From Ensifer sp. BR816 (GTDB lineage Bacteria; Pseudomonadota; Alphaproteobacteria; Rhizobiales; Rhizobiaceae), in the NCBI RefSeq assembly GCF_000378985.1, contig NZ_KB905370.1:496001-560000 (forward strand): a stretch of 64,000 nucleotides of DNA, written 5' to 3'. Positions 1 through 64,000 of this stretch are shown piece after piece. How positions within the stretch are numbered: the stretch's first letter is position 1; every line of letters starts with the position of its first letter. The notes under the pieces are model-generated. The model did no database searches, was not told the origin of the DNA, and worked only from the letters and a program-made list of their open reading frames with translations. A program made the position numbers and the translations under genes.

Positions 1-48
1 ATGGTTCTCGTGGCGCCGCATCCGCCGCGCCTGCGGGGTGGGATCGAC

Positions 49-702
49 ATGCTTTCACATGACAGCATCTGGCGGGCGATCGATGCGCTGGCGGAGCGCC
101 ACCAGCTCTCGCCATCCGGCCTTGCGCGCCGCGCCGGTCTTGACCCGACGTCATTCAACAAGTCGAAGCGCCAGTCGCCCGATGGCCGTGACCGATGGCC
201 GTCGACGGAATCGATCTCGAAGATCCTCGAGGCGACCGGCGCGACGGTCGACCAGTTCATGGCACTGCTGCAGTCCAGCAGCGGCAGACCGACGCATTCC
301 GGCCGGCCGGCTTCCGGCATTCCTCTCATCGGCTTCGCGCAGGCCGGCGCAGGCGGGTTCTTCGACGATGGCGGCTTTCCCGTCGGCCAGGGCTGGGACG
401 AGGTCGAGTTTCCCGCCGCGCCGCAGAGCAAGGCCAGCGTCTATGCGCTGGAGGTCCAGGGCGACAGCATGCTGCCGCTTTATCGCGACGGGGATATCCT
501 GATCGTCGATCCGGGAGCGCAGGCGCGCCGCGGCGACCGCGTCGTCCTCAAGAGCCGCGAGGGCGAGGTGATGGCGAAGATCCTGGCACGCCAAACGCCG
601 CGCGGCGTCGAGCTTCTGTCGCTCAATCCGGACCATCCGAACCGCCGTTTCGAGATGAAGGACGTCGAATGGATCGCCCGGATCATCTGGGCCAGCCAAT
701 AG
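49..702 (+). CDS. XRE-type HTH regulator with S24 (LexA/CI-like) peptidase domain
   Basis: Probable phage-repressor-like or stress transcriptional regulator of about 217 residues. The first ~70 residues form a helix-turn-helix of the XRE type (LSPSGLARRAGLDPTSFNKS). The C-terminal half is an S24 peptidase fold with GDSMLPLYRDGD, supplying the nucleophilic Ser, and VMAKIL, supplying the general-base Lys. An Ala-Gly pair in the linker (AQAGAGG) is where LexA/CI-type proteins self-cleave. I prefer the ATG at 49 because the frame upstream of it reads low-complexity residues and the protein then begins directly with the HTH. The open frame runs to base 1, so a longer protein cannot be excluded. 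The next gene starts 12 bases downstream with its ribosome site overlapping this stop, suggesting co-transcription. There are no phage genes around it. The family call is firm; the targets are unknown. Confidence 0.8.
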   Translation: MLSHDSIWRAIDALAERHQLSPSGLARRAGLDPTSFNKSKRQSPDGRDRWPSTESISKILEATGATVDQFMALLQSSSGRPTHSGRPASGIPLIGFAQAGAGGFFDDGGFPVGQGWDEVEFPAAPQSKASVYALEVQGDSMLPLYRDGDILIVDPGAQARRGDRVVLKSREGEVMAKILARQTPRGVELLSLNPDHPNRRFEMKDVEWIARIIWASQ

Positions 703-714
703 GATAACGTCAAG

Positions 715-1539
715 ATGCGGCCCCAGACCATCTCCATCGCCGGCGGGCTAGCCGCCCTCGCTCTTTACGCCGGTATCCTTCTGAGCGGTGCCACGGCGAT
801 CCGCGGTCGCGAAAGCGCGGCGACGCCTGATTTCGTGCTCGAGACGCCGGACGCCGCCGCGATCGAGAGCCCGGCTGCGGAACCTGCCGAGGAACCGGAT
901 CCCGTGGAGCAAATTCCGGCCGAGCCGACGCCGCCGCCAGTCGACGAGGAGGCCGCCGCCAAGACGTCGCGGGTGCCGGTGCGGCCCGTCGACCCGAACC
1001 TCTTCGCCCTGCCGGAAGAGGGCGTTGCGAAACCGCTCGAACGCATCGCGCCGCGGCCGCCTCTTTCCGCGCCGGAAAAGAAGATGACCCCCCTCGTCCT
1101 GCAGCGACCCGTCGCGCTTGCCGCCGGCCTCGTCCAAACCGGCGACAAGACGCTGCAGATCAAGGACATCGAGCCGGAGAAGGCGGACAAGGTTTGCGAA
1201 GGTAACGGCAAGAGCTGGCCCTGCGGCATGATCGCGCGCACCGCGTTCCGCAATTTCCTGAGGGGACGGGCGCTGGTCTGCGCCGAGATCGACGAGAAGG
1301 CCGAAGGTGCCGCCGCCGCAAGCTGCACGGTCGGCAAGATGAATGTCGCCGAGTGGCTGGTCACGAACGGCTGGGCAATACCGCTGCCCGGCACTGCGCT
1401 CGAAACGAAAGCGGAGGCGGCCCGAAGCGCCAAGCGCGGTTTCTACGGCAGCGACCCGCGTGATCTGAGCCGGAGGCCCCGGGTGATCGAGGAGCCGGCG
1501 GACGGCATGAACTTCGGCGAGACCGCACCGGACTTGTAA
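715..1539 (+). CDS. Exported/anchored protein with a thermonuclease-like C-terminal domain
   Basis: A 274-residue protein of unknown role. A hydrophobic N-terminal segment (residues ~8-27) looks like a signal anchor. It is followed by a long Pro/Glu/Ala-rich linker (~35-110) that should be extended, and a C-terminal domain (~140-255) resembling the second half of SNase-like folds: CGMIARTAFRNFLRGR, then a Cys-containing strand, AEWLVTNGWA and EAARSAKRGFYG. The last motif is typical of TNase-like proteins in rhizobia. I do not see the complete staphylococcal nuclease catalytic set, so activity is doubtful. Start: AGGA at 702-705 sits 9 bases before the ATG and overlaps the previous stop, implying translation with the upstream regulator. 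Confidence 0.6.
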   Translation: MRPQTISIAGGLAALALYAGILLSGATAIRGRESAATPDFVLETPDAAAIESPAAEPAEEPDPVEQIPAEPTPPPVDEEAAAKTSRVPVRPVDPNLFALPEEGVAKPLERIAPRPPLSAPEKKMTPLVLQRPVALAAGLVQTGDKTLQIKDIEPEKADKVCEGNGKSWPCGMIARTAFRNFLRGRALVCAEIDEKAEGAAAASCTVGKMNVAEWLVTNGWAIPLPGTALETKAEAARSAKRGFYGSDPRDLSRRPRVIEEPADGMNFGETAPDL

Positions 1540-1587
1540 GCCCGCTCGGGAATTCCTAACTGACGGCTACCCGTTCCAGGAGAGCCG

Positions 1588-1998
1588 ATGTCCGCAAGCC
1601 TCAGCCAGCACGAAGCCCTCGTCTATGTTATGGTCATGATGTCGGCGGTCGACCGAAGCATGAGCGATGACGAGTTCGCCCGCATCGGCGGGCTCGTGCG
1701 TTTCCTGCCGGCCTTCGACGGCTTCGACGAGGATCGGCTGATCCATATCGGCCGCGAATGTGCGGCCCAGCTTGCCGCTCCGGAAGGGCTCGACGTGACG
1801 CTCGAAATGGTCCGCGAATCGCTGCCGCAGCGGCACTATGAGACGGCCTACGCGCTCGCCGTCGAGATCGCCGCCGCTGATCAACGCATCCGCACCGAGG
1901 AGATCCGGCTGCTGCAGTTGTTGCGCGATCGTCTCGCCCTCGACAAGCTCACCTGCGCGGCGATCGAGCGCGGCGCCCTCGCCCGCTTTCGCAAGTAG
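1588..1998 (+). CDS. TerB-like family protein
   Basis: A 136-residue, soluble, all-helical protein resembling the TerB tellurite-resistance/DjlA N-terminal family. Typical features are the opening helix (EALVYVMVMMSAVDRSMSDDEFARI), which carries the acidic metal-binding-type residues, and the symmetrical second half (AYALAVEIAAADQRIRTEEIRLLQLL) with the repeat AxADxxIxxEE. A strong ribosome site (AGGAG, 1578-1582) precedes the ATG. It stands alone without other ter genes, so a role in tellurite resistance should not be assumed; in alphaproteobacteria such stand-alone proteins are of unknown function. Confidence 0.7.
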   Translation: MSASLSQHEALVYVMVMMSAVDRSMSDDEFARIGGLVRFLPAFDGFDEDRLIHIGRECAAQLAAPEGLDVTLEMVRESLPQRHYETAYALAVEIAAADQRIRTEEIRLLQLLRDRLALDKLTCAAIERGALARFRK

Positions 1999-2143
1999 AG
2001 CCGTCACGCCAGGCTTTCATTCACGCCAACGTGTCTTTGCCGGCCGCCGGCAAGACGTCATATCGTCGTCCTGCTGCATGTTTCGACAAATCGATGCGGC
2101 AATTCCAAGTTTGTCGCCATAGGCGCGGCGGGAAGGATGGCGA

Positions 2144-2956
2144 ATGCTGTTCCTCGGCATTGCGGAACCAGTGTGGCGGCTCGGTGCCTTTGCGGCGGTC
2201 TTCGCCGCGTTGGCGGTGCTTGAACTCATGCATCCCCGGCTCGAAAGACCCGAGCTTCTGCGGGCATTGAAGGCGCGTCGCTGGGCCACGAACCTTTCGA
2301 TACTTCTCCTCTCGTCCCTGCTCTTGCGCATCGTCTTTCCGGCCGCCGCGACGGGCGTTGCAATCTGGACCGGATCGCATGGCTATGGCCTGCTGCCCGC
2401 GCTTGGCGTGGCTGCGCCGCTTGCGGGTCTCCTGGCTTTCGTCGCGCTCGATTTCGCCGTCTGGCTGGAACATGTGGTGTTTCACAAACTGCCGATCCTG
2501 TGGCGTATCCACCGTGTTCACCACGCCGATCCGGGCGTCGACGTCACGACGGCGCTGCGTTTCCACCCTTTGGAGATCCTGCTTTCAATGGCATGGAAGA
2601 GCGCGGTCATCATCGCGCTCGGCGCGCCGGCACTCTCCGTCCTGGTCTTCGAAATCGTCCTCAACGCCGCCGCGATGTTCAATCACGCCAACCTGCGGCT
2701 GCCCCCGAAAGCCGACAGGTTGTTGCGGCAGATGATCGTCACGCCCGACATGCACCGCATCCATCACTCGGTCGAAAAACGCGAAACAGATTCGAACTAC
2801 GGCTTCAGCCTCTCCCTGTGGGACCGGTTGTTTTCGACCTATGTGGCAGAGCCCGCGAGCGGCGACGACGCGATAGAGACAGGCTTGAAGGCCTTCGGGC
2901 GCAGCGAGCCGACAAAGCTCGCATGGTCGCTGATACTTCCGTTTCGCCGCGGCTGA
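2144..2956 (+). CDS. Sterol desaturase / fatty acid hydroxylase family membrane protein
   Basis: A 270-residue integral membrane di-iron oxygenase family member. Three histidine clusters expected for the family are present: HVVFH near residue 111, HRVHH near 125, and HRIHH near 205, with an extra FNHAN. Several hydrophobic spans occupy residues 5-115 and 145-170. The fold hydroxylates or desaturates C-H bonds of lipids; the substrate here cannot be read from sequence. Candidates in bacteria include ornithine lipids, hopanoids, carotenoids and fatty acyl chains. An AAGGA site precedes the ATG. It converges with the binding-protein gene that follows (37 bases between stops). Confidence 0.85.
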   Translation: MLFLGIAEPVWRLGAFAAVFAALAVLELMHPRLERPELLRALKARRWATNLSILLLSSLLLRIVFPAAATGVAIWTGSHGYGLLPALGVAAPLAGLLAFVALDFAVWLEHVVFHKLPILWRIHRVHHADPGVDVTTALRFHPLEILLSMAWKSAVIIALGAPALSVLVFEIVLNAAAMFNHANLRLPPKADRLLRQMIVTPDMHRIHHSVEKRETDSNYGFSLSLWDRLFSTYVAEPASGDDAIETGLKAFGRSEPTKLAWSLILPFRRG

Positions 2957-2993
2957 GATGGTCCCTCGCAGCTCTCCCCGCCTGCCCCCCCGC

Positions 2994-3845
2994 TCAATAA
3001 ATGCCGTTCGGGAAATAGCGCAGGTAGATTTCCTCGAGCCTGCCGCTGCGCGAGAGCGCCAGCAGCGCATGGTCGATCGCCTGGGTCAGGGCGGGCTCGG
3101 TCGTGCGGTTCATGATCGTCAGGCCCTCGCCCAGGAAGCGCTCGGAGAAATAGGCGCCATCCATCAGGGCGCAGCATCCCGCGGCGACGCTGCCGGACAC
3201 CCAAAAGGAGAGCTGCATGCCATCGGAGAAGGCGGCCGTCACGGCGCCCTCCCGCAAGGCGTTGAGCAAGGCATCACGGTCGGGATAGGCCTTGGCTTCG
3301 AGGGTCGGAAAGAACGCCTTCAGCATCGCCTCGTGCGTCGTGCCGGCCACGGCTCCGACGGGCTTGCCGACGAGATCGGCCGGCCCTTTAATGCCGCCGG
3401 CCGCCTTCCTGTTGAGGACGAAACGCGCGGGCAATTGCATGAAGGCCCTGGAAAAGGCGAAACGTCGCCTCAGTTCCGGCGTAACGGCGACGCCGGCGAT
3501 GATCGCCTCGCCCTGGCCCTGTTCGAGCGCGGGCATCAGTTCGGGATAGGTCACCGCCTGGATCTGGCATTTCGCTTCGATTTCCAGCTCCCGGCAAATT
3601 TCCCGGGCGAGATCGACGTGGAAACCTGAAAGCTTGCCCGACTGATCGATGAAATTGAAGGGCGGGAAATCGACCGTGGTCAGGAACCGCAGCCGCGCCA
3701 GCGCGGTCAGGTCGGGCTTGGCGATGCGCTCGCGGGCATCGAACAGCAAGGGCAGTTCCTTCGGCGCGGCACTCGCCCCGGCTGCGGCGAGCAGCGTCGC
3801 GATCGCCAGCAGGCCGATAATTCTCTGAAAGAAAGCGCGCGTCAT
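2994..3845 (-). CDS. Periplasmic amino-acid-type solute-binding protein (SBP family 3)
   Basis: A 283-residue exported binding protein. Residues 1-27 (MTRAFFQRIIGLLAIATLL then AAAGASAA) are a classical signal peptide. The mature part shows family 3 hallmarks: LRFLTTVDFPPFNFIDQSGKLSGFHVDLAREI at the start of lobe 1, then the PELMPALEQGQGEAIIAGVAVTPELRRRFAFS segment, and a hinge leading to the ADLVGKPVGAVAGTT lobe 2 start. I use the ATG at 3845 rather than the one at 3866 because it gives the clean signal peptide. No permease or ATPase genes lie next to it, so it is either an orphan receptor or serves a transporter encoded elsewhere. Confidence 0.8.
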   Translation of the reverse strand: MTRAFFQRIIGLLAIATLLAAAGASAAPKELPLLFDARERIAKPDLTALARLRFLTTVDFPPFNFIDQSGKLSGFHVDLAREICRELEIEAKCQIQAVTYPELMPALEQGQGEAIIAGVAVTPELRRRFAFSRAFMQLPARFVLNRKAAGGIKGPADLVGKPVGAVAGTTHEAMLKAFFPTLEAKAYPDRDALLNALREGAVTAAFSDGMQLSFWVSGSVAAGCCALMDGAYFSERFLGEGLTIMNRTTEPALTQAIDHALLALSRSGRLEEIYLRYFPNGIY

Positions 3846-3969
3846 TGCGATCCGATTCCCGAGCATTCAGCGGAACTTAGCGGGACATTGGGGCGCTGAC
3901 CATAGGTACCTCTCCGGCACGAGCGTCTGTCGGAAAAGCCGTCGACGGGCTGGTGGAGCGGAAAGGAAA

Positions 3970-4044
3970 TGGAGCGGGTGATCGGGATCGAACCGACGAC
4001 ATCAAGCTTGGGAAGCTGGCGTTCTACCACTGAACTACACCCGC
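3970..4044 (-). tRNA. tRNA-Gly (anticodon CCC)
   Basis: Folds as a 75-base tRNA on the minus strand with encoded CCA (bases 3972-3970). Acceptor GCGGGTG pairs with CACCCGC, D-arm is GTTC/GAAC, anticodon loop is TTCCCAA giving CCC, and the T-arm is GTCGG/CCGAT with loop TTCGATC. The anticodon stem CCAGC/GCTTG contains one C-T mismatch. The other four stems are fully paired. Confidence 0.95.
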
Positions 4045-4094
4045 GTCAGAAGCGGAAATTTCCCCAAAGGCCGCGATCTGTCAAGCGTCGATCC

Positions 4095-5192
4095 TTACTC
4101 GGCGCGAAAATGCTTCGAAAGCTTGAGGCCCTGCGCCTGATAGTTCGAACCGAGGTCGAGGCCATAGAGCCCCTCCGGTCGTTCCAGCATGTGTTCGTAG
4201 ACCAGGCGGCCGACGATCTGGCCGTGCTCGAGGATGAAGGGCACCTCGTGGCTGCGGACCTCGAGCACGGCGCGGCTGCCGCTGCCGCCCGCCAATGCGT
4301 GGCCGAAGCCCGGATCGAAGAAACCGGCATAGTGGACGCGGAACTCGCCGACCAGCGGATCGAAGGGTGTCATCTCGGCGGCGTAGAGCGGCGGCACATG
4401 CACCGCCTCGCGCGAGACGAGGATATAGAACTCGTCCGGATCGAGGATCAGGTCGTCACGACCGCGGCTGTAGAGCGGCTCCCAGAAATCGAAGACGGCG
4501 TGCTCCGCTTTCTTGTCTACGTCGACGACCGATGTGTGGTGCTTGCCGCGATAGCCGATCAGCCCGTCCGGGCCGGTACCCTTGAGGTCGATGGAGAGGG
4601 CAATGCCGCCGCCGGAGACGTTCGGCCGCTCGCTGGCGACGAGAACGTCGCTTTCGTGAAGCGCCAGCAGCTCCTGCTCGGAAAGAACCGACTGGCCGAC
4701 ACGGAAACGGATCTGCGAGAGGCGCGAGCCGCGGCGTACCACGATCGGGAAGGTTCGCGGGCTGATCTCCAGATAGAGCGGACCGTTATAGCCGGACGGG
4801 ATCTTGTCGAATTCCTGCGCCCGGTCGGTGATGACGCGCGTGAAGATATCGAGGCGACCGGTCGAGCTCTTCGGATTGGCGGAGGCAGACATGGTCTCCG
4901 GCAGCGAAAGGCTCTCCATCAGCGGCACGATATAGACGCAGCCGGTCTCCAGCACCGCGCCTTCGCTGAGATCGATCACATGCAGCTTCAGGCGGTCGAG
5001 CTTGTCGGCGACGAGGTGGGCCGGCCCCGGCATGAAGCTCGCCCGGACCCGAAACGCCTTCGATCCGAGGCGAAGATCGAGACTGGCTGGCTGGATCTGG
5101 TCATCATCCAGCGCCTTCTCGCTCTTCAGACGTCCCGAGGCATACAGCGCGGCGATCGCGCGGTCGGCCAAAATCCCTGTATCGCGACCCAT
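4095..5192 (-). CDS. dcd: 2'-deoxycytidine 5'-triphosphate deaminase
   Basis: Converts dCTP to dUTP, feeding dTMP synthesis. At 365 residues it is the long alphaproteobacterial form, a tandem of two dCTP-deaminase/dUTPase-like halves rather than the ~190-residue E. coli type. Recognisable parts are IQPASLDLRLGSKAFRV in the first half, PNVSGGGIALSIDLKG mid-protein, and AGFFDPGFGHALAGGSGSRA with VLEVRSHEVPFILEHGQ in the second half. I choose the ATG at 5192 because AGGA lies ~8 bases upstream; an in-frame ATG at 5204 (four residues longer) is the alternative. It is divergent from metZ. Confidence 0.9.
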   Translation of the reverse strand: MGRDTGILADRAIAALYASGRLKSEKALDDDQIQPASLDLRLGSKAFRVRASFMPGPAHLVADKLDRLKLHVIDLSEGAVLETGCVYIVPLMESLSLPETMSASANPKSSTGRLDIFTRVITDRAQEFDKIPSGYNGPLYLEISPRTFPIVVRRGSRLSQIRFRVGQSVLSEQELLALHESDVLVASERPNVSGGGIALSIDLKGTGPDGLIGYRGKHHTSVVDVDKKAEHAVFDFWEPLYSRGRDDLILDPDEFYILVSREAVHVPPLYAAEMTPFDPLVGEFRVHYAGFFDPGFGHALAGGSGSRAVLEVRSHEVPFILEHGQIVGRLVYEHMLERPEGLYGLDLGSNYQAQGLKLSKHFRAE

Positions 5193-5237
5193 TCCGATCC
5201 TCATTCTCAGTTGCCAGACAAAACCAAACTCCGGGAA

Positions 5238-5266
5238 TTGACGCAAGCGCGGCCAGGCAGTATTTG
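5238..5266 (+). promoter_or_regulatory. Predicted sigma70 promoter of metZ
   Basis: TTGACG at 5238-5243 and TATTTG at 5261-5266 are separated by 17 bases. Transcription would begin around 5273, a few bases before the first stem of the SAM-II aptamer, which fits a riboswitch at the very 5' end of the transcript. Confidence 0.65.
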
Positions 5267-5276
5267 AAGCGTTATC

Positions 5277-5330
5277 CCGTGGTGATTTGGCCGGTCGGCT
5301 TGCAGCCACGTTAAACAAGTAGCTAAAAAG
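5277..5330 (+). ncRNA. SAM-II riboswitch aptamer
   Basis: Binds S-adenosylmethionine and lowers expression of methionine biosynthesis genes. Stem P1 pairs CGTGG (5278-5282) with CCACG (5306-5310). The conserved core around it is present: TGATTTGG after P1 5', CTTGCAG before P1 3', and the 3' tail TTAAACAAGTAGCTAAAAAG that forms the pseudoknot with the P1 loop. The match to the SAM-II consensus is essentially complete, and location before metZ is the classic context. Confidence 0.95.
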
Positions 5331-5340
5331 GCCGGGTGTC

Positions 5341-5369
5341 AAACCGGTCGTTTCGCGGCCGGTTTTTTT
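5341..5369 (+). terminator. Intrinsic terminator in the metZ leader (riboswitch expression platform)
   Basis: AAACCGG (5341-5347) pairs with CCGGTTT (5359-5365), followed by a run of seven T (5363-5369). It lies 11 bases after the aptamer and 20 bases before the metZ ATG, so SAM binding probably acts by premature termination. Upstream GGCCGG (5330-5335) could compete by pairing with the 3' arm. Confidence 0.8.
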
Positions 5370-5388
5370 GTTTTGAAGGTGATGTCGC

Positions 5389-6573
5389 ATGAGCAAGACC
5401 TGGCGCCCGGCAACCCAACTCGTCCACGGCGGTACCACCCGCTCTCAGCATGGCGAGACCTCCGAAGCGATCTTCCTGACGCAGGGCTTCGTCTATGAGA
5501 GCTCGGAAGCGGCGGAAGCCCGCTTCAAGGGCGAGACCGACGGCTTCATCTATGCCCGCTACGGCAGCCCCACAAACGACATGTTCGAGAAGCGCATGTG
5601 CATGCTCGAAGGGGCCGAAGATGCGCGCGCCACTGCCTCCGGCATGGCCGCGGTTTCGGCGGCGATCCTCTGCCAGGTCAAGGCGGGTGACCACATCGTC
5701 GCCGCCCGCGCCCTCTTCGGCTCCTGCCGCTGGGTGGTCGAAACGCTCGCCCCGAAATATGGTGTGGAATGCACGCTGGTCGATGGCCGCGACCTTGCCA
5801 ACTGGGAAAAGGCGGTGCGGCCGAACACCAAGGTGTTCTTCCTCGAGAGCCCCACCAATCCGACGCTGGAGGTGATCGACATTGCCGGCGTCGCCAAGCT
5901 CGCCAATCAGATCGGCGCCAAGGTCGTCGTCGACAATGTCTTCGCCACGCCGCTCTTCCAGAAGCCGCTGGAACTGGGCGCCCATGTGGTCGTCTATTCC
6001 GCCACGAAGCATATCGACGGCCAGGGTCGCTGCCTCGGCGGCGTCGTGCTTGCCGACAAGGCATGGATCGACGAAAACCTGCACGACTATTTCCGCCACA
6101 CCGGCCCGGCCATGTCGCCCTTCAACGCCTGGACGCTGCTCAAGGGCATCGAGACGCTGCCGCTGCGCGTCAAGCAGCAGACGGAAAATGCCCGCCGCAT
6201 CGCCGACCTCCTCGCCGAGCAGCCGCAGGTGGCGCGCGTCATCTATCCCGGCCGCAAGGACCATCCGCAGGCCGATATCATTGCCAAGCAGATGACCGGC
6301 GGCTCGACGCTCGTGGCCTTCGAGCTGAAGGGCGGCAAGGAATCGGCCTTCGCGCTGCAGAACGCGCTCGAAATCGTGCGAATTTCCAACAATCTCGGGG
6401 ATTCCAAGAGCCTCATCACCCATCCGGCGACGACGACGCACAAGAACCTCACCGACGAGGCCCGGACCGAACTCGGCATTTCGTCCGGGACGGTCCGCTT
6501 CTCGGCCGGCATCGAGGACAGCGACGATCTCGTCGAAGATTTTGCCAAGGCGCTGAAGAACGTCCGCGCGTGA
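5389..6573 (+). CDS. metZ: O-succinylhomoserine sulfhydrylase
   Basis: PLP enzyme of methionine synthesis that condenses O-succinylhomoserine with sulfide to homocysteine. 394 residues, the normal family length. The Cys/Met metabolism PLP-enzyme fold is evident: YARYGSPTNDMFEKRM near the substrate site, ATASGMAAVSAAILC, the Asp of VVVDNVFATP, and the PLP lysine in YSATKHIDGQGR near residue 206. The C-terminal RFSAGIEDSDDLVEDF is the usual family end. A GAAGGTGA ribosome site is 6 bases from the ATG. Control by the SAM-II riboswitch and leader terminator directly upstream agrees with this assignment over cystathionine beta/gamma enzymes. Confidence 0.95.
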   Translation: MSKTWRPATQLVHGGTTRSQHGETSEAIFLTQGFVYESSEAAEARFKGETDGFIYARYGSPTNDMFEKRMCMLEGAEDARATASGMAAVSAAILCQVKAGDHIVAARALFGSCRWVVETLAPKYGVECTLVDGRDLANWEKAVRPNTKVFFLESPTNPTLEVIDIAGVAKLANQIGAKVVVDNVFATPLFQKPLELGAHVVVYSATKHIDGQGRCLGGVVLADKAWIDENLHDYFRHTGPAMSPFNAWTLLKGIETLPLRVKQQTENARRIADLLAEQPQVARVIYPGRKDHPQADIIAKQMTGGSTLVAFELKGGKESAFALQNALEIVRISNNLGDSKSLITHPATTTHKNLTDEARTELGISSGTVRFSAGIEDSDDLVEDFAKALKNVRA

Positions 6574-6594
6574 TTCCTCTCAGCGTGCGATTTT

Positions 6595-6624
6595 AACCGC
6601 CCGGCTTCCCACGGGCGGTTTGTC
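6595..6624 (+). terminator. Predicted terminator after metZ
   Basis: AACCGCCCG (6595-6603) pairs perfectly with CGGGCGGTT (6612-6620), followed by a short TTTGT. It lies 21 bases past the metZ stop and reaches the stop of the converging gene. The short T-run makes it less than certain. Confidence 0.6.
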
Positions 6625-7243
6625 ACTGTCCGTCGCGAAATGTGAAGCGCGCCAGGACGATCCGCGACAGGGCGGTGTAAAGGCAGAGGACGGCGAAGAG
6701 CGCCGCCAGCACCGGGAACCAATGTGGAAACAGACAACAGGCCAGAAAAACGGCGATGGTCTCGGTAGCCTCCGCAAGGCCGGTCGTGAAATAGATCGAC
6801 TTCGCCCCGCGGATTTCGGTCGACAGCGCCCGCTTCTCGGCGATCGCTGCGAAGGCGAGGAAACTCGCGCCATTGACGTAGAAGGCAAAGAGCAGGAGCC
6901 CGCCGGCAAGACCGTTCGCCGCCGGATCGGCGACCATGAAGGCGAGCGGGATCGCGCCGTAGAAGGCGAAGTCGAGGACGATGTCGAGAAAACCGCCGAA
7001 ATCGGTCTTGCGGCTTGCGCGCGCCACCGCCCCGTCGAGACCGTCGCAGAACCGGCTCAGGAGAATGAGGAACGCGCCCGCAAAATATAAGTGCCAGGCA
7101 ACGAGAACGGCCGCGGCGAGCCCGAGGCACAGCCCGCACATCGTGATCGCATCGGCACTCAAGCCCCGGCTGGCGAGCACAGCGCCAAGCCGGTTCAGGA
7201 TCGGATCCAGGCGCCTGCGCAACGCGCCGTCAAGCATGTTCAC
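6623..7243 (-). CDS. CDP-alcohol phosphatidyltransferase family protein
   Basis: A 206-residue membrane enzyme that transfers a phosphatidyl group from a CDP-alcohol to an acceptor alcohol. The complete family signature is visible at residues ~65-92: DGLDGAVARASR...GGFLDIVLD, containing all four metal-binding aspartates and the AR pair. Five to six hydrophobic segments follow. The acceptor (glycerol-phosphate, inositol, serine or other) cannot be told from the motif. Stand-alone gene converging with metZ and divergent from apaG. Confidence 0.85.
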   Translation of the reverse strand: MNMLDGALRRRLDPILNRLGAVLASRGLSADAITMCGLCLGLAAAVLVAWHLYFAGAFLILLSRFCDGLDGAVARASRKTDFGGFLDIVLDFAFYGAIPLAFMVADPAANGLAGGLLLFAFYVNGASFLAFAAIAEKRALSTEIRGAKSIYFTTGLAEATETIAVFLACCLFPHWFPVLAALFAVLCLYTALSRIVLARFTFRDGQ

Positions 7244-7348
7244 CCGCCTTGCGTGAAAGTTGAAACGACTCGTATAATCTTGCCGTTATTCTTCACGAAA
7301 CCTTATCGCTGTATGATACTTGAGCAGTTTTGAAACAGGATGTCGAAC

Positions 7349-7741
7349 ATGTACCGGGCACTGACGCGCGACATAGAGGTCACGGTAGAGCCGTACTTTC
7401 TCGAAGAACAATCGGATCCGGACGATAGCCGTTATGTCTGGGGTTACCGCATCGTCATATCGAATCATTCCGAGATCGCGGTTCGGCTGATGACCCGCTA
7501 TTGGCACATCACCGACGAGAACGGCCAGGTGGACGAGGTGAGCGGTCCCGGCGTGATCGGCGAGCAGCCACTGCTCAATCCCGGCGACACCTACGAATAC
7601 TCCTCCGGCTGCCCGCTCGACACGCCCTCGGGCGTCATGTTCGGCCACTACAACATGGAAGCCGAAAACGGGGAGACCTTCAATGTGGCCATCCCCGCCT
7701 TTTCACTCGATTCTCCGGGACTGGTGCGGACCCTGAATTGA
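7349..7741 (+). CDS. apaG: ApaG family protein (Co2+/Mg2+ efflux-associated)
   Basis: A 130-residue single-domain protein with a fibronectin type III-like beta-sandwich fold. Typical family strings are [53 protein letters not shown], and GVMFGHYNM. The start at 7349 ([11 protein letters not shown]) has AGGA at 7337-7340 correctly spaced; an ATG at 7340 would overlap that site. ApaG is linked genetically to cobalt/magnesium sensitivity in enterobacteria, but its biochemical role is unresolved. Confidence 0.9.
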
Positions 7742-7754
7742 GGGTCGTCCCGCG

Positions 7755-8750
7755 CTACTGGGATCGCACCTCGCTCGCCTCGAAGCGATAGTTGGTGGAG
7801 CAGAACTCGCAGGTGACCTTGATCTGGCCGCCCTCGATGCTGTGCTCGATGTCTTCGGCGCTCAGTCCTTCCAGAACTTCGCGTATCTTGTCGCGCGAGC
7901 AGCTGCAGCGGTCATAGACGGCTTGGGGCTGATAGACGCGAACGCCCCGCTCGTGGAACAGCCGATAGAGCAGGCGCTCCGTCCCGACCATCGGGTCGGT
8001 CAGCTCGTCGGTATCGATGGTCTCGACCATCACCTTGGCTTCGGCCCAGAGATCGTCCTCCTCGAAGGGGAGGCCGGTGTCGCCGTCATCGCCATCGCCG
8101 CCGTGCAGATCCGGCTGGCGCATGCGCTCGGGAGCCTCGGGCAGGAACTGCGCCACCATGCCGCCGGCGCGCCAGCGATGTCGCGGCTTGCCGTTTTCGT
8201 CCCGGTCGAGCAGTTCGGCGACGGCGAGGCGGACCTTGGTCGGTATCTGTTCCGATTGGCGAAAATAGACCGCTGCGATCTCCTCGAGCGTCGCGCCGTC
8301 GAGCGCTACGATGCCCTGGTAGCGTTGGGTATGAGTCCCCTGGTCTATGGTGAAGGCAAGGATACCGTTCCCCAGCAATTCATGCGGCTGCGTGCGCCCA
8401 CCCTTCTCGGCGGCGGCAAGCGCCTCCTCGTCGTAGCGCGCATAGGCGCGAACCCGGTCCGGAGTAGAGAAATCGGCGACGACGAGGTCGACCGGCCCAT
8501 CGCCCTGGGTCTGGACGATCAGCTTGCCCTCGAACTTGAGCGACGTTCCGAGCAGAACCGTCAGCACGACCGTTTCGGCAACGAGCCGTGCCACCGGCAG
8601 CGGATAGCTGTGCCGCTCGAGGATCGCGTCGAGCATCGGACCGAGCTGCACGGCGCGCCCGCGCACGTCGAGGCCCTCCACCTGGAAGGGTACGACGTGG
8701 TCGTCACCGGCAAAATCGAACTCGCCAAGTCCCGGCGCTGTCTCTGTCAT
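7755..8750 (-). CDS. hslO: Hsp33 redox-regulated chaperone
   Basis: Cytoplasmic holdase chaperone activated by oxidation. 331 residues. The four redox-switch cysteines that bind zinc when reduced are present as CSC (DRCSCSRDKI) and CEFC (VTCEFCSTNYRF) at the C-terminus, in the family CxC-x(27-32)-CxxC spacing. The N-terminal Hsp33 core contains ERHSYPLPVARLVAE and LIVQTQGDGPVDLVVADF. AAGGAG lies 7 bases before the ATG. It follows argF on the same strand, separated by a RIME repeat, so co-transcription is uncertain. Confidence 0.93.
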   Translation of the reverse strand: MTETAPGLGEFDFAGDDHVVPFQVEGLDVRGRAVQLGPMLDAILERHSYPLPVARLVAETVVLTVLLGTSLKFEGKLIVQTQGDGPVDLVVADFSTPDRVRAYARYDEEALAAAEKGGRTQPHELLGNGILAFTIDQGTHTQRYQGIVALDGATLEEIAAVYFRQSEQIPTKVRLAVAELLDRDENGKPRHRWRAGGMVAQFLPEAPERMRQPDLHGGDGDDGDTGLPFEEDDLWAEAKVMVETIDTDELTDPMVGTERLLYRLFHERGVRVYQPQAVYDRCSCSRDKIREVLEGLSAEDIEHSIEGGQIKVTCEFCSTNYRFEASEVRSQ

Positions 8751-8923
8751 CGCTTGCTCCTTGTCTCACGAACAATGGCCACGGCGCGGGCATTGTTTTC
8801 CCTCGCGCAACCTGCCCGTTATCCTATTTGATGCCGCTGCGACCGGATTTGTCCAGAAGTCACCTGGGTTTGGCCGGCACGCCTTCAGGCGCACTTCGGC
8901 AAACTCGCATGAGGCCCTCTACC

Positions 8924-9024
8924 GCATGTTTTATCCTTAAATCGGGCACGATTTGAGGAAACATGCAGCAATTCAAAGCGCTACAGCGACCTTTGCGCGT
9001 CTGCTAAGACGCGCGGCGCTGTAG
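8924..9024 (+). repeat. RIME1-type intergenic mosaic repeat (copy A)
   Basis: About 100 bases, in the 374-base gap between hslO and argF. It has two hairpins joined by a short core: GCATGTTT...AAACATGC with an inner TTAAATCG/CGATTTGA stem, then CTACAGCG(acct)TTTGCGCGTCT/AGACGCGCGGCGCTGTAG. Two further copies lie at 54671-54774 and 56351-56454 and share the core ACATGCAGCAA..TcAAAG.GCTACAGCG. I recognise this as the Rhizobium-specific RIME family. I see nothing else in the gap. Confidence 0.9.
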
Positions 9025-9124
9025 GCGGCGATAGCCGGCACGGCGTGCCGGAGCCACCCATATGCAGCCTAAATCGTGTCGAACCTCGCCGGTTTCAATA
9101 GTCTCGCCGCGGCGGTCGCGGTCG

Positions 9125-10042
9125 TCAGATGACGCCCAGGCACCAGGCGAGGATCGACTTCTGCGCATGCAGCCGGTTCTCGGCCTCGTCGAAAACGACG
9201 GATTGCGGGCCATCGATGACCTCGTCGGTGACTTCCTCGCCGCGATGCGCCGGAAGGCAATGCATGAACAGGGCCTCCGGGGAAGCGTGCTTCATCAGCG
9301 CCTCATTGACCTGGTAGGGCTGGAAGACGTTGTGTCCACGGGCACGATGCTCCTGATTCATCGACACCCAGGTGTCGGTGACGACGCAGTGGGCGCCGGC
9401 CACCGCCTGTTCCGCCTCATGGCAAAGCAGGATCTCGCTGCCATTGTTGCGTGCCCAGTTCAAGAACTTGTCCTGCGGCTCGGAGCCGAGCGGCACGGCC
9501 ATGTTCATCCGGTAGCCGAAGCGTGCGGATCCTTCGATCAGCGAATGGAGCACATTGTTGCCGTCGCCGGCCCAGGCGAACGTCTTGCCTTTGACCGGCC
9601 CGCGATGCTCCTCGAAGGTCATGATATCGGCCATGATCTGGCAGGGATGCGTGTCGTCGGTCAGGGCGTTGATGACCGGAACCGTCGCGTGCTCCGCCAA
9701 TTCCAGGAGGCGGCGATGGTCGGTCGTGCGGATCATGATGGCGTCGACATAGCGGGACAGGACCTTGGCGGTGTCACCGATCGCCTCGGCGCGGCCGAGC
9801 TGCATTTCCGTCCCGGACAGGAACAGAGTCTCGCCGCCAAGCTGCCGCATGCCGACATCGAAGGATACGCGCGTGCGGGTCGACGGCTTTTCGAAGATCA
9901 TCGCCAGCATCTTGCCGGCAAGCGGCTTCTCCGCCGTTCCCGCCTTGGTCGCCGTCTTTCGCACGCGTGCATCGTCGATGATCGTACGCAGGTCGGCGGC
10001 CGTCATCGCGGAGAGATCGAGAAAATGTCTGGTGGCAGTCAT
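9125..10042 (-). CDS. argF: Ornithine carbamoyltransferase
   Basis: Forms citrulline from ornithine and carbamoyl phosphate in arginine synthesis. 305 residues. The carbamoyl-phosphate loop is [13 protein letters not shown] (~50-62), the second phosphate/substrate motif is HPCQIMAD, and the ornithine-binding signature is [13 protein letters not shown] near the C-terminus with the catalytic Cys. It lies 70 bases downstream of argD on the same strand, so the pair is likely an argDF operon. AGGA is present 11 bases before the ATG. Confidence 0.96.
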
Positions 10043-10112
10043 AATACTGAATTTCCTGTCATAAACCGATAATCGACCACGCTTTCCGGGCCGCCTTCAA
10101 TCCGTCTCGGCG

Positions 10113-11312
10113 TCAGGCCGCGGCCGTGCCGCTGCTGGCCCGGATCGCTTCGGCAGCGCGTTCCAGTCGCGCCAACCCTTCGCGCGCCTCGGCGGCGGTG
10201 GTGATCAGCGGTGGCAAAAGCCGCAGCACGTTTTCGCCGGCCGGCACGGCGAGCAGCTTCTCGGCCCGGATCGCCTTCAGCACGTCGGCGGACGGCACCT
10301 TGGCCTTGATGCCGAGCATCAGCCCGTCGCCGCGGATCTCCTCGATCACCTCGGGGAAACGGTCCTTGAGGGAGGCAAGCCCTTGACGGAAGACCAGTGC
10401 CACGTCGCGCACATTCTCCAGAAAGCCTTCTGCGAGGACGACGTCGAGGACTGCATTGCCGACCGCCATGGCCAGTGGATTGCCGCCATAGGTGGAGCCA
10501 TGGGTGCCGGCCACCATGCCGGCAGCCGCCGCCTCGGTCGCCAGGCAGGCGCCAAGCGGAAAACCGCCGCCGATACCCTTGGCGACCGCCATGATGTCCG
10601 GCTGGATGCCGGCCCATTCATAGGCGAAGAGCTTGCCCGTGCGGCCGACGCCGCACTGGACCTCGTCGAGGATCAGAAGCAGGCCGAACTCGTCGCAGAG
10701 CGCGCGCAGCTCCTGCATGAACTCTTTCGAAGCGAGACGAATGCCGCCCTCGCCCTGGATGGGTTCGATCAGGATCGCGGCGGTCTCGTCGTTGATCGCA
10801 TTCTTGACCGCGGCGATATCGCCGAACGGCACCTGGTAGAAGCCCGGAGCCTTCGGCCCGAAACCCTCGATGTATTTCTGCTGGCCGCCGGCGGCGATCG
10901 TCGCGATGGTGCGGCCGTGGAAGGCACCTTCGAAGGTGATGACGTGGAAGCGCTCCGGATGCCCCTTGGCGAAGTGATAGCGGCGCGCCGTCTTGATCGC
11001 GCATTCGAGCGCTTCGGCACCGGAATTGGTGAAGAACACCCGGTCGGCGAAGGTGACCGCCGTCAGCCGCCGCGCCAGGCTTTCCTGGCCGGGAACATCA
11101 TAGAGATTGGACACATGCCAGAGCTTTTCGGCCTGGCCCTTGAGCGCCTCGACGAGATGGGGATGAGCATGGCCGAGCGAATTCACCGCGACGCCGGCTG
11201 CAAAGTCGAGATAGCGCGTGCCGTCTTCGGCGATCAGCCAGACGCCCTCGCCTCGCTCGAAACGCAACGGCGCCCGCAGATAGGTGTCGTAGAGCGGCGT
11301 TGTTGCGGCCAT
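10113..11312 (-). CDS. argD: Acetylornithine transaminase
   Basis: Class III PLP aminotransferase that makes N-acetylornithine in arginine synthesis. 399 residues. Family features are [39 protein letters not shown], the Asp of [16 protein letters not shown] and the PLP lysine in [14 protein letters not shown] use the ATG at 11312 ([16 protein letters not shown]) with AAGGAG 9 bases upstream; the frame is open further but has no better signal. It heads an apparent argD-argF operon and is divergent from gcrA. Succinyl-diaminopimelate aminotransferase activity is a common second role of ArgD. Confidence 0.95.
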
Positions 11313-11726
11313 GGTCAGCGTCTCCTTCGTGGTCGGCATCGCGATCGGGCATATCAGCCTGATAAAAATCAAAAATGCCGCCTTTCGGCGGCGCAGGCAC
11401 TATTCCCATTTCAAGCCGCGATGTCAACAAAACCAAGGCTTGCAGCGGCCTCACCGGGACAGATTCCGCAGTGCGAAAAAATCGCTTGGCGGGGCTTGCA
11501 AAAATGCAACTATCCGACAGCAAGTTGGGGAAAACTGCGAAATCGATTCGGCGCGATTCCGGCGACTCTTGCCACGGAGTCACCCTGCCGGTAGGTTAAT
11601 ATTCAATTACTAGACGCATGCGGCGGACCTAGTCACCAAAATAGTTATCGCGTTGCAACTCCGGGGCTTTTCCGGAGAACGGTGATGGATTCTGCCATCC
11701 CAACGCCGAGAACGGGGAGTGCAGAG
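11313..11726. promoter_or_regulatory. Divergent argD/gcrA control region with clustered GANTC sites
   Basis: A 414-base intergenic region. On the gcrA side four GANTC sites (CcrM methylation targets) fall within 37 bases: GATTC 11545-11549, GATTC 11555-11559, GACTC 11564-11568, GAGTC 11577-11581. A fifth GATTC is at 11688-11692 in the leader. A CtrA-like site TTAA-N7-TTAC lies at 11596-11610, one base off the TTAA-N7-TTAA consensus. GGGGAG at 11714-11719 is the gcrA ribosome site. The sites are seen directly; their use in cell-cycle control is inference from Caulobacter biology. Confidence 0.6.
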
Positions 11727-12245
11727 ATGAACTGGACGGACGAGCGGGTTGAGAAGCTGAAGAAGCTGTGGTCGGAGGGTCTGAGCGCGAGCCAAATCGC
11801 CGCGCAGCTCGGTGGCGTCAGCCGTAACGCGGTCATCGGCAAGGTTCACCGGCTGAGCCTGCCGGGCCGCGCCAAGGCCGGCGGAACGGCGGCAACGGCC
11901 CGGCCCAAGCGGACGACTTCGGCGCCCCGCGCTCCGAACTACGCCGCGCGCGCCGTTACGCGGACCGTCACCCGCACTGTCGGTACGACGGTGCTCAAGG
12001 AAGAGGTCGCCGTCGATCTCGTGGCGGAGCAGGAAATCGCGCTCGATAGGAACATCATCGTACCGATGTCGCGCCGGCTGGAGCTCACCGAGCTGACCGA
12101 GCGGACCTGCAAATGGCCGATCGGCGACCCGCTCAAGGAAGAATTCCACTTCTGCGGCAACGACTCGCCGGAATCCTCGCCCTATTGCAGTTACCATGCA
12201 CGGCTTGCCTACCAGCCATCGGCCGAGCGCCGGCGCGTTCGCTGA
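11727..12245 (+). CDS. gcrA: GcrA cell cycle regulator
   Basis: Alphaproteobacterial transcription cofactor that binds sigma70-RNA polymerase and promoters carrying CcrM-methylated GANTC sites. 172 residues. The N-terminal DNA-binding helix-turn-helix is unmistakable: MNWTDERVEKLKKLW, then SASQIAAQLGGVSRNAVIGK and VHRLSLPGRAK. A variable Ala/Thr/Arg-rich linker follows (~48-105). The C-terminal sigma-interacting domain has RTCKWPIGDP and FHFCGNDSPESSPYCSYH, with the family's conserved cysteines. Start at 11727 is set by GGGGAG upstream. The gene is monocistronic with its own strong terminator. Confidence 0.95.
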   Translation: MNWTDERVEKLKKLWSEGLSASQIAAQLGGVSRNAVIGKVHRLSLPGRAKAGGTAATARPKRTTSAPRAPNYAARAVTRTVTRTVGTTVLKEEVAVDLVAEQEIALDRNIIVPMSRRLELTELTERTCKWPIGDPLKEEFHFCGNDSPESSPYCSYHARLAYQPSAERRRVR

Positions 12246-12267
12246 CCGACCACACAGAAAGAACGAA

Positions 12268-12294
12268 GGGCCTCCTTGCGGAGGCCCTTTTTTT
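12268..12294 (+). terminator. Strong intrinsic terminator of gcrA
   Basis: GGGCCTCC (12268-12275), loop TTGC, GGAGGCCC (12280-12287), then seven T. It begins 23 bases past the gcrA stop. Confidence 0.95.
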
Positions 12295-12346
12295 GGAGGA
12301 TATCAAGGCGCGCACCGCGCTGCGCCGGACAAGGCGAGCGACAGCT

Positions 12347-13030
12347 TCAGCTTTCCAGCGAATAGCCGGCGCCGCGCACCGTCCTGATCACGTCGGCCAT
12401 ATTGGAGAAATTCAGGGCCTTGCGCAGGCGGCCGACATGGACGTCCACCGTGCGCTCGTCGACATAGATGTCGTGTCCCCAGACGCCATCGAGCAGCTGC
12501 GAGCGCGAGAAGACCCGTCCCGGCGAGGCCATCAGAAATTCCAGCAGCCGGAACTCCGTCGGACCGAGCCTCACTTCGCGGCTGCGACGGTGCACGCGGT
12601 GGGTCTCTCGGTCGAGTTCGATATCGCCGCAGCGAAGCACCGTCGACAGCACCTCGGGCTTCGCGCGCCGCAGCATCGCCCTGACCCGGGCCATCAGTTC
12701 CGGCGTCGAGAACGGCTTGACGACATAGTCGTCGGCACCGGTCGCGAGCCCGCGCACGCGCTCGCTTTCCTCGCCGCGCGCCGTCAGCATGATGATCGGC
12801 AGCCGCTCCGTCTCCGGCCGCTGGCGAAGTCTCCGGCAAAGCTCGATACCGGAGACGCCGGGCAGCATCCAATCGAGGATCAGGAGGTCGGGCAGGCGTT
12901 CCTGCAGGCGGATCTCCGCCTCGTCGCCGCGAAAGATCGTATCGACCTCGAAGCCCTCGGCCTCGAGATTGTAACGCAGGAGAACGCTCAGGGCTTCCTC
13001 GTCCTCGACAACTGCTATCTTCGGCAACAT
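12347..13030 (-). CDS. phoB: Phosphate regulon response regulator PhoB
   Basis: OmpR-family response regulator that binds Pho boxes and activates phosphate-starvation genes. 227 residues. The receiver domain (1-~120) has the acidic pair VEDEE, the phospho-accepting Asp in LLILDWMLPG (~53) and the Lys in VVKPFS. The winged-helix DNA-binding domain ends with SRSQLLDGVWGHDIYVDERTVDVHVGRLRKAL. It is the last gene of pstSCAB-phoU-phoB, 47 bases after phoU, and converges on gcrA. Confidence 0.96.
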   Translation of the reverse strand: MLPKIAVVEDEEALSVLLRYNLEAEGFEVDTIFRGDEAEIRLQERLPDLLILDWMLPGVSGIELCRRLRQRPETERLPIIMLTARGEESERVRGLATGADDYVVKPFSTPELMARVRAMLRRAKPEVLSTVLRCGDIELDRETHRVHRRSREVRLGPTEFRLLEFLMASPGRVFSRSQLLDGVWGHDIYVDERTVDVHVGRLRKALNFSNMADVIRTVRGAGYSLES

Positions 13031-13077
13031 TCAGCTAAGACTCCCTGCCTCGATCGATAAGGTAGCGGGCGCCCGTC

Positions 13078-13791
13078 TCAATCGATGACGGACCCCAGCG
13101 TCGATGTCGTGTCGTCCTTCGGCCGCTCGCCCTGCGGCTGCGCGCCCGTCGCCATGTAGTAGATCGTCTCGGCGATGTTGGTCGCATGGTCGCCGATCCG
13201 CTCGATGTTCTTGGCGCAGAACAGAAGATGCGTGCAGGGCGTGATGTTGCGCGGGTCTTCCATCATATAGGTCAACAGCTCGCGGAAAAGCGACGTGTAG
13301 ATCGCGTCGATCTCCTCGTCGCGTTCACGGATGCTGTTCGCCTTCTCGGGCGAACGCGAGGCGTAGACATCCAGCACTTCCTTGAGCTGGACGAGGGCGA
13401 GCTCGGCCAGATGCTCGAGGCCGCGCGCGAGCTTGCGCGGAATGCCGGAGCCGGCAACGGCGATGACGCGCTTGGCGGTGTTCTTGCCGAGGTCGCCGAC
13501 ACGCTCCAGATCGGCGGCGATCCGGATCGAGCCCATGATCTCGCGCAGATCCGAGGCCATGGGCTGTCGCTTGGCGATCGTGACGATGGCCTTCTCGCCG
13601 ATCTGGCGCTCGGCATCGTCGAGGATGGCGTCATCCGAAATGACTTTCTGGGCAAGCGCCAGGTCGGAGTTGACGAGAGCCCTGACGGAGTCCGCCACCA
13701 TCTGCTCAGCGAGCCCGCCCATCTCGGAGATCCGGCGGGTGAGATATTTCAGCTCTTCGTCAAAGGCGGACGTGATATGTGCGTGAGTCAT
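13078..13791 (-). CDS. phoU: Phosphate signalling protein PhoU
   Basis: Cytoplasmic peripheral protein that links Pst transporter status to PhoR kinase and represses the Pho response in phosphate excess. 237 residues. It has two similar three-helix PhoU repeats; the metal-binding type motifs are DLRxI ([26 protein letters not shown]) and NIERIGDHATNIAE. Start at 13791 (MTHAHITSAFDEELKYL) has AGGA 8 bases upstream; 32 extra in-frame codons upstream do not look like protein. It sits between pstB and phoB. Confidence 0.95.
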   Translation of the reverse strand: MTHAHITSAFDEELKYLTRRISEMGGLAEQMVADSVRALVNSDLALAQKVISDDAILDDAERQIGEKAIVTIAKRQPMASDLREIMGSIRIAADLERVGDLGKNTAKRVIAVAGSGIPRKLARGLEHLAELALVQLKEVLDVYASRSPEKANSIRERDEEIDAIYTSLFRELLTYMMEDPRNITPCTHLLFCAKNIERIGDHATNIAETIYYMATGAQPQGERPKDDTTSTLGSVID

Positions 13792-13893
13792 GTGCGTATC
13801 CTCGGGGCGCGCGCTGTTCTGAGTGGACCCTCTGTCGATTCCAATGGGCAGGAGCGGGACGCGGGGAGAAGCCCTCGAATCCCGCATCCCGCC

Positions 13894-14709
13894 TTAGCCG
13901 AAGCGACCCATGATGTAATCCTGGGTGCGCTGGTCGTCCGGATTCGTGAACATCTTGTCGGTGTCGTTCTCCTCGACCAGGTTGCCGAGGTGGAACATGG
14001 CGGTGCGCTGCGAGACGCGGGCCGCCTGCTGCATCGAATGGGTCACGATGACGATCGTGAAATTGGCGCGCAGCTCGTGAATGAGCTCTTCGACCTTCGC
14101 CGTCGCGATCGGGTCGAGGGCCGAGCAGGGCTCGTCCATGAGGATCACTTCCGGGCTGACGGCAACGGCGCGGGCGATGCAGAGACGCTGCTGCTGGCCA
14201 CCGGACAGGCCGGTGCCCGGTTCATGCAGGCGATCCTTGACCTCGTTCCAAAGGCCCGCCTTCTGCAGGCTCGTTTCGACGACCTCGTCGAACTCCGCCT
14301 TGGTGCGAGCCAGACCGTGGATCCGCGGGCCATAGGAGACGTTTTCGTAGATCGATTTCGGGAACGGGTTCGGCTTCTGGAAGACCATGCCGACGCGGGC
14401 GCGCAGTTCCACAACGTCGATCGACGGATCATAGATGTCGTCCTCGTCGAGCGTGATCTTGCCGGTGACGCGGCAGTTCTCAATCGTGTCGTTCATCCGG
14501 TTCAAGGTGCGCAGGAAGGTCGACTTGCCGCAACCGGAGGGGCCGATCAGCGCGGTGACCGTGTTCTCGCGGATGTCGAGGTTGACGTCGAAGAGCGCGC
14601 GCTTCTCGCCGTAATAGACCGACACATCCTTGCCGATCATCTTGTAGGGCACGGTGTTCATTTTCTGATCCAGAGCCTTTTCGACTGCAGCTTCCGACAT
14701 GATGTTCAT
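13894..14709 (-). CDS. pstB: Phosphate ABC transporter ATP-binding protein
   Basis: ATPase of the high-affinity phosphate importer. 271 residues. Walker A is GPSGCGKST, the signature is [14 protein letters not shown], Walker B is [13 protein letters not shown], and the switch His is in [10 protein letters not shown]. The phosphate-subfamily string [17 protein letters not shown] identifies PstB. An internal ATG at 14700 is an equally possible start. Part of the pstSCAB operon, 12 bases after pstA. Confidence 0.97.
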
Positions 14710-14721
14710 TGTCTTACCCCA

Positions 14722-16044
14722 CTACCAACGACGCTCAAAGCGACGCCGCAAGAGAATTGCCCCAAGGTTCATGAAGACGAGGAAGATCAGGAGGATGATG
14801 ATCGCCCCGGATGTCCGCTCGACGAAGGCGCGCTCCGCCTCGTTCGCCCACATGTAGATCTGCACCGGCAGCGCCGTGGACGGCTCCAGCGGCGAGCCCG
14901 GATAGTCGACGACGAAGGCGACCATGCCGATCAGGAGCAGCGGCGCGGTTTCTCCGAGCGCGTGCGCGAGGCCGATGATCGTGCCGGTCAGGATGCCGGG
15001 CATGGCGAGCGGCAATACATGGTGGAAGATCGTCTGCATCTTCGAGGCGCCGAGGCCAAGCGCGGCCGAACGGATCGACGGCGGCACCGCCTTCAGCGCG
15101 GCGCGCGTTGCGATGATGATTGTCGGCAGGGTCATCAGCGTCAGCACGAAGCCGCCGACGAGTGCCGCCGAGCGCGGCATGCCGGCGAAGTTGACGAAAA
15201 CGGCGAGACCAAGAAGACCGTAGACGATCGACGGCACGGCCGCGAGATTGTTGATGTTCACCTCGATCAGGTCGGTCAGGCGATTCTTCGGCGCGAACTC
15301 CTCGAGATAGATCGAGGCAGCGACGCCGATCGGCAACGACAGGACGAGGACGATCAGCATCATATAGGCCGAACCGACGAGCGCCACGCCGACGCCGGCC
15401 GCTTCCGGGCGGCTCGATGCACCGAACGAGAAGATGCCGGTGTTGAAGCTCTTCTTCAGCACGCCGGCCTCCGCAAGCTCATTCATCCAGGCAACCTGCT
15501 GGTCCTTGACCTTGCGCTTCGATTCCGCGACCTTGAGGTCGATCTGCCCCTTGAAGGCCGAGTCGATGTTCGCGTCGGCGAGCAGCGTCACCGGTATCGT
15601 CTTGCCGATGACCGAAGGGTCGGCAACAACGATGTCGCGCAACTGCGTGCGGACACTGTCGGAGACCATGTCGCTCGCCTGCTTGACAAGCGGCCGCTTC
15701 TTCGGGTCGATGCCGAGCTGCTTGACCAGGGCGTCGCGGACGAGCACCGGATAGTTGACCGTTTGCAGCCGCTTCGGATCGGTCGCCCGCTCATTCTTCG
15801 GGTCGATCACCTTCTCGGAAAACTCGATCGGCAGCGTGATCGTCGTCTGCTGGAAGGCCGTATAGCCCTTCGAAACGACGCTCCAGAGAAGAACCGCCAG
15901 GAAGAACAGGCCGATGGCGATGGCGCTGATGCCATAGGCGCGGAACCGGCGCTCGGCGGCATAGCGGCGCTTGATGCCGATGTCGCGGCGGTTTTCGGCA
16001 GAACGGCTCGAGACCATTACCGCGGGAGAAGCAAGGTCGGTCAT
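14722..16044 (-). CDS. pstA: Phosphate ABC transporter permease PstA
   Basis: Inner-membrane permease of the phosphate importer. At 440 residues it is longer than the ~300-residue enterobacterial form: an N-terminal cytoplasmic tail, a first membrane span (~38-58) and a large periplasmic insertion (~60-200) precede the usual permease core. The core carries the binding-protein-dependent transport motif (AALGLGASKMQTIFHHVLPLAMPGILTG, the EAA loop) and five further spans. Its ATG overlaps the pstC stop in an ATGA arrangement, so translation is coupled. Confidence 0.95.
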   Translation of the reverse strand: MTDLASPAVMVSSRSAENRRDIGIKRRYAAERRFRAYGISAIAIGLFFLAVLLWSVVSKGYTAFQQTTITLPIEFSEKVIDPKNERATDPKRLQTVNYPVLVRDALVKQLGIDPKKRPLVKQASDMVSDSVRTQLRDIVVADPSVIGKTIPVTLLADANIDSAFKGQIDLKVAESKRKVKDQQVAWMNELAEAGVLKKSFNTGIFSFGASSRPEAAGVGVALVGSAYMMLIVLVLSLPIGVAASIYLEEFAPKNRLTDLIEVNINNLAAVPSIVYGLLGLAVFVNFAGMPRSAALVGGFVLTLMTLPTIIIATRAALKAVPPSIRSAALGLGASKMQTIFHHVLPLAMPGILTGTIIGLAHALGETAPLLLIGMVAFVVDYPGSPLEPSTALPVQIYMWANEAERAFVERTSGAIIILLIFLVFMNLGAILLRRRFERRW

Positions 16045-17531
16045 TCGTACTGTTCCCGATATTTGCGCACGATGTAGAGCGCATAGATGTTGAGGCAGAG
16101 CGTGATGACGAAGAGGGTGATGCCGAGCGCGAAGGCAACCAGCGTCTGCGGCGAGGTGAACTCCAGGTCACCGGTGAGCTGGTGCACGATCTTGACCGTC
16201 ACCGTCGTCATCGGCTCGAAGGGGTTGACCTGCATGCGCGCGGCGACGCCGGCTGCGAGTACGACGATCATCGTTTCGCCGACCGCGCGCGAGGCGGTCA
16301 GCAGCAGCGCGCCGACGATCCCGGGGAGCGCGGCGGGAAGGATGACCTTCTTCACCGTTTCCGACCGCGTCGCGCCGAGGCCGAGCGAGCCGTCGCGCAG
16401 CGCCCGCGGCACCTGCGTGATGATGTCGTCCGAGAGCGAGGAGACGAAAGGAATGAGCATGATGCCCATGACGATACCGGCCGTCAGCACGCTCTGTGCC
16501 TGAATGAAGTTCTGGTAGTTGCCGGTGACGAGGCCGTTCAGCTGCGTCGAGATGTCGCGCAGGAACGGACCGACGGTCACGAGGGCGAAGAAGCCATAGA
16601 CGATCGTCGGGATGCCGGCGAGCACCTCCAGCAGCGGCTTCGCCGTCGAACGCAGCCGGGGGCTCGCATACTCGGCCATGTAAATGGCGGCGAAGAGCCC
16701 GACAGGGACGGCGAACAGCATGGCAACGAAGGCGATATAGAGCGTGCCCCCGAGAAGCGGCAGCAGGCCGAACTGGCCGGAGGCAGCCTCGCTGCCGGCC
16801 GCGGCGAAGCGCGGATCCCAAACGGTGCCGAAGAAGAATTCCGTCGGCGAGACCATGCTGAAGAAGCGGCCAGCCTCCGACAGCATCGAACCGATGATGC
16901 CGATCGTCGTCAGGATGGCGATCGACGAGGCGACGATGAGCGAGCCGAGCATGACGCGCTCGACCTGGTTGCGGGCGCGGAAGCGGGCGGCGATGTTGCG
17001 GATCGCATAGAGACCGCCGGCGACGGCAACAAGCAGCACGGCGGCGCTCATCAGCCAGCGGCTATGGAGCCGCGTTGCGTTGAGATGCTGGGCGGCCTTG
17101 ACCATGTATGGCTCGCCTTCGCCCGCAAGCGCGACGCCCTTGGCAGCAAGCGTCTGGCGCAGATTGGCCGAACCGCTTTCAATCGCGGCCACTTCCGCCG
17201 CATTGAGGCGATTGAGACCCACGGCGACGGACTTGACCTGGCCTAGAGCGAGCTGAACGTTCGCAGCACCCTGGCTCTGAACCGAGCCTGGAAGGGCCGC
17301 CCGAACCGCGGAGTCGATGTAGAGCGGCGAGGCGATCAGCCATGCGGCGAGCACGAGAGCGGCGGGCAGGACCGCCCAAATGGCCACGTAGCTGCCGTGA
17401 TAGCCGGGCAGGGAGTGCAGATTGGCGAGCTTTCCGCCCGTCAGCGCCAGCGATCGGGCGCGGCCGGTAAAATAGGCAATGAAACCAATCAAAACAATGA
17501 TGAGGAGAAGGAGCGAAGTACTCATCGGCAC
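16041..17531 (-). CDS. pstC: Phosphate ABC transporter permease PstC
   Basis: Partner permease of PstA. 496 residues, again with an N-terminal extension of ~200 residues relative to enterobacterial PstC, containing two membrane spans and a periplasmic stretch with PYMVKAAQHLNATRLHS. The core has PTEFFFGTVWDPRF, IPTIVYGFFALVTVGPFL, and the EAA loop GLGATRSETVKKVILPAALPGIVGA. It overlaps pstA by four bases and follows pstS after an 85-base gap containing a very stable hairpin. Confidence 0.95.
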   Translation of the reverse strand: MPMSTSLLLLIIVLIGFIAYFTGRARSLALTGGKLANLHSLPGYHGSYVAIWAVLPAALVLAAWLIASPLYIDSAVRAALPGSVQSQGAANVQLALGQVKSVAVGLNRLNAAEVAAIESGSANLRQTLAAKGVALAGEGEPYMVKAAQHLNATRLHSRWLMSAAVLLVAVAGGLYAIRNIAARFRARNQVERVMLGSLIVASSIAILTTIGIIGSMLSEAGRFFSMVSPTEFFFGTVWDPRFAAAGSEAASGQFGLLPLLGGTLYIAFVAMLFAVPVGLFAAIYMAEYASPRLRSTAKPLLEVLAGIPTIVYGFFALVTVGPFLRDISTQLNGLVTGNYQNFIQAQSVLTAGIVMGIMLIPFVSSLSDDIITQVPRALRDGSLGLGATRSETVKKVILPAALPGIVGALLLTASRAVGETMIVVLAAGVAARMQVNPFEPMTTVTVKIVHQLTGDLEFTSPQTLVAFALGITLFVITLCLNIYALYIVRKYREQYE

Positions 17532-17579
17532 GTCTCCGCGGCAAGCCCGTCAAAAGCCACCGGAAAAGATAGAAATGGA

Positions 17580-17606
17580 CCCCGGCGCAGCAGAACTGCG
17601 CCGGGG
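17580..17606 (-). other. Stable hairpin between pstS and pstC
   Basis: An 11-base-pair perfect stem, CCCCGGCGCAG with CTGCGCCGGGG around loop CAGAA (plus-strand reading), 10 bases past the pstS stop. No T-run follows on the minus strand, so it is better explained as an mRNA-end stabiliser or partial attenuator that keeps binding-protein mRNA in excess over permease mRNA than as a full terminator. Confidence 0.7.
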
Positions 17607-17616
17607 CATGTCAGTA

Positions 17617-18651
17617 TCAGAGCAGGTTGCCGGCTGCGAAGGCCTTGCGGATTTCCTCGCGCTCGGCGTCCGGTGCAGCAACCAGGCCGTACTCGGCGAG
17701 CGGGCTGTCGGGGCCGATCATCTGGTCGTCGACGAAGAACTCGACATATTCCTTGAGGCCCGGAACGACGCCGAGATGCGCCTTCTTGACGTAGAAGAAC
17801 AGCGGACGCGAAACCGGATATTCGCCGGAAGCGATCGTCTCGGTCGAAGGAACGATGCCGTTGACGGTCGCCACCTTCAGCTTGTCGGCATTGTTTTCGT
17901 AGAACGACAGGCCAAACACGCCGATGCCGCTCTTGTTGGAAGCGATGCGGGCGAGCGTTTCGGTGTAATCGCCGTCGATGTCGACAGCAAGACCGTCCTT
18001 ACGCACGGCCACACACTTCTTGGCGGCGGCCTTTTCGTCGCTGATGGCAGCCTTGATGACGTCCACGGCACCAGCGTCCTTGCAACCGTGGGCGAGGATC
18101 TTCTCTTCGAAGACTTCGCGCGTGCCGTGCTTTTCGCCCGGGATGTAGGCCGCGATTTCAGCGTCCGGCAGCGAAGCGTCGATTTCGGACCACTTCTTGT
18201 AGGGATTGGCAACGAGCTTGCCGTCGACGACGACTTCTGCGGCGAGCGCCTTGTAGAGCTGCTCCGGCTTCAGAGCGAGGTCTGCATTGCCGGCGTCGGT
18301 CGCGAAGACGATGCCGTCATAGCCGATCTTGATTTCCTGGATTTCGGTGACGCCAGCGGCCTTGCAGGCCTCGATCTCGCTGTCCTTGATCTTGCGCGAG
18401 GAGTTGGCGATGTCGATGGTGTCCTCGCCGACGCCCTTGCAGAATTCCTTGAGGCCGGCGGAAGAGCCACCGGATTCGACGACCGGCGTCTTGAAGTCCG
18501 GGAAGGTCTCGCCAAAGGTCTCGGCAACGATCTTGGCATAGGGAAGAACGGTCGAGGAGCCAGCGACCTGGATCTGGTCGCGAGCCGCTGCGGCACCGGC
18601 GAAAGCGGCGGATGCAACCAGCGCCGCTACAGTGAGTTTAAGGACTTTCAT
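17617..18651 (-). CDS. pstS: Phosphate-binding periplasmic protein PstS
   Basis: High-affinity phosphate receptor of the Pst importer. 344 residues. The signal peptide is MKVLKLTVAALVASAAFAGAA with cleavage near AAARD. The mature protein begins QIQVAGSSTVLPYAKIVAE, the phosphate-loop motif of this subfamily, followed by ESGGSSAGLKEFCKG and IANSSRKIKDSE. GGGAGA lies 7 bases upstream of the chosen ATG at 18651. It is first in pstSCAB-phoU-phoB and is preceded by a Pho box. Confidence 0.96.
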   Translation of the reverse strand: MKVLKLTVAALVASAAFAGAAAARDQIQVAGSSTVLPYAKIVAETFGETFPDFKTPVVESGGSSAGLKEFCKGVGEDTIDIANSSRKIKDSEIEACKAAGVTEIQEIKIGYDGIVFATDAGNADLALKPEQLYKALAAEVVVDGKLVANPYKKWSEIDASLPDAEIAAYIPGEKHGTREVFEEKILAHGCKDAGAVDVIKAAISDEKAAAKKCVAVRKDGLAVDIDGDYTETLARIASNKSGIGVFGLSFYENNADKLKVATVNGIVPSTETIASGEYPVSRPLFFYVKKAHLGVVPGLKEYVEFFVDDQMIGPDSPLAEYGLVAAPDAEREEIRKAFAAGNLL

Positions 18652-18764
18652 AGATGTTCTCCCGGAATGGGCTCGTGTTGGTGCGCCAAGGTCCAGCGCT
18701 CTCATCGCCGTCTGATCGGCTGCCCTAGTTAGCCGCCGATGACTACTGGTTTTATGTCACTTTG

Positions 18765-18782
18765 GTGAAACATTTATGACAG
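18765..18782 (-). promoter_or_regulatory. Pho box upstream of pstS
   Basis: On the minus strand CTGTCAT-AAAT-GTTTCAC, two direct 7-mers spaced by four bases, matching CTGTCAT-N4-CTGTCAT at 7 of 7 and 4 of 7 positions. A plausible -10 (CATAAA) lies about 11 bases downstream. Position ~115 bases before the pstS ATG fits PhoB activation of the operon. Confidence 0.8.
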
Positions 18783-18843
18783 GCTATGCCTTTGAATATA
18801 CTTATATATTCATGATGCCCGCGGACGACATGCCGCCTTTGTG

Positions 18844-20103
18844 TCAGAAGCGCACGGTGAAGACCGTGCCCTTGCCGACCTGCGAATGGATGAGCAGCCG
18901 GGCACGGTGGCGGGTCAGGATATGCTTGACGATGGCAAGCCCGAGGCCGGTCCCCTTTTTCGAGCGGCTCGCTTCGACGTTAACACGATAAAAACGCTCG
19001 GTAATTCGGGGCACATGCTCGGCCGGGATGCCCGGACCGTAGTCGGTGATCGTCGCCTCTGCCTGGTTACCCTTGCCGGTCAGCCGCACGTCGACCTTCT
19101 TGCCCTCCTGGCCATATTTGCAGGCGTTCTCGATGAGGTTTTCGAAGACTTCGATCAGCTCGTCGCGATCGCCTTGGACGAGGACCGGCCCGTCGGGCAC
19201 GTCGAGCACGATTGTCACGTCGAGATCGCTTGCCAGCGGCTGGAGGCTGTCGCGCACATGTCCGAGCAGCGGCACCAGATCGACCGTGTCCTCTGGGGCG
19301 ATGTGCGATTTCAGTTCCAGCCGCGACAGCGACAGGAGGTCATCGACGAGGCGGCTCATGCGGGTCGCCTGCTCATGCATGATGCCGAAAAATCTTTCCT
19401 GCGCTTTCGGATCGTTTCGGGCGGGACCTTGCAGCGTCTCGATGAAGCCGCGCAGCGAGGCAAGCGGCGTGCGCAGCTCGTGGCTGGCATTGGCGACGAA
19501 ATCCGATCGCATCCGGTCGATGCGGCGGGTCTGCGAGATGTCGCGATAGGTCAGCAGGAAGACCCGCCCGCCCGGGCTATCGCCGCCGATATCGGCCGGG
19601 GCGACGCGGACGACATAGACAGCATCCGACGGCAGGCGCTCCGAATGCTCGATCTGGTTGACCTTGCCGGTCGCGATCGTCTCGCGGACCATGTCGAGTA
19701 TTCCGGGGGAGCGGACACGTGCCGAGAGGTAGCTTTCCGGGGGAATGGTGCCGAAGGCCTTCTCGGCGGCCGCGTTCTGGAAGAGGACGGTCTCATCCGC
19801 GGCGATGACGAGCACCGGCATGTCGAGCGCGTTGAGAACCGGGGTCAGCGGGTCCGTCCGCGCCTCCATCATTCTCGGCGCCACCTCCGGCACTGCCTTC
19901 GCCAATGGCGCGCTTCGTTTGAGAAGTGCTGTCACGAGGACGATCCAGAAAGGAAGCACCGCCAGGATATGGATGCCGGCGAGGGCCGCGAGGACGGCGA
20001 GCACGATGGAAAGGCCAAGAATCCAGCGCTCCGCCTTCAGTTTCGGCTTGAGGTCCTGCCAGAACACCTTCGCGCCATCCAAGACGATACCCTCATTTTC
20101 CAA
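18844..20103 (-). CDS. phoR: Phosphate regulon sensor histidine kinase PhoR
   Basis: Membrane histidine kinase that phosphorylates PhoB under phosphate starvation. Two hydrophobic spans lie near residues 20-60, then a PAS domain (LNALDMPVLVIAADETVLFQNAAA), an H-box with the phospho-accepting His (FVANASHELRTPLASL), and N, G1, F and G2 boxes (NLIENACKYG, DYGPGIP, ERFYRV, GTGLGLAIVKHI). The frame is open to 20229 without an ATG; I choose the TTG at 20103 because GGAGG lies 7 bases before it, giving 419 residues. It lies just upstream of the pst operon on the same strand, with its own upstream region shared with ppk2. Confidence 0.93.
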   Translation of the reverse strand: MENEGIVLDGAKVFWQDLKPKLKAERWILGLSIVLAVLAALAGIHILAVLPFWIVLVTALLKRSAPLAKAVPEVAPRMMEARTDPLTPVLNALDMPVLVIAADETVLFQNAAAEKAFGTIPPESYLSARVRSPGILDMVRETIATGKVNQIEHSERLPSDAVYVVRVAPADIGGDSPGGRVFLLTYRDISQTRRIDRMRSDFVANASHELRTPLASLRGFIETLQGPARNDPKAQERFFGIMHEQATRMSRLVDDLLSLSRLELKSHIAPEDTVDLVPLLGHVRDSLQPLASDLDVTIVLDVPDGPVLVQGDRDELIEVFENLIENACKYGQEGKKVDVRLTGKGNQAEATITDYGPGIPAEHVPRITERFYRVNVEASRSKKGTGLGLAIVKHILTRHRARLLIHSQVGKGTVFTVRF

Positions 20104-20339
20104 TTTGCCGCCTCCTGCCAGACCCTTCTCGTGCGGTGCAATCCCGACCACCAGGCGAAATCCGTCCCCGGTGGCGCGTGCCGAGAGCGGAAACAGAACA
20201 TTGCGTTCCCTCTCCCGATTCGGCCGCAAGGGCTGAGAGATAGCGGCGCTTCATGACATGATTTTCACGACGTGCTTGAATCCGCAACGCAATTATGGCC
20301 TGCTCCGGAGATATCGGGCACCAGCGGGAGGAAGGCAAA

Positions 20340-21239
20340 ATGGCACTAGCGGCGGGAAACGCGGCCCAGCCCGGGAGCCGGGCGGTCGAGCTTGAGATCG
20401 GCGGCAAGACCCGGGTGTTCGACATCGACAATCCGGAACTGCCGAAATGGATCGACGACGAAGCCTTTTCGTCCGACGACTACCCCTACGAGAAGAAGCT
20501 CAGCGAGGAGGAATACGAGGAGACGCTGACGAAGCTGCAGATCGAGCTCGTCAAGGTCCAGTTCTGGATGCAGGCGACCGGCAAGCGCGTCATGGCCGTT
20601 TTCGAGGGGCGCGACGCAGCCGGCAAGGGTGGCGCCATCCATGCGACCATGGCCTATATGAATCCTCGATCCGCCCGCATCGTCGCGTTGACCAAACCCA
20701 CCGAGACCGAGCGCGGCCAATGGTACTTCCAGCGCTATGTCTCGACCTTGCCGACGGCCGGCGAATTCGTCCTCTTCGACCGTTCCTGGTACAACCGCGC
20801 CGGCGTGGAGCCGGTGATGGGCTTCTGCACGCCGGAGCAATACGAACACTTCCTCAAGGAGACACCGCGCTTCGAGAAAATGATCGTCAACGAGGGCATC
20901 CAGCTCTTCAAATTCTGGCTCAATATCGGCCGCGAGATGCAACTGAAGCGGTTCCACGATCGCCGGCATGATCCGCTGAAGGTCTGGAAGCTGTCGCCGA
21001 TGGACATAGCGGCTCTGCCCAAATGGGACGACTACACCGCGAAGCGCGACCGGATGCTGAAGGAAACGCACACGGACCACGCGCCGTGGACCGTCATCCG
21101 CGGCAATGACAAGCGTCGCGCCAGGATCAACCTGATCCGCCACATTCTGACGAAGCTCGACTACGACGGCAAGGACAAGGCGGCGATCGGCAAGGCGGAC
21201 GACAAGGTCATCGGCTCCGGGCCCGGCTTCCTCAGGTGA
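20340..21239 (+). CDS. ppk2: Polyphosphate kinase 2
   Basis: PPK2-family enzyme that transfers phosphate between polyphosphate and nucleoside diphosphates. 299 residues. Walker A is [11 protein letters not shown] (~90-100), the lid/Walker B region is [17 protein letters not shown], and [11 protein letters not shown] is a family hallmark. It is the single-domain class. Start at 20340 is preceded by GGGAGGAAGG. Location beside the Pho regulon matches a phosphate-storage role. To my recollection the S. meliloti orthologue at the same locus (SMc02148) has a solved structure. Confidence 0.94.
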
Positions 21240-21263
21240 TCTGCGAAGCTGCGCGATGCCGGA

Positions 21264-22382
21264 TCATTGACCCGGCAGCACGCGGATGGCGAAGAGATCG
21301 AGGCTGTTGCCGGCGCCGCTGACATCGCTGTTGATCAGCAACTTTCCGGAACTGCCAGGCGCGAGAGGGCGATCGAAGCTGATCTTGAACAGCATGTCGA
21401 TGCGCTCGTCATGCGCGGTGAAGCGATGGCGACCGCAGGCGCCCATCGCCGAGAAATCGCATTCGACCGAGAACTCCGTCGTCTTGCCCGGCAGTGCCTG
21501 GACACTCAGCGCCAGCGTCGAGGACTTGCCCGAAAGCTGGGAGAGGACATCGGCGGGAATGTCGACCGCCACCTCGCCCTCCTTCGAGCCGGCCGACGAC
21601 GTCAACCGGATGCGCTCGCCGCCATCGTCGTCGAACGGCTGAGCGCTGGCGCGGGCGCCAGGCTTGACGGCCGCTGCGTCCGCCGAGGTGAAGACCTCGA
21701 TCCACTCGCCCGAAAAGCCCTCCTGCGCGCCGAGCGTCGGCAAGCTGGCAGCGGGGAAATCCTCCGTTTCCACGACGGCCGGCGGATTGGCGACATTGGT
21801 GTCGCGCTCGGCGGGCGATTTCAGGAGGTCATTGGTCTGAACCCACCAGACCCCCGCGCCCGCCGCGGCGGCAAGCGTCGCGACAACCATGACGAAGGAG
21901 AGAAGCCGACCGCGTCTGCGCTTCGGCGGGCGCTTGTCCGTAACGCCCAGATCCGGCGCGATCGAGCCGGGCTTTCCCGGCTCGACGGACTTGCCACCGT
22001 TGGTCACCGGCTGCGTCTGCCCGTCGCGCTCCGGGCGAAGGGCGCCGAGGCCGCCGTCCACGGCCGATCCCGGTCGCGCCTCGGCCTTGAAGCCCGGCTC
22101 ATGCGCTGCCGCATCGGCCTTGCCTTTCACGTCCGATAGGCTGACGACCGGCGTCGCGGCGCGCGCCTTCAGGGCAGCGCGCTCCTCGGTCTCGATCGCG
22201 TGAATGACCGCTTCCAGCCGATGACGCTGCTTGGCGATGATGTCCGGGTCCTCGATCTCCTGCTTCTGGAGGCCATTTTCCAGCGCCTGACGGGCCGACT
22301 GATAGATCCGCGCGCGGACTTCGGCATTGCTCCGCTCCGAGCGTTCCAGTGCATTCCTGATTGCCGTCTCGAGTCCGCTCAC
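21264..22382 (-). CDS. Unknown single-pass membrane protein
   Basis: A 372-residue protein I cannot assign to a named family. Residues 1-70 are a charged helical region (ETAIRNALERSERSNAEVRARIYQSARQALENG) likely cytoplasmic. After a Gly/Pro-rich linker and a basic patch (KRPPKRRRGR) there is one membrane span at ~165-185. The C-terminal ~150 residues should be periplasmic and beta-rich, containing two cysteines (VECDFSAMGACGRH) and IRLTSSAGSKEGEVAVDIPADV. The topology resembles a sensor or envelope scaffold without catalytic domain. It converges with ppk2 and is divergent from the nitronate monooxygenase gene. Confidence 0.6.
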   Translation of the reverse strand: MSGLETAIRNALERSERSNAEVRARIYQSARQALENGLQKQEIEDPDIIAKQRHRLEAVIHAIETEERAALKARAATPVVSLSDVKGKADAAAHEPGFKAEARPGSAVDGGLGALRPERDGQTQPVTNGGKSVEPGKPGSIAPDLGVTDKRPPKRRRGRLLSFVMVVATLAAAAGAGVWWVQTNDLLKSPAERDTNVANPPAVVETEDFPAASLPTLGAQEGFSGEWIEVFTSADAAAVKPGARASAQPFDDDGGERIRLTSSAGSKEGEVAVDIPADVLSQLSGKSSTLALSVQALPGKTTEFSVECDFSAMGACGRHRFTAHDERIDMLFKISFDRPLAPGSSGKLLINSDVSGAGNSLDLFAIRVLPGQ

Positions 22383-22617
22383 ATCAAATCCTTCTGCACA
22401 CCAGGCTTACGCCCAAACGGGGGCAAGTATCGGAGGGCCCCGCCTCTTCCCGCGGCACGCCGTTGGTTTTATTAACGATTGGGTAACCGCTGCTTTCGGA
22501 ATCTGCAAGTCCGGCGGCGTTGCGGCCGGGTCTTGCACGGGGAAAAGGCGCCTTGACCCGTCAAAATGCGGGGCGGAAAACCTCTCTTTGCAAGCACGGC
22601 CTTTGCTGCTATCTACA

Positions 22618-22639
22618 TTGACGTTTACGCAAACGTCAA
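22618..22639 (+). promoter_or_regulatory. Perfect dyad operator before the nitronate monooxygenase gene
   Basis: TTGACGTTT and AAACGTCAA form a perfect inverted repeat around ACGC. It ends 23 bases before the start codon. The same core TTGACGTTTACG recurs before fadD at 30414. Its form resembles operators of MerR-type regulators of fatty-acid or branched-chain catabolism (LiuR-like), an inference only. Confidence 0.6.
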
Positions 22640-22662
22640 AAATTGGGATGGAGTGAGACCCG

Positions 22663-23673
22663 ATGCCGTTGCCGCCAATTTTTTCCGGAACGACGAGACT
22701 GCCGGTTGTCGGCGCGCCGCTTTTCATCGTCTCGCATCCCAAGCTGACGATTGCCCAATGCAAGGCCGGCGTCATCGGTTCCTTCCCGGCGCTCAACGCC
22801 CGTCCGCAAGCACAGCTCGACGAGTGGCTCGCCGAGATCACCGAAACGCTCGCCGACCACGACGCCAAGCATTCAGGCCGTCCGGCCGCCCCCTTTGCCG
22901 TCAACCAGATCGTCCACAAGTCGAATGCCCGGCTCGAGCAGGACCTGATGCTCTGCGTCAAATACAAGGTGCCGATCGTCATCTCCTCGCTCGGCGCGGT
23001 GCCGGAGGTCAATGCTGCGATCCATTCCTATGGCGGCATCGTGCTGCACGATGTCATCAACAACCGCCATGCCAACTCGGCGATCCGCAAGGGGGCCGAC
23101 GGGCTGATCGCAGTCGCCGCCGGCGCCGGCGGCCATGCCGGAACCCTGTCGCCCTTCGCGCTGATCCAGGAAATCCGCGCCTGGTTCGACGGTCCGCTGC
23201 TGCTTTCGGGCGCAATCGCCACCGGCGACGCCATCCTCGCGGCGGAAGCGATGGGCGCCGACATGGCCTATATCGGCTCGCCCTTCATCGCCACCGAAGA
23301 GGCCCGCGCCAGCGACGCCTACAAGCAGGCGATCGTCGACGGCAACGCCGCCGACATCGTCTACTCCAACTATTTCACCGGCATTCACGGCAACTATCTC
23401 AAGGCCTCGATCCGCGCCGCCGGCATGGATCCGGATACCCTGCCGGAAGCCGACCCGTCGAAGATGGACTTCGGCAAGGCCACCGACGGGGCCAAGGCCT
23501 GGAAGGACATCTGGGGCTGCGGCCAGGGCATTGGCGCCATCCAGGAGGTCAGCCCGGTCGCGGAACTGGTCGACCGGCTGGAGCGCGAATACGACGCCGC
23601 CCGCGCCCGCCTCGGCCTCGCCTCCTCGGCCGGCCTCACCGCGCCGAAGGAATTTTCAACTTCTCGAAACTGA
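22663..23673 (+). CDS. Nitronate monooxygenase (2-nitropropane dioxygenase family)
   Basis: FMN-dependent TIM-barrel flavoprotein that oxidises alkyl nitronates. 336 residues. It shows VVGAPLFIVSHPKL, the FMN-phosphate region GADGLIAVAAGAGGHAGTLSP with the catalytic-type His, and GAIATGDAILAAEAMGADMAYIGSPFIAT. Some members act instead as enoyl reductases, and the upstream operator shared with fadD makes a lipid-related role possible. TGGAGTGA precedes the ATG. Confidence 0.85.
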   Translation: MPLPPIFSGTTRLPVVGAPLFIVSHPKLTIAQCKAGVIGSFPALNARPQAQLDEWLAEITETLADHDAKHSGRPAAPFAVNQIVHKSNARLEQDLMLCVKYKVPIVISSLGAVPEVNAAIHSYGGIVLHDVINNRHANSAIRKGADGLIAVAAGAGGHAGTLSPFALIQEIRAWFDGPLLLSGAIATGDAILAAEAMGADMAYIGSPFIATEEARASDAYKQAIVDGNAADIVYSNYFTGIHGNYLKASIRAAGMDPDTLPEADPSKMDFGKATDGAKAWKDIWGCGQGIGAIQEVSPVAELVDRLEREYDAARARLGLASSAGLTAPKEFSTSRN

Positions 23674-23748
23674 TGACTTGAAATCCCGGCGCTTTGCGTT
23701 TATCAGCGCCTCACATTCGTTCCGCGGCCACCCGCGGGACGCTTTAGT

Positions 23749-23824
23749 GCCGCTTTAGCTCAGTCGGTAGAGCACATCATTCGTAATGATGGGGTCACGT
23801 GTTCGAGTCACGTAAGCGGCACCA
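23749..23824 (+). tRNA. tRNA-Thr (anticodon CGT)
   Basis: A 76-base cloverleaf with encoded CCA. Acceptor GCCGCTT/AAGCGGC, D-arm GCTC/GAGC, anticodon stem CATCA/TGATG with loop TTCGTAA, T-arm ACGTG/CACGT. All stems pair fully. Confidence 0.97.
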
Positions 23825-23869
23825 TTCTCTTCCTGCACCGCTTACCGTGACACAGTCGATTCCCGCTCC

Positions 23870-24811
23870 TCACGTATAAAAATACCGCGCCAGGTGAAAG
23901 AACACCGGTGCCGCAAAGCTCAGCGAATCCATGCGGTCGAGCACGCCGCCGTGGCCGGAGATCATCGTACCCCAGTCCTTCACCCCCATCGAGCGCTTGA
24001 CGGCCGAGAGCGACAGGCCGCCCAAAAAACCCATGGCGACGATGGCGAGCGCCATGGCGGCGGCTTCCAGCGGCGTGAACGGGGTGATCCACCAGAGGCC
24101 GGCGCCAGCGGCGACGGCGGATAGGCCGCCTCCGACAAGGCCCTCGACGGTCTTCGAGGGGCTGACGACGGGGGCCACCTTCGTGCGGCCGAACAGCTTG
24201 CCGAACACGTATTGCATCACGTCGCTGAACTGCGCGACGGTGATCAGGAAGAAGAGCAGCAGGAAGCCCTCGTTCGGACGGCCGGGAATGTCGAGCGTCA
24301 GCAGGGCCGGCGCGTGGCTGATGCAATAGACGGTCAGCATCAGGCCCCACTGGATGCGCGAGACGCGCAGCAAGAACTCGTCGGCATCGCCCTTCAGCGC
24401 GGCCAGGCTCGGCAGGAGAAGGAAGCCGTAGACCGGGACGAGGATCGTGAAGAGCGCGTACCAGTCGGTCCAGATCAGCCAGTATTGCAGCGGCAGCAGC
24501 ACGTAGAAGGCGGCGACCAGAGGCAGGTGATCGGCGCCGCGCGTCGGCGTCAGCGATATGAACTCGCGCAGCGTGTAGAAGGAGGTGAGCGCGAAGAGCA
24601 CGACGGTCACGCCGCGGCCGAGCGCGAAACTGACCGCGAAGATCGCGACCATGGCCCACCAGGCCTTGATGCGGGCGTTGAGATTATCCACCGTCGCCCG
24701 GCCACTCTCCGAAGTCACCTTGCGCGACAGCACGAAGCCGATCACCGAGGCGATGCCGAGCAGCGTCGAGATGCCGCCGAAGAGGATGAACAGCTTGTCG
24801 CTCAAGGACAT
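23870..24811 (-). CDS. Phosphatidate cytidylyltransferase family protein
   Basis: Membrane enzyme making CDP-diacylglycerol from phosphatidic acid and CTP. 313 residues with about eight hydrophobic spans. The CdsA signature is at ~260-290: SAVKRSMGVKDWGTMISGHG followed by GVLDRMDS. I use the ATG at 24811 (MSLSDKLFILFGG). The neighbouring acyltransferase and CDP-alcohol transferase genes lie upstream on the same strand with 7 and -4 base spacing, so the three form a phospholipid operon. A second, housekeeping cdsA probably exists elsewhere, so I leave the symbol blank. Confidence 0.9.
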   Translation of the reverse strand: MSLSDKLFILFGGISTLLGIASVIGFVLSRKVTSESGRATVDNLNARIKAWWAMVAIFAVSFALGRGVTVVLFALTSFYTLREFISLTPTRGADHLPLVAAFYVLLPLQYWLIWTDWYALFTILVPVYGFLLLPSLAALKGDADEFLLRVSRIQWGLMLTVYCISHAPALLTLDIPGRPNEGFLLLFFLITVAQFSDVMQYVFGKLFGRTKVAPVVSPSKTVEGLVGGGLSAVAAGAGLWWITPFTPLEAAAMALAIVAMGFLGGLSLSAVKRSMGVKDWGTMISGHGGVLDRMDSLSFAAPVFFHLARYFYT

Positions 24812-24818
24812 GGCGGCC

Positions 24819-25430
24819 TCATGAAACCGGATCCGAAGCGAGCGTGCTGACGGCGGTGCGGGCGCGTTCGAGGAATTCGTCCTTCTCCTCACCCGGCCGT
24901 CTTACAAGCGGCGCGCCGAAGCGAACCGTGCAGCTGATCGGCACCGGCAGGAAGGTTCCCTTGGGGAAGGCGCGCGAGGGGTTGTCGAGATAGGTCGGAA
25001 TCAGTTCGACCTCCGGGAATTCCTGCGACAGCCAGTAGAGACCGCTCTTGAACGGTCCCGGCAGGCGCTCGCTGCCGCGCGTTCCCTCGGGAAAGAGAAC
25101 GAGCGACTCGCCCTCGGCGAGCACGCCGCGCAAGGGGGCGAGCGCCGCCCCGGGCGGACCCTGCGTGGCACGGTCGACGAGCACGGCATTCAACACCTTG
25201 AGCGCAATGTGGCGGCGGAGCTTGCCCCTGCCCCAATAGTCTGCGGCGGCGATCGGGTGGGTGGATGCGCGCAGCGGCCGCGGCAGCGCCGACCAGATCA
25301 ACAGCGTGTCGAGATGGCTGGCGTGATTGGCGAAATAGATGCGCTGGCGCGTATCCGGCACGGCCCCGATCCATTGCGCCTGCCCGCCGACGAGAAACCG
25401 GGTGAGGCCGATCAAAAGCAGATCGATCAC
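24819..25430 (-). CDS. 1-acyl-glycerol-3-phosphate acyltransferase family (PlsC-like)
   Basis: Membrane-associated acyltransferase of about 203 residues that acylates a lysophospholipid-type acceptor. Motif I is FANHASHLDTLLIW with the catalytic His and Asp (HX4D), and motif III is FPEGTRGSERL. I place the start at the GTG (25430-25428), which overlaps the preceding gene's TGA as GTGA; this gives VIDLLLIGLTRFLVGG, a hydrophobic start normal for the family. It lies between the CDP-alcohol transferase and the cytidylyltransferase genes. Confidence 0.87.
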   Translation of the reverse strand: MIDLLLIGLTRFLVGGQAQWIGAVPDTRQRIYFANHASHLDTLLIWSALPRPLRASTHPIAAADYWGRGKLRRHIALKVLNAVLVDRATQGPPGAALAPLRGVLAEGESLVLFPEGTRGSERLPGPFKSGLYWLSQEFPEVELIPTYLDNPSRAFPKGTFLPVPISCTVRFGAPLVRRPGEEKDEFLERARTAVSTLASDPVS

Positions 25431-26092
25431 GGCTTTGCGGCTCCCGAAATGCGCGAGACGATCGCCCGGGTGCGGGTCCAGCAGGTGAGAAGCGCGCCGG
25501 CGAGGATGATCCACCCAGCCGCGTAAAGCACGATGCGCTCCGCCGTCAGCCAGGCTTCGCCGAGCGCCAGGAGACAGGCAAGGCTCATCAGCGCCATGCG
25601 ATGCTGCTTGGCCATCGGACCGCGAAAGTCCTGGGCCTGGCCGAGCGAGCCGCCGAAGACGCGCACATAGGCGGTCAAGGCCGCGGCAAGCGCGCCAGCC
25701 CAGCCGAGCCAGCCGGCGCCGGCGGCGTAGCCGAGCGCCACGATCAGCAGCGTGTCTGCGACACGATCGGGAAACTCGTTGTAGAGCGCGCCGACCGGCG
25801 AGCCACGGCCGCCCTCGACAGCCACCATGCCGTCAAGCAGATTGCAGAGAAGCCGCAACTGGATGCCGGCGACGGCGACGAGATAGAGCAACGGCCAGCG
25901 CGGCGCGAAGACGAGCGCCGCCGCGCCGATCGCGGCAAACCCGATGCTCAACAGCGAAATCCCGTTCGGCGTGATCGGCGTCTTGAGGAGCAGCGCCGTC
26001 AGGCGACGCGCGAAGCCGCTGTCTCGCGCCGCAATGGGGCGCCGATCAGCGCCCGGCCCGCCGGGCTCTCCGCCATCCGGAGCGACATTCAT
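25427..26092 (-). CDS. CDP-alcohol phosphatidyltransferase-like protein with a degenerate signature
   Basis: A 221-residue membrane protein with the family fold but altered active site. At ~84-110 the sequence reads NLLDGMVAVEGGRGSPVG then ALYNEFPD, where the family signature D-x2-DG-x2-AR-x8-G-x3-D-x3-D expects four Asp and an Arg. Here the first and third Asp are Asn and the Arg is Val. Five or so hydrophobic helices follow. It starts the three-gene lipid operon and overlaps the acyltransferase by four bases. Either a distinct subfamily with other chemistry or a non-catalytic partner. Confidence 0.75.
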   Translation of the reverse strand: MNVAPDGGEPGGPGADRRPIAARDSGFARRLTALLLKTPITPNGISLLSIGFAAIGAAALVFAPRWPLLYLVAVAGIQLRLLCNLLDGMVAVEGGRGSPVGALYNEFPDRVADTLLIVALGYAAGAGWLGWAGALAAALTAYVRVFGGSLGQAQDFRGPMAKQHRMALMSLACLLALGEAWLTAERIVLYAAGWIILAGALLTCWTRTRAIVSRISGAAKP

Positions 26093-26229
26093 CTCTGTGG
26101 ACCCCAGCCCTTACAAATTCATGATTGCAGTCCGTCATAAAACAACTTCACGGCAAAGGCCATATGGCGGCCTAACAGCAACTTCCGTCGCCGCGCGACT
26201 GGATAGCGGCGACGGCGTCGAATGCGCCG

Positions 26230-28926
26230 TCATCCACCGCCCTTCTCCGCGGTTCCAGCGTCAGCAGCGGGGAAGCGCATGGAAATACGCGTTCCGCGGC
26301 GCCGGAGCGCCGGGCTCTCCGCCTTGATCCGTCCGCCCATGGCCTCGACGAAGCTCTTGCTGATCGTCAGGCCGAGGCCGGTGCCGAGCGAGCGAGCGTC
26401 CGGCTTGCCCTTGCGGAAGAATTTGTCGAAGACGTGCTCGAGATCGGCCGGCGCGATACCCTTGCCGAGGTCGGTCACCGACAGCACGACCGCGTCGCCC
26501 TCCCGCCGGGCATAGATGCTGACCGGTTCGTCGCCGCCGAACCGGTCGGCATTGTCGAGCAGATTGAAGAGGACTTGGCCGAGCAGGAGGCCGTCGCCGC
26601 GCATCGACGGCAGGTCTGCGGCGATGCTTGTCTCGAATATGCGGCCGGGAAAGTATTTCCGCGCCCGTTCGACGGCGACGTGAACGACTTCAGCCACATC
26701 GACCCGATCGCGCCTGGCATTGATCGTCCCGGCCTCGATCCGGTTCATGTCGAAGAGGTTTGCGACGAAGTGCGTCAGCCTGCCGCTTTCCTCCTCGATC
26801 GACTGCAGAAGATCCTCCCGGTCCTCCTTCGGCATTCCGTCGCCAATCTGGCGGAGGGTGGTCACGGCGCCGGCAATCGTCGCCAGGGGCGTCGTGAGGT
26901 CCTGGGAGAGCGACGAAAGTAGGGCCGCGCGGAATTTCTCGCCCTCGAGCTGGGCAGCCTGATCGGAGGTTTCACGCGACAGCCGGGCGCGGTCGACGGC
27001 AATCGCGGTCTGGTCGAGAATCGCGGCAAGGGCCCGCTCCTCGTTGATCTCGAGCGGCCGGTCCTCCTGCAGAAAGCCGCAAACACCGACGACACCCTGT
27101 GGGCTCGTGAGCGGCCTGAACTGAAACGGGCTGTTCGGCAGCGTTCCGGTATCGTTGCCGGCCGCCTCCTTCTTCTCGAAGGCCCAGCGCGCCGCCATCC
27201 TGTCGCTGACGGAAAGTTCGGTGTCCGGCGGCCAGGCCACCTTCAAGGCAAGATCACCGTCTTCCGGCAGCAACAGCACGGCGTTGCGCCTCAGCGTCGC
27301 CTGCATCTGGGTGACGGCGGCCCAGAGCACGTCTTCGGCATTGGCGGTGCCGGAAAGCTTGCGGGAGAAATCATAGAGCGCCTGCGTCGTTGTCGCTCGG
27401 CCCCGTGCCGTCTTCGCCTGCTCGCGAATGCGCGAGGCAAGGCCGCCGGCGAGCGCCGCTGCCGCCAGGAAAACGAAGAGAGCGAAGACCTCGTGCGGCT
27501 CGGCCACCGTGAATGTGCCGACCGGCTCGATGAAGAAGAAATTATAGGCGAGAACGGAAAACAGCGCGGCCGCCAGAGCCGCGAAGTAGCCGGCGTAAAT
27601 GGCCGAGGCGATCACCGCGAGCAGATAGAGAAGCGAAATATTCTGCAGGATGATGAACTGCTCGACCAGTAGGCCGAACGCCGTCGCCAGCCCGACCGTA
27701 CCAGCGGCTATACCGAAGGCCCGCCCCAGTCCCTCCGGCAGCGGCCGCTTGCTTGTCCGTCTCGGCTTCGCGGGCGGCTCGCTCTTGCCCGTGACGAGGT
27801 GAATGCCGACACCGGAAACGCGCTTGGCCAGCGCATCCGGCAAGGAGGCACGGAACAGGCTCAGCGGGAACCAGTGGCGGCGCGCGCCGATGACGATCTG
27901 CGTCGCATTCTCGCGCCTTGCGAGCTTCAGGATCTCCTCGACGAAATCGCTGCCGACGATGCGGAGCGTCCCGGCGCCCAGCTGCTCGGCGAGACGGAAG
28001 GTCTCGTCGAGCTGCCGCATCGCCTCGCCGTCGCCCGATTCTCGATCCGCGCGCTCGATGGAAACGACGATCCAGTCCGCGTTCAATCCCGAGGCAAGCC
28101 GGCTTGCCGTCCTCACCACCTTTTCCGACAGCGGATCCGGGCCGATGCAGACGAGAAGCCTCTCGCCCGCCGGCCACGGACCCTCTATGGCGTTCTGCTT
28201 CAGGTAGTCGACCATCTGGTCGTCGACCCGGTCGGCGGTCCGACGCAGCGCCAACTCGCGCAGCGCCGTCAGATTGCCGAGCCGAAAGAAATTGTCCGCG
28301 GCCCGCTTGGCACTGTCGGGCAGGTAGACCTTGCCTTCCTTCAGCCGGTCGATCAGTTCCGCCGGTGGCAGGTCGACCAGCAGCACCTCGTCGGCCCGGT
28401 TCAGGACCGTGTCGGGAATCCGCTCGCGCACCGGCACGCCGGCAATCTGGGCGACGATGTCCGACAGGCTTTCGAGATGCTGGATGTTGAGCGCCGTCCA
28501 GACATCGATGCCGGCATCCACCAGTTCCTCGATATCCTGGTAGCGCTTGGGATGGCGGCCTTCGCCGAGATTGGTGTGGGCGAGTTCGTCGACGACGATG
28601 ATCCGCGGACGGCGGGCCAGTGCGGCGTCGAGATCGAACTCGTGGAGCGTGCGTCCGCTGTGCGCGACGTCGCGGCGCGGCAAGATCTCCAGCCCTTCGA
28701 GCAGCGCCGCGGTCTCGCTGCGTCCATGGGTCTCGACAAGTCCGATGACGATGTCGGCGCCCTCTTGCCTGAGACGCTGTGCCCTCGTCAGCATGGCGTA
28801 GGTCTTGCCGACGCCGGGCGCGGCGCCGAGGAACACCGTCAGCTTGCCTCTGCCGCCTCGTTCGGCCAGCGCCAGCAGGGCATCGGGATCGGGGCGGCTC
28901 GCCAGGTCGCGATCAATCTCGGACAT
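26230..28926 (-). CDS. KdpD-like sensor kinase lacking the phospho-accepting histidine
   Basis: An 898-residue KdpD architecture. Residues 1-~210 are the KdpD N-terminal domain with Walker A GAAPGVGKT (34-42) and DELAHTN; ~235-370 is a universal-stress-protein domain; four membrane spans lie at ~395-490; a GAF-type region follows; the kinase region ends the protein. The H-box reads SSLSQDLTTPLATI, with Gln (CAG, bases 26904-26902, residue ~675) where KdpD has His (SHDLRTPL). The ATP-binding boxes NLLDNADRFGG, DLGKGIAP, FDKFFRKG and GTGLGLTIS are intact. No kdpE or kdpFABC is nearby. Start at 28926 (MSEIDRDLA). Likely a pseudokinase or phosphatase-type sensor. Confidence 0.88.
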   Translation of the reverse strand: MSEIDRDLASRPDPDALLALAERGGRGKLTVFLGAAPGVGKTYAMLTRAQRLRQEGADIVIGLVETHGRSETAALLEGLEILPRRDVAHSGRTLHEFDLDAALARRPRIIVVDELAHTNLGEGRHPKRYQDIEELVDAGIDVWTALNIQHLESLSDIVAQIAGVPVRERIPDTVLNRADEVLLVDLPPAELIDRLKEGKVYLPDSAKRAADNFFRLGNLTALRELALRRTADRVDDQMVDYLKQNAIEGPWPAGERLLVCIGPDPLSEKVVRTASRLASGLNADWIVVSIERADRESGDGEAMRQLDETFRLAEQLGAGTLRIVGSDFVEEILKLARRENATQIVIGARRHWFPLSLFRASLPDALAKRVSGVGIHLVTGKSEPPAKPRRTSKRPLPEGLGRAFGIAAGTVGLATAFGLLVEQFIILQNISLLYLLAVIASAIYAGYFAALAAALFSVLAYNFFFIEPVGTFTVAEPHEVFALFVFLAAAALAGGLASRIREQAKTARGRATTTQALYDFSRKLSGTANAEDVLWAAVTQMQATLRRNAVLLLPEDGDLALKVAWPPDTELSVSDRMAARWAFEKKEAAGNDTGTLPNSPFQFRPLTSPQGVVGVCGFLQEDRPLEINEERALAAILDQTAIAVDRARLSRETSDQAAQLEGEKFRAALLSSLSQDLTTPLATIAGAVTTLRQIGDGMPKEDREDLLQSIEEESGRLTHFVANLFDMNRIEAGTINARRDRVDVAEVVHVAVERARKYFPGRIFETSIAADLPSMRGDGLLLGQVLFNLLDNADRFGGDEPVSIYARREGDAVVLSVTDLGKGIAPADLEHVFDKFFRKGKPDARSLGTGLGLTISKSFVEAMGGRIKAESPALRRRGTRISMRFPAADAGTAEKGGG

Positions 28927-28992
28927 GCAATCTCTCGAACTCGGTCCTTGGAGAAGGTTCACTCCCGCAGCGCCGTGCCGCCTGTCACGGCC

Positions 28993-30168
28993 CTATTTGG
29001 CGGCGATATCGACTCTGGCAACCGGCTTGGCCGTCGGTTCCGGCTGGTTCGCCACTTCGTGCATCCACTCCCGCCAGATCGCGACCAGCAGCGCCATCAG
29101 CACCGGGCCGACGAAAAGGCCAAGGAAGCCCATCGTCTTGACCCCGCCGACCAGGCCGAAAAAGGTCGGCAGGAAGGGAAGCTTGATCGGGCCGCCGACG
29201 AGCCTCGGACGCAGCGTCTTGTCGACGATGAAGAGCTCAGTCGTACCCCAGGCAAAGAGCGCAACGCCGTGGAAGGGCGAGCCACTCGCCACCAGATAGA
29301 TCGAAACGAGCGTGAAGCAGAGCGGTGCGCCGCCCGGAATGAGCGCCATGAGGCCAGTGATGATGCCGAGCGTCACCGGCGACGGCACGCCGGCCAGCCA
29401 GTAGGCGACGCCGAGCACGATGCCTTCGCCGATCGCGATGGTGCCCATGCCGGTCACGGTCGAGCTGATCGTCAGCGGCACGACGCGCGACAGCCGCTCC
29501 CAGCGCATCGGGAAGATCTGCTCGCCGAGGCGATCGAGCTGCTTCGAGAAGGCATGGCCGTCGCGATAGACGAAGAACAGCGTGATCAGCATGAAGAGCA
29601 GCGTCAGGAAGGACTGGAAGGCAGAAGCGCCGATCACCAGGACGCCGCGGTAGATGTTGCCGATATTGGAGCCGCTGACGAGCTGAACCAGTTCGCCAAG
29701 CGCGCCCGGATGCCCGACATATTTCACCCATTGCTGACCAAGCCAGGCGCCGGCGACGGGGATTGTCGTCAGCCAGGCCGGGACCGGCGCTCCATTCACG
29801 TTGGTTTCCACCGACCAGACGAGCCAGTCGCGCACCTCGTCCACCGCATAGGCCGCGGCGATCGAAATCGGCACGACGATAAAGGCGACAACGGAGGTAA
29901 TCGCAATGGTCGCCGCAAGCGTCCGATTGCCGGTCAGGGCCTGAAGCAGCCGCCGATAGATCGGCCAGCTCGCAAAACCGATGACGACGGCGGCAAGCAC
30001 CGGGACGACGAAGCCGTGGAAGAAGTAGACACCGGCGAAGAGCACGAGGACGAGCAGCCAGCGGGCAGCCGAAATCGGCAGGACGAGGGCCGAGCGCGAA
30101 TGGGGAGGCTGCCCGAAGAGCCGCGGCTCCGCCGGGAGATTTTCTCGCTCACGATTGCCCAATTGCAC
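28993..30168 (-). CDS. AI-2E family transporter (YdiK/PerM type)
   Basis: A polytopic membrane protein of 391 residues with about eight spans: two tight N-terminal hairpins, a periplasmic segment (~85-150), then the C-terminal set. Family strings are FVYRDGHAFSKQLDRLGEQI, GIITGLMALIPGGAPLCFTLV, and LRPRLVGGPIKLPFLPTFFGLVGG. Transport substrates are unproven for most members; some act as Na+/H+ antiporters, so the AI-2 name should not be taken literally. I choose the GTG at 30168 with GGAGGA 7 bases before it. It lies 66 bases upstream of the KdpD-like gene on the same strand, so the two may be co-expressed. Confidence 0.83.
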   Translation of the reverse strand: MQLGNRERENLPAEPRLFGQPPHSRSALVLPISAARWLLVLVLFAGVYFFHGFVVPVLAAVVIGFASWPIYRRLLQALTGNRTLAATIAITSVVAFIVVPISIAAAYAVDEVRDWLVWSVETNVNGAPVPAWLTTIPVAGAWLGQQWVKYVGHPGALGELVQLVSGSNIGNIYRGVLVIGASAFQSFLTLLFMLITLFFVYRDGHAFSKQLDRLGEQIFPMRWERLSRVVPLTISSTVTGMGTIAIGEGIVLGVAYWLAGVPSPVTLGIITGLMALIPGGAPLCFTLVSIYLVASGSPFHGVALFAWGTTELFIVDKTLRPRLVGGPIKLPFLPTFFGLVGGVKTMGFLGLFVGPVLMALLVAIWREWMHEVANQPEPTAKPVARVDIAAK

Positions 30169-30559
30169 CTGTAGTCCTCCGTCTTTCAAGAACCTTACAT
30201 CAATCCCGCAGGCTTGCCAGCCCGTCTCCTGCCCCTATGAGAGCTTTCGACATCAAGAGAGCTGCGTCTCCAAATCATCGCCACGGTCAGCGATCAATTC
30301 ACAATTGCCGTGATCGTCCGGCGAAGGCGTAGCGGACGGACATGACAGGGAGATTTCGATGCATTCGAGCGCCGTTGCCGTCAAAATCCGTCACGCGCAT
30401 CGCATCGGCATTATTGACGTTTACGTCAAAGTTATATAATTCCGATTAGTGCTTGAAGATACGCTGGAAAAGCAGCATCTTCGCTCGGGAGGGAAGATCG
30501 GGAGGGATTTTTCTTCGCCGTGAGCAAGGCCGTTCGTTGCCATTACAGGGAGAGAGATC
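30169..30559. promoter_or_regulatory. Divergent control region with fadD promoter and dyad operator
   Basis: A 391-base gap. A perfect dyad TTGACGT-TT-ACGTCAA lies at 30414-30429. It contains a -35 (TTGACG, 30414-30419) and runs into the spacer before a perfect -10 (TATAAT, 30435-30440; 15-base spacing). A bound regulator would therefore block or, if MerR-like, realign the promoter. I see nothing else identifiable between 30169 and 30400. Confidence 0.65.
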
Positions 30560-32260
30560 ATGGCGGAAGCAAGCATGCAGCAGGCGGGTTCCGGCGCGGC
30601 TAAAAACTGGGTCAAGTCCTATCCGCCGGGCGTGCCCGCCGACATCGGACCACTCCCCTACCGATCGCTCGGCGAGTTCTTCGACCATGCGGTGGCGCAG
30701 CATTCCTGGCGACCCGCCTTCACATCAATGGGCAAGTCGCTGAGCTTTGCCGATCTCAATGTCCATTCGAGCCGGCTCGGCGCCTGGCTGCAATCGCTCG
30801 GCCTGGCGAAAGGCGATCGCGTCGCCGTGATGATGCCGAACATCCTGCAGAATCCGGTCATCGTCTACGGCATCCTCAGGGCCGGCTACACGGTCGTCAA
30901 CGTCAATCCGCTCTACACGCCGCGCGAGCTCGAGCATCAGCTGGTCGATGCCGGCGCCAAGGCGATCTTCGTGCTGGAAAACTTTGCCCATACGGTCGAG
31001 CAGGTCGTCGCCCGCACCAAGGTCAAGCATGTGGTGGTCGCGACAATGGGCGACATGCTCGGGGTGAAGGGCCTCGTCGTCAACCTCGTCGTACGCCGCG
31101 TCAAGAAGCTGGTTCCCGCCTGGTCGCTGCCGGGTCACCACTCGTTCCGAACGGTTCTTGCCAAGGGCGAGAAGCTTCAGCTTGCGAAACCCAATATCGG
31201 GCCGACCGATATCGCCTTCCTGCAATATACCGGCGGCACGACCGGCGTTTCCAAGGGCGCCACCCTCACCCATGCCAATCTTCTCGCCAACATGGCGCAG
31301 ATGGAGCTCTGGCTGAACACGGCCTTCCTGCGCAAGCCGCGCCCGGAAAACCTCACCTTCATGTGCGCCCTGCCGCTCTACCACATCTTCGCGCTGACGG
31401 TGAATTCGCTGATGGGGCTCGCGACCGGCGGTAACAACATCCTGATCCCTAATCCGCGCGACATTCCAGCCTTCGTCAAGGAACTGGGCAAGTACAAGAC
31501 CAACATCTTCCCCGGCCTCAACACGCTGTTCAACGCGCTGATGAACAATCCGGAATTCCAGAAGCTAGACTTCTCCTCGCTGATCCTGACCTTCGGCGGC
31601 GGCATGGCCGTGCAGCGACCGGTCGCCGAGCGCTGGCTCGCGATGACGCACTGCCCGATCCATGAAGGCTATGGACTCTCCGAAACCTCGCCGGTCGCCA
31701 CCGCCAACCGGCTCGATACGGACGAGTTCACCGGCACGATCGGCATGCCTCTGCCTTCCACCGAGGTCGAAATCCGCGACGAGAACGGCAATGCGCTGCC
31801 GACCGGCGAAATCGGCGAGATCTGCATCCGCGGCCCGCAGGTGATGGCCGGCTATTGGCAGCGCCCCGACGAAACGGCGAAGGCGATTTCGCCGGACGGC
31901 TTCTTCCGCACCGGCGACATCGGCTTCATGAACGCCGCGGGGCTGACGAAGATCGTCGACCGCAAGAAGGACATGATCCTCGTTTCCGGCTTCAACGTCT
32001 TCCCGAACGAGATCGAAGAGGTCGTCGCAACCCATCCCGGCATTCTGGAATGCGCCGCGGTCGGTGTTGCCGACCCGCATTCCGGCGAGGCGGTCAAGCT
32101 CTTCGTCGTACGCAAGGATCCGAACCTCACGGAAGCGGACGTCAAGCGCCACTGCGCCGAAAACCTCACCAACTACAAGCGACCGCGGCACGTGGAATTC
32201 CGCGAGGAACTGCCGAAATCCAATGTCGGCAAGATCCTGCGCAAGGATTTGCGCGATTAA
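30560..32260 (+). CDS. fadD: Long-chain fatty-acid--CoA ligase
   Basis: Activates fatty acids to acyl-CoA at the membrane for beta-oxidation. 566 residues, normal for FadD. The AMP-binding P-loop is YTGGTTGVSKGATLTHANL (~218-235), the A4/A5 region is HEGYGLSETSPVA, and the FACS/C-terminal motif is GFFRTGDIGFMNAAGL..VDRKKDMILVSGFNVFPNEIE, ending with the catalytic Lys in PKSNVGKILRKDLRD. GGGAGAGAG precedes the ATG. The dyad operator over the -35 suggests control by a fatty-acid or acyl-CoA responsive repressor/activator. Confidence 0.94.
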   Translation: MAEASMQQAGSGAAKNWVKSYPPGVPADIGPLPYRSLGEFFDHAVAQHSWRPAFTSMGKSLSFADLNVHSSRLGAWLQSLGLAKGDRVAVMMPNILQNPVIVYGILRAGYTVVNVNPLYTPRELEHQLVDAGAKAIFVLENFAHTVEQVVARTKVKHVVVATMGDMLGVKGLVVNLVVRRVKKLVPAWSLPGHHSFRTVLAKGEKLQLAKPNIGPTDIAFLQYTGGTTGVSKGATLTHANLLANMAQMELWLNTAFLRKPRPENLTFMCALPLYHIFALTVNSLMGLATGGNNILIPNPRDIPAFVKELGKYKTNIFPGLNTLFNALMNNPEFQKLDFSSLILTFGGGMAVQRPVAERWLAMTHCPIHEGYGLSETSPVATANRLDTDEFTGTIGMPLPSTEVEIRDENGNALPTGEIGEICIRGPQVMAGYWQRPDETAKAISPDGFFRTGDIGFMNAAGLTKIVDRKKDMILVSGFNVFPNEIEEVVATHPGILECAAVGVADPHSGEAVKLFVVRKDPNLTEADVKRHCAENLTNYKRPRHVEFREELPKSNVGKILRKDLRD

Positions 32261-32287
32261 GCGCACGCCTCGCACTCGACACCTCTC

Positions 32288-32311
32288 GGCCGCCCGAGGG
32301 CGGCCTTTTTT
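32288..32311 (+). terminator. Intrinsic terminator of fadD
   Basis: GGCCGCC (32288-32294), loop CGAG, GGCGGCC (32299-32305), then six T. 27 bases past the stop. Confidence 0.93.
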
Positions 32312-32395
32312 CGCTGCAGTGCACACCTGCCCTTGATTTGCCACGTCTAAAGCGACTAGCTATCGCAGCCGATTTCCGATGCAAGGAGCCCTGCG

Positions 32396-34021
32396 ATGAA
32401 AGCGCTTGTCGAAAACCTCAAAGCCACTGCACAGGAGACCAATGCAGCCGACATCCGGGCTGCCTTCGCGGCAGATCCGAACCGCTTTGCGCGCTTCAGC
32501 ACGAGGCTCGACGATCTTCTCCTCGACTATTCGAAATGCGCCGTCAACGACCGGATTCTCGACGGTCTCGAGGCGCTGGCGAAGGCTGCCAAGGTCGAGG
32601 AAAAGCGCGACGCCATGTTCCGCGGCGACATCATCAACATCACCGAGGAACGCGCCGTCCTGCACACGGCGCTCAGGAACCGCTCGAACCGGCCGGTTGT
32701 CGTCGCCGGCAAGGACGTGATGCCGGACGTCAACGCCGTGCTCGATGCGATGGGCGCCTTCGCCGACGACGTGCGCTCCGGCGCGCTGAAGGGGGCCACC
32801 GGCAAGCAGATCACCGACGTCGTCAATATCGGCATCGGCGGCTCCGACCTCGGTCCGGCGATGGTGACGCTGGCGCTCGCACCCTTCCATGACGGTCCGC
32901 GGCTGCACTTCGTTTCCAATGTCGACGGCGCCCATATCGCCGATACGTTGAAGCTGCTCGACCCGGAGACCTCGCTCTTCATCGTCGCCTCCAAGACCTT
33001 CACGACGATCGAGACGATGACCAATGCGGCGACGGCGCGCGCCTTCATCGCCGGCAGGCTCGGCGAAGCGGCGGTCGGTCACCACTTCGCAGCGGTCTCG
33101 ACGGCCCTCGACAAGGTCGCCGCCTTCGGCATCGACGCCGCCCGCGTCTTCGGCTTCTGGGATTGGGTCGGCGGCCGCTATTCGATCTGGTCGGCGATCG
33201 GCCTGCCGCTGATGCTTGCGGTCGGAAGTGAGAATTTCGGCCGCTTCCTCGATGGCGGCCATGCAATCGACGAGCATTTCCGTACCGCTCCGCTGCGCGA
33301 AAACATCCCGATGCTCCTCGGCCTGATCGGCTTCTATCACCGCAACGTGCTCGGCTATCCGTCGCGGGCGATCCTGCCCTACGACCAGCGCCTCTCCCGC
33401 TTCCCGGCCTATCTGCAGCAGCTCGACATGGAATCGAACGGCAAGGCCGTGACGCTCGACAGCAAGCCGGTGGAATTTGCGACCGGTCCGGTCGTCTGGG
33501 GCGAGCCCGGCACCAACGGCCAGCACGCCTTCTACCAGCTCATCCACCAGGGCACCGACATCATTCCCGCCGAATTCATGATCGCCGCCAACGGCCATGA
33601 GAAGGACCTGCGCCACCAGCATCAGCTGCTGATCGCCAACTGCCTGGCGCAGTCGGAAGCGCTGATGAAGGGCCGCACGCTTGCCGAAGCCAAGGCGCAG
33701 CTGACCTCGAAGGGCATGGACGAGGCGAAGGCGGACAAGATCGCGCCGCACCGCGTCTTTACCGGCAACCGGCCGTCGCTGACCTTCGTCTACGACCAGC
33801 TCGATCCCTTCGCGCTCGGCCGGCTGATCGCTCTCTACGAACACCGCGTCTTTGTCGAAGGCGCGCTCTTCAACATCAACTCCTTCGACCAATGGGGCGT
33901 CGAGCTCGGCAAGGAGCTGGCGACCGGCCTGTTGCCGGTCGTCGAAGGTAAGGCGAGCGCCGAGGGCCACGATTCCTCGACCGCCGGCCTCGTTGCGGCG
34001 CTGCTACAGGCGGCGCGCTGA
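32396..34021 (+). CDS. pgi: Glucose-6-phosphate isomerase
   Basis: Interconverts glucose-6-phosphate and fructose-6-phosphate. 541 residues. PGI signatures are [17 protein letters not shown] (substrate phosphate region), [15 protein letters not shown] with the WxGGRYS-type motif, the catalytic Glu in [18 protein letters not shown], and the C-terminal [13 protein letters not shown] with catalytic Lys. AAGGAG precedes the ATG. It faces the fructokinase gene tail to tail, and the fructose importer cluster lies downstream, so fructose-6-phosphate made by frk meets this enzyme. Confidence 0.97.
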
Positions 34022-34026
34022 CGGAC

Positions 34027-34051
34027 AAAAAAAGGGCGCCAACTGGCGCCC
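34027..34051 (-). terminator. Terminator of the frk gene (minus strand)
   Basis: On the minus strand GGGCGCC-AGTT-GGCGCCC followed by seven T. It lies in the 53-base gap between the converging pgi and frk stops. Confidence 0.9.
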
Positions 34052-34074
34052 TCTCGCACACGGATTTGCTGGCG

Positions 34075-35001
34075 TCAGAGCCCGATTTCATATTTCCAAG
34101 GCGGATTGGCGCCGGCGCGCGACACTGTGACGGCGGCTGCCTTGGCGCCGAGAGCGAGTGCCTGCCGGACGGCCTCGTCGCTCAAGTCCGCGACCTGTTG
34201 CTTGGTCAGCAGGTTGTTGAGCTTCAGCGAGGCGAGCACCCCGGCATCGAACGTGTCGCCGGCGCCAACCGTGTCGACGACCGTGACCCGCTCGCTTGCG
34301 ACCTCGACCTTGTGATTCCGCGTATAGCCGACAGCGCCGTCCGCGCCCCTGGTGATCACCACCAGTTTCGGGCCGCGCTTCAGCCATTCGGCCGCGAGCG
34401 CGTCGTGGCTTCCCTCCATGCCGAACCAGGCGAGGTCCTCATCGGAGAACTTGACGATGTCGGACATCGCCGCCATGCGATTCATGCGGGCAAGATGCGC
34501 CTCGCGGTCCTTGATGAAGCCGGGGCGGATATTCGGGTCGAAGGAGATCACCCGCTTTTCGTGCTCCCGCGTCATCAACGCTTCATAGGTCGAGCCGCAG
34601 GGTTCGGGGATCAGGCTGATCGCGCCGAAATGCAGCGCGTCGCAGAAGTCGCCGAAGGCCGGCAGATGATCGGTGGTGATCATCCGCCCGGCGGTATTCT
34701 CGTCGAAGAAGGCGTAGCTCGCATGGCCGTTGACGAGCTTCACGAAGGCGAGCGTGGTGTGCAGCGGCAGCGTCGCGGAGGGGCCGAAATCGACATTCGC
34801 CGCTCTCAGCGTCTCCCGCAGGATATCGCCGAACATGTCGTCGGAGAGCCCGGTGAAGAAGCCGGTCGGAATGCCGAGCCTGCCGAGCGCGATCGCCGTG
34901 TTGAAGATGGCGCCCCCGGCATAGGGTGCAAAGGCGCTTTCACCGGCCGCCGTCTCGCGCGGCAGCATGTCGATCAGGGCCTCTCCGCAGCAAACAATCA
35001 T
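34075..35001 (-). CDS. frk: Fructokinase, PfkB family
   Basis: Phosphorylates imported fructose to fructose-6-phosphate. 308 residues. PfkB signature 1 is at the N-terminus (YAGGAIFNTAIALGRLGIPTGFFTGLSDD) and signature 2 near residue 245 (VVDTVGAGDTFDAGVLA) with the catalytic Asp. I use the ATG at 35001, with GGGAGGA upstream. Specificity for fructose rests on family resemblance and on its place next to pgi and frcBCAK; other sugars cannot be excluded from sequence alone. Confidence 0.88.
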   Translation of the reverse strand: MIVCCGEALIDMLPRETAAGESAFAPYAGGAIFNTAIALGRLGIPTGFFTGLSDDMFGDILRETLRAANVDFGPSATLPLHTTLAFVKLVNGHASYAFFDENTAGRMITTDHLPAFGDFCDALHFGAISLIPEPCGSTYEALMTREHEKRVISFDPNIRPGFIKDREAHLARMNRMAAMSDIVKFSDEDLAWFGMEGSHDALAAEWLKRGPKLVVITRGADGAVGYTRNHKVEVASERVTVVDTVGAGDTFDAGVLASLKLNNLLTKQQVADLSDEAVRQALALGAKAAAVTVSRAGANPPWKYEIGL

Positions 35002-35043
35002 CAACGTCCTCCCTTGAAAACTATTCCATCGACCAGCGTCGCG

Positions 35044-35742
35044 TCACTGGGCAGCGAGTTCGCCGACACCGCCGTTGCGGGCTGACCAGGCGAGCGGCGC
35101 ATTGAGGAAGGATTCCACCTCGTTCAGCGTCTTCTCGTCGAACAGCGCCTGGCTGCGGGCGACCGCAAGCACATTGCGCCAGGTGGCGATGTAATGCAGG
35201 TCGGCTCCCTTGGACTTCATGTCGCCCCGCGCTTCGGGGAAGATGTCGTAATAGAAGAGGGCGATGCCGTGCTCGACAACGCCACCGGCCGCACGGATCG
35301 CGTCGATGAACTTGAACATGGAGCCGCCAGCGGTCGTCAGGTCCTCGATCACCAGGACACGCGCGCCTTCCGGCATGTGGCCCTCGATCTGAGCGTTGCG
35401 GCCGTGTCCCTTCGGCGCCTTGCGCACATAGATCATCGGCAGGCCGAGGCGTTCGGCAAGCATCGCCGCAAAGGGGATGCCGGCCGTCTCGCCGCCGGCG
35501 ACCACGTCGAAACGCTCGAAGCCGGCCTCCCTGAGGATCGTCGCGGCGGCGAAGTCCATCACCGCCGAGCGGATGCGGGGATAGGAGATCAGCTTGCGGC
35601 AGTCGATATAGACCGGGCTCGCCATGCCGGAGGAGAGCTTGTAGGGCTGATCGGCGCGAAAATGCACCGCCTTGATCTCCCAAAGCATCTTCGCGACCAG
35701 TTCGGCCATCACCGCCTTGTCGGTGAACGCGTTCGAAAACAT
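35044..35742 (-). CDS. pyrE: Orotate phosphoribosyltransferase
   Basis: Fifth step of UMP synthesis, joining orotate and PRPP. 232 residues. The PRPP-binding motif is [19 protein letters not shown] (~128-146), and the N-terminal [24 protein letters not shown] is the long-form OPRT start. The ATG at 35742 is directly preceded by AAGGAGAGG, so the 19 in-frame residues further upstream are excluded. It lies 72 bases downstream of pyrC on the same strand. Confidence 0.95.
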
Positions 35743-35814
35743 GACCTCTCCTTCAAAAGCGTGACCCGAAAAGTCGGCATCGGTTTTCGGATTAGTCACG
35801 CGAAAAAATCTTAA

Positions 35815-36852
35815 CTAGGCAACCGCCCAGTAGAGCGGGAACATCGGGTCGAATACGGTGATCAGGCCGGCCTCCGTCTCGATCTTGGTGGGATAGCGGA
35901 CCGGCTCCCTGCCCTTGCGCAAGGTGATCGTTTCCTCATTCGCCGGCAGACCGTACCAGGCGGGGCCGTTCAGCGACGTGAAGGCCTCGAGCCGGTCGAG
36001 TGCCCCCTCCTCCTCGAAGACATGGGCAAGGCAGCTCATCGTGTTGAGCGAGGTATAGATGCCGGCGCAACCGCAGGCGCATTCCTTGAGCGGATCGACA
36101 TGGGGGGCGGAGTCGGTGCCGAGGAAGAACCGCACGTCACCGGAGACTGCAGCCTCCCTGAGCGCCAGACGGTGGCTCTCTCGCTTGGCGACCGGCAGGC
36201 AATAATAGTGCGGCTTGACGCCGCCGACGAGGATGGCATTGCGGTTGATGATCAGGTGATGGGTGGTAATCGAGCCCGCGAGGTTGGCCGCATGTTCCTT
36301 GATGTAGTCGACCCCGTCCTTCGTCGTCACATGCTCCATCGTGATGCGAAGATCCGGCAGGCGCCGGCGAAGCGGGTCGAGAACCGTTTCGATGAAGACG
36401 GCCTCGCGATCAAAGATATCGACTTCCGGCGTCGTCACCTCGCCGTGGACGCAGAGCGGCATGCCGATCTCGGCCATGCGCTCGAGAACAGGCATCGCCT
36501 TCGTGATGTCGCGGACGCCGCTGTGCGAATTGGTGGTCGCGCCGGCCGGATAGAGCTTCACCGCCTTGACGAGACCGCTCCTGTAGCCGGCCTCCACGTC
36601 GTCGGGGTCGGTTCCCTCGGTGAGGTAGAGCGTCATCAGCGGTTCGAACCGGTCACCGGCAGGGATCGCGGCAAGGATGCGTTCGCGATAGGCGGCCGCA
36701 TCCGCCGATGTCACCACCGGCGGCACCAGATTGGGCATGACGATGGCGCGGGCGAAATGCCGGCTCGTGTCGCCGATGACGCCACGCAGAACGTCGCCAT
36801 CACGCAGGTGGAGATGCCAGTCGTCCGGGCGGCGAATAGCGAGCTCTTGCAT
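35815..36852 (-). CDS. pyrC: Dihydroorotase
   Basis: Cyclises carbamoyl aspartate to dihydroorotate in pyrimidine synthesis. 345 residues, type II (E. coli PyrC-like). Metal ligands appear in [10 protein letters not shown] at residues 11-20, the carboxylated Lys in [17 protein letters not shown], then [29 protein letters not shown] and [20 protein letters not shown] with the metal-binding Asp. Forms a pyrC-pyrE pair. Confidence 0.95.
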
Positions 36853-36996
36853 TTAGGCTTTCTCCCGATGCTCGCGCCCGATCCGCGCGGGCGGCGTCAA
36901 AGCCGGCCGATGCGCTTGAAAGGGCGGTAACTCATGTGGTGAACCGCGCCTCGATATCATCATTGCTCCGCCGAACACAATGGCTCGAAGCATATT

Positions 36997-37617
36997 TCAA
37001 AAATCCCGGATCACGAGATCGCTGGCGCGACGGCTGCCGACGACGCGGCGGGCGTTCGGGATATCGTTACCGAAAGCCTTTGTCCGCGCGGTCTCGTCAT
37101 CATAGCCGTGGTCGTACCAGCGCTGCAGCAGCCGTTGCTCGAGCACATCGATGCCCGGATCGATAAAGATCGAATAGTCGAAGGCGCCATCGAGCCTGTT
37201 CCACGGCGCCTCGTCGAGCAGCAGGTAGTTGCCTTCGACGAGGACGATGCGCGTTTCCGGCGCAATCGCTCGCGCCGAAGCGATCGCCAGTTCGCGGGAC
37301 CGGTCGAACACCGGCACCAGCACCTCACCGTCATCCGCGCGGACCGCCGCCAGCGTCGCCAGGAACGCCCGCACGTCGAAGGTCTCCGGCGCCCCCTTGC
37401 GAGGAAGCAATCCCTTTTGCTCGAGGACGGCATTGTCCATGTGGAAGCCGTCCATCGGCAGCACCGCGACGCTTTCCCCCGCCTCGGCGATCGCCTCGGC
37501 AAGGCCGTCGGAAAGCGTCGACTTGCCGGCTCCCGGTGGACCGGCGACGGCGACGATGAAACGGCCGGCACCCGCCGCCCGTTTCAGGATCTCGTCCTTC
37601 AAGGACTGCACATTCAT
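36997..37617 (-). CDS. frcK: P-loop sugar/nucleoside kinase-like protein of the fructose operon
   Basis: A 206-residue P-loop NTPase of the uridine kinase/pantothenate kinase-like superfamily. Walker A is VAGPPGAGKSTLSDGL (~24-39); VAVLPMDGFHMDNAVLEQKG holds the substrate Asp typical of the group, and RIVLVEGNYLLLDEAPW is the Walker B-like strand. Its ATG overlaps the frcA stop as ATGA, so it is translated with the transporter. It matches the last gene of frcBCAK as I recall it from S. meliloti; a role in fructose metabolism is implied by position, not proven. Confidence 0.88.
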   Translation of the reverse strand: MNVQSLKDEILKRAAGAGRFIVAVAGPPGAGKSTLSDGLAEAIAEAGESVAVLPMDGFHMDNAVLEQKGLLPRKGAPETFDVRAFLATLAAVRADDGEVLVPVFDRSRELAIASARAIAPETRIVLVEGNYLLLDEAPWNRLDGAFDYSIFIDPGIDVLEQRLLQRWYDHGYDDETARTKAFGNDIPNARRVVGSRRASDLVIRDF

Positions 37618-38396
37618 GCGGCGATTGCCTCGCCGGGCGGCGCCTTGGCACCGGTCATGAAGGCGACGGCATCCGACATCGTGTATTCCTTCGGATTGAT
37701 GACGCAGAGCCGGCGGCCGAGGCGGTGGATGTGGATCCGGTCCGCAACCTCGAAGACGTGCGGCATATTGTGCGAGATCAGCACGATCGGCAGACCGCGA
37801 CTGCGCACATCGAGGATCAGTTCCAGAACACGCCGGCTTTCCTTGACGCCGAGCGCCGCGGTCGGCTCGTCCATGATGACGACCTTGGAGCCGAAGGCGG
37901 CAGCGCGCGCCACGGCCACACCCTGGCGCTGGCCGCCCGAGAGCGTTTCCACCGCCTGGTTGATGTTCTGGATGGTCATCAGGCCGAGCTCGGACAGCTT
38001 CGCCCGCGCCATCTTCTCCATGGCGGCGCGATCGAGAGTGCGGAACAGCTTGCCCAAAAGGCCCTGCTTCCGGATCTCGCGACCGAGGAACATGTTGTCG
38101 GCGATCGACAGCGCCGGCGACAAAGCAAGGTTCTGGTAGACCGTCTCGATACCGGCAGCACGCGCCTCCATTGGCGAGCGGAAGTGCACCGGCTGGCCCT
38201 CGAGGCGGATCTCGCCTTCGTCCGGAGTGACGGCACCGGAGATCGCCTTGATCATCGAGGACTTGCCGGCGCCGTTGTCGCCGATCACCGCGAGGATTTC
38301 ACCCGGGTAGAGGTCGAAATCGGCGTTGTCGAGGGCAGTGACGCGGCCATAGCGCTTGACGAGGCCGCGGGCGGTGAGAATGGGTTCCTGTGCCAT
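37614..38396 (-). CDS. frcA: Fructose ABC transporter ATP-binding protein
   Basis: ATPase of the CUT2 sugar importer. 260 residues, a single ABC domain rather than the double-domain RbsA/MglA type. Walker A is IGDNGAGKSS, signature LSGGQRQGVAVARA, Walker B KVVIMDEPTAALG, switch His in IVLISHNMPHVFEVADRIHI. The ATG at 38396 shares a base with the frcC stop (TAATG) and the stop overlaps frcK, so frcC-frcA-frcK are translationally linked. Confidence 0.93.
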   Translation of the reverse strand: MAQEPILTARGLVKRYGRVTALDNADFDLYPGEILAVIGDNGAGKSSMIKAISGAVTPDEGEIRLEGQPVHFRSPMEARAAGIETVYQNLALSPALSIADNMFLGREIRKQGLLGKLFRTLDRAAMEKMARAKLSELGLMTIQNINQAVETLSGGQRQGVAVARAAAFGSKVVIMDEPTAALGVKESRRVLELILDVRSRGLPIVLISHNMPHVFEVADRIHIHRLGRRLCVINPKEYTMSDAVAFMTGAKAPPGEAIAA

Positions 38397-39481
38397 TACG
38401 CTGCTACCTTTCTGATCCACTGGTCGATTGCGACGGCCGAGATGATCAGCACGCCGGTCAGGAAGACCTTCCATTGCGGGTCGGCACCAAGCATGTTGAG
38501 GCCCATCGACACGACGCCGACGATCATCGCGCCGATCAGGGTTCCGAGGATCGAGCCGCGGCCGCCGAAGAGCGAGATGCCGCCGATTACGGCCGCGGTA
38601 ATGGCCTGCAGGTTATAGTCGGTAACGGCTGCCGACGGGGAGATCGAGCCGTTTCGGCCGATCGAGACCCAGGCGGCCAAGGCGGCGATCAGGCCGGCGA
38701 TCGTATAGGCGCTGAGCAGCACCTTGCCGACGCGGATACCGGAGAGCTTGGCGGCTTCCGGGTCGTCGCCGACCGCATAGAGATGGCGTCCCCAGGCAGT
38801 ATGGTTCAGCGCGTACCAGAGGCCGAAGACGAGCACGACCATGGCGACGACACCGAGGGTCAACACCGCCGCGCCGACCTTGAAGGTCACGCCGAAGACA
38901 TGCAGCCACTGGGTCACCGCGGTTACGTCCGCCTCGCGGATGGTCGCGTTTTCCGAGTAGATGAAATTCGTCGACATGATGACGTACCAGGTGCCGAGCG
39001 TGACGATGAAGGGTGGCAGTTTCAGCCGGGAAACCAAAAGACCGTTCAAAAGCCCGCAGGCGCCGCCGACCACGAAACCGGCCGCCACGGCGATCGGCGC
39101 CGGCAGGCCGTAACTCACGGCGCAATTGCCCATGACGACGGCCGAGATGACCATGACGACGCCGATCGAAAGATCGATGCCGGCCGTCAGGATCACCAGC
39201 GTCTGCGCCGCACCGAGCATGCCGACGACAGCAATCTGCTGAAGGATCAGCGTCAGCGTGTAGGACGAGAAGAACCTGCCGCCGATCGCCAGACCGAAGA
39301 CGAGGATCGACGCGACGAGGACGACGAACGGCACGGCGGCTGGCGTCGAATGGAGAAAATGCTGGATTTTTTGAAGCGGCGTCTTGTCGTGCGTGTCGAA
39401 GGACGCCACATCCGTCGAACTGTTGACCAGGACCTTTTCGAATTCCTGGGATGGTTGTGCGGCTGTGTTTGGCTCGGCCAT
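38396..39481 (-). CDS. frcC: Fructose ABC transporter permease
   Basis: Inner-membrane permease of the CUT2 (ribose-type) sugar importer. 361 residues with about ten hydrophobic spans. Family motifs include TLVILTAGIDLSIGVVM, LLVSRLKLPPFIVTLGT, and ATTxxxx-like YNLQAITAAVIGGISLFGGRGSILGT. A soluble N-terminal tail of ~45 residues precedes the first span. GGGAGGAG lies just before the ATG at 39481. Separated from frcB by a 303-base gap with stable hairpins. Confidence 0.93.
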   Translation of the reverse strand: MAEPNTAAQPSQEFEKVLVNSSTDVASFDTHDKTPLQKIQHFLHSTPAAVPFVVLVASILVFGLAIGGRFFSSYTLTLILQQIAVVGMLGAAQTLVILTAGIDLSIGVVMVISAVVMGNCAVSYGLPAPIAVAAGFVVGGACGLLNGLLVSRLKLPPFIVTLGTWYVIMSTNFIYSENATIREADVTAVTQWLHVFGVTFKVGAAVLTLGVVAMVVLVFGLWYALNHTAWGRHLYAVGDDPEAAKLSGIRVGKVLLSAYTIAGLIAALAAWVSIGRNGSISPSAAVTDYNLQAITAAVIGGISLFGGRGSILGTLIGAMIVGVVSMGLNMLGADPQWKVFLTGVLIISAVAIDQWIRKVAA

Positions 39482-39732
39482 GGAGACTCCTCCCATAACC
39501 CCCACTCTCAAGGGGGCGCATTATTGCCGGATGCGCGGCCCGCCGGTTGTCACGGCAGGTCTCAGAACCTTTTTCGATCACGGTCAGTCCGGACTGTCCA
39601 TCCAGGTCGCAACCGTGACGGTTCCGAGAAGCCAGAGCGGTGCGCGCGCGAAAGCGCATCGCGACTTCCGTCTATCCCGCTCTCAAATTTGCGCAGGTTT
39701 CGCGCCTTGTCAAAGAGATCGGCGCTTATGCG

Positions 39733-39754
39733 AAGGGCGGCCGGGGCCGCCCTT
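39733..39754 (-). other. Stable hairpin between frcB and frcC
   Basis: AAGGGCGGCC-GG-GGCCGCCCTT, a perfect 10-base-pair stem, 31 bases past the frcB stop, without a T-run on the minus strand. As with the pstS-pstC hairpin it may protect the binding-protein mRNA and reduce read-through to the permease. A smaller CCCCC/GGGGG hairpin lies at 39501-39518. The rest of this 303-base gap shows nothing else I can name. Confidence 0.65.
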
Positions 39755-39784
39755 CCTATCGGTTGCTTCCGGACAGGCGGGCGA

Positions 39785-40810
39785 TCAGCCCCAGCACTTC
39801 TCCGTGCCGACCTTCGTGTCGATCGATTCGACGCCGGCAGCCGGCTTGTCGGTGACGAGCGCCACACCGGTATCGAAGAAGTCCTTGCCTTCGGTCGGCT
39901 TCGGCTTCTCCCCGGTCTCGGCGAATTTCTTGATCGCCTCGATGCCGAGCGCGGCCATCATCAGCGGATATTGCTGCGACGTGGCGCCGATGACGCCCTC
40001 GGCAACAGACTTGACACCCGGGCAACCGCCGTCGACCGATACGATCAGCACGTCCTTCTCCTTGCCGACAGCCTTGAGCGCCTGGTAGGCGCCTACAGCG
40101 GCGGGCTCGTTGATGGTGTGGATGACGTTGATGTCCGGATCCTTCTGCAGAAGGTTTTCCATCGCCGTGCGGCCACCTTCCTCGTTGCCGTTCGTCACGT
40201 CATGGCCGACGATGCGCGGATCGTCCTCGTCACCGATCTTGTTCGGATCCTTGGGATCGATACCGAAGCCGATCATGAAGCCCTGATCGCGCAGCACGTC
40301 GACGGTCGGCTGAGACGGGGTCAGATCGAGGAAGCCGACCTTTGCGGTCTTCGCGTTTTCACCCATCGTTGCGGCCGCCCACTGGCCGATCAGCTTGCCC
40401 GCCAGCAGGTTGTCGGTCGCGAATGTCGCGTCTGCGGCCGTTGCCGGATCGAGAGGCGTATCGAGCGCGATCACCAGAACGCCGGCGGCCTGCGCCTTCT
40501 TGACCTGGTCGACGATCGCCTTGGTATCGGACGCGGCAATGAGAATGCCCTTCGCACCATCGGCGATGCAGGATTCGATAGCGGCAACCTGGCTGTCGTG
40601 GTCACCATCGACCTTGCCGGCATAGGCCTTCAGCGTGACGCCGAGTTCCTGTGCCTTGGCGGTCGCGCCTTCCTTCATCTTGACGAAGAAGGGGTTGGTG
40701 TCGGTCTTGGTGATGAGGCAGGCGGAAACGTCGGCCGCCTGCGACGGCGACGCGAAGGCAACGCCGAGAGCGAGCGCGCCGAATGCGGTGGAAAGAACAG
40801 TTTTCTTCAT
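39785..40810 (-). CDS. frcB: Fructose-binding periplasmic protein
   Basis: Sugar receptor of the CUT2 importer. 341 residues. Signal peptide [20 protein letters not shown] with cleavage near SQAADV. Mature protein has the ribose-binding-type fold: [51 protein letters not shown], and the lobe-2 motif [24 protein letters not shown]. The ATG at 40810 has GGGAGGG upstream. First gene of frcBCAK, divergent from its regulator gene. Specificity for fructose (also mannose/ribose in S. meliloti as I recall) is by synteny. Confidence 0.93.
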
Positions 40811-40930
40811 CAAACCCTCCCAAGGTTCAAATATTGCCGGAACCGGCCTTCAGGCTTCACCGCCGCAGCATTCTCCTCCTGCGGACGGCGCTTCCGAGCG
40901 TCAATCAAACACCAATTTTTCGGAGTGTCA

Positions 40931-40959
40931 ATAAATAAATCAAATTGAATTATTATTTG
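40931..40959. promoter_or_regulatory. AT-rich dyad, candidate FrcR operator
   Basis: An AT-rich imperfect inverted repeat in a GC-rich surrounding: ATAAATAAAT, centre TCAAATTGA (a 9-base palindrome), then ATTATTATTTG. ROK-family regulators such as Mlc/NagC bind similar AT-rich dyads. It is 121 bases before frcB and 120 before frcR, so it could serve both. Confidence 0.5.
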
Positions 40960-41078
40960 GATGTGGCATTCTGCGTGCAGTATCAGACCACGGCGCGAGC
41001 GCCCGGCGGCCGACAGAGCCGGCGGGAGAAGAAACGACAGATCTCGCGAGCAGGATGCCAACGGGAGGAGACGGTGGC

Positions 41079-42308
41079 ATGTCACTGACAGATCCGCATG
41101 GAGGATCGGCGCAACCCGATGTGATCGACCCGAGCGGCGGGGCGAACCAGACGCGCGTGCGCGCCTATAATGAACGGCTTGTCATGTCGCTGGTGCGCCG
41201 CCACGGCAGCCTGTCGAAGGCAGATATTGCGCGCCGATCCGGCCTTTCAGCGCAAACCGTGTCGGTGATCATGCGTGCGCTGGAGGCGGACGGGATGCTG
41301 ATGCGCGGCGCGCCCGTGCGCGGCCGCGTCGGCCAGCCCTCGATCCCCATGCGCCTCAATCCCGATGCCGTCTACTCCTTCGGGGTCAAGATCGGCCGCC
41401 GCAGCGCCGACCTGGTACTGATGGATTTTCTCGGCACCATCCGCCTGCATCTCCACCAGATCCACATCTATCCGCTGCCCGAGGAACTCGTCGCCTTCAT
41501 AGTCGAGGGCATCGCCAAACTCGAAAAGGAACTCGCCCCCGAGGATCGCAAGCGCATCGTGGGCGTCGGCATCGCAACGCCCTTCGAACTGTGGAACTGG
41601 GCCGAGGAGGTCGGGGCGCCGCACGAAGAGATGGACAGGTGGCGCGATTTCGACCTTGAGGCGGCGGTCGCCGCGCGCACGCCGCACCCGGTCTTCCTGC
41701 AGAACGACGGCACGAGCGCCTGCGGCGCGGAACTCGCCTTCGGCGTCGGCGCCAACTATCCGGATTTCGTCTATTTCTACATCGGCTCGTTCATCGGCGG
41801 CGGCGTCGTGCTCAATTCCGCCCTGTTCTCCGGCCGGACCGGCACGGCCGGTGCCGTCGGTCCGCTGCCGGTTTCGGGCAAGGACGGCAAGACGACGCAA
41901 CTGCTGAAGATCGCCTCGGTGTTCGTCCTGGAAAAACTGCTGCGCGATCGCGGCATGGATCCGAAGCCGCTCTGGTATTCGGCCGACGACTGGATCGATT
42001 TCGGCGAGCCGCTCGAGGTCTGGATCCAGGATTCGGCGGCAGCCCTTGCCCAGGCCATCGTCTCGGCCGTGTCGATCGTCGACTTCTCCGCCGCCGTGAT
42101 CGACGGCGGCTTCCCGCCCTGGGTGCGGGCCCGCCTGCTGGCCGCGACGCGCAAGGCGCTGCAGGAACTCGACCTTCAGGGCGTCACGGTTCCGGACCTC
42201 GTCGAGGGTGCGGTCGGAAGCCACGCGCGGGCGATCGGCGGAGCGAGCCTGCCCCTCTTTTCCCGCTATCTGCTCGATACGAACGTCCTCTTCAAGGAGC
42301 TTACCTGA
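41079..42308 (+). CDS. frcR: ROK-family transcriptional regulator of fructose uptake
   Basis: A 409-residue MarR-like winged helix (~25-85; LSKADIARRSGLSAQTVSVIMRALEADG) fused to a ROK sugar-binding domain. In the ROK part the ATP/sugar-binding type strings VGVGIATPFELWNWAEEV, FLQNDGTSACGAELAFGVG and FYIGSFIGGGVVL are present, but the zinc cluster GHxxxxxxGxxCxCGxxGC of ROK kinases is absent, as common in the regulators. ATG at 41079 follows GGGAGGAG by 8 bases. Divergent from frcB, so most likely its repressor. Confidence 0.88.
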   Translation: MSLTDPHGGSAQPDVIDPSGGANQTRVRAYNERLVMSLVRRHGSLSKADIARRSGLSAQTVSVIMRALEADGMLMRGAPVRGRVGQPSIPMRLNPDAVYSFGVKIGRRSADLVLMDFLGTIRLHLHQIHIYPLPEELVAFIVEGIAKLEKELAPEDRKRIVGVGIATPFELWNWAEEVGAPHEEMDRWRDFDLEAAVAARTPHPVFLQNDGTSACGAELAFGVGANYPDFVYFYIGSFIGGGVVLNSALFSGRTGTAGAVGPLPVSGKDGKTTQLLKIASVFVLEKLLRDRGMDPKPLWYSADDWIDFGEPLEVWIQDSAAALAQAIVSAVSIVDFSAAVIDGGFPPWVRARLLAATRKALQELDLQGVTVPDLVEGAVGSHARAIGGASLPLFSRYLLDTNVLFKELT

Positions 42309-42736
42309 TGCTGAAAGGAATAAACCCCATCCTGAGCCCGGAACTGCTGGCCGCGCTCAGGGCGATGGGGCATGGCGACGAGATCGCGCTCGTCGACGGG
42401 AACTATCCGGGCCAGGAGCATGCGCGCCGGCTGGTGCGGCTCGACGGCCACCACCTGATCCCGGCGCTCGATGCCATCCTCAGCGTGCTGCCGATCGATG
42501 ATTTCGTGCCCGCGGCAATCTTCCGTGCCACGGTCAAGCAGGACAAGGACGCCCTAGATCCGGTTCACCGGGACATCGTCGAATGCTGCCGCAAGCACGA
42601 ACCGTCGCAGCCGGTCGTTGCGCTTCTCGGCGGAGATTTCTATCCGCGCGTGAAAGCTGCCCATACGGTCGTGCAGACCAGCGAACCTCGGCTCTACGGC
42701 AATGTCATCCTGCGCAAGGGTGTGATCTATCCCTGA
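42308..42736 (+). CDS. RbsD/FucU family sugar mutarotase-like protein
   Basis: A 142-residue protein of the FucU/RbsD family, which speeds anomer interconversion of free sugars. Family strings are LSPELLAALRAMGHGDEIALVDGNYP, LVRLDGHHLIPALDAIL and EPRLYGNVILRKGVIYP. Catalytic-type His, Asp and Tyr residues (GHGDE, DGNYPG, LYGN) are in place. Its ATG overlaps the frcR stop as TGATG, so it is translated with the regulator; supplying the right anomer of imported fructose or a similar sugar is a reasonable inference. Confidence 0.87.
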   Translation: MLKGINPILSPELLAALRAMGHGDEIALVDGNYPGQEHARRLVRLDGHHLIPALDAILSVLPIDDFVPAAIFRATVKQDKDALDPVHRDIVECCRKHEPSQPVVALLGGDFYPRVKAAHTVVQTSEPRLYGNVILRKGVIYP

Positions 42737-42754
42737 GGTCACGCGATAACGCAA

Positions 42755-42788
42755 GGAACCCACCGGCGGTGCCGGCGGGTTCCTTTTT
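42755..42788 (+). terminator. Intrinsic terminator of frcR-fucU
   Basis: GGAACCCACCGGC and GCCGGCGGGTTCC form a 13-base-pair stem with a single A-C mismatch around GGT, followed by TTTTT. Confidence 0.92.
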
Positions 42789-42811
42789 ATCATCGCACGA
42801 CCCGGTCGCCG

Positions 42812-43249
42812 TTAGGCGGCGACAGTGTTGCCGACGCGTGCGTCAACCGAGAGCGCACCCGGGCCGAAGCTGGCAAGCACCAGGAAGGCACCGGCAATGG
42901 TGATGTTCTTCATCATCATGATCTGGTTGAACATCGACAAGAGGCCGTTTGCCGCTTCCGGGAAGTCGGGAACGTTGATCGGGCCGCTGTGGAAAACGAA
43001 GGCGGTGACGAGGCAGAAGGCGGCGAGCAGATAGGACGCGACGCGCGTCTGGAAGCCGACCAGAACGGCAAGGCCCGCGACGAGCTCGAAGAGACCGGCG
43101 AGATAGGCGAGCGCCGTTGCCGCAGGCCATCCGGCATTGGTGATCATGCCGGCGGTGCCCGCCGGATCGGCGAGCTTGCCGAAGCCGGAGACGATGAACA
43201 TGATCGAGAGAAGAACGCGCCCGATGAGGACGATGACATTCTGAGGCAT
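42812..43249 (-). CDS. DoxX family membrane protein
   Basis: A 145-residue, four-span membrane protein. The family start is clear: VLIGRVLLSIMFIVSGFGKLADPAG; then ALAYLAGLFELVAGLAVLVGF and ASYLLAAFCLVTAFVFHSGP, ending with FNQIMMMKNITIAGAFLVLA. DoxX-type proteins are loosely linked to quinol or thiol redox chemistry; no function can be stated here. AGGAG is 8 bases before the ATG at 43249; the longer open frame upstream is spurious. Confidence 0.85.
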   Translation of the reverse strand: MPQNVIVLIGRVLLSIMFIVSGFGKLADPAGTAGMITNAGWPAATALAYLAGLFELVAGLAVLVGFQTRVASYLLAAFCLVTAFVFHSGPINVPDFPEAANGLLSMFNQIMMMKNITIAGAFLVLASFGPGALSVDARVGNTVAA

Positions 43250-43468
43250 GCGCGAGGCTCCTGTTGGAAACTGATTTGCAGCAGGAATATCAGCATTTTG
43301 CGAATCGGCCAGCCGCCCTGGCGGAAACAGATCGTTCACAATTTCGAGACGACGGCGTGATGTCGTCAACGCTTTCCGGCAAATGCCTCGGTCGCCAAGC
43401 TCTTTTCTGTTGCAACAAGCCGCGACTGTGTGAAAAATTCCCGCGCTTAGGGCACGCGGGGAAATCTC

Positions 43469-44173
43469 ATGACCGAAATCAACCGGAGTCCCGCCTTCTG
43501 GCGGTCCTTTCCGATTTTTGAAGAGTTCGACAAGGAAACGCTCTGCGAACTCGCCGATATCGTCAGTTACCGGAAATGGCCCGCGGGCACGGTCATCTTC
43601 CAGCGCGGCGACGAGGGCAACCACATGATCGTCGTGGTTTCCGGGCGGATCAAGCTTTCGCTGTTCACGCCGCAGGGCCGGGAGTTGATCCTGCGCCAGC
43701 ACGAGGCGGGGGCGCTGTTCGGCGAAATGGCGGTGCTCGACGACCAGCCGCGCTCGGCCGACGCAACCGCGGTCACCGTCGCCGAGGGTTATGTGATCGG
43801 CAAGAAGGCTTTCCTCGATCTCATCACCCAGAAGCCAAGGATCGCCGAGGCGGTCATCCGCTTCCTCTGCGCGCAATTGCGCGACACGACGGACCGACTG
43901 GAAACGATCGCGCTCTATGATCTCAACGCCCGCGTCGCACGCTTCTTTCTGGCGACGCTCAGGCAGATCCACGGTAACGAACTGCCGGCAAGCGCCAATC
44001 TTCGCCTGGCGCTGAGCCAGACCGACATCGCCGCCATTCTCGGCGCCAGCCGGCCGAAGGTGAACCGCGCCATCGTCTGGCTGGAGGAATGCGGCGCTCT
44101 CAAGCGGACGGACGGCATCGTCTCGTGTAATGTGGGACGCCTGTTGAACATCGCCGATCCACCGGAGGACTAG
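43469..44173 (+). CDS. clr: CRP/FNR-family cAMP receptor protein (Clr)
   Basis: A 234-residue transcription regulator. The cyclic-nucleotide domain (~15-130) has RGDEGNHMIVVVSGRIKL and the phosphate-binding cassette LFGEMAVLDDQPRSADATA. A dimerisation helix follows, then a helix-turn-helix LALSQTDIAAILGASRPKVNRAIVWLEE. No FNR-type cysteines. It lies 5 bases upstream of an adenylate cyclase gene, and a perfect TGTT-N8-AACA site lies nearby. By synteny this is Clr (S. meliloti SMc02175 as I recall), the receptor for the CyaD1/D2/K cAMP cascade that limits nodulation. Confidence 0.88.
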   Translation: MTEINRSPAFWRSFPIFEEFDKETLCELADIVSYRKWPAGTVIFQRGDEGNHMIVVVSGRIKLSLFTPQGRELILRQHEAGALFGEMAVLDDQPRSADATAVTVAEGYVIGKKAFLDLITQKPRIAEAVIRFLCAQLRDTTDRLETIALYDLNARVARFFLATLRQIHGNELPASANLRLALSQTDIAAILGASRPKVNRAIVWLEECGALKRTDGIVSCNVGRLLNIADPPED

Positions 44174-44178
44174 GCCGA

Positions 44179-46044
44179 TTGAGCCTGACGCCATGGCCGC
44201 ATCGCCGCATCAGCCCGCTTGCCGGCGGGATCATTGCGAGTCTGGCTGCGGCGCTTATGCTCTACCTCAATGCCGAAACGGTGTTCCGCACGCCGCGTGA
44301 GCTTTTCTTCGACAATCTCACCCAATGGGTCCCCTCGCCGCGTTCGCCAGACATCGTCGTGGTCGACATCGATCGGGTGGCCTTCGAGGCGAGATCGGAA
44401 AGCTGGGACAGGGGTGCGACGGCCGAACTGATATCGCGGCTTGCAGCCGCCGGCGCCAAGGCGATTGCCGTCGACTTCGTCTTCAGCTCCGACTGCGATC
44501 CGGCAACGCCGACAAATTCCGCCCTCGCCTCGGCGATCGGCGAAGCGCCGGTGGTGCTCGGCTTCCTGGCCGCCGAACGCGCCCTGGAGCACCCGCGCCC
44601 GGTACCTCCGCTGGCGTTGCGGCGAGAGCTTGCCGTCCCCGAGCAATGGTTCATCCAGGGCGCGGAGACCGCCTGCCCGATCTTCATGGACCGGTCGAAG
44701 GCGGCGACGGCGGCATTCCTTGTCGGAGACGGCGATGCGCGCGTCCGGCGCGCGCAGGCCTTTGCCATCCTTGACAATGACGCTTTTCCGGCACTCGGCA
44801 TCGAAGCGGGCCGGCTCGGCGCGGCAAGCAGCACGCCGGTGCTCGGCGGCGAGCCGGCCTGGCTCAGGCTCGACCACGCGATCATTCCACTCGACGCGGA
44901 CGGCAACCTTCGTTTCGTGGCGAGTTCGGAAGCAGCCCTTGCCGCCCGGACGGTTTCGGCGGCCGACGTGATGGCCAGCCGGATCGACAAAAGCCGGATC
45001 GCCGGCAAGCTGGTGTTCCTCGGCAGCAGCATGCCGAGCCTTGGCGGGCTGAGGCCGACCGCCTCGATGCCGCTCGAGCCCTCGGTGCAGATTCATGCCG
45101 ACATAGCCAACGCTGTGGTGACGGGCTTCGTGCCCTATCGCGATGGCGACCTGCCCCTGATCGAGGCATTGTTCAGTCTTGCTGCGGGTGTCGCTGCCGC
45201 CTATGGCGCAACCAAACTCCGTCCCTTGACGACCCTGACGCTCGGCACCGCGGCCGTGCTTTTCGTCAGTGCCTTCGCCGCCGTGATCTACGGCACGACC
45301 GGCTGGCTCTTCGACGCGGTCGGCATCTCGGTCGCGCTGGTGGCGATCCTCGTGGTGACGAGCGCACTGCAACTCGCCCGGGTGCGGCGCGCCGAAGCGA
45401 TCGCCCGTCAGAAATTCTCGCAGTATCTGCCGCAATCGGTGGTGGCTCGCTACATAGACGATCCGGACCGCGGCGGTGCGACCGGCGAAGAGCGACCGGT
45501 AACCGCTTTGTTCACCGACATCGAAGGCTTCTCGACGCTTTCTCAGAAACTCGGGCCTCGCGACCTGGTGGCCCTGCTCGACATCTATTTCACGGAGGTG
45601 AATGCGCTCGTTGCCCGCCATGGCGGCATGGTCGACAAGGTGGTCGGCGATGCGGTCCATTCGCTCTTCAACGCGCCGGAAGATCTCGTCGATCACGTCG
45701 ACAAGGCCGTTCGATGCGCCATCGCCATCCACGCCCTGACGGAAGAAATGCGGCAGCGACCGCAATTTGCCGCGCATGATTTCGGCAGGACCCGCATCGG
45801 CATCGAGACAGGACCGGCCGTGCTTGGAGAAGTCGGCGCCGGCGGAAAGCTCGACTATACCGCCCACGGCGACGCCGTCAGCCTTGCCGCGCGTCTCCAG
45901 GAAGCCAACAAGTTCCTCGGCACGGCGATCTGCATCGGCCCGGCAGCCGCCGCCGAGTGCACAGTTGCGCTTCGCGCGCTCGGCGAGCATGAGATCCGCA
46001 GCTTCGGATCGATGGAATTGTTCACCGTCGCCGACGTGGCCTGA
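44179..46044 (+). CDS. cyaD1: CHASE2-domain class III adenylate cyclase (CyaD1-like)
   Basis: Receptor-type adenylate cyclase of 621 residues. One N-terminal span (~14-30), a periplasmic CHASE2 domain (~35-330), three spans (~330-400), and a cytoplasmic class III cyclase domain (~430-615). First metal-binding Asp in FTDIEGFSTLS (~446), second in GGMVDKVVGDAVHSLF with the adenine-contacting Lys, DYTAHGDAVSLAARL with Arg kept but Ser in place of the usual Asn (VNLAxRL). The start is TTG at 44179 with GGAGGA upstream; the next ATG (44257) would cut the first span. Co-transcribed with clr. Confidence 0.9.
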   Translation: MSLTPWPHRRISPLAGGIIASLAAALMLYLNAETVFRTPRELFFDNLTQWVPSPRSPDIVVVDIDRVAFEARSESWDRGATAELISRLAAAGAKAIAVDFVFSSDCDPATPTNSALASAIGEAPVVLGFLAAERALEHPRPVPPLALRRELAVPEQWFIQGAETACPIFMDRSKAATAAFLVGDGDARVRRAQAFAILDNDAFPALGIEAGRLGAASSTPVLGGEPAWLRLDHAIIPLDADGNLRFVASSEAALAARTVSAADVMASRIDKSRIAGKLVFLGSSMPSLGGLRPTASMPLEPSVQIHADIANAVVTGFVPYRDGDLPLIEALFSLAAGVAAAYGATKLRPLTTLTLGTAAVLFVSAFAAVIYGTTGWLFDAVGISVALVAILVVTSALQLARVRRAEAIARQKFSQYLPQSVVARYIDDPDRGGATGEERPVTALFTDIEGFSTLSQKLGPRDLVALLDIYFTEVNALVARHGGMVDKVVGDAVHSLFNAPEDLVDHVDKAVRCAIAIHALTEEMRQRPQFAAHDFGRTRIGIETGPAVLGEVGAGGKLDYTAHGDAVSLAARLQEANKFLGTAICIGPAAAAECTVALRALGEHEIRSFGSMELFTVADVA

Positions 46045-46050
46045 ACTAGT

Positions 46051-46671
46051 CTATCTCAGCCCGACGCTCGCATAGGCCTCGCGTATGCGCGCCTGTCCCC
46101 ATCGCGTCACCTCGCCTGGAGCTGCGCCAGGGCGGTCGAAATCCACGCCCTCGCCGGCGGTCAGCATCCGCGTCCTGCCGCCGCCCGCGACGCTGACCGC
46201 ACCGTGTTCGACGAAGACGGCGAAGGCAGCCGCGCGGCTCGGACCGCAGAAAAATTTCGTGCCGCGAACGCCGATCATCCCGAATGCCGTGCGGACCGCG
46301 ACGTCCACCTTCGGCAGCCCCTCGGGCCGGTCGAAGACCATTCGGCCGAGGCCGAGCTCGAGCGTGCCTCCCTCGCCGGCGATGAAACTGTCGATCAACA
46401 GTTCCGTTTGGGGTCCAAGCAGGATGCGGGTTTCGCTGAGGGCGAGATCGGCAAAACTGTTGGTACTCGTCGTGACGTAGTCCCGGTCGAGTACGGCACC
46501 GCCTGCGGCAAGCCGCTCCTCGGCCTCCCCCTGCCGACGGCGGACATTGCCGCGTATCTTCTGCGCCTTGCCGACGACCGAACCGCTGGCGGCCGCAGCC
46601 ATCCGGCCGCCGATTGCCGCCATGACCAGGCCGCCGAGCAGCATCCTTCTTCTGATATATAGCTGCGGCAT
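46051..46671 (-). CDS. FecR-domain protein, likely exported
   Basis: A 206-residue protein. N-terminus MPQLYIRRRMLLGGLVMAAIGG has the RR-plus-hydrophobic pattern of a Tat or Sec signal. A FecR/YjbP-like domain follows: GKAQKIRGNVRRRQG, VTTSTNSFADLALSETRILLGPQTELLI, MVFDRPEG, and TAFGMIGVRGTKFF, the FGIRGT-type hallmark. Its stop lies 6 bases from the converging cyclase stop. It is divergent from the Sel1 gene across a Clr box, so it may itself be cAMP-regulated. Known FecR-fold proteins of this kind are periplasmic and often tied to adhesins or CHASE2 cyclases. Confidence 0.8.
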   Translation of the reverse strand: MPQLYIRRRMLLGGLVMAAIGGRMAAAASGSVVGKAQKIRGNVRRRQGEAEERLAAGGAVLDRDYVTTSTNSFADLALSETRILLGPQTELLIDSFIAGEGGTLELGLGRMVFDRPEGLPKVDVAVRTAFGMIGVRGTKFFCGPSRAAAFAVFVEHGAVSVAGGGRTRMLTAGEGVDFDRPGAAPGEVTRWGQARIREAYASVGLR

Positions 46672-46791
46672 CGGCTTCTTCCCGCTGCGCCGAGGCAGCG
46701 CTCCCTGTTCCAGCCGAGGATAGACCGGCGCATAGAGGATGCAAGACGCCTTACTGGCCCCTGTCAGGTTCCGGACGCTCAGGGTTCCGGC

Positions 46792-46807
46792 TGTTTCGCT
46801 TGGAACA
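46792..46807 (+). promoter_or_regulatory. Clr box (cAMP-Clr binding site)
   Basis: TGTT-TCGCTTGG-AACA, a perfect match to the TGTT-N8-AACA consensus, with flanking C and G extending the dyad (CTGTT...AACAG). It lies 52 bases before the Sel1-repeat gene and 121 bases before the divergent FecR gene. In S. meliloti the gene before spdA (SMc02178, as I recall) is the known in-planta Clr target. Confidence 0.8.
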
Positions 46808-46858
46808 GGCGCCGCCTCGCGGCAGTTCTAGGATCGTGGCCGGACAAGGGAGACTGTC

Positions 46859-47416
46859 ATGAATACCCGCATCAGACCGACCAATCGCATCGCAAGCCAC
46901 CTTGCGACTGCGCTGCTTCTGTCCTTCGCCGCGATCGCCGCGCCTGCGGCGCACGCCGCCGATCTCACCGCCGCCGACCTATGCGACCGGGAGGCCGGCA
47001 GCGAACTTGATCTCGAGCGCAACAGAACCTTTCCGCCCGTCGCCACTGAAGATATCCGCATCGGCGTCGCGCTGTCGGCCTGCCGCGAGGCCTATAACCA
47101 GCATGGCGGCGCGCGGGCGCAGTTCCAGCTTGCCCGCGTTCTCGACCGGGCCGGCGAGAAACTGAAGTCGCTTCGCATTCTCGGCGAGGCCGCGCAAAAC
47201 GGCCACGCCCTGGCGATGGCGATGTACGGCACCCGCCTTGTGGAGCGCGGCGAAACGGAAGCGGCCTTCGATCTCTATCAGCGCGCTGCGGCTGCGGGCA
47301 ATGTCATCGCCGCCCGCAATCTCGCCGTCGCCTATCGAGACGGCGTCGGCACGCGGGTCGACGGCGCCCTTGCGGCGCAGTGGTTCGAACGGGCGAAGAC
47401 GGACCCGCTCCAGTGA
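46859..47416 (+). CDS. Exported Sel1-repeat protein, predicted Clr target
   Basis: A 185-residue secreted helical-repeat protein. Signal peptide ~1-34 (ATALLLSFAAIAAPAAHAAD). The rest is built of Sel1-like repeats: ARAQFQLARVLDRAG, HALAMAMYGTRLVERGE, GNVIAARNLAVAYRDGVGTRVDGALAAQWFERA; the last is a full consensus repeat. Cysteines in LCDRE and SACREAY may form a disulfide. It sits directly downstream of the Clr box and in the position of S. meliloti SMc02178, used as a read-out of the plant-induced cAMP pathway. Biochemical role unknown. Confidence 0.75.
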   Translation: MNTRIRPTNRIASHLATALLLSFAAIAAPAAHAADLTAADLCDREAGSELDLERNRTFPPVATEDIRIGVALSACREAYNQHGGARAQFQLARVLDRAGEKLKSLRILGEAAQNGHALAMAMYGTRLVERGETEAAFDLYQRAAAAGNVIAARNLAVAYRDGVGTRVDGALAAQWFERAKTDPLQ

Positions 47417-47452
47417 AGGCAACGTTCGCGCGCCATACGCCGAAACCCGGCC

Positions 47453-48487
47453 TCACCGAATCTCGCCCGCCTGCGGCCCCCAGGTATCGGTCAGCGCAAA
47501 GCCATCGGCGAGCGGATCGAACGGGTCGAGCGCCAGCTGATGAAGACCGAAGGTCCAGCCCCGGCCCGAAATGGTCGGAATGATCGCCTCCCGCCCAGCG
47601 ACCGTGGTCACGGCTTCGAGACCCACTTCGAATTCCGAGCCGATGATCGAGCGGGACTTCAGCACGTCGCCTGGCTTGACCTTGCCGCGCGCATGGAGCG
47701 TGGCGAGATTGGCGGAGCTGCCGGTGCCGCAGGGCGAGCGGTCGACCCGCCCCGGCCACATGGTGGTGCAGGTCCGGACCGTTCCGTCCGCCTCCGTATC
47801 GCGGAACATCACATAGGCTACGCCCTTGATCTCCGGGATTTCCGGATGCACGACGGGAAGCGTGCGATTGACGATGTCCTTCAGGGCCATGCCCGCTTCG
47901 ACGATCCGGCGTGCATTCGCCTTGTCGATCGTCGTCCCGATCTGGTTGACGTCGACCAGCGCATAGAACACCCCGCCGAAGCAGAGATCGAGCTTGATGC
48001 GGCCCCATTCGGGCGTGTCCACCCCGACATCCAGCTCGTGAACGAAGGACGGCACCATGGTGAGCTTCACTCTCTCGCAACGCCCGTCGCGGCAGGTGGC
48101 CGTCGCCTTCACGAGACCCGCGGCCGTGTCGAGCATCACCACCGTTTCCGGCTCCTTCATCTCGATCATGCCGGATTCGAGCAGCGCCGTTGCAACGCAG
48201 ATCGAATTGGAGCCGGACATGGCATGGGCCTGATCGGCCTGCAGGATGATGAAGCCGGCATCCGCCTCCGGCCGCTTCGGCGGCAGCAATAGATTGACGG
48301 AGCCGATCGATGCAGCGCGCGGCTCGAGGCAGAGGAAGCGGCGCAGGCTGTCATCGACCGTGTTGATATGGTTCAGCTGCTCGGCGATCGAGCCGCCCGG
48401 GATCTTCGGCACGCCGCCGATCGCCACCTTGCCGATCTCGCCCTCGCAATGAACGTCCAGCAGCTGGATCGTGCGCTTCCATCTCAT
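47453..48487 (-). CDS. Proline racemase family enzyme (hydroxyproline epimerase / trans-3-hydroxyproline dehydratase type)
   Basis: A 344-residue member of the proline racemase superfamily. Catalytic positions are S91 in MSGSNSICVA and C253 in DRSPCGTGSSANL; the canonical first motif MCGHG is changed to MSGSN. Ser/Cys pairs are known in family members acting on 4-hydroxyproline (epimerisation) and/or trans-3-hydroxyproline (dehydration), whereas true racemases have Cys/Cys. Other family strings: DVHCEGEIGKV and WPGRVDRSPCG. Start at 48487 (MRWKRTIQLLD). A 12-base perfect palindrome lies just upstream. putA, which continues proline breakdown, is 1.6 kb away. Confidence 0.85.
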   Translation of the reverse strand: MRWKRTIQLLDVHCEGEIGKVAIGGVPKIPGGSIAEQLNHINTVDDSLRRFLCLEPRAASIGSVNLLLPPKRPEADAGFIILQADQAHAMSGSNSICVATALLESGMIEMKEPETVVMLDTAAGLVKATATCRDGRCERVKLTMVPSFVHELDVGVDTPEWGRIKLDLCFGGVFYALVDVNQIGTTIDKANARRIVEAGMALKDIVNRTLPVVHPEIPEIKGVAYVMFRDTEADGTVRTCTTMWPGRVDRSPCGTGSSANLATLHARGKVKPGDVLKSRSIIGSEFEVGLEAVTTVAGREAIIPTISGRGWTFGLHQLALDPFDPLADGFALTDTWGPQAGEIR

Positions 48488-48519
48488 GACCGTGACTCCG
48501 GATCTGGCGTACGAGGCTC

Positions 48520-48531
48520 CTGATATATCAG
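48520..48531 (-). promoter_or_regulatory. Palindromic operator candidate before the proline-racemase-family gene
   Basis: CTGATATATCAG, a perfect 12-base palindrome, 32 bases upstream of the start codon. The short TGATATATCA-type dyad is in the style of GntR/FCD-family operators, often found with hydroxyproline catabolism. No GntR gene is adjacent. Confidence 0.5.
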
Positions 48532-48706
48532 TACCCCGACTTGATCCATACAGCCTTCGCGGTCCGGCCGCAAGAGCACCGACGGGCGCAGTGGCAAGAG
48601 CTTTTATCAAGGGCACGCGCGCTCCCCATGCACCCAAAGTTGCCGCTTGACGCTCGGGCGCAAGCGCGGGAGCGTGGACACAAGACGCATCGCTCCGGGC
48701 GGCCCG

Positions 48707-49513
48707 ATGACGAAGTTCATCATCTTCACTGACCTGCACATGGTTCCCGAAGGCATGGCGATCATCGGGATCGACCCGTATCGGCGGCTCGCCGCCGGCA
48801 TTGCGCATGTCAATCGCTACCATCCGGACGCGGACCGCGTGATCTTCGCGGGCGACCTCACCCATGAAGCGGACCGCGCATCCTACCAGCGACTGAAATC
48901 TCTTCTCGGCGAACTCAATCCGCCGGCGGCGATCATGATCGGCAATCATGACCGGCGCGAGACTTTTCTCGACGTCTTCGCCGAGGCGGCAAAGGACGAC
49001 AATGGTTTCGTCCAGCAGGTGATCGATTTTCCCGATTGCCGCGCCATCCTCCTCGACACCCTGTTTGCGCCGCCCTACGAGTACCCGGTCAGCCATGCCG
49101 GCTATCTTTGCAACAGGCGCCTTGCCTGGCTCGACCGGCAACTGGCAAGCGCCGGCGACCGGCCGGTGCTGATCTTCATGCATCACCCGCCGCACGTCAC
49201 CGGCTTCGTCGGCATCGACATGATCCGCCTCATCAACGAAGAGGATTTCTATGGGCTGGTGCGACGGCACGGCAATGTGCGCCACATCTTCGCCGGCCAC
49301 GTGCACCGCACCATAAGCGGCTCCAGCCGCGGCATCTCCTTCTCCATCTTCAAGAGTACCGTCCATCAGCAGCCCATGCCCTTCGAACTTCCGGACGCTT
49401 CGCTCTCGGTGGACGAGCCTGCCGCCTACGGAATAGCGCTGGTCACGCGCGACGGCGTGCTCGTCCACACCGAAGACTACGAGATCGCCAGGCGCGGTGC
49501 AGCGGTCGCCTGA
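48707..49513 (+). CDS. spdA: Class III cyclic-nucleotide phosphodiesterase (SpdA-like)
   Basis: A 268-residue calcineurin-like metallophosphoesterase. All five metal motifs are present: FTDLHM (DxH), FAGDLTHEADR (GD), MIGNHDRRE (GNHD), FMHHPPH (H), FAGHVHR (GHxH). This is the class III 3',5'-cAMP phosphodiesterase architecture (CpdA type). I begin at the ATG at 48707 because residues upstream are not conserved-looking. Placement after clr and the cyclase matches S. meliloti spdA. SpdA in S. meliloti is reported mainly on 2',3'-cyclic nucleotides, so 3',5'-cAMP hydrolysis should not be assumed. Confidence 0.88.
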   Translation: MTKFIIFTDLHMVPEGMAIIGIDPYRRLAAGIAHVNRYHPDADRVIFAGDLTHEADRASYQRLKSLLGELNPPAAIMIGNHDRRETFLDVFAEAAKDDNGFVQQVIDFPDCRAILLDTLFAPPYEYPVSHAGYLCNRRLAWLDRQLASAGDRPVLIFMHHPPHVTGFVGIDMIRLINEEDFYGLVRRHGNVRHIFAGHVHRTISGSSRGISFSIFKSTVHQQPMPFELPDASLSVDEPAAYGIALVTRDGVLVHTEDYEIARRGAAVA

Positions 49514-49586
49514 GGCGCCTCGCAAGGTCGAAAACGGCACGGTTTCAGCCATTCCGGCGCCATCGGCTTCGTGATAGGCTGGCGCC

Positions 49587-49901
49587 ATGACCCTTTCCCT
49601 TTCTCCCGTCCACGACTTCGATTGCCAAAGCTGCGGCGCCTGTTGCGCCTATTCGGCCGAATGGCCACGTTTTTCGCTGGAGACGGACGAAGAGCTGGAG
49701 CGAATACCGGCCGATCACGTCGCAGCCGACCTGGGCGGCATGCGCTGCGAAAACGACCGCTGCACGGCACTCGAAGGCACGCTCGGCAAATTCGTCGCCT
49801 GCAAGGTCTACGCCGTGCGACCGATCGTCTGCCGGACTTGCATGCCCGGCGACGACGAATGCCTGATGGCCCGCGAACGCCTTTTCGGCGCCGCGGCTTG
49901 A
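49587..49901 (+). CDS. YkgJ-family cysteine cluster protein
   Basis: A 104-residue protein with the family's zinc/iron-chelating cysteines: FDCQSCGACCAYSAEWPRF at the N-terminus (CxxCxxCC), RCENDRCTALEG in the middle, and YAVRPIVCRTCMPGDDECL at the end. Members are thought to bind metal through an eight-cysteine arrangement, and some homologues are Fe-S proteins. Function unknown. It stands between spdA and putA on the same strand. Confidence 0.85.
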   Translation: MTLSLSPVHDFDCQSCGACCAYSAEWPRFSLETDEELERIPADHVAADLGGMRCENDRCTALEGTLGKFVACKVYAVRPIVCRTCMPGDDECLMARERLFGAAA

Positions 49902-50091
49902 ATTGTGAGAACCATCCGGACCATCCCCGCATGATCCGTATGTTTCTCCCATTGTCGCGGCGTGCATAGAGAAAAATCCTACGGCATGGCAAAATTGCCG
50001 GATGGATGTTCGGCGCCACAGAGCGTATTTTTCGGCCACGAATATAAGCGCGCCAGAGCGCCTTGCTACCCCGCGTGGAGGACCGTGTTCG

Positions 50092-53000
50092 ATGAGCCAG
50101 ACCCAGCTTCAAAAGCCCAGCATCACCCCCGACGCCGGCCACGCGCCGTTTGCAGACTTCGCGCCACCGATCCGGATCCAGAGCACGCTGCGCCAGGCGA
50201 TTACGGCCGCCTATCGCCGGCCCGAGACGGAATGCCTGCCGCCGCTCGTCGAAGCCGCGACGCTGACCCGCGAAACGCGAGACGCCGCCGCCCGGACCGC
50301 CCGCAAGCTGGTCGAGGCATTGCGCGCCAAGCACAAGGGTTCGGGCGTCGAGGGGCTGGTGCAGGAATATTCGCTCTCGAGCCAGGAGGGTGTGGCACTG
50401 ATGTGCCTTGCCGAGGCGCTCTTGCGCATTCCCGACACGGCAACCCGCGATGCGCTGATCCGCGACAAGATCGCCGACGGAAATTGGAAGTCGCACCTCG
50501 GCGGCGGCCGGTCGCTGTTCGTCAACGCTGCCACCTGGGGCCTGGTCGTCACCGGCAAGCTGACGGCGACGGTCAACGACCGCAGCCTCGCGGCGGCGCT
50601 GACGCGGCTGATCTCGCGCTGCGGCGAGCCGGTGATCCGCCGCGGCGTCGACATGGCGATGCGGATGATGGGCGAGCAATTCGTCACCGGCGAGACGATC
50701 GATGAAGCGCTGCGCCGTTCCCGCGCGCTTGAACAGAAGGGTTTCCGCTATTCCTACGACATGCTCGGCGAAGCGGCGACGACCGCCGCCGACGCGGAGC
50801 GCTACTACCGGGACTACGAGCGCGCCATTCACGCGATCGGCAAGGCCTCCGCCGGACGCGGCATCTATGAGGGCCCCGGCATCTCGATCAAGCTCTCGGC
50901 CCTGCATCCGCGCTATGTGCGGGCACAGGCGTCGCGCGTCATGGGCGAATTGCTGCCGAAGGTGAAGGCCCTCGCCCTCCTCGCCAAGAGATACGATATC
51001 GGCCTCAACATCGATGCCGAGGAGGCCGACCGGCTGGAACTGTCGCTCGATCTTCTGGAGGAGCTCTGCCTCGATGCCGATCTCGCCGGATGGAACGGCA
51101 TGGGCTTCGTCGTGCAGGCCTATGGCAAGCGCTGCCCCTTCGTGCTCGACTTCGTCATCGATCTGGCGCGGCGCGCCGGACGGCGCATCATGGTCAGGCT
51201 CGTCAAGGGCGCCTATTGGGACGCCGAGATCAAGCGGGCGCAACTCGACGGCCTCGAGGATTTTCCGGTCTTCACCCGCAAGATCCACACCGACGTCTCC
51301 TATCTCGCCTGTGCCCGCAAGCTGCTGTCGGCGACCGACGTGGTCTTCCCGCAGTTTGCTACCCACAACGCCCAGTCGCTCGCAGCCATCTATCATATGG
51401 CCGGCAAGGACTTTCAGGTCGGCAAGTACGAGTTCCAATGCCTGCACGGCATGGGCGAACCGCTTTACGAGGAAGTCGTCGGGCAGGAGAATCTCGACCG
51501 GCCCTGCCGCATCTATGCGCCGGTCGGCACGCATGAGACGCTGCTTGCCTATCTGGTGCGCCGCCTGCTCGAGAACGGTGCCAACTCCTCCTTCGTGCAC
51601 CGCATCGCCGATCCGGGCGTCTCGATCGACGAGTTGGTCGCCGATCCGGTGGAAATCGTCCGCGCCATGCCGGTCGTCGGCTCCAAGCACGAGAAAATAG
51701 CGCTGCCGGCAGAGCTCTTCGGCGCCGCACGCACGAACTCGGCCGGGCTCGATCTTTCCAACGAGGCGATACTCGCCGACTTGACCGAAATGCTCAAGGC
51801 AAGCGCCACGATCGCATGGGCGGCGGCACCGCAGCTCGCAACGGGCGTTGCCGACGGCGAAACCCGCCCGGTCGTCAATCCGGGCGACCATCGCGACCGC
51901 GTCGGCTCGGTCACCGAGACCTCCGAGGAGGATGCAAGGCGGGCCGCCCGCCTTGCCGCCGATGCGGCATCGAATTGGGCCGCCGTTTCGCCGGCCGAAC
52001 GATCGGCCTGCCTCGATCGCGCCGCCGAGCTGATGCAGGCGCGCATGCCGACCCTTCTCGGATTGATCATCCGCGAGGCGGGCAAGTCGCTGCCGAACGC
52101 CATTGCCGAGGTGCGCGAGGCGATCGATTTCCTGCGCTACTACGCCGATCAGACGCGCCGCACCCTTGGCCCGGGCCACAGGGCGCTCGGTCCCGTCGTC
52201 TGCATCAGCCCGTGGAACTTCCCGCTGGCAATCTTCACCGGCCAGATCGCCGCAGCCCTGGTCGCCGGCAACCCGGTGCTCGCCAAGCCGGCGGAAGAAA
52301 CGCCGCTGATTGCCGCCGAAGCCGTGCGCATCCTGCACGAGGCCGGTGTGCCGGCAGGTGCGCTGCAGTTCCTTCCGGGCGACGGGCGCGTCGGCGCCGC
52401 GCTGGTGGCAGCGTCCGAGACTTCGGGCGTGATGTTCACGGGTTCGACGGAGGTGGCGCGGCTCATTCAGACGCAGCTCGCCGATCGTCTCTCGGCCGCC
52501 GGCCGGCCGATCCCGCTGATCGCCGAAACCGGCGGCCAAAACGCCATGATCGTCGATTCCTCGGCGCTCGCCGAACAGGTGGTCGGCGACGTCATCGCCT
52601 CGGCCTTCGACAGCGCCGGCCAGCGCTGCTCGGCACTGCGCGTGCTCTGCCTGCAGGAGGATATCGCCGATCGTACGCTCGCCATGCTGAAAGGGGCGCT
52701 GCACGAACTGAACATCGGCCGCGCCGATCGGCTTTCCGTGGATGTCGGCCCGGTCATCACGGCGGAAGCGAAGGAAATCATCGACAAGCACATCGAGCGG
52801 ATGCGCGGGCTCGGCCGCAAGGTGGAGCAGATCGGCCTTGCCGCCGAAACGGAAAAGGGCACCTTCGTGCCGCCGACGATCATCGAACTGGAGAAGCTCG
52901 CCGATCTCACGCGCGAAGTCTTCGGGCCAGTGCTGCACGTCATCCGCTACCGTCGCGACAAGCTCGACCGGTTGATCGACGACATCAACGCGACCGGCTA

Positions 53001-53799
53001 CGGGCTGACCTTCGGCCTGCACACGCGCCTGGACGAGACGATCGCCCATGTGACGAGCCGCATCAAGGCTGGCAACCTCTATGTCAACCGCAACGTCATC
53101 GGCGCGGTGGTGGGCGTGCAGCCCTTCGGCGGCCGCGGCCTTTCGGGCACAGGCCCCAAGGCGGGCGGACCGCTCTATCTCGGCCGGCTGGTGACGACCG
53201 CACCGGTGCCGCCGCAGCACAGCTCCGTGCATACCGACCCGACGCTTCTCGATTTCGCCAATTGGCTCGACGGTCGGGGCGCGACGGCCGAAGCGGAAGC
53301 GGCTCGCAATGCCGGCAGCAGCTCGGCGCTGGGAATGTATCTGGAGCTCCCGGGCCCGGTCGGCGAGCGCAACCTCTATGCGCTCCATCCGCGCGGCCGC
53401 CTCCTCCTTGTACCGGCGAGCGAGAGCGGCCTTTACCACCAGCTCGCCGCCGCGCTCGCAACCGGCAACAGCGCCGTTATCGACGCCGCCTCCGGCCTGC
53501 AAGCCTCGCTGAAAAGCCTGCCGCACAGCGTCGCGCTGCGCGTCTCCTGGTCAAAGGACTGGGCCGCCGACGGCCCCTTTGCCGGGGCACTCGTCGAGGG
53601 CGATGCCGAACGCATCCGCGAGGTCAACAAGGCGATCGCAGCGCTGCCCGGTCCGCTCCTCCTGGTTCAGGCCGCCTCGAGCGAGGAGATCGCCCGCAAT
53701 CCGGACGCCTATTGCCTGAACTGGCTGGTCGAGGAGGTTTCCACCTCGATCAACACGGCCGCGGCCGGCGGCAATGCCAGCCTGATGGCAATCGGCTGA
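50092..53799 (+). CDS. putA: Bifunctional proline dehydrogenase / delta-1-pyrroline-5-carboxylate dehydrogenase
   Basis: Oxidises proline to glutamate in two steps on one 1235-residue polypeptide at the inner membrane face. The FAD-dependent proline dehydrogenase barrel spans ~110-480; RLVKGAYWDAEIKRAQ (~369) and CLHGMGEPLYEEVVG are diagnostic. The P5C dehydrogenase domain follows, with ETGGQNAMIVDSS (catalytic Glu ~812) and DSAGQRCSALRVLCLQ (nucleophile Cys ~843). A C-terminal ~200 residue region resembles the extra ALDH-like tail of long PutAs. The ~47-residue ribbon-helix-helix repressor domain of E. coli PutA is absent, so regulation must be by another protein. Start has GGAGG upstream. 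Confidence 0.96.
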   Translation: MSQTQLQKPSITPDAGHAPFADFAPPIRIQSTLRQAITAAYRRPETECLPPLVEAATLTRETRDAAARTARKLVEALRAKHKGSGVEGLVQEYSLSSQEGVALMCLAEALLRIPDTATRDALIRDKIADGNWKSHLGGGRSLFVNAATWGLVVTGKLTATVNDRSLAAALTRLISRCGEPVIRRGVDMAMRMMGEQFVTGETIDEALRRSRALEQKGFRYSYDMLGEAATTAADAERYYRDYERAIHAIGKASAGRGIYEGPGISIKLSALHPRYVRAQASRVMGELLPKVKALALLAKRYDIGLNIDAEEADRLELSLDLLEELCLDADLAGWNGMGFVVQAYGKRCPFVLDFVIDLARRAGRRIMVRLVKGAYWDAEIKRAQLDGLEDFPVFTRKIHTDVSYLACARKLLSATDVVFPQFATHNAQSLAAIYHMAGKDFQVGKYEFQCLHGMGEPLYEEVVGQENLDRPCRIYAPVGTHETLLAYLVRRLLENGANSSFVHRIADPGVSIDELVADPVEIVRAMPVVGSKHEKIALPAELFGAARTNSAGLDLSNEAILADLTEMLKASATIAWAAAPQLATGVADGETRPVVNPGDHRDRVGSVTETSEEDARRAARLAADAASNWAAVSPAERSACLDRAAELMQARMPTLLGLIIREAGKSLPNAIAEVREAIDFLRYYADQTRRTLGPGHRALGPVVCISPWNFPLAIFTGQIAAALVAGNPVLAKPAEETPLIAAEAVRILHEAGVPAGALQFLPGDGRVGAALVAASETSGVMFTGSTEVARLIQTQLADRLSAAGRPIPLIAETGGQNAMIVDSSALAEQVVGDVIASAFDSAGQRCSALRVLCLQEDIADRTLAMLKGALHELNIGRADRLSVDVGPVITAEAKEIIDKHIERMRGLGRKVEQIGLAAETEKGTFVPPTIIELEKLADLTREVFGPVLHVIRYRRDKLDRLIDDINATGYGLTFGLHTRLDETIAHVTSRIKAGNLYVNRNVIGAVVGVQPFGGRGLSGTGPKAGGPLYLGRLVTTAPVPPQHSSVHTDPTLLDFANWLDGRGATAEAEAARNAGSSSALGMYLELPGPVGERNLYALHPRGRLLLVPASESGLYHQLAAALATGNSAVIDAASGLQASLKSLPHSVALRVSWSKDWAADGPFAGALVEGDAERIREVNKAIAALPGPLLLVQAASSEEIARNPDAYCLNWLVEEVSTSINTAAAGGNASLMAIG

Positions 53800-53825
53800 G
53801 TGCGAGGAGTCCACTCGATCTTGCC

Positions 53826-53990
53826 CCTCTCCTCGGGTTTAACCCAGGACTCACCCTCTCCCCGTTTTGACGAGGAGAGGGTACGTGCCCCATATGAATC
53901 TCTCATTCTCAGCAAGCCCAAGAGAGGCAAGGCGCCGCCGATGGTCCCTTCTCCCCGCATGCGGGGAGAAGGTACCGGCAGGCGGATGAG
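53826..53990. repeat. Intergenic palindromic repeat cluster after putA
   Basis: In the 272-base gap after putA. CCCTCTCC (53854-53861) pairs with GGAGAGGG (53874-53881), and a perfect 26-base palindrome occupies 53947-53972 (arms CCTTCTCCCCGCA/TGCGGGGAGAAGG), followed by GGTACCGGCAGGCGGATGAG. I recognise the second unit, CTTCTCCCCGC..GCGGGGAGAAGG with a GGCAGGCGGATGAGGGG tail, as a common Rhizobiales intergenic repeat. No gene seen. Confidence 0.75.
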
Positions 53991-54071
53991 GGGCTGCCCA
54001 TCGCGCTTCGAACTTTGCTAGCGCACCCTCCCCCATTCCGCTATCACCGCTCGAAAAACCGGACGAAGCGG

Positions 54072-54656
54072 ATGTTCACCCTCCAGCGCATCGAAACTGC
54101 CACACAGGAAATCAAGAAGAGCCGCTTCCTGGCGATCGCCGGTCCGATCGACGACGAGCAATCGGCAAAGGCCTTTCTCGCCGCCCATTCCGATCCGACC
54201 GCCAATCACAATTGCTGGGCCTGGCGCGTCGGCCAGACCTATCGTTTCAACGACGATGGCGAGCCGAGCGGCACGGCGGGCAAGCCGATCCTTGCGGCGA
54301 TCGACGGCCAGTCGCTCGCCGGCGTCGCGGTCGTCGTTACGCGCTGGTTCGGCGGTGTGTTGCTTGGCAGCGGCGGTCTGATCCGCGCCTATGGCGGCAC
54401 CGCCGCGCTCTGCCTCAGGGCGGCGGAAAAGGTCGAGTTGGTCGAGAGGCTGCGTGCCACGGTCTCCTGCGACTTCGCCGATCTGGCTATCCTCAAGGCG
54501 CGGCTCACCGCCCGCGGCGTCGTGATCGCCAGCGAGCGGTTTACCGACACGGGTGCGGTCCTGGAGATCGAACTGCGGAAGGAGGAGGAGGAAGCGACGC
54601 TCGCGTTGGTGAGCGATCTCAGCCGCGGCAGGGCAATCATAGCGCTCGAGAACTGA
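54072..54656 (+). CDS. IMPACT/YigZ family protein
   Basis: A 194-residue cytosolic protein. The UPF0029 N-terminal domain (~1-110) has KKSRFLAIAGPI, NHNCWAWRVGQTYRFNDDGEPSGTAGKPIL and VVVTRWFGGVLLGSGGLIRAYGG, all family hallmarks. The C-terminal part is the DUF1949-like domain. Members are related to translation regulators (IMPACT) and bacterial YigZ; the bacterial role is unclear. Start at 54072 (MFTLQRIET) excludes the arginine-rich upstream residues. Confidence 0.88.
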   Translation: MFTLQRIETATQEIKKSRFLAIAGPIDDEQSAKAFLAAHSDPTANHNCWAWRVGQTYRFNDDGEPSGTAGKPILAAIDGQSLAGVAVVVTRWFGGVLLGSGGLIRAYGGTAALCLRAAEKVELVERLRATVSCDFADLAILKARLTARGVVIASERFTDTGAVLEIELRKEEEEATLALVSDLSRGRAIIALEN

Positions 54657-54670
54657 TCGCCCTTTTCCTA

Positions 54671-54774
54671 CTGCATGTCTCCTTGAATCGACCTCGATTC
54701 AAGGACAAAGACATGCAGCAACTCAAAGTGCTACAGCGACCTTTGCGCGTCTGACAAGACGCGCGGCGCTGTAG
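54671..54774 (+). repeat. RIME1-type repeat (copy B)
   Basis: CTGCATGTCTCCTTGAATCG...CGATTCAAGGACAAAGACATGCAG hairpin, then CTACAGCGAC/..GCGCTGTAG hairpin. It starts 14 bases after the previous stop and is in opposite orientation to copy C at 56351-56454; the two bracket the next two genes. Confidence 0.92.
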
Positions 54775-54854
54775 GTCTCATAATCATCATACAAATGATC
54801 GATAAAACATGCGTGGCGCCGCCACGACGATAGCGTGATCGAGGAGACCTGCGG

Positions 54855-55841
54855 ATGAAAACGAGAACTTTGGGACGGACAGGCGCAGCAATTTCGGAGA
54901 TCGGCTTCGGCGCCTGGCAAATTGGCGGCTCCTGGGGCGATGTCAGCGAGGAGGACGGCAAGCGCGCCCTGCACGCCGCGCTCGACAACGGCGTCACCTT
55001 CATCGACACGGCCGATGTCTATGGCGACGGGCGTTCGGAAAAGATCATCGCCGCGGTGCTGAAAGAAAGAGGCGGGGAGAAGCCGTTCGTCGCGACCAAG
55101 GCGGGGCGCCGGCTCAATCCGCATGTCGCCGACGGCTACACGGGCGCCAATATCGAAGCCTTCATCGACCGGAGCCTCACGAATCTCGGCGTCGAGACGC
55201 TCGGCCTGGTCCAGCTTCACTGCCCGCCGACCGACGTCTACTATCGTCCGGATCTTTTCGGCGCGCTCGACAATCTCGTGGTCAAGGGCAAGATCCGCTA
55301 CTACGGCGTCTCGGTCGAAAGGGTCGAGGAGGCCCTGAAGGCGATCGAGTATCCGGGCGTCGCCACGATCCAGATCATCTACAACATCTTTCGGCAGCGG
55401 CCGCACGATCTCTTCTTCGCCGAGGCGAGGAAGAAGAATGTCGGCATCATCGTGCGCGTACCGCTCGCCTCCGGCCTGCTTTCGGGCAAGATCGGCAGGG
55501 ATACGGTCTTCGCGGCAGACGACCACCGCAACTTCAACCGTCACGGCGAAGCCTTCGACGTCGGAGAGACCTTCGCCGGCGTGCCCTTCGAGGCGGCGCT
55601 GGAAGCGGTGGAACAGATGCGCAACCTGGTCCCGGCCGATGTGCCGATGGCGCAATTCGCGCTCCGCTGGATCCTCGCGCAGGAGGCTGTCTCCGTCGTC
55701 ATTCCCGGCGCCCGCAACGCGGCTCAGGCGCAATCCAATGCGGCCGCCAGCGCGCTTGCCCCGATTGACGGAGCGGCCATGGAGGCGATCGCCGCGCTTT
55801 ACGAGCGGCTGATCAAGGTCCATGTTCATCAGAGATGGTAA
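54855..55841 (+). CDS. Aldo/keto reductase
   Basis: A 328-residue NADPH-dependent oxidoreductase of the AKR superfamily (TIM barrel). Catalytic tetrad: Asp in FIDTADVYGDGRSEK with its Tyr, Lys in FVATKAGRR, and His in LVQLHCPPTDVYY. Cofactor phosphate region at VVIPGARNAAQAQSN near the C-terminus. Subfamily resembles L-glyceraldehyde/YdbC-type reductases that act on aldehydes; substrate not assignable. GGAG lies upstream of the ATG. Bracketed with the next gene by inverted RIME copies. Confidence 0.9.
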   Translation: MKTRTLGRTGAAISEIGFGAWQIGGSWGDVSEEDGKRALHAALDNGVTFIDTADVYGDGRSEKIIAAVLKERGGEKPFVATKAGRRLNPHVADGYTGANIEAFIDRSLTNLGVETLGLVQLHCPPTDVYYRPDLFGALDNLVVKGKIRYYGVSVERVEEALKAIEYPGVATIQIIYNIFRQRPHDLFFAEARKKNVGIIVRVPLASGLLSGKIGRDTVFAADDHRNFNRHGEAFDVGETFAGVPFEAALEAVEQMRNLVPADVPMAQFALRWILAQEAVSVVIPGARNAAQAQSNAAASALAPIDGAAMEAIAALYERLIKVHVHQRW

Positions 55842-55884
55842 GGGCTGCGACGGCGCTTGCCTAACGGCCGGACAAGGCAAGCCA

Positions 55885-56316
55885 ATGATGAGCGAAGCAT
55901 TCGATCTCGAGCGTTTCGTCGCGGCACAGCAAGGCGTCTACGAGACCGCGCTGGCGGAGCTTCGCGCCGGCGCCAAGCGGACCCACTGGATGTGGTTCGT
56001 CTTCCCGCAGATCCGCAGCCTCGGCCATTCGTCGATGGCACAATACTATGCACTGGCGGATATAGACGAGGCGCGGGCCTATCTCACACACCCGCTTCTC
56101 GGCCGGCGCCTTGTCGAATGCACGGAAGCCGTGAATGCTGTCAGGGGGTGCAGCGCACTGGAAATCTTCGGTCGGCCGGACGATCTCAAGTTCCGCTCGT
56201 CGATGACGCTCTTCGCGACCGCCGACCCGACTATCGCCGCCTTCAAGGAAGCGCTCGACCGCTATTACGATGGCACCAGGGATCCTCGAACGACGGAAAT
56301 TCTCGGCAGGACGTGA
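55885..56316 (+). CDS. DUF1810 family protein
   Basis: A 143-residue protein of the DUF1810 (calpastatin-like named) family. Typical strings: FDLERFVAAQQGVYETALAEL, GAKRTHWMWFVFPQI, GHSSMAQYYALADIDEARAYL, HPLLGRRLVECT and FGRPDDLKFRSSMTLFA. The Trp-rich WMWFVFPQ motif identifies it. Function unknown; some homologues contain NADAR-like folds acting on ADP-ribose-type ligands. ATG at 55885 or 55888 equally possible, with AAGG upstream. Confidence 0.87.
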   Translation: MMSEAFDLERFVAAQQGVYETALAELRAGAKRTHWMWFVFPQIRSLGHSSMAQYYALADIDEARAYLTHPLLGRRLVECTEAVNAVRGCSALEIFGRPDDLKFRSSMTLFATADPTIAAFKEALDRYYDGTRDPRTTEILGRT

Positions 56317-56350
56317 ACACCGACCAGCCTCAAAGCGATGCGACCGGCAA

Positions 56351-56454
56351 CCACAGCGCCGTGCGTCTTATCAGACGCACAAAGGACGCTGTAGCACTTT
56401 AAATTGCTGCATGTTTTTGTCCTTAAATCGGCTACGATTTAAGGACACATGCAG
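56351..56454 (-). repeat. RIME1-type repeat (copy C)
   Basis: Minus-strand copy of the same element as 8924 and 54671: CTGCATGTGTCCTTAAATCG / CGATTTAAGGACAAAAACATGCAG hairpin, then CTACAGCGTCCTTTG..GTGCGTCT/AGACGCAC..GCGCTGTGG. Its outer end contains the stop codon of the small gene at 56439-56537. Confidence 0.92.
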
Positions 56455-56537
56455 TAGGTGATGAACAACATCAGAAGGGCGCAGGCCGTCAGGGCGACGA
56501 TGATCAGCATCAGCTCCTTCATCATGTAGCGATACAC
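56439..56537 (-). CDS. Small hydrophobic membrane protein (about 32 residues)
   Basis: Minus-strand reading frame GTG TAT CGC TAC ATG ATG AAG GAG..., giving MYRYMMKELMLIIVALTACA followed by LLMLFITYCMCP. It has a basic/aromatic N-terminus, one predicted membrane helix (~9-28) and a Cys-containing tail. A near-perfect ribosome site AGGAGG (56550-56545) is 7 bases before the GTG; ATG at 56525 is the alternative start (28 residues). The TAA stop and last codons lie inside the RIME1 element, whose hairpin follows. I do not recognise a family. Strong Shine-Dalgarno plus single helix make it a credible gene despite its size. Confidence 0.6.
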   Translation of the reverse strand: MYRYMMKELMLIIVALTACALLMLFITYCMCP

Positions 56538-56732
56538 TCAGGCCCCTCCTTTCAACGGCTTACCAACGGGAATCATGTGGGAATCCGCAGCAGCGGTTTT
56601 GAGACGCGCCCGATGCACAACATCGTGTACGCGCGAAAATGGAAACGGGGTCTGCCGCAAACGTGCCTCAGTGCACCGTTAGGTTCGAGAGCAGTCGCCC
56701 CACGACAGACAAGCGTTGCAAGGAGTTCGCTC

Positions 56733-57410
56733 ATGGTCGTCAGGTTGATCGCCCAGACCGTTATCTGGTTCGGGATCATGGGAGCCGTACTCTTCGCCTC
56801 GGCCGGAACCTTCGCCTGGCCGGCCGCATGGATCTACCTCGCCATCATGCTGGCACTTTCGCTCGTCACCGGGCTGCTGCTTGCCTGGCACGATCCGGCG
56901 CTGCTCAAGGAGCGATTGGCCGCACCGATCCAGAAGGATCAGCCCAAGGCCGACAAGGTGCTCCTTGCCGTACTTCTGCCGTTCCTGTTCCTCGCCTTCG
57001 CCTTCATGGCGCTCGATGCAGCACGATTCAAATGGTCGGCGGTGCCGCCATGGGTGCAGGCTGCGGGGGCGCTGCTGCTGGTGCTATCCATCGGCTTCAG
57101 CTACCGGGTCATGCGCGAAAACAGCTTCGCCGCACCCGTCGTGAAGGTGCAGAGCGAGCGGGGACAAAGAGTGGTCACCACCGGGCCCTATCGCTATGTC
57201 CGCCATCCGCTCTACAGCGGCAGCCTGCTCTTCGTCGCCGGCACATCGCTGCTGCTCGGTTCCTGGTGGGGTCTCCTCGCCGCGCTGGGGCTTGCGGCCC
57301 TGCTCGCCATCCGCATCGGCATCGAGGAAAAGGCGCTGCGCGCCGGCCTTGCGGACTACGACGCCTATGCGGAACGGGTGCGCTATCGGCTCGTTCCGTT
57401 GGTGTGGTGA
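56733..57410 (+). CDS. Isoprenylcysteine carboxyl methyltransferase-family membrane protein
   Basis: A 225-residue membrane protein with about five spans. The ICMT/PEMT-type S-adenosylmethionine site is near the C-terminus: RGQRVVTTGPYRYVRHPLYS (~150-169) followed by a hydrophobic hairpin and the IGIEEKALRAGLADYDAYAERVRYRLVP motif with the paired Glu residues. Bacteria lack prenylated CaaX proteins, so the natural substrate is unknown (lipid or small-molecule methylation). Start at 56733 with AAGGAG 7 bases upstream; 52 in-frame residues further upstream are not credible. Confidence 0.85.
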   Translation: MVVRLIAQTVIWFGIMGAVLFASAGTFAWPAAWIYLAIMLALSLVTGLLLAWHDPALLKERLAAPIQKDQPKADKVLLAVLLPFLFLAFAFMALDAARFKWSAVPPWVQAAGALLLVLSIGFSYRVMRENSFAAPVVKVQSERGQRVVTTGPYRYVRHPLYSGSLLFVAGTSLLLGSWWGLLAALGLAALLAIRIGIEEKALRAGLADYDAYAERVRYRLVPLVW

Positions 57411-57527
57411 CTGCCGTCGAAGGCGGTAGCGCCGCCTTTGCCGGATCCATTCGCCGTTGACTCCGCAGACGATCAGAGCAGAATAAAATCATCCCTGCGT
57501 CACTGCTCAAACAGAAGGACGCCTACG

Positions 57528-57998
57528 ATGACGATTGCAAAGAAACTCCAGCACTATATCGAGACAGAGGGCATCGACTACGACACCGTCCCTCATCATC
57601 GCACCGCCACGACCAGCCAGACGGCCGAGGCAGCCCACGTTCCGGGCAACCGGCTGGCCAAATCCGTGGTCGTGCACCACGAGATGGGCTATGTGCTCGC
57701 CGTCGTGCCGGCCACGCACCGGGTCGAGCTCTCGACACTGCAGGATGTCATGAACCGGCGCCTGGGCCTCGCCTCCGAGGAGGAGGTCAGCACGCTCTTT
57801 GCCGATTGCGAGATCGGCGCCGTGCCGCCCATCGGGTCGGCCTATGGCGTGCCGGTCATCCTCGACGAGAGCCTCGACAAGGCCAACGATGTCTATTTCG
57901 AGGGCGGCGACCACAGGACCCTGGTGCATATGAGCGGCACGAGTTTCCGCAACCTGACGAGGGACGCCCAGGTGGCCCGCTTCAGCCATCCCGGCTGA
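57528..57998 (+). CDS. YbaK/prolyl-tRNA deacylase-associated domain protein
   Basis: A 156-residue stand-alone editing-domain protein. Family strings: TIAKKLQHYIETEGIDYDTVPH, NRLAKSVVVHHEMGYVLAVVPATHRVEL with the catalytic-type Lys, DCEIGAVPPIGSAYGVPVILDES (the GxxxPxG loop). Such proteins hydrolyse mischarged aminoacyl-tRNA (Ala/Cys-tRNA-Pro and others); specificity unknown. AAGGA precedes the ATG at 57528. Confidence 0.87.
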   Translation: MTIAKKLQHYIETEGIDYDTVPHHRTATTSQTAEAAHVPGNRLAKSVVVHHEMGYVLAVVPATHRVELSTLQDVMNRRLGLASEEEVSTLFADCEIGAVPPIGSAYGVPVILDESLDKANDVYFEGGDHRTLVHMSGTSFRNLTRDAQVARFSHPG

Positions 57999-58582
57999 GT
58001 GACGCAGATGCCTCACTGATGGGCCGAACGGTTCTTGCATGCATGGCGCGCCGCGATCTGCGCGGGCATTCAGCGTATGCGCAGTTCCCGACGCGACGCA
58101 TGGACCGAGTTCGCTGCAAGGATGGAACACAGCACATCGAAGTGCTGCGATGAACCCTATGCATCCGCAAAAAAGCGGAAGGCGCTGTTAAAAGCGGAAG
58201 CGCTTGCGTGGACTTGCAAGCCTATCTGCATCACCATAGTGCAACCCTCGATATTCCGGCGATAAAATTCTAAAATTTTCAACACAATTTCATTCAGTTA
58301 CGGGATAAATTTCTTCTCCTGCATTTCCGAATTCCCATAAAATACTTCACAAGCCGGGCCGCAAATCTTCCCGTGGCAAAACAGACCCCCTCTGCCTCGG
58401 CCGGCGCATTGCCCCTATTTGGGGAAACGTCGGAATCTTTTCCCCTGAAGTCGCAACCGATAGGCCTCACGCTGGGCAATACGGCCATTAGCAAGGTGCG
58501 CACCGACCTGATCCCAAAATCAGGAAATGCCCTCCTACAAGAAGCCGGGCGCACGGGGCGACTACAAATGGAGGCATCGCGG
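57999..58582. other. 584-base region without a convincing gene
   Basis: Between the YbaK-like gene and the BCCT transporter. The frame of the transporter is open back to 58373, but the residues (ASAGALPLFGETSESFPLKS and so on) look non-coding and no ribosome site supports them. AAAAGCGGAA-type repeats lie at 58168-58203, and an AT-rich stretch occupies 58258-58350, which may hold the transporter's promoter. No tRNA, terminator with T-run or known RNA family recognised. Confidence 0.5.
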
Positions 58583-60142
58583 ATGTCAACGACGCAAGTG
58601 CGGGGCATCGACCCCGGCGTTTTCCTGCCTGCAATCGTCATTGCCGGCGGATTTGTCCTGTGGGGCGTCGTCGCGCCCGACAGCCTGTCAAGTGTAGCTG
58701 GTACCGTTCTCAACGGTGTTATCCGGAGCTTCGGATGGAGCTTCGTCGTCTCGACCGCATTTTTCCTCATCTTCGCGATCTTCCTGGCGATCAGCCGCTT
58801 CGGCCGGATCAAGCTCGGACATGACGACGAGCGGCCCGAGTTCTCCACCGTCTCGTGGGTCTGTATGATGTTCAGCGTCGGCATGGGCATCGGTTTGATG
58901 TTCTGGGGGGTTGCCGAACCCATCTTCCATTTCGGCGCTCCGCCGCACGGCATGGCCGAGCCGCAGAGCAAGGAAGCGGCGCTGGTTGCCATGCAGTACG
59001 CCTATTTCCACTGGGCGCTGCATCCATGGGCCATCTATGCCGTCGTCGGTCTGTCGCTCGCCTATTTCAGCTATCGCCGCGATCTGCCGACCCTGGTCTC
59101 CAGCGCCTTCCACCCGCTCCTCGGCGACAAGATCCACGGTCCGATCGGCCGCGCCATCGACGTGCTGGCGATCAGCGCCACCCTGTTCGGCACGGCGACC
59201 TCGCTCGGCCTCGGCGCACAGCAGATCAACAGCGGCATGAACTTCCTCTGGAACACCGGCGAGACGCCGGCCATCGCCCTGGCGATCATCGCGGCGCTCA
59301 CACTCGCCTTCATCCTGTCGGCCGTGTCCGGCGTCGGCAAAGGCATCCAGTTCCTGAGCAACATGAACATGGCCGTCGCCGTGCTCCTGCTGCTCTTCCT
59401 GGCGATCGCCGGCCCGACGGTGTTCATCTTCGATACGCTGATCGAGTCTCTCGGCTATTATCTCAGCGACCTCGTCTCCATGTCCTTCCGCACCGCCGCC
59501 TTCAGCGACGGCAAGTGGCTGGGCAGCTGGACGATCTTCTATTGGGCCTGGTGGATTTCCTGGGCGCCGTTCGTCGGCGTTTTCATCGCCCGCATCTCCC
59601 GTGGCCGCACCATCCGCGAGTTCGTGATCGGTGTGCTGGTCATCCCGAGCGCGGTCACGTTCGTCTGGTTCACGATCATGGGCGGCACCGCTCTGCATTC
59701 CGAACTGATGGGCGCCGGCGGTCTGGTCGAAGCGGTCAACGACAAGGGAGCGCCGGTCTCGCTGTTCTCGCTCCTGTCGCAATATCCAGCGACAACGCTG
59801 ACCTCGACCGTGGCGATGTTCCTGGTGGCGATCTTCTTCGTCTCCGGCGCCGATGCGGCCTCGGTCGTCATGGGCATGCTGTCGTCGCGCGGCACCGTGC
59901 ATCCGCCGGCCGGCGTCGTCATGCTGTGGGGGCTGCTTGCCGCCGCCTCCGCCTGCGTGCTGCTCGTCATGGGCGGCCTCGGCGGCCTTCAGACGGCGTC
60001 GATCATCGCCGCCGCGCCGTTCCTGATCGTGATGGTCGGCCTATGCGCTTCGCTCTGGGTCGGCCTGCTGGACGACATCGAAGTGCACGGGCATTTCGAT
60101 GAGCTCGAGCCGAAATTGAAGACGGCGGAGGCCGACGGCTGA
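58583..60142 (+). CDS. BCCT family betaine/choline/carnitine transporter
   Basis: A 519-residue secondary transporter with twelve spans, for quaternary ammonium compounds such as glycine betaine. Diagnostic sequence: VGMGIGLMFWGVAEPIFHFG (~95-114) with the glycine-rich helix, YYLSDLVSMSFRTAAFSDGKW, and the aromatic box-type stretch GSWTIFYWAWWISWAPFVGVFIARISRGRTIREF (Trp-rich TM8). It lacks the long cytoplasmic C-tail of osmosensing BetT/BetS proteins, so it may be for nutrient uptake, not osmotic control. Start at 58583 (MSTTQVRGIDPGVF) with GGAGG 8 bases upstream. Confidence 0.92.
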   Translation: MSTTQVRGIDPGVFLPAIVIAGGFVLWGVVAPDSLSSVAGTVLNGVIRSFGWSFVVSTAFFLIFAIFLAISRFGRIKLGHDDERPEFSTVSWVCMMFSVGMGIGLMFWGVAEPIFHFGAPPHGMAEPQSKEAALVAMQYAYFHWALHPWAIYAVVGLSLAYFSYRRDLPTLVSSAFHPLLGDKIHGPIGRAIDVLAISATLFGTATSLGLGAQQINSGMNFLWNTGETPAIALAIIAALTLAFILSAVSGVGKGIQFLSNMNMAVAVLLLLFLAIAGPTVFIFDTLIESLGYYLSDLVSMSFRTAAFSDGKWLGSWTIFYWAWWISWAPFVGVFIARISRGRTIREFVIGVLVIPSAVTFVWFTIMGGTALHSELMGAGGLVEAVNDKGAPVSLFSLLSQYPATTLTSTVAMFLVAIFFVSGADAASVVMGMLSSRGTVHPPAGVVMLWGLLAAASACVLLVMGGLGGLQTASIIAAAPFLIVMVGLCASLWVGLLDDIEVHGHFDELEPKLKTAEADG

Positions 60143-60390
60143 CCCGTATCCATCCGGCAGCCGAGGAAATCGAGACGCGGCGGCTTGTGCTCGCATCGAG
60201 CAACAGGTCGCCGCAGAATGCCGCGCGCGCCGGCGCGATACCGGCAGCGCCTGGAGCGGCATCAGGCGGAGCGGTCGATCGCACGCGATAGAAGCAGCGT
60301 TATGATCGCTGCGGCGTTGATCCCGTTCATGGTCATTGCAAGGACGCGCCAATCCCCATCCGTAATGCTCTGTTTCGTCGCGAGGCTTAT

Positions 60391-60497
60391 CTAGAGCAAT
60401 TCCAGGAAAAGTGTGTAACGGTTTTCCGTCCGGAATTGCGTAATTTCAAAGAATTGGATCATTTCACCGTTTCAATGAAACGATGAAGTGATCTAGC
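60391..60497. repeat. Rhizobial intergenic palindromic repeat
   Basis: TCTAGAGCAATTCCAGGAAA(AG...) with dyads GCAATTCC/GGAATTGC and GGAAAA/TTTTCC, then GATCATTTCA-(CC)-GTTTC-AAT-GAAAC-(GA)-TGAAGTGATC, closed by TCTAG. The first unit is a repeat I recognise from many Rhizobiales genomes. The 60143-60758 gap holds this, a hairpin at 60592-60615, and otherwise no gene I can support. Confidence 0.7.
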
Positions 60498-60591
60498 GCG
60501 CGGCGTCGCGCGCGCTGCGTGTCTGTCTCTGAATTTCGCAACGTTCCGTTGACGTCCTCCAGGACGCTCGCCGCGCTCCCAATTGTTAACA

Positions 60592-60615
60592 TCACCCCCG
60601 TCTTTGTGGGGGTGA
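60592..60615. other. Stem-loop upstream of the metalloprotease gene
   Basis: TCACCCCC-GTCTTTGT-GGGGGTGA, a perfect 8-base-pair stem, 143 bases before the protease start codon. No T-run follows in either direction. It could be a leader structure or part of a repeat. Confidence 0.5.
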
Positions 60616-60758
60616 CAAATCAAAGGTTGCAATAACATTATTCGCGCCGGGTGACGGGGCTGGCAGGCAGGCGCACGCGACGCGTGTGATGGAAAATTGG
60701 CTAGCTGCAGAACGGTATGGCCGTAACTGCGCACAATCCTCAGAGAGGGAACCTCACG

Positions 60759-63700
60759 ATGCCCAATCCAAGTGAGACGAGCGACGAATGGTGGGTGAAC
60801 GATCAGACGCCGGACAACCCTTATGGCAAGAGCGAGGATTATGAATCCTTTCTCGACTATCTTGGGGCATTGCCCCGCAGTCTGACGCCGGAGATTGCAG
60901 CGGGAACGCTGAGGATCAACGTTTATGAGCTCAACGACCATCCGGAATACAAGGCGGCCGCGATCGGCGCTTTAGAGATGTGGGCGGCTGTCACACCTTT
61001 GAAATTCGAAATCGTCGACGACGCGCCGTTCGACAGCACCACGGACTGGATGGAGGTTGTCAGCCCCGAGCTCGGCGAGGAGGACGACGGCAGCGCCTAT
61101 TCGAGCGATCGCTATGTCAGCGTCGGTCAGCGTTTCCACGACACGGAACCCAACAAGACCGATATCGGCGGCTACGTCTTCGATTCCTTCATCCATGAAT
61201 TCGGCCATGAATTCGGGCTGAACCATCCCGGGCTCTACAATTACAGCGGTCCCGGCGGCGTGCAGATCAACTATCTGAACAATGCGACCTGGACCTATGA
61301 CCGCCAGCAATACAGCGTCATGTCCTATTTCGATGGGATCGATGTCGGCGAAACCAGCCGCTGGTCTGCGTCGACGCCGCTGATCGCCGACATCGAGGCC
61401 GTCATTCGCCGCTTTTTCTCGACCGTCGACGAGAATGGCGTGCGCACCTATCAGCACATCGAGCTCAACACCGGCGACAATGTCTACGGCTTCGGCAGCA
61501 CGCAGTATGGCTACCAGCTGACCTCCACGGGCATGCAGCATGACATCGGCTTTGCGATCCATGACACCGGCGGAACCGACACGATCGACTTCTCCGGCTC
61601 GACGGCGGGCACGATCCTCGACCTGCGCGCCGGACAGTTCTCCAGCGTCAACGGCCACAGCAACAATGTGTCGATCTTCGCCGGACACAATGCGGATGCG
61701 ACCGATTATTATGTCGAGAACGGCATCGGCAGCAGGTTTAAGGACATCCTGATCGGCAATGACGGCGCCAACACGCTCGACGGCCGCGCCGGCGGCGACC
61801 GCATGGCCGGCAATGGCGGCGACGACATCTATTTCGTCGATTCATGGCAGGACATCGTTCGCGAGGAGGCGAACGGCGGCAACGACACGGTCATCCTCCT
61901 GTCCAGGCACCTGAAGATCAGGAAAATCGCCAACGTCGAAAACATCATCTATGCCGACGAGTCGACGATCCAGCCCGGCGAGGGCGGCGGCGAGACCCCG
62001 CCCAGCATCGGCGACAGCACGATGGCGAGCATCATCTTCGGCACCGACGGAAACGATACGCTTGACGGCGGCGCCGGAGACGACACGATCTTCGGCCAGG
62101 GCGGTGACGACCTGATCATCGGCGGCCGCGACTCGCTTGCCAGCCGCGACATCAACAACACGATCGATGTGGACGACCTCGAAGACCAGACCGAAAGCGA
62201 CGACGGCAACGACACGCTCTACGGCGGCCGCGGCAACGACACCATTCTCGGCGGCCAGGGCAACGATATTCTCGACGGCGGCGATGGCGACGATACGCTG
62301 AGCGGCCAGGACGGTATCGATATATTCAGGGGCGGAGCGGGCGTCGACACGGTCGATTTCAGCAAGGAGAGCCCCTTCCAGCTGCTGGTCAACCTCGCCA
62401 CCAATGTCGCCAGCGGCGGTACTGCCTCGGGTGACACTTTCTACAGCATCGAAAACCTGATCGGTTCAGATGACCGCATCGACCGCTTCATCGGCACGGC
62501 CGCCGCAAACCATTTCTGGGGCCAGGGCGGCGGCGATTACTTCAACGGCGGCGACGGCGACGACATTCTGGATGGCGGCAATGATGGCGACATCATCTAT
62601 GGCGAAGGCGGCAACGACACGATCATCGGCGGCGCCGGACAGGACTATCTGGACGGCGGCTCCGGTATCGACACGGTGATCTACGCCGGCAGCTCCGACG
62701 GTGTGACGATCGATCTTGAGAACGGCACCGCCAATGGCGGCGACGGTGACGGTCCGGTGCAAATCGTCGGCCGAGGTGCTGCGATCCGGCACGATATCCT
62801 CGAGGGCTTCGAAAATGCCGTCGGTTCGTCTTTCGATGACCATTTGATCGGCAGTGCACTTGCCAACGCGCTCTCCGGCGGGACTGGCGACGATACGCTG
62901 ACCGGCGGCGGCGGCGCGGACCGGTTGAACGGCGGCGCCGGCAGCGACACGGCAGACTACGCCGACGCGACGAGCGGTGTCAGGCTCAGTCTTGATGGAG
63001 GCAGGTCCGGCGGAGATAGATATGTCTCCATCGAAAATCTTGCCGGCTCGGGATTTAATGACCGTCTGACCGGCGACGGCGCAGCCAATGTGTTGACCGG
63101 TCAGGGCGGCAACGACAGGATCGACGGCGGCCGCGGCGATGACACCCTGCTCGGCGACTTTGCCTATCAGGGCGACGCGCCGCCACGCCCGGGCATGGGA
63201 ACCGGCTATGCGACGCTCGGACCGGACGCGACGAACAACTCCATCGCAGCCGCCTTCGACATCTCCAACAACTTCTCCCTGACCGCCGACCCCGACATCT
63301 TCGATTCGACGACGGTGCCTCATACGACCGTCAACGCCACCGGAAACGGCCAGGGCGGATACTACAAGATCGACCTGGCGGCCGGTACCGTCATTACGAT
63401 CGACATCGACGGAATTGCCGATCCGAATGTCCATGACAGCTGGGTCAGGCTGCTCGACAGCGCCGGCAACATCGTCGCCCAGAACGATGATGGCGGCGGC
63501 GACCCCGGCTCTGCAAGCAACCGGGATTCAAGCCTGGTATTCGTCGCTCAGGAGACCGGGAGCTATTACATACTGGAAGGCAGCTGGTCGCCAACGGTGC
63601 CGGGCGATGGCTGGGCGGAAGCCGTGCCGACGGGCTCGACCTACGAGTTGAACGTATCGGTCGAATTCCCCCCTGCGCCGCCCCAGCCGGGCGTTGCGGG

Positions 63701-64000
63701 ATCCGACACGCTCGATGGCGGCGCTGGCAGCGATCTGCTGGATGGCGGTCTGGCGGCCGACACGCTTACCGGCGGCGAGGGAGAGGATACATTCCGCTTC
63801 TCGACCGAGCTTGGAAACAGCAATGTCGACTGGATCAAGGACTTCAGGGTCATCGACGACACGATCCTGCTGGACAACCTCGTCTTTGAGAGCGTCGGTG
63901 CCGACGGCGCGCTCGCCTTGGGCGCGTTCTACGGGAGTGCGGCGGGTGTCGCTCATGACGCCGACGACCGGATTATCTACGATACCGATAGCGGCATCCT
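60759..64000 (+). CDS. RTX serralysin-like metalloprotease (partial, runs off the window)
   Basis: At least 1080 residues with no stop before the window ends; the frame is unbroken. N-terminal metzincin domain: zinc site HEFGHEFGLNH with H146, E147, H150 and H156, and Met-turn SVMSYFD at M188. From ~330 onward come blocks of calcium-binding GGxGxDxUx nonapeptides (GAGDDTIFGQGGDD, GRGNDTILGGQGNDIL, GDGDDILDGG and others) separated by beta segments such as VDTVDFSKES. At ~860-967 there is a PPC-like beta domain (YYKIDLAAGTVITIDI, ETGSYYILEGSW), then more RTX repeats. No signal peptide, as expected for type I secretion; no secretion genes in the window. Ribosome site GAGAGGGA upstream. Confidence 0.9.
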   Translation, partial: MPNPSETSDEWWVNDQTPDNPYGKSEDYESFLDYLGALPRSLTPEIAAGTLRINVYELNDHPEYKAAAIGALEMWAAVTPLKFEIVDDAPFDSTTDWMEVVSPELGEEDDGSAYSSDRYVSVGQRFHDTEPNKTDIGGYVFDSFIHEFGHEFGLNHPGLYNYSGPGGVQINYLNNATWTYDRQQYSVMSYFDGIDVGETSRWSASTPLIADIEAVIRRFFSTVDENGVRTYQHIELNTGDNVYGFGSTQYGYQLTSTGMQHDIGFAIHDTGGTDTIDFSGSTAGTILDLRAGQFSSVNGHSNNVSIFAGHNADATDYYVENGIGSRFKDILIGNDGANTLDGRAGGDRMAGNGGDDIYFVDSWQDIVREEANGGNDTVILLSRHLKIRKIANVENIIYADESTIQPGEGGGETPPSIGDSTMASIIFGTDGNDTLDGGAGDDTIFGQGGDDLIIGGRDSLASRDINNTIDVDDLEDQTESDDGNDTLYGGRGNDTILGGQGNDILDGGDGDDTLSGQDGIDIFRGGAGVDTVDFSKESPFQLLVNLATNVASGGTASGDTFYSIENLIGSDDRIDRFIGTAAANHFWGQGGGDYFNGGDGDDILDGGNDGDIIYGEGGNDTIIGGAGQDYLDGGSGIDTVIYAGSSDGVTIDLENGTANGGDGDGPVQIVGRGAAIRHDILEGFENAVGSSFDDHLIGSALANALSGGTGDDTLTGGGGADRLNGGAGSDTADYADATSGVRLSLDGGRSGGDRYVSIENLAGSGFNDRLTGDGAANVLTGQGGNDRIDGGRGDDTLLGDFAYQGDAPPRPGMGTGYATLGPDATNNSIAAAFDISNNFSLTADPDIFDSTTVPHTTVNATGNGQGGYYKIDLAAGTVITIDIDGIADPNVHDSWVRLLDSAGNIVAQNDDGGGDPGSASNRDSSLVFVAQETGSYYILEGSWSPTVPGDGWAEAVPTGSTYELNVSVEFPPAPPQPGVAGSDTLDGGAGSDLLDGGLAADTLTGGEGEDTFRFSTELGNSNVDWIKDFRVIDDTILLDNLVFESVGADGALALGAFYGSAAGVAHDADDRIIYDTDSGI

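What the first reader, a model, noticed from the sequence alone, without database searches (positions are those of the whole stretch)
26230..28926. KdpD-like sensor with Gln in place of the phospho-accepting His
The H-box reads LSQDLTTPLATI where KdpD has LSHDLRTPL; the codon is CAG (26904-26902). Every other part expected of a full-length KdpD is present, including Walker A, USP domain, four spans and intact N/G1/F/G2 ATP-binding boxes. Without the His, autophosphorylation by the normal route is impossible, yet the ATP site is conserved, which argues for selection. There is no kdpE or kdpFABC next to it; its upstream neighbour is an AI-2E family membrane protein. It may be a phosphatase-only sensor, a heterodimer partner of the true KdpD, or a c-di-AMP/K+ sensor with another output.
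Basis: partly seen in the sequence, partly recalled or inferred. Interest (0 to 1): 0.75.

Follow-up and report, generated by a model that had tools for sequence, protein, structure and literature searches.

The report
Stranded potassium sensor losing its kinase
This is a leftover potassium-sensor gene whose former operon partners were deleted around it; its histidine-kinase half is decaying and in this one genome has lost its key histidine, while its front half stays under strong selection, which suggests it survives for a different, serine-kinase-like job.

Summary
In detail: the 898-aa KdpD at 26230-28926 (-) has Gln675 (CAG) where the phospho-accepting His should be, with the ATP boxes present. 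But the Gln is private to this genome: 7 of 7 orthologues in its Sinorhizobium clade have His. The genome has another, canonical kdpABC-kdpD-kdpE set with intact His. The window gene is the stranded remnant of a second kdp operon: relatives carry kdp genes on both sides of it at the same site, whereas 8 of 8 genomes of this clade keep only kdpD. The AI-2E neighbour is a bystander. The same stripping to kdpD happened independently in Shinella, where two genomes have Asn for the His. In both groups constraint is relaxed mainly in the HisKA-HATPase core (omega 0.050 to 0.105; 0.036 to 0.082), less (fredii clade) or not measurably (Shinella) in the front domains. Best reading: with kdpE gone, histidine-kinase output became dispensable, while the N-terminal domain, a serine kinase of KdpB in E. 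coli, is still selected, perhaps acting on the other pump. That last step is inferred. Phosphatase, heterodimer and drift explanations remain open. New variant of a known kind.

The parts
26230..28926 (-). orphan type-1 kdpD, 898 aa, His675 replaced by Gln
26902..26904 (-). codon CAG (Gln675) at the phospho-acceptor position; CAC in 7 of 7 clade orthologues
28225..28851 (-). KdpD domain (PF02702), residues 26-234; in E. coli KdpD the corresponding domain is an atypical serine kinase
   Evidence: PMC11018627 passages
28801..28827 (-). Walker A GAAPGVGKT (residues 34-42)
28585..28593 (-). Walker B VDE (residues 112-114)
27817..28161 (-). Usp domain, residues 256-370
27403..27714 (-). DUF4118 membrane region, residues 405-508
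26728..26928 (-). HisKA (DHp), residues 667-733, without the acceptor His
26263..26598 (-). HATPase_c, residues 777-888, N/G1/F/G2 boxes present
28993..30189 (-). AI-2E family membrane protein: upstream flank of the former operon, a bystander
25427..26092 (-). ORF called cdpOH here (no Pfam hit; the label is by eye and recall): downstream flank of the former operon

Best explanation
The gene is the surviving kdpD of a type-1 kdp operon whose pump genes and kdpE were lost from this site in the ancestor of a clade of Sinorhizobium (S. fredii-like) genomes, while another kdp operon serves K+ uptake (shown by synteny and tree). With its response regulator gone, the histidine-kinase output lost its use: constraint on HisKA-HATPase relaxed about two-fold, and in this genome the acceptor His became Gln by one transversion, which should end the histidine autokinase route (relaxation shown; loss of activity inferred). 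The protein is nevertheless under strong purifying selection, most clearly in its front half. The likeliest reason is the N-terminal Walker-A/B domain, which in E. coli KdpD phosphorylates KdpB Ser162 at high K+ independently of the acceptor His; here it would act as a K+-gated serine-kinase brake on the remaining pump, whose KdpB keeps the TGES serine (inferred). The window gene would thus be a full-length KdpD reduced to its serine-kinase output.
For: In-situ remnant: AI2E-kdpD-cdpOH in 8 of 8 clade genomes, kdpD-kdpE-cdpOH in 4 others (whole order with kdpABC read in L006, one of the four), AI2E-cdpOH without kdp in 9. Type-1 KdpE not found in the genome; best match 49% = the canonical one. 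Canonical KdpD with SHDLKTPL beside kdpABC and kdpE; 8 of 8 clade genomes have a second KdpD and a KdpA elsewhere. Domain-specific relaxation, fredii clade: HisKA-HATPase omega 0.050 to 0.105 (2dlnL 19.2), KdpD+USP 0.053 to 0.072 (3.8), TM+GAF 0.082 to 0.109 (3.5); domain x orphan interaction p about 0.017. Replicate in Shinella: 0.036 to 0.082 (23.5) against 0.047 to 0.055 (1.3) and 0.064 to 0.059 in TM+GAF; interaction p about 6e-5. Three neighbour genes show no rise in the fredii clade. His lost in 3 of 15 stranded KdpDs (two events) and in 0 of 74 KdpDs with a kdp neighbour. Walker A and B kept in 8 of 8 fredii-clade and 6 of 6 Shinella stranded copies; KdpB serine kept. E. coli KdpD H673A and a DHp-CA deletion keep KdpB phosphorylation (PMC11018627, passages).
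Against: No activity is shown. One Shinella genome (G276) keeps a stranded KdpD yet has no KdpA, and its sensor half is not clearly relaxed (0.066 against 0.052), so a KdpB target cannot explain that copy. The kinase core is still well constrained (0.06-0.10, far below 1), and in Shinella the Asn pair is less relaxed there (0.061) than the His-bearing stranded copies (0.087-0.104). In the fredii clade the front half as a whole is also relaxed, ratio about 1.2-1.4, 2dlnL about 5.7, and the interaction is only p about 0.017. The canonical KdpD in the same genome also has the serine-kinase domain, so why a second is kept is unexplained. The G082 stranded copy has 15 changes at near-invariant sites, in both halves. 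One linked KdpD (L031: kdpABC, no kdpE match in the held DNA) keeps His.
Confidence: 0.5

Rival explanations
1. Regulatory pseudokinase of the two-component kind: the His-less protein still dephosphorylates KdpE of the canonical system, or forms heterodimers with the canonical KdpD, damping or tuning its output.
For: The D/E-x-x-T motif beside the lost His is kept in 102 of 102 aligned type-1 KdpDs (D/E at 676, T at 679), the ATP boxes are present, and the core keeps omega about 0.1. Precedent: a ChrS pseudokinase that heterodimerises with HrrS (PMC9491836, abstract).
Against: The HisKA-HATPase core is the part that relaxed most; the only close KdpE left is 49% identical to the lost cognate and the canonical KdpD is 46% identical, so docking is doubtful. 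His-bearing orthologues elsewhere in the clade would have to do something different.
Confidence: 0.2
2. Drift: a redundant leftover gene on its way out; the Gln is one neutral step and the remaining constraint reflects slow decay or past selection.
For: Gln is private to one of 8 clade genomes; the window protein has 4 changes at near-invariant sites, all in the kinase core, against 0-2 in the seven orthologues (chance of 4 of 4 in that domain 0.0035); a second KdpD exists.
Against: No disrupted copy in 8 of 8 clade genomes (two end a few residues earlier); omega is 0.094 on the orphan branches and 0.099 on the window branch; front-half constraint changed far less than the core, and not measurably in Shinella; kdpD alone was kept in at least three independent operon losses.
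Confidence: 0.22
3. Sequencing or assembly error, or a mutation private to the sequenced strain.
For: A single transversion (CAC to CAG), seen in one genome only; no second strain of the species was available here.
Against: It lies in a 6.13 Mb contig of a 3-contig, 99.99% complete assembly; the same column is changed to Asn in two Shinella stranded copies; three further unusual core changes accompany it.
Confidence: 0.06

Closest known systems
Escherichia coli KdpD, tandem serine/histidine kinase (PMC11018627; abstract, found passages, sections 8 and 18)
   Same: Same domain order; Walker A G-x5-GKT, Walker B DE, Usp, membrane region, GAF, DHp, CA.
   Different: Acceptor His replaced by Gln; no kdpE or kdpABC beside it; a second KdpD in the genome.
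HK-less KdpD versions (KdpD/Usp only, or C-terminally truncated), e.g. Deinococcus geothermalis (PMC11018627, section 8)
   Same: Serine-kinase domain kept with no histidine-kinase output; such versions are reported mostly in species without KdpE.
   Different: Those lack or truncate the transmitter; here it is full length and only the acceptor and a few core residues are changed, and this species has a KdpE for its other system. That survey counted only the full-length variant where a species had several.
Canonical KdpD of Sinorhizobium fredii CCBAU45436 (PMC9239096; abstract and found passages)
   Same: KdpD family, same genus group.
   Different: It is the type-2 KdpD: 14 of 14 residues named in that paper fit this genome's canonical copy at one offset, at most 4 of 14 fit the orphan or the four orphan orthologues tried. 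No second KdpD is mentioned in the passages I saw.
Histidine-kinase pseudokinases such as the Corynebacterium ChrS CA-domain frameshift variant (PMC9491836, abstract)
   Same: A sensor kinase that has lost its catalytic route yet matters.
   Different: ChrS lost its CA domain in laboratory evolution; here the acceptor is lost and CA is present.

Membership tests
KdpD sensor family | N-terminal KdpD domain PF02702 plus Usp, DUF4118, GAF, HisKA, HATPase_c order | tested here: met
   all over Pfam cut-offs
KdpD sensor family | genetic linkage to kdpFABC/kdpE (usual, not strictly defining) | tested here: not met
   lost in this clade. kdpF was not looked for
HisKA histidine kinase (active) | phospho-accepting His in the H-box | tested here: not met
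   Gln675; no conserved substitute: His719 is Arg in 92 of 102
HisKA histidine kinase (active) | N, G1, F, G2 boxes | tested here: met
HisKA-type phosphatase motif | D/E-x-x-T/N just after the His position (recalled motif) | tested here: met
   D676, T679. Activity not tested
KdpD-type atypical serine kinase | Walker A G-x5-GKT and Walker B DE | tested here: met
KdpD-type atypical serine kinase | adenine pair (W39/R190 in E. coli) | tested here: inconclusive
   the residue after GKT is Tyr here, as in the canonical copy; the Arg in LIDRLKEGKVY is present by eye. The matching pattern failed in stranded G180 and in two linked Shinella copies
KdpD-type atypical serine kinase | phosphorylates the KdpB Ser of TGES | not testable with these tools
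   the TGES serine is present in the KdpB of the genome's one KdpA-bearing operon; activity unknown

The most novel reading that the evidence does not exclude
In Rhizobiaceae, kdp operons are repeatedly stripped in place down to kdpD, usually where another kdp operon is present, and the stranded KdpD becomes a full-length K+-gated serine kinase without histidine-kinase output that controls a foreign pump. The window protein (Gln) and two Shinella proteins (Asn) are independent end states in which even the acceptor His is gone.
Probability: 0.35. Interest if true: 0.62.

Novelty: new variant of a known kind. Interest (0 to 1): 0.45.

Why it matters
KdpD was recently shown to carry two kinases, and which output selection preserves is an open question. 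Stranded KdpDs are natural separation-of-function cases: the partner regulator is gone, the histidine-kinase half relaxes most, the front half much less or not at all, and the acceptor His has been lost at least twice. If the serine-kinase reading is right, these proteins show that post-translational control of the pump alone can keep the gene, and they offer ready-made material for testing it.

Tried and rejected
AI-2E as a functional partner: rejected, because 9 Sinorhizobium genomes have AI-2E beside the same downstream gene with no kdp, and no AI-2E match was seen in the held flanks of the stranded L060, L073 and L074.

A substitute acceptor His: His719 is His in 8 and Arg in 92 of 102 sequences, His749 and His831 vary; rejected.

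Gln as a conserved group feature: rejected. Faster decay of the whole protein on the window branch: not seen; its omega equals that of the other orphans.

Clade-wide relaxed selection as the cause: rejected; neighbours cdpOH, acylT and AI2E show slightly lower omega in the clade (16 of the 21 held close cdpOH genomes, and for AI2E 8 clade genomes plus 7 of 9 others; the rest were left out by me).

Relaxed serine-kinase half in the pump-less genome G276, expected if KdpB is the target: not clearly seen; counted against my reading.

Literature: 'KdpD' with 'H673Q' gave 0 papers; phrases such as 'orphan KdpD' or 'second KdpD' gave 7 papers, listing only, none by title or abstract start about stranded KdpDs; 'KdpD' with 'atypical serine kinase' gave only PMC11018627; 'KdpD' with 'Shinella' gave 1 unrelated listing. 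Searches were used as listings to choose papers. I recall laboratory H673Q work on E. coli KdpD but saw no text of it. A search meant to name the window's species (two listings) led nowhere.

Limits: omega fits use my own codon-model script with limited iterations (in one search a nested 4-class fit came out 0.03 below the 3-class one); trees are from the same gene. The fredii tests used 14 of the 25 aligned sequences (8 orphans and 6 of 17 others, chosen by me), the Shinella tests 17 of 17. Interaction tests scan a grid of ratios. Near-invariant sites were defined on 94 sequences, three of them stranded Shinella/Rhizobium copies. Linked against unlinked was read by eye. ORF picking is crude: in one genome (G285) an antisense ORF hid kdpD; its copy L060 with 10 kb flanks was used instead. 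For G289 only 1.5 kb flanks were held.

Full report
What is there. The minus-strand ORF 26230-28926 encodes an 898-aa KdpD with the complete domain order. The H-box reads LLSSLSQDLTTPLATI; codon 26904-26902 is CAG. Walker A, Walker B and the N, G1, F and G2 boxes are present.

Is the Gln shared? No. A scan of genome contigs gave 80 loci (445 candidates confirmed, the best 80 kept): 79 have His, one (L060, Shinella) has Asn, none has Gln. In the genus search 29 of 33 genomes have a KdpD match. Eight genomes including this one hold a close copy (89-91% identity to the window protein) and form one clade with 100% ultrafast bootstrap; 7 of the 7 others have His, codon CAC. The Gln is therefore one transversion seen in this genome alone. 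I had no second strain of the species.

A canonical KdpD exists. The genome has a second KdpD at C1:3218482-3221130, 46% identical, with SISHDLKTPL, beside kdpA, kdpB, kdpC and kdpE (kdpF was not looked for). It is the type studied in S. fredii CCBAU45436: 14 of 14 residues named in PMC9239096 fit it at one offset, and at most 4 of 14 fit the orphan. The lost type-1 KdpE has no close relative left in the genome; the best match is the canonical KdpE at 49%.

The window gene is a remnant. Ensifer aridi (L006) has pgi-acs-AI2E-kdpABC-kdpD-kdpE-cdpOH-acylT-cdsA (its AI2E as a partial match); the window and its clade have pgi-acs-AI2E-kdpD-cdpOH-acylT-cdsA. A close orthologue of the downstream gene was found in 21 of 33 genomes; of the other 12, nine distant matches were fetched, two were not, and one genome had none. 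Of the 21, 8 have kdpD alone, 4 have kdpD-kdpE, and 9 have AI-2E directly adjacent. So the operon sat between AI-2E and cdpOH, and both sides of kdpD were later removed. AI-2E is a bystander.

The same thing happened elsewhere. In 247 Rhizobiaceae genomes, 128 have KdpD (136 matches) and 127 have KdpA. By eye, seven KdpDs have no KdpA nearby on the same contig, and six more lie near contig ends with KdpA on another contig or not found. Of these 13, G000 and G011 were already held and I fetched the other 11, plus 20 of the linked ones chosen by hand: all 20 linked have His; of the 11, ten have His and one (G180) has Asn. In the genus of G180 (21 genomes, 18 with a match) 17 type-1 KdpDs were read: 11 linked, all His; 6 without kdp neighbours in the held DNA, 2 Asn and 4 His; and 6 type-2 copies, all linked, all His. 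The Asn pair is sister to a linked His copy (100%), and another stranded pair is sister to a linked copy (83%); shared downstream genes point to loss in place in both cases. A KdpA elsewhere was found in 14 of 15 genomes with a stranded KdpD: G000 and 13 of the 14; G276 has none.

His loss and stranding. Of the 80 loci, 74 have at least one kdp neighbour and 0 of 74 lost it. Raw Fisher p is 0.004, but the rows are not independent. Three KdpD-KdpE pairs without a pump nearby all keep His, which would fit KdpE rather than the pump as what holds the His in place; but L031, with kdpABC and no kdpE match in the held DNA, keeps His too, and 12 of 15 stranded copies keep it.

Selection. Fredii clade: omega 0.094 against 0.066 elsewhere (2dlnL 17.6); window branch 0.099, not different from its clade. 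By domain: KdpD+USP 0.053 to 0.072 (2dlnL 3.8), TM+GAF 0.082 to 0.109 (3.5), HisKA-HATPase 0.050 to 0.105 (19.2); on the window branch the sensor is at 0.047. Taken together the front half is also relaxed, ratio about 1.2-1.4 (2dlnL about 5.7), against about 2.1 for the core; interaction p about 0.017. Shinella: KdpD+USP 0.047 to 0.055 (1.3), TM+GAF 0.064 to 0.059, HisKA-HATPase 0.036 to 0.082 (23.5); interaction p about 6e-5. Within Shinella the core omega is 0.061 in the Asn pair, 0.087 in G276 and 0.104 in the other stranded copies: the His-less pair is not the most relaxed. Control neighbours in the fredii clade go slightly down (cdpOH 0.101 to 0.087, acylT 0.140 to 0.112, AI2E 0.048 to 0.038). 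The window protein has four changes at near-invariant sites, H675Q, L725F, V780L and G844A, all in the kinase core (chance 0.0035). The core still has omega near 0.1, so its fold is kept.

Mechanism. In E. coli KdpD the N-terminal domain is an atypical serine kinase that phosphorylates KdpB Ser162 at high K+; H673A and deletion of DHp-CA do not abolish this, Walker A changes do (PMC11018627, passages). HK-less KdpDs are known and go with absence of KdpE, but as truncations, and where a species had several variants only the full-length one was counted (section 8; method in section 18). The stranded KdpDs keep Walker A and B in 8 of 8 fredii-clade and 6 of 6 Shinella copies, and the KdpB of this genome's pump keeps the TGES serine. 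I therefore favour a full-length KdpD kept for the serine-kinase output and its K+ input, with the histidine kinase obsolete. Shown: remnant status, loss of partner, relaxation centred on the core, private Gln. Inferred: loss of autophosphorylation, serine-kinase activity, target.

Against it: a pump-less genome keeps a stranded KdpD; the canonical KdpD also has the domain; the D/E-x-x-T motif is kept in 102 of 102, which would allow a phosphatase; heterodimers are possible (ChrS precedent, PMC9491836, abstract).

Verdict. The Gln alone is a private substitution of modest interest. The recurrent stranding of kdpD with relaxation centred on its histidine-kinase half is the real finding: a new variant of a known kind.

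Noticed in passing
L060, L163, L192, L193 (Shinella genomes G285 and G180): Stranded KdpDs with Asn in place of the acceptor His, shared by two genomes whose KdpDs are 95% identical; independent of the Gln in the window.
   Followed up: yes
L162, L164, L165 (G172, G229, G246): Second KdpD-KdpE pairs without a pump beside them in the held DNA, His intact; possibly two-component systems with other targets.
   Followed up: partly
L220 / L074 (G276): Stranded KdpD in a genome with no KdpA match; its G2 box no longer reads GTGLGL.
   Followed up: partly
G024:C24:180115-181762: KdpA appears as two overlapping pieces: perhaps a split or frameshifted pump subunit.
   Followed up: no
G085:C2:884067-884564: KdpD match covers only positions 1-166 of the domain in a 223-aa frame, near kdpA: a truncated KdpD.
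   Followed up: no
window contig C1 (6,127,971 bases); also G008 C1 (6,476,459): Large main contigs where G007 and G009 have about 3.9 Mb; possibly a fused chromosome and chromid (recalled idea, not tested).
   Followed up: no
26890-26904 and orthologues: 8 of 8 clade copies have Thr at His+3 (S[HQ][DE]LTTPL) where linked relatives mostly have Arg/Lys; two have Glu at His+1. This suggests the H-box was already changing before the His was lost.
   Followed up: partly
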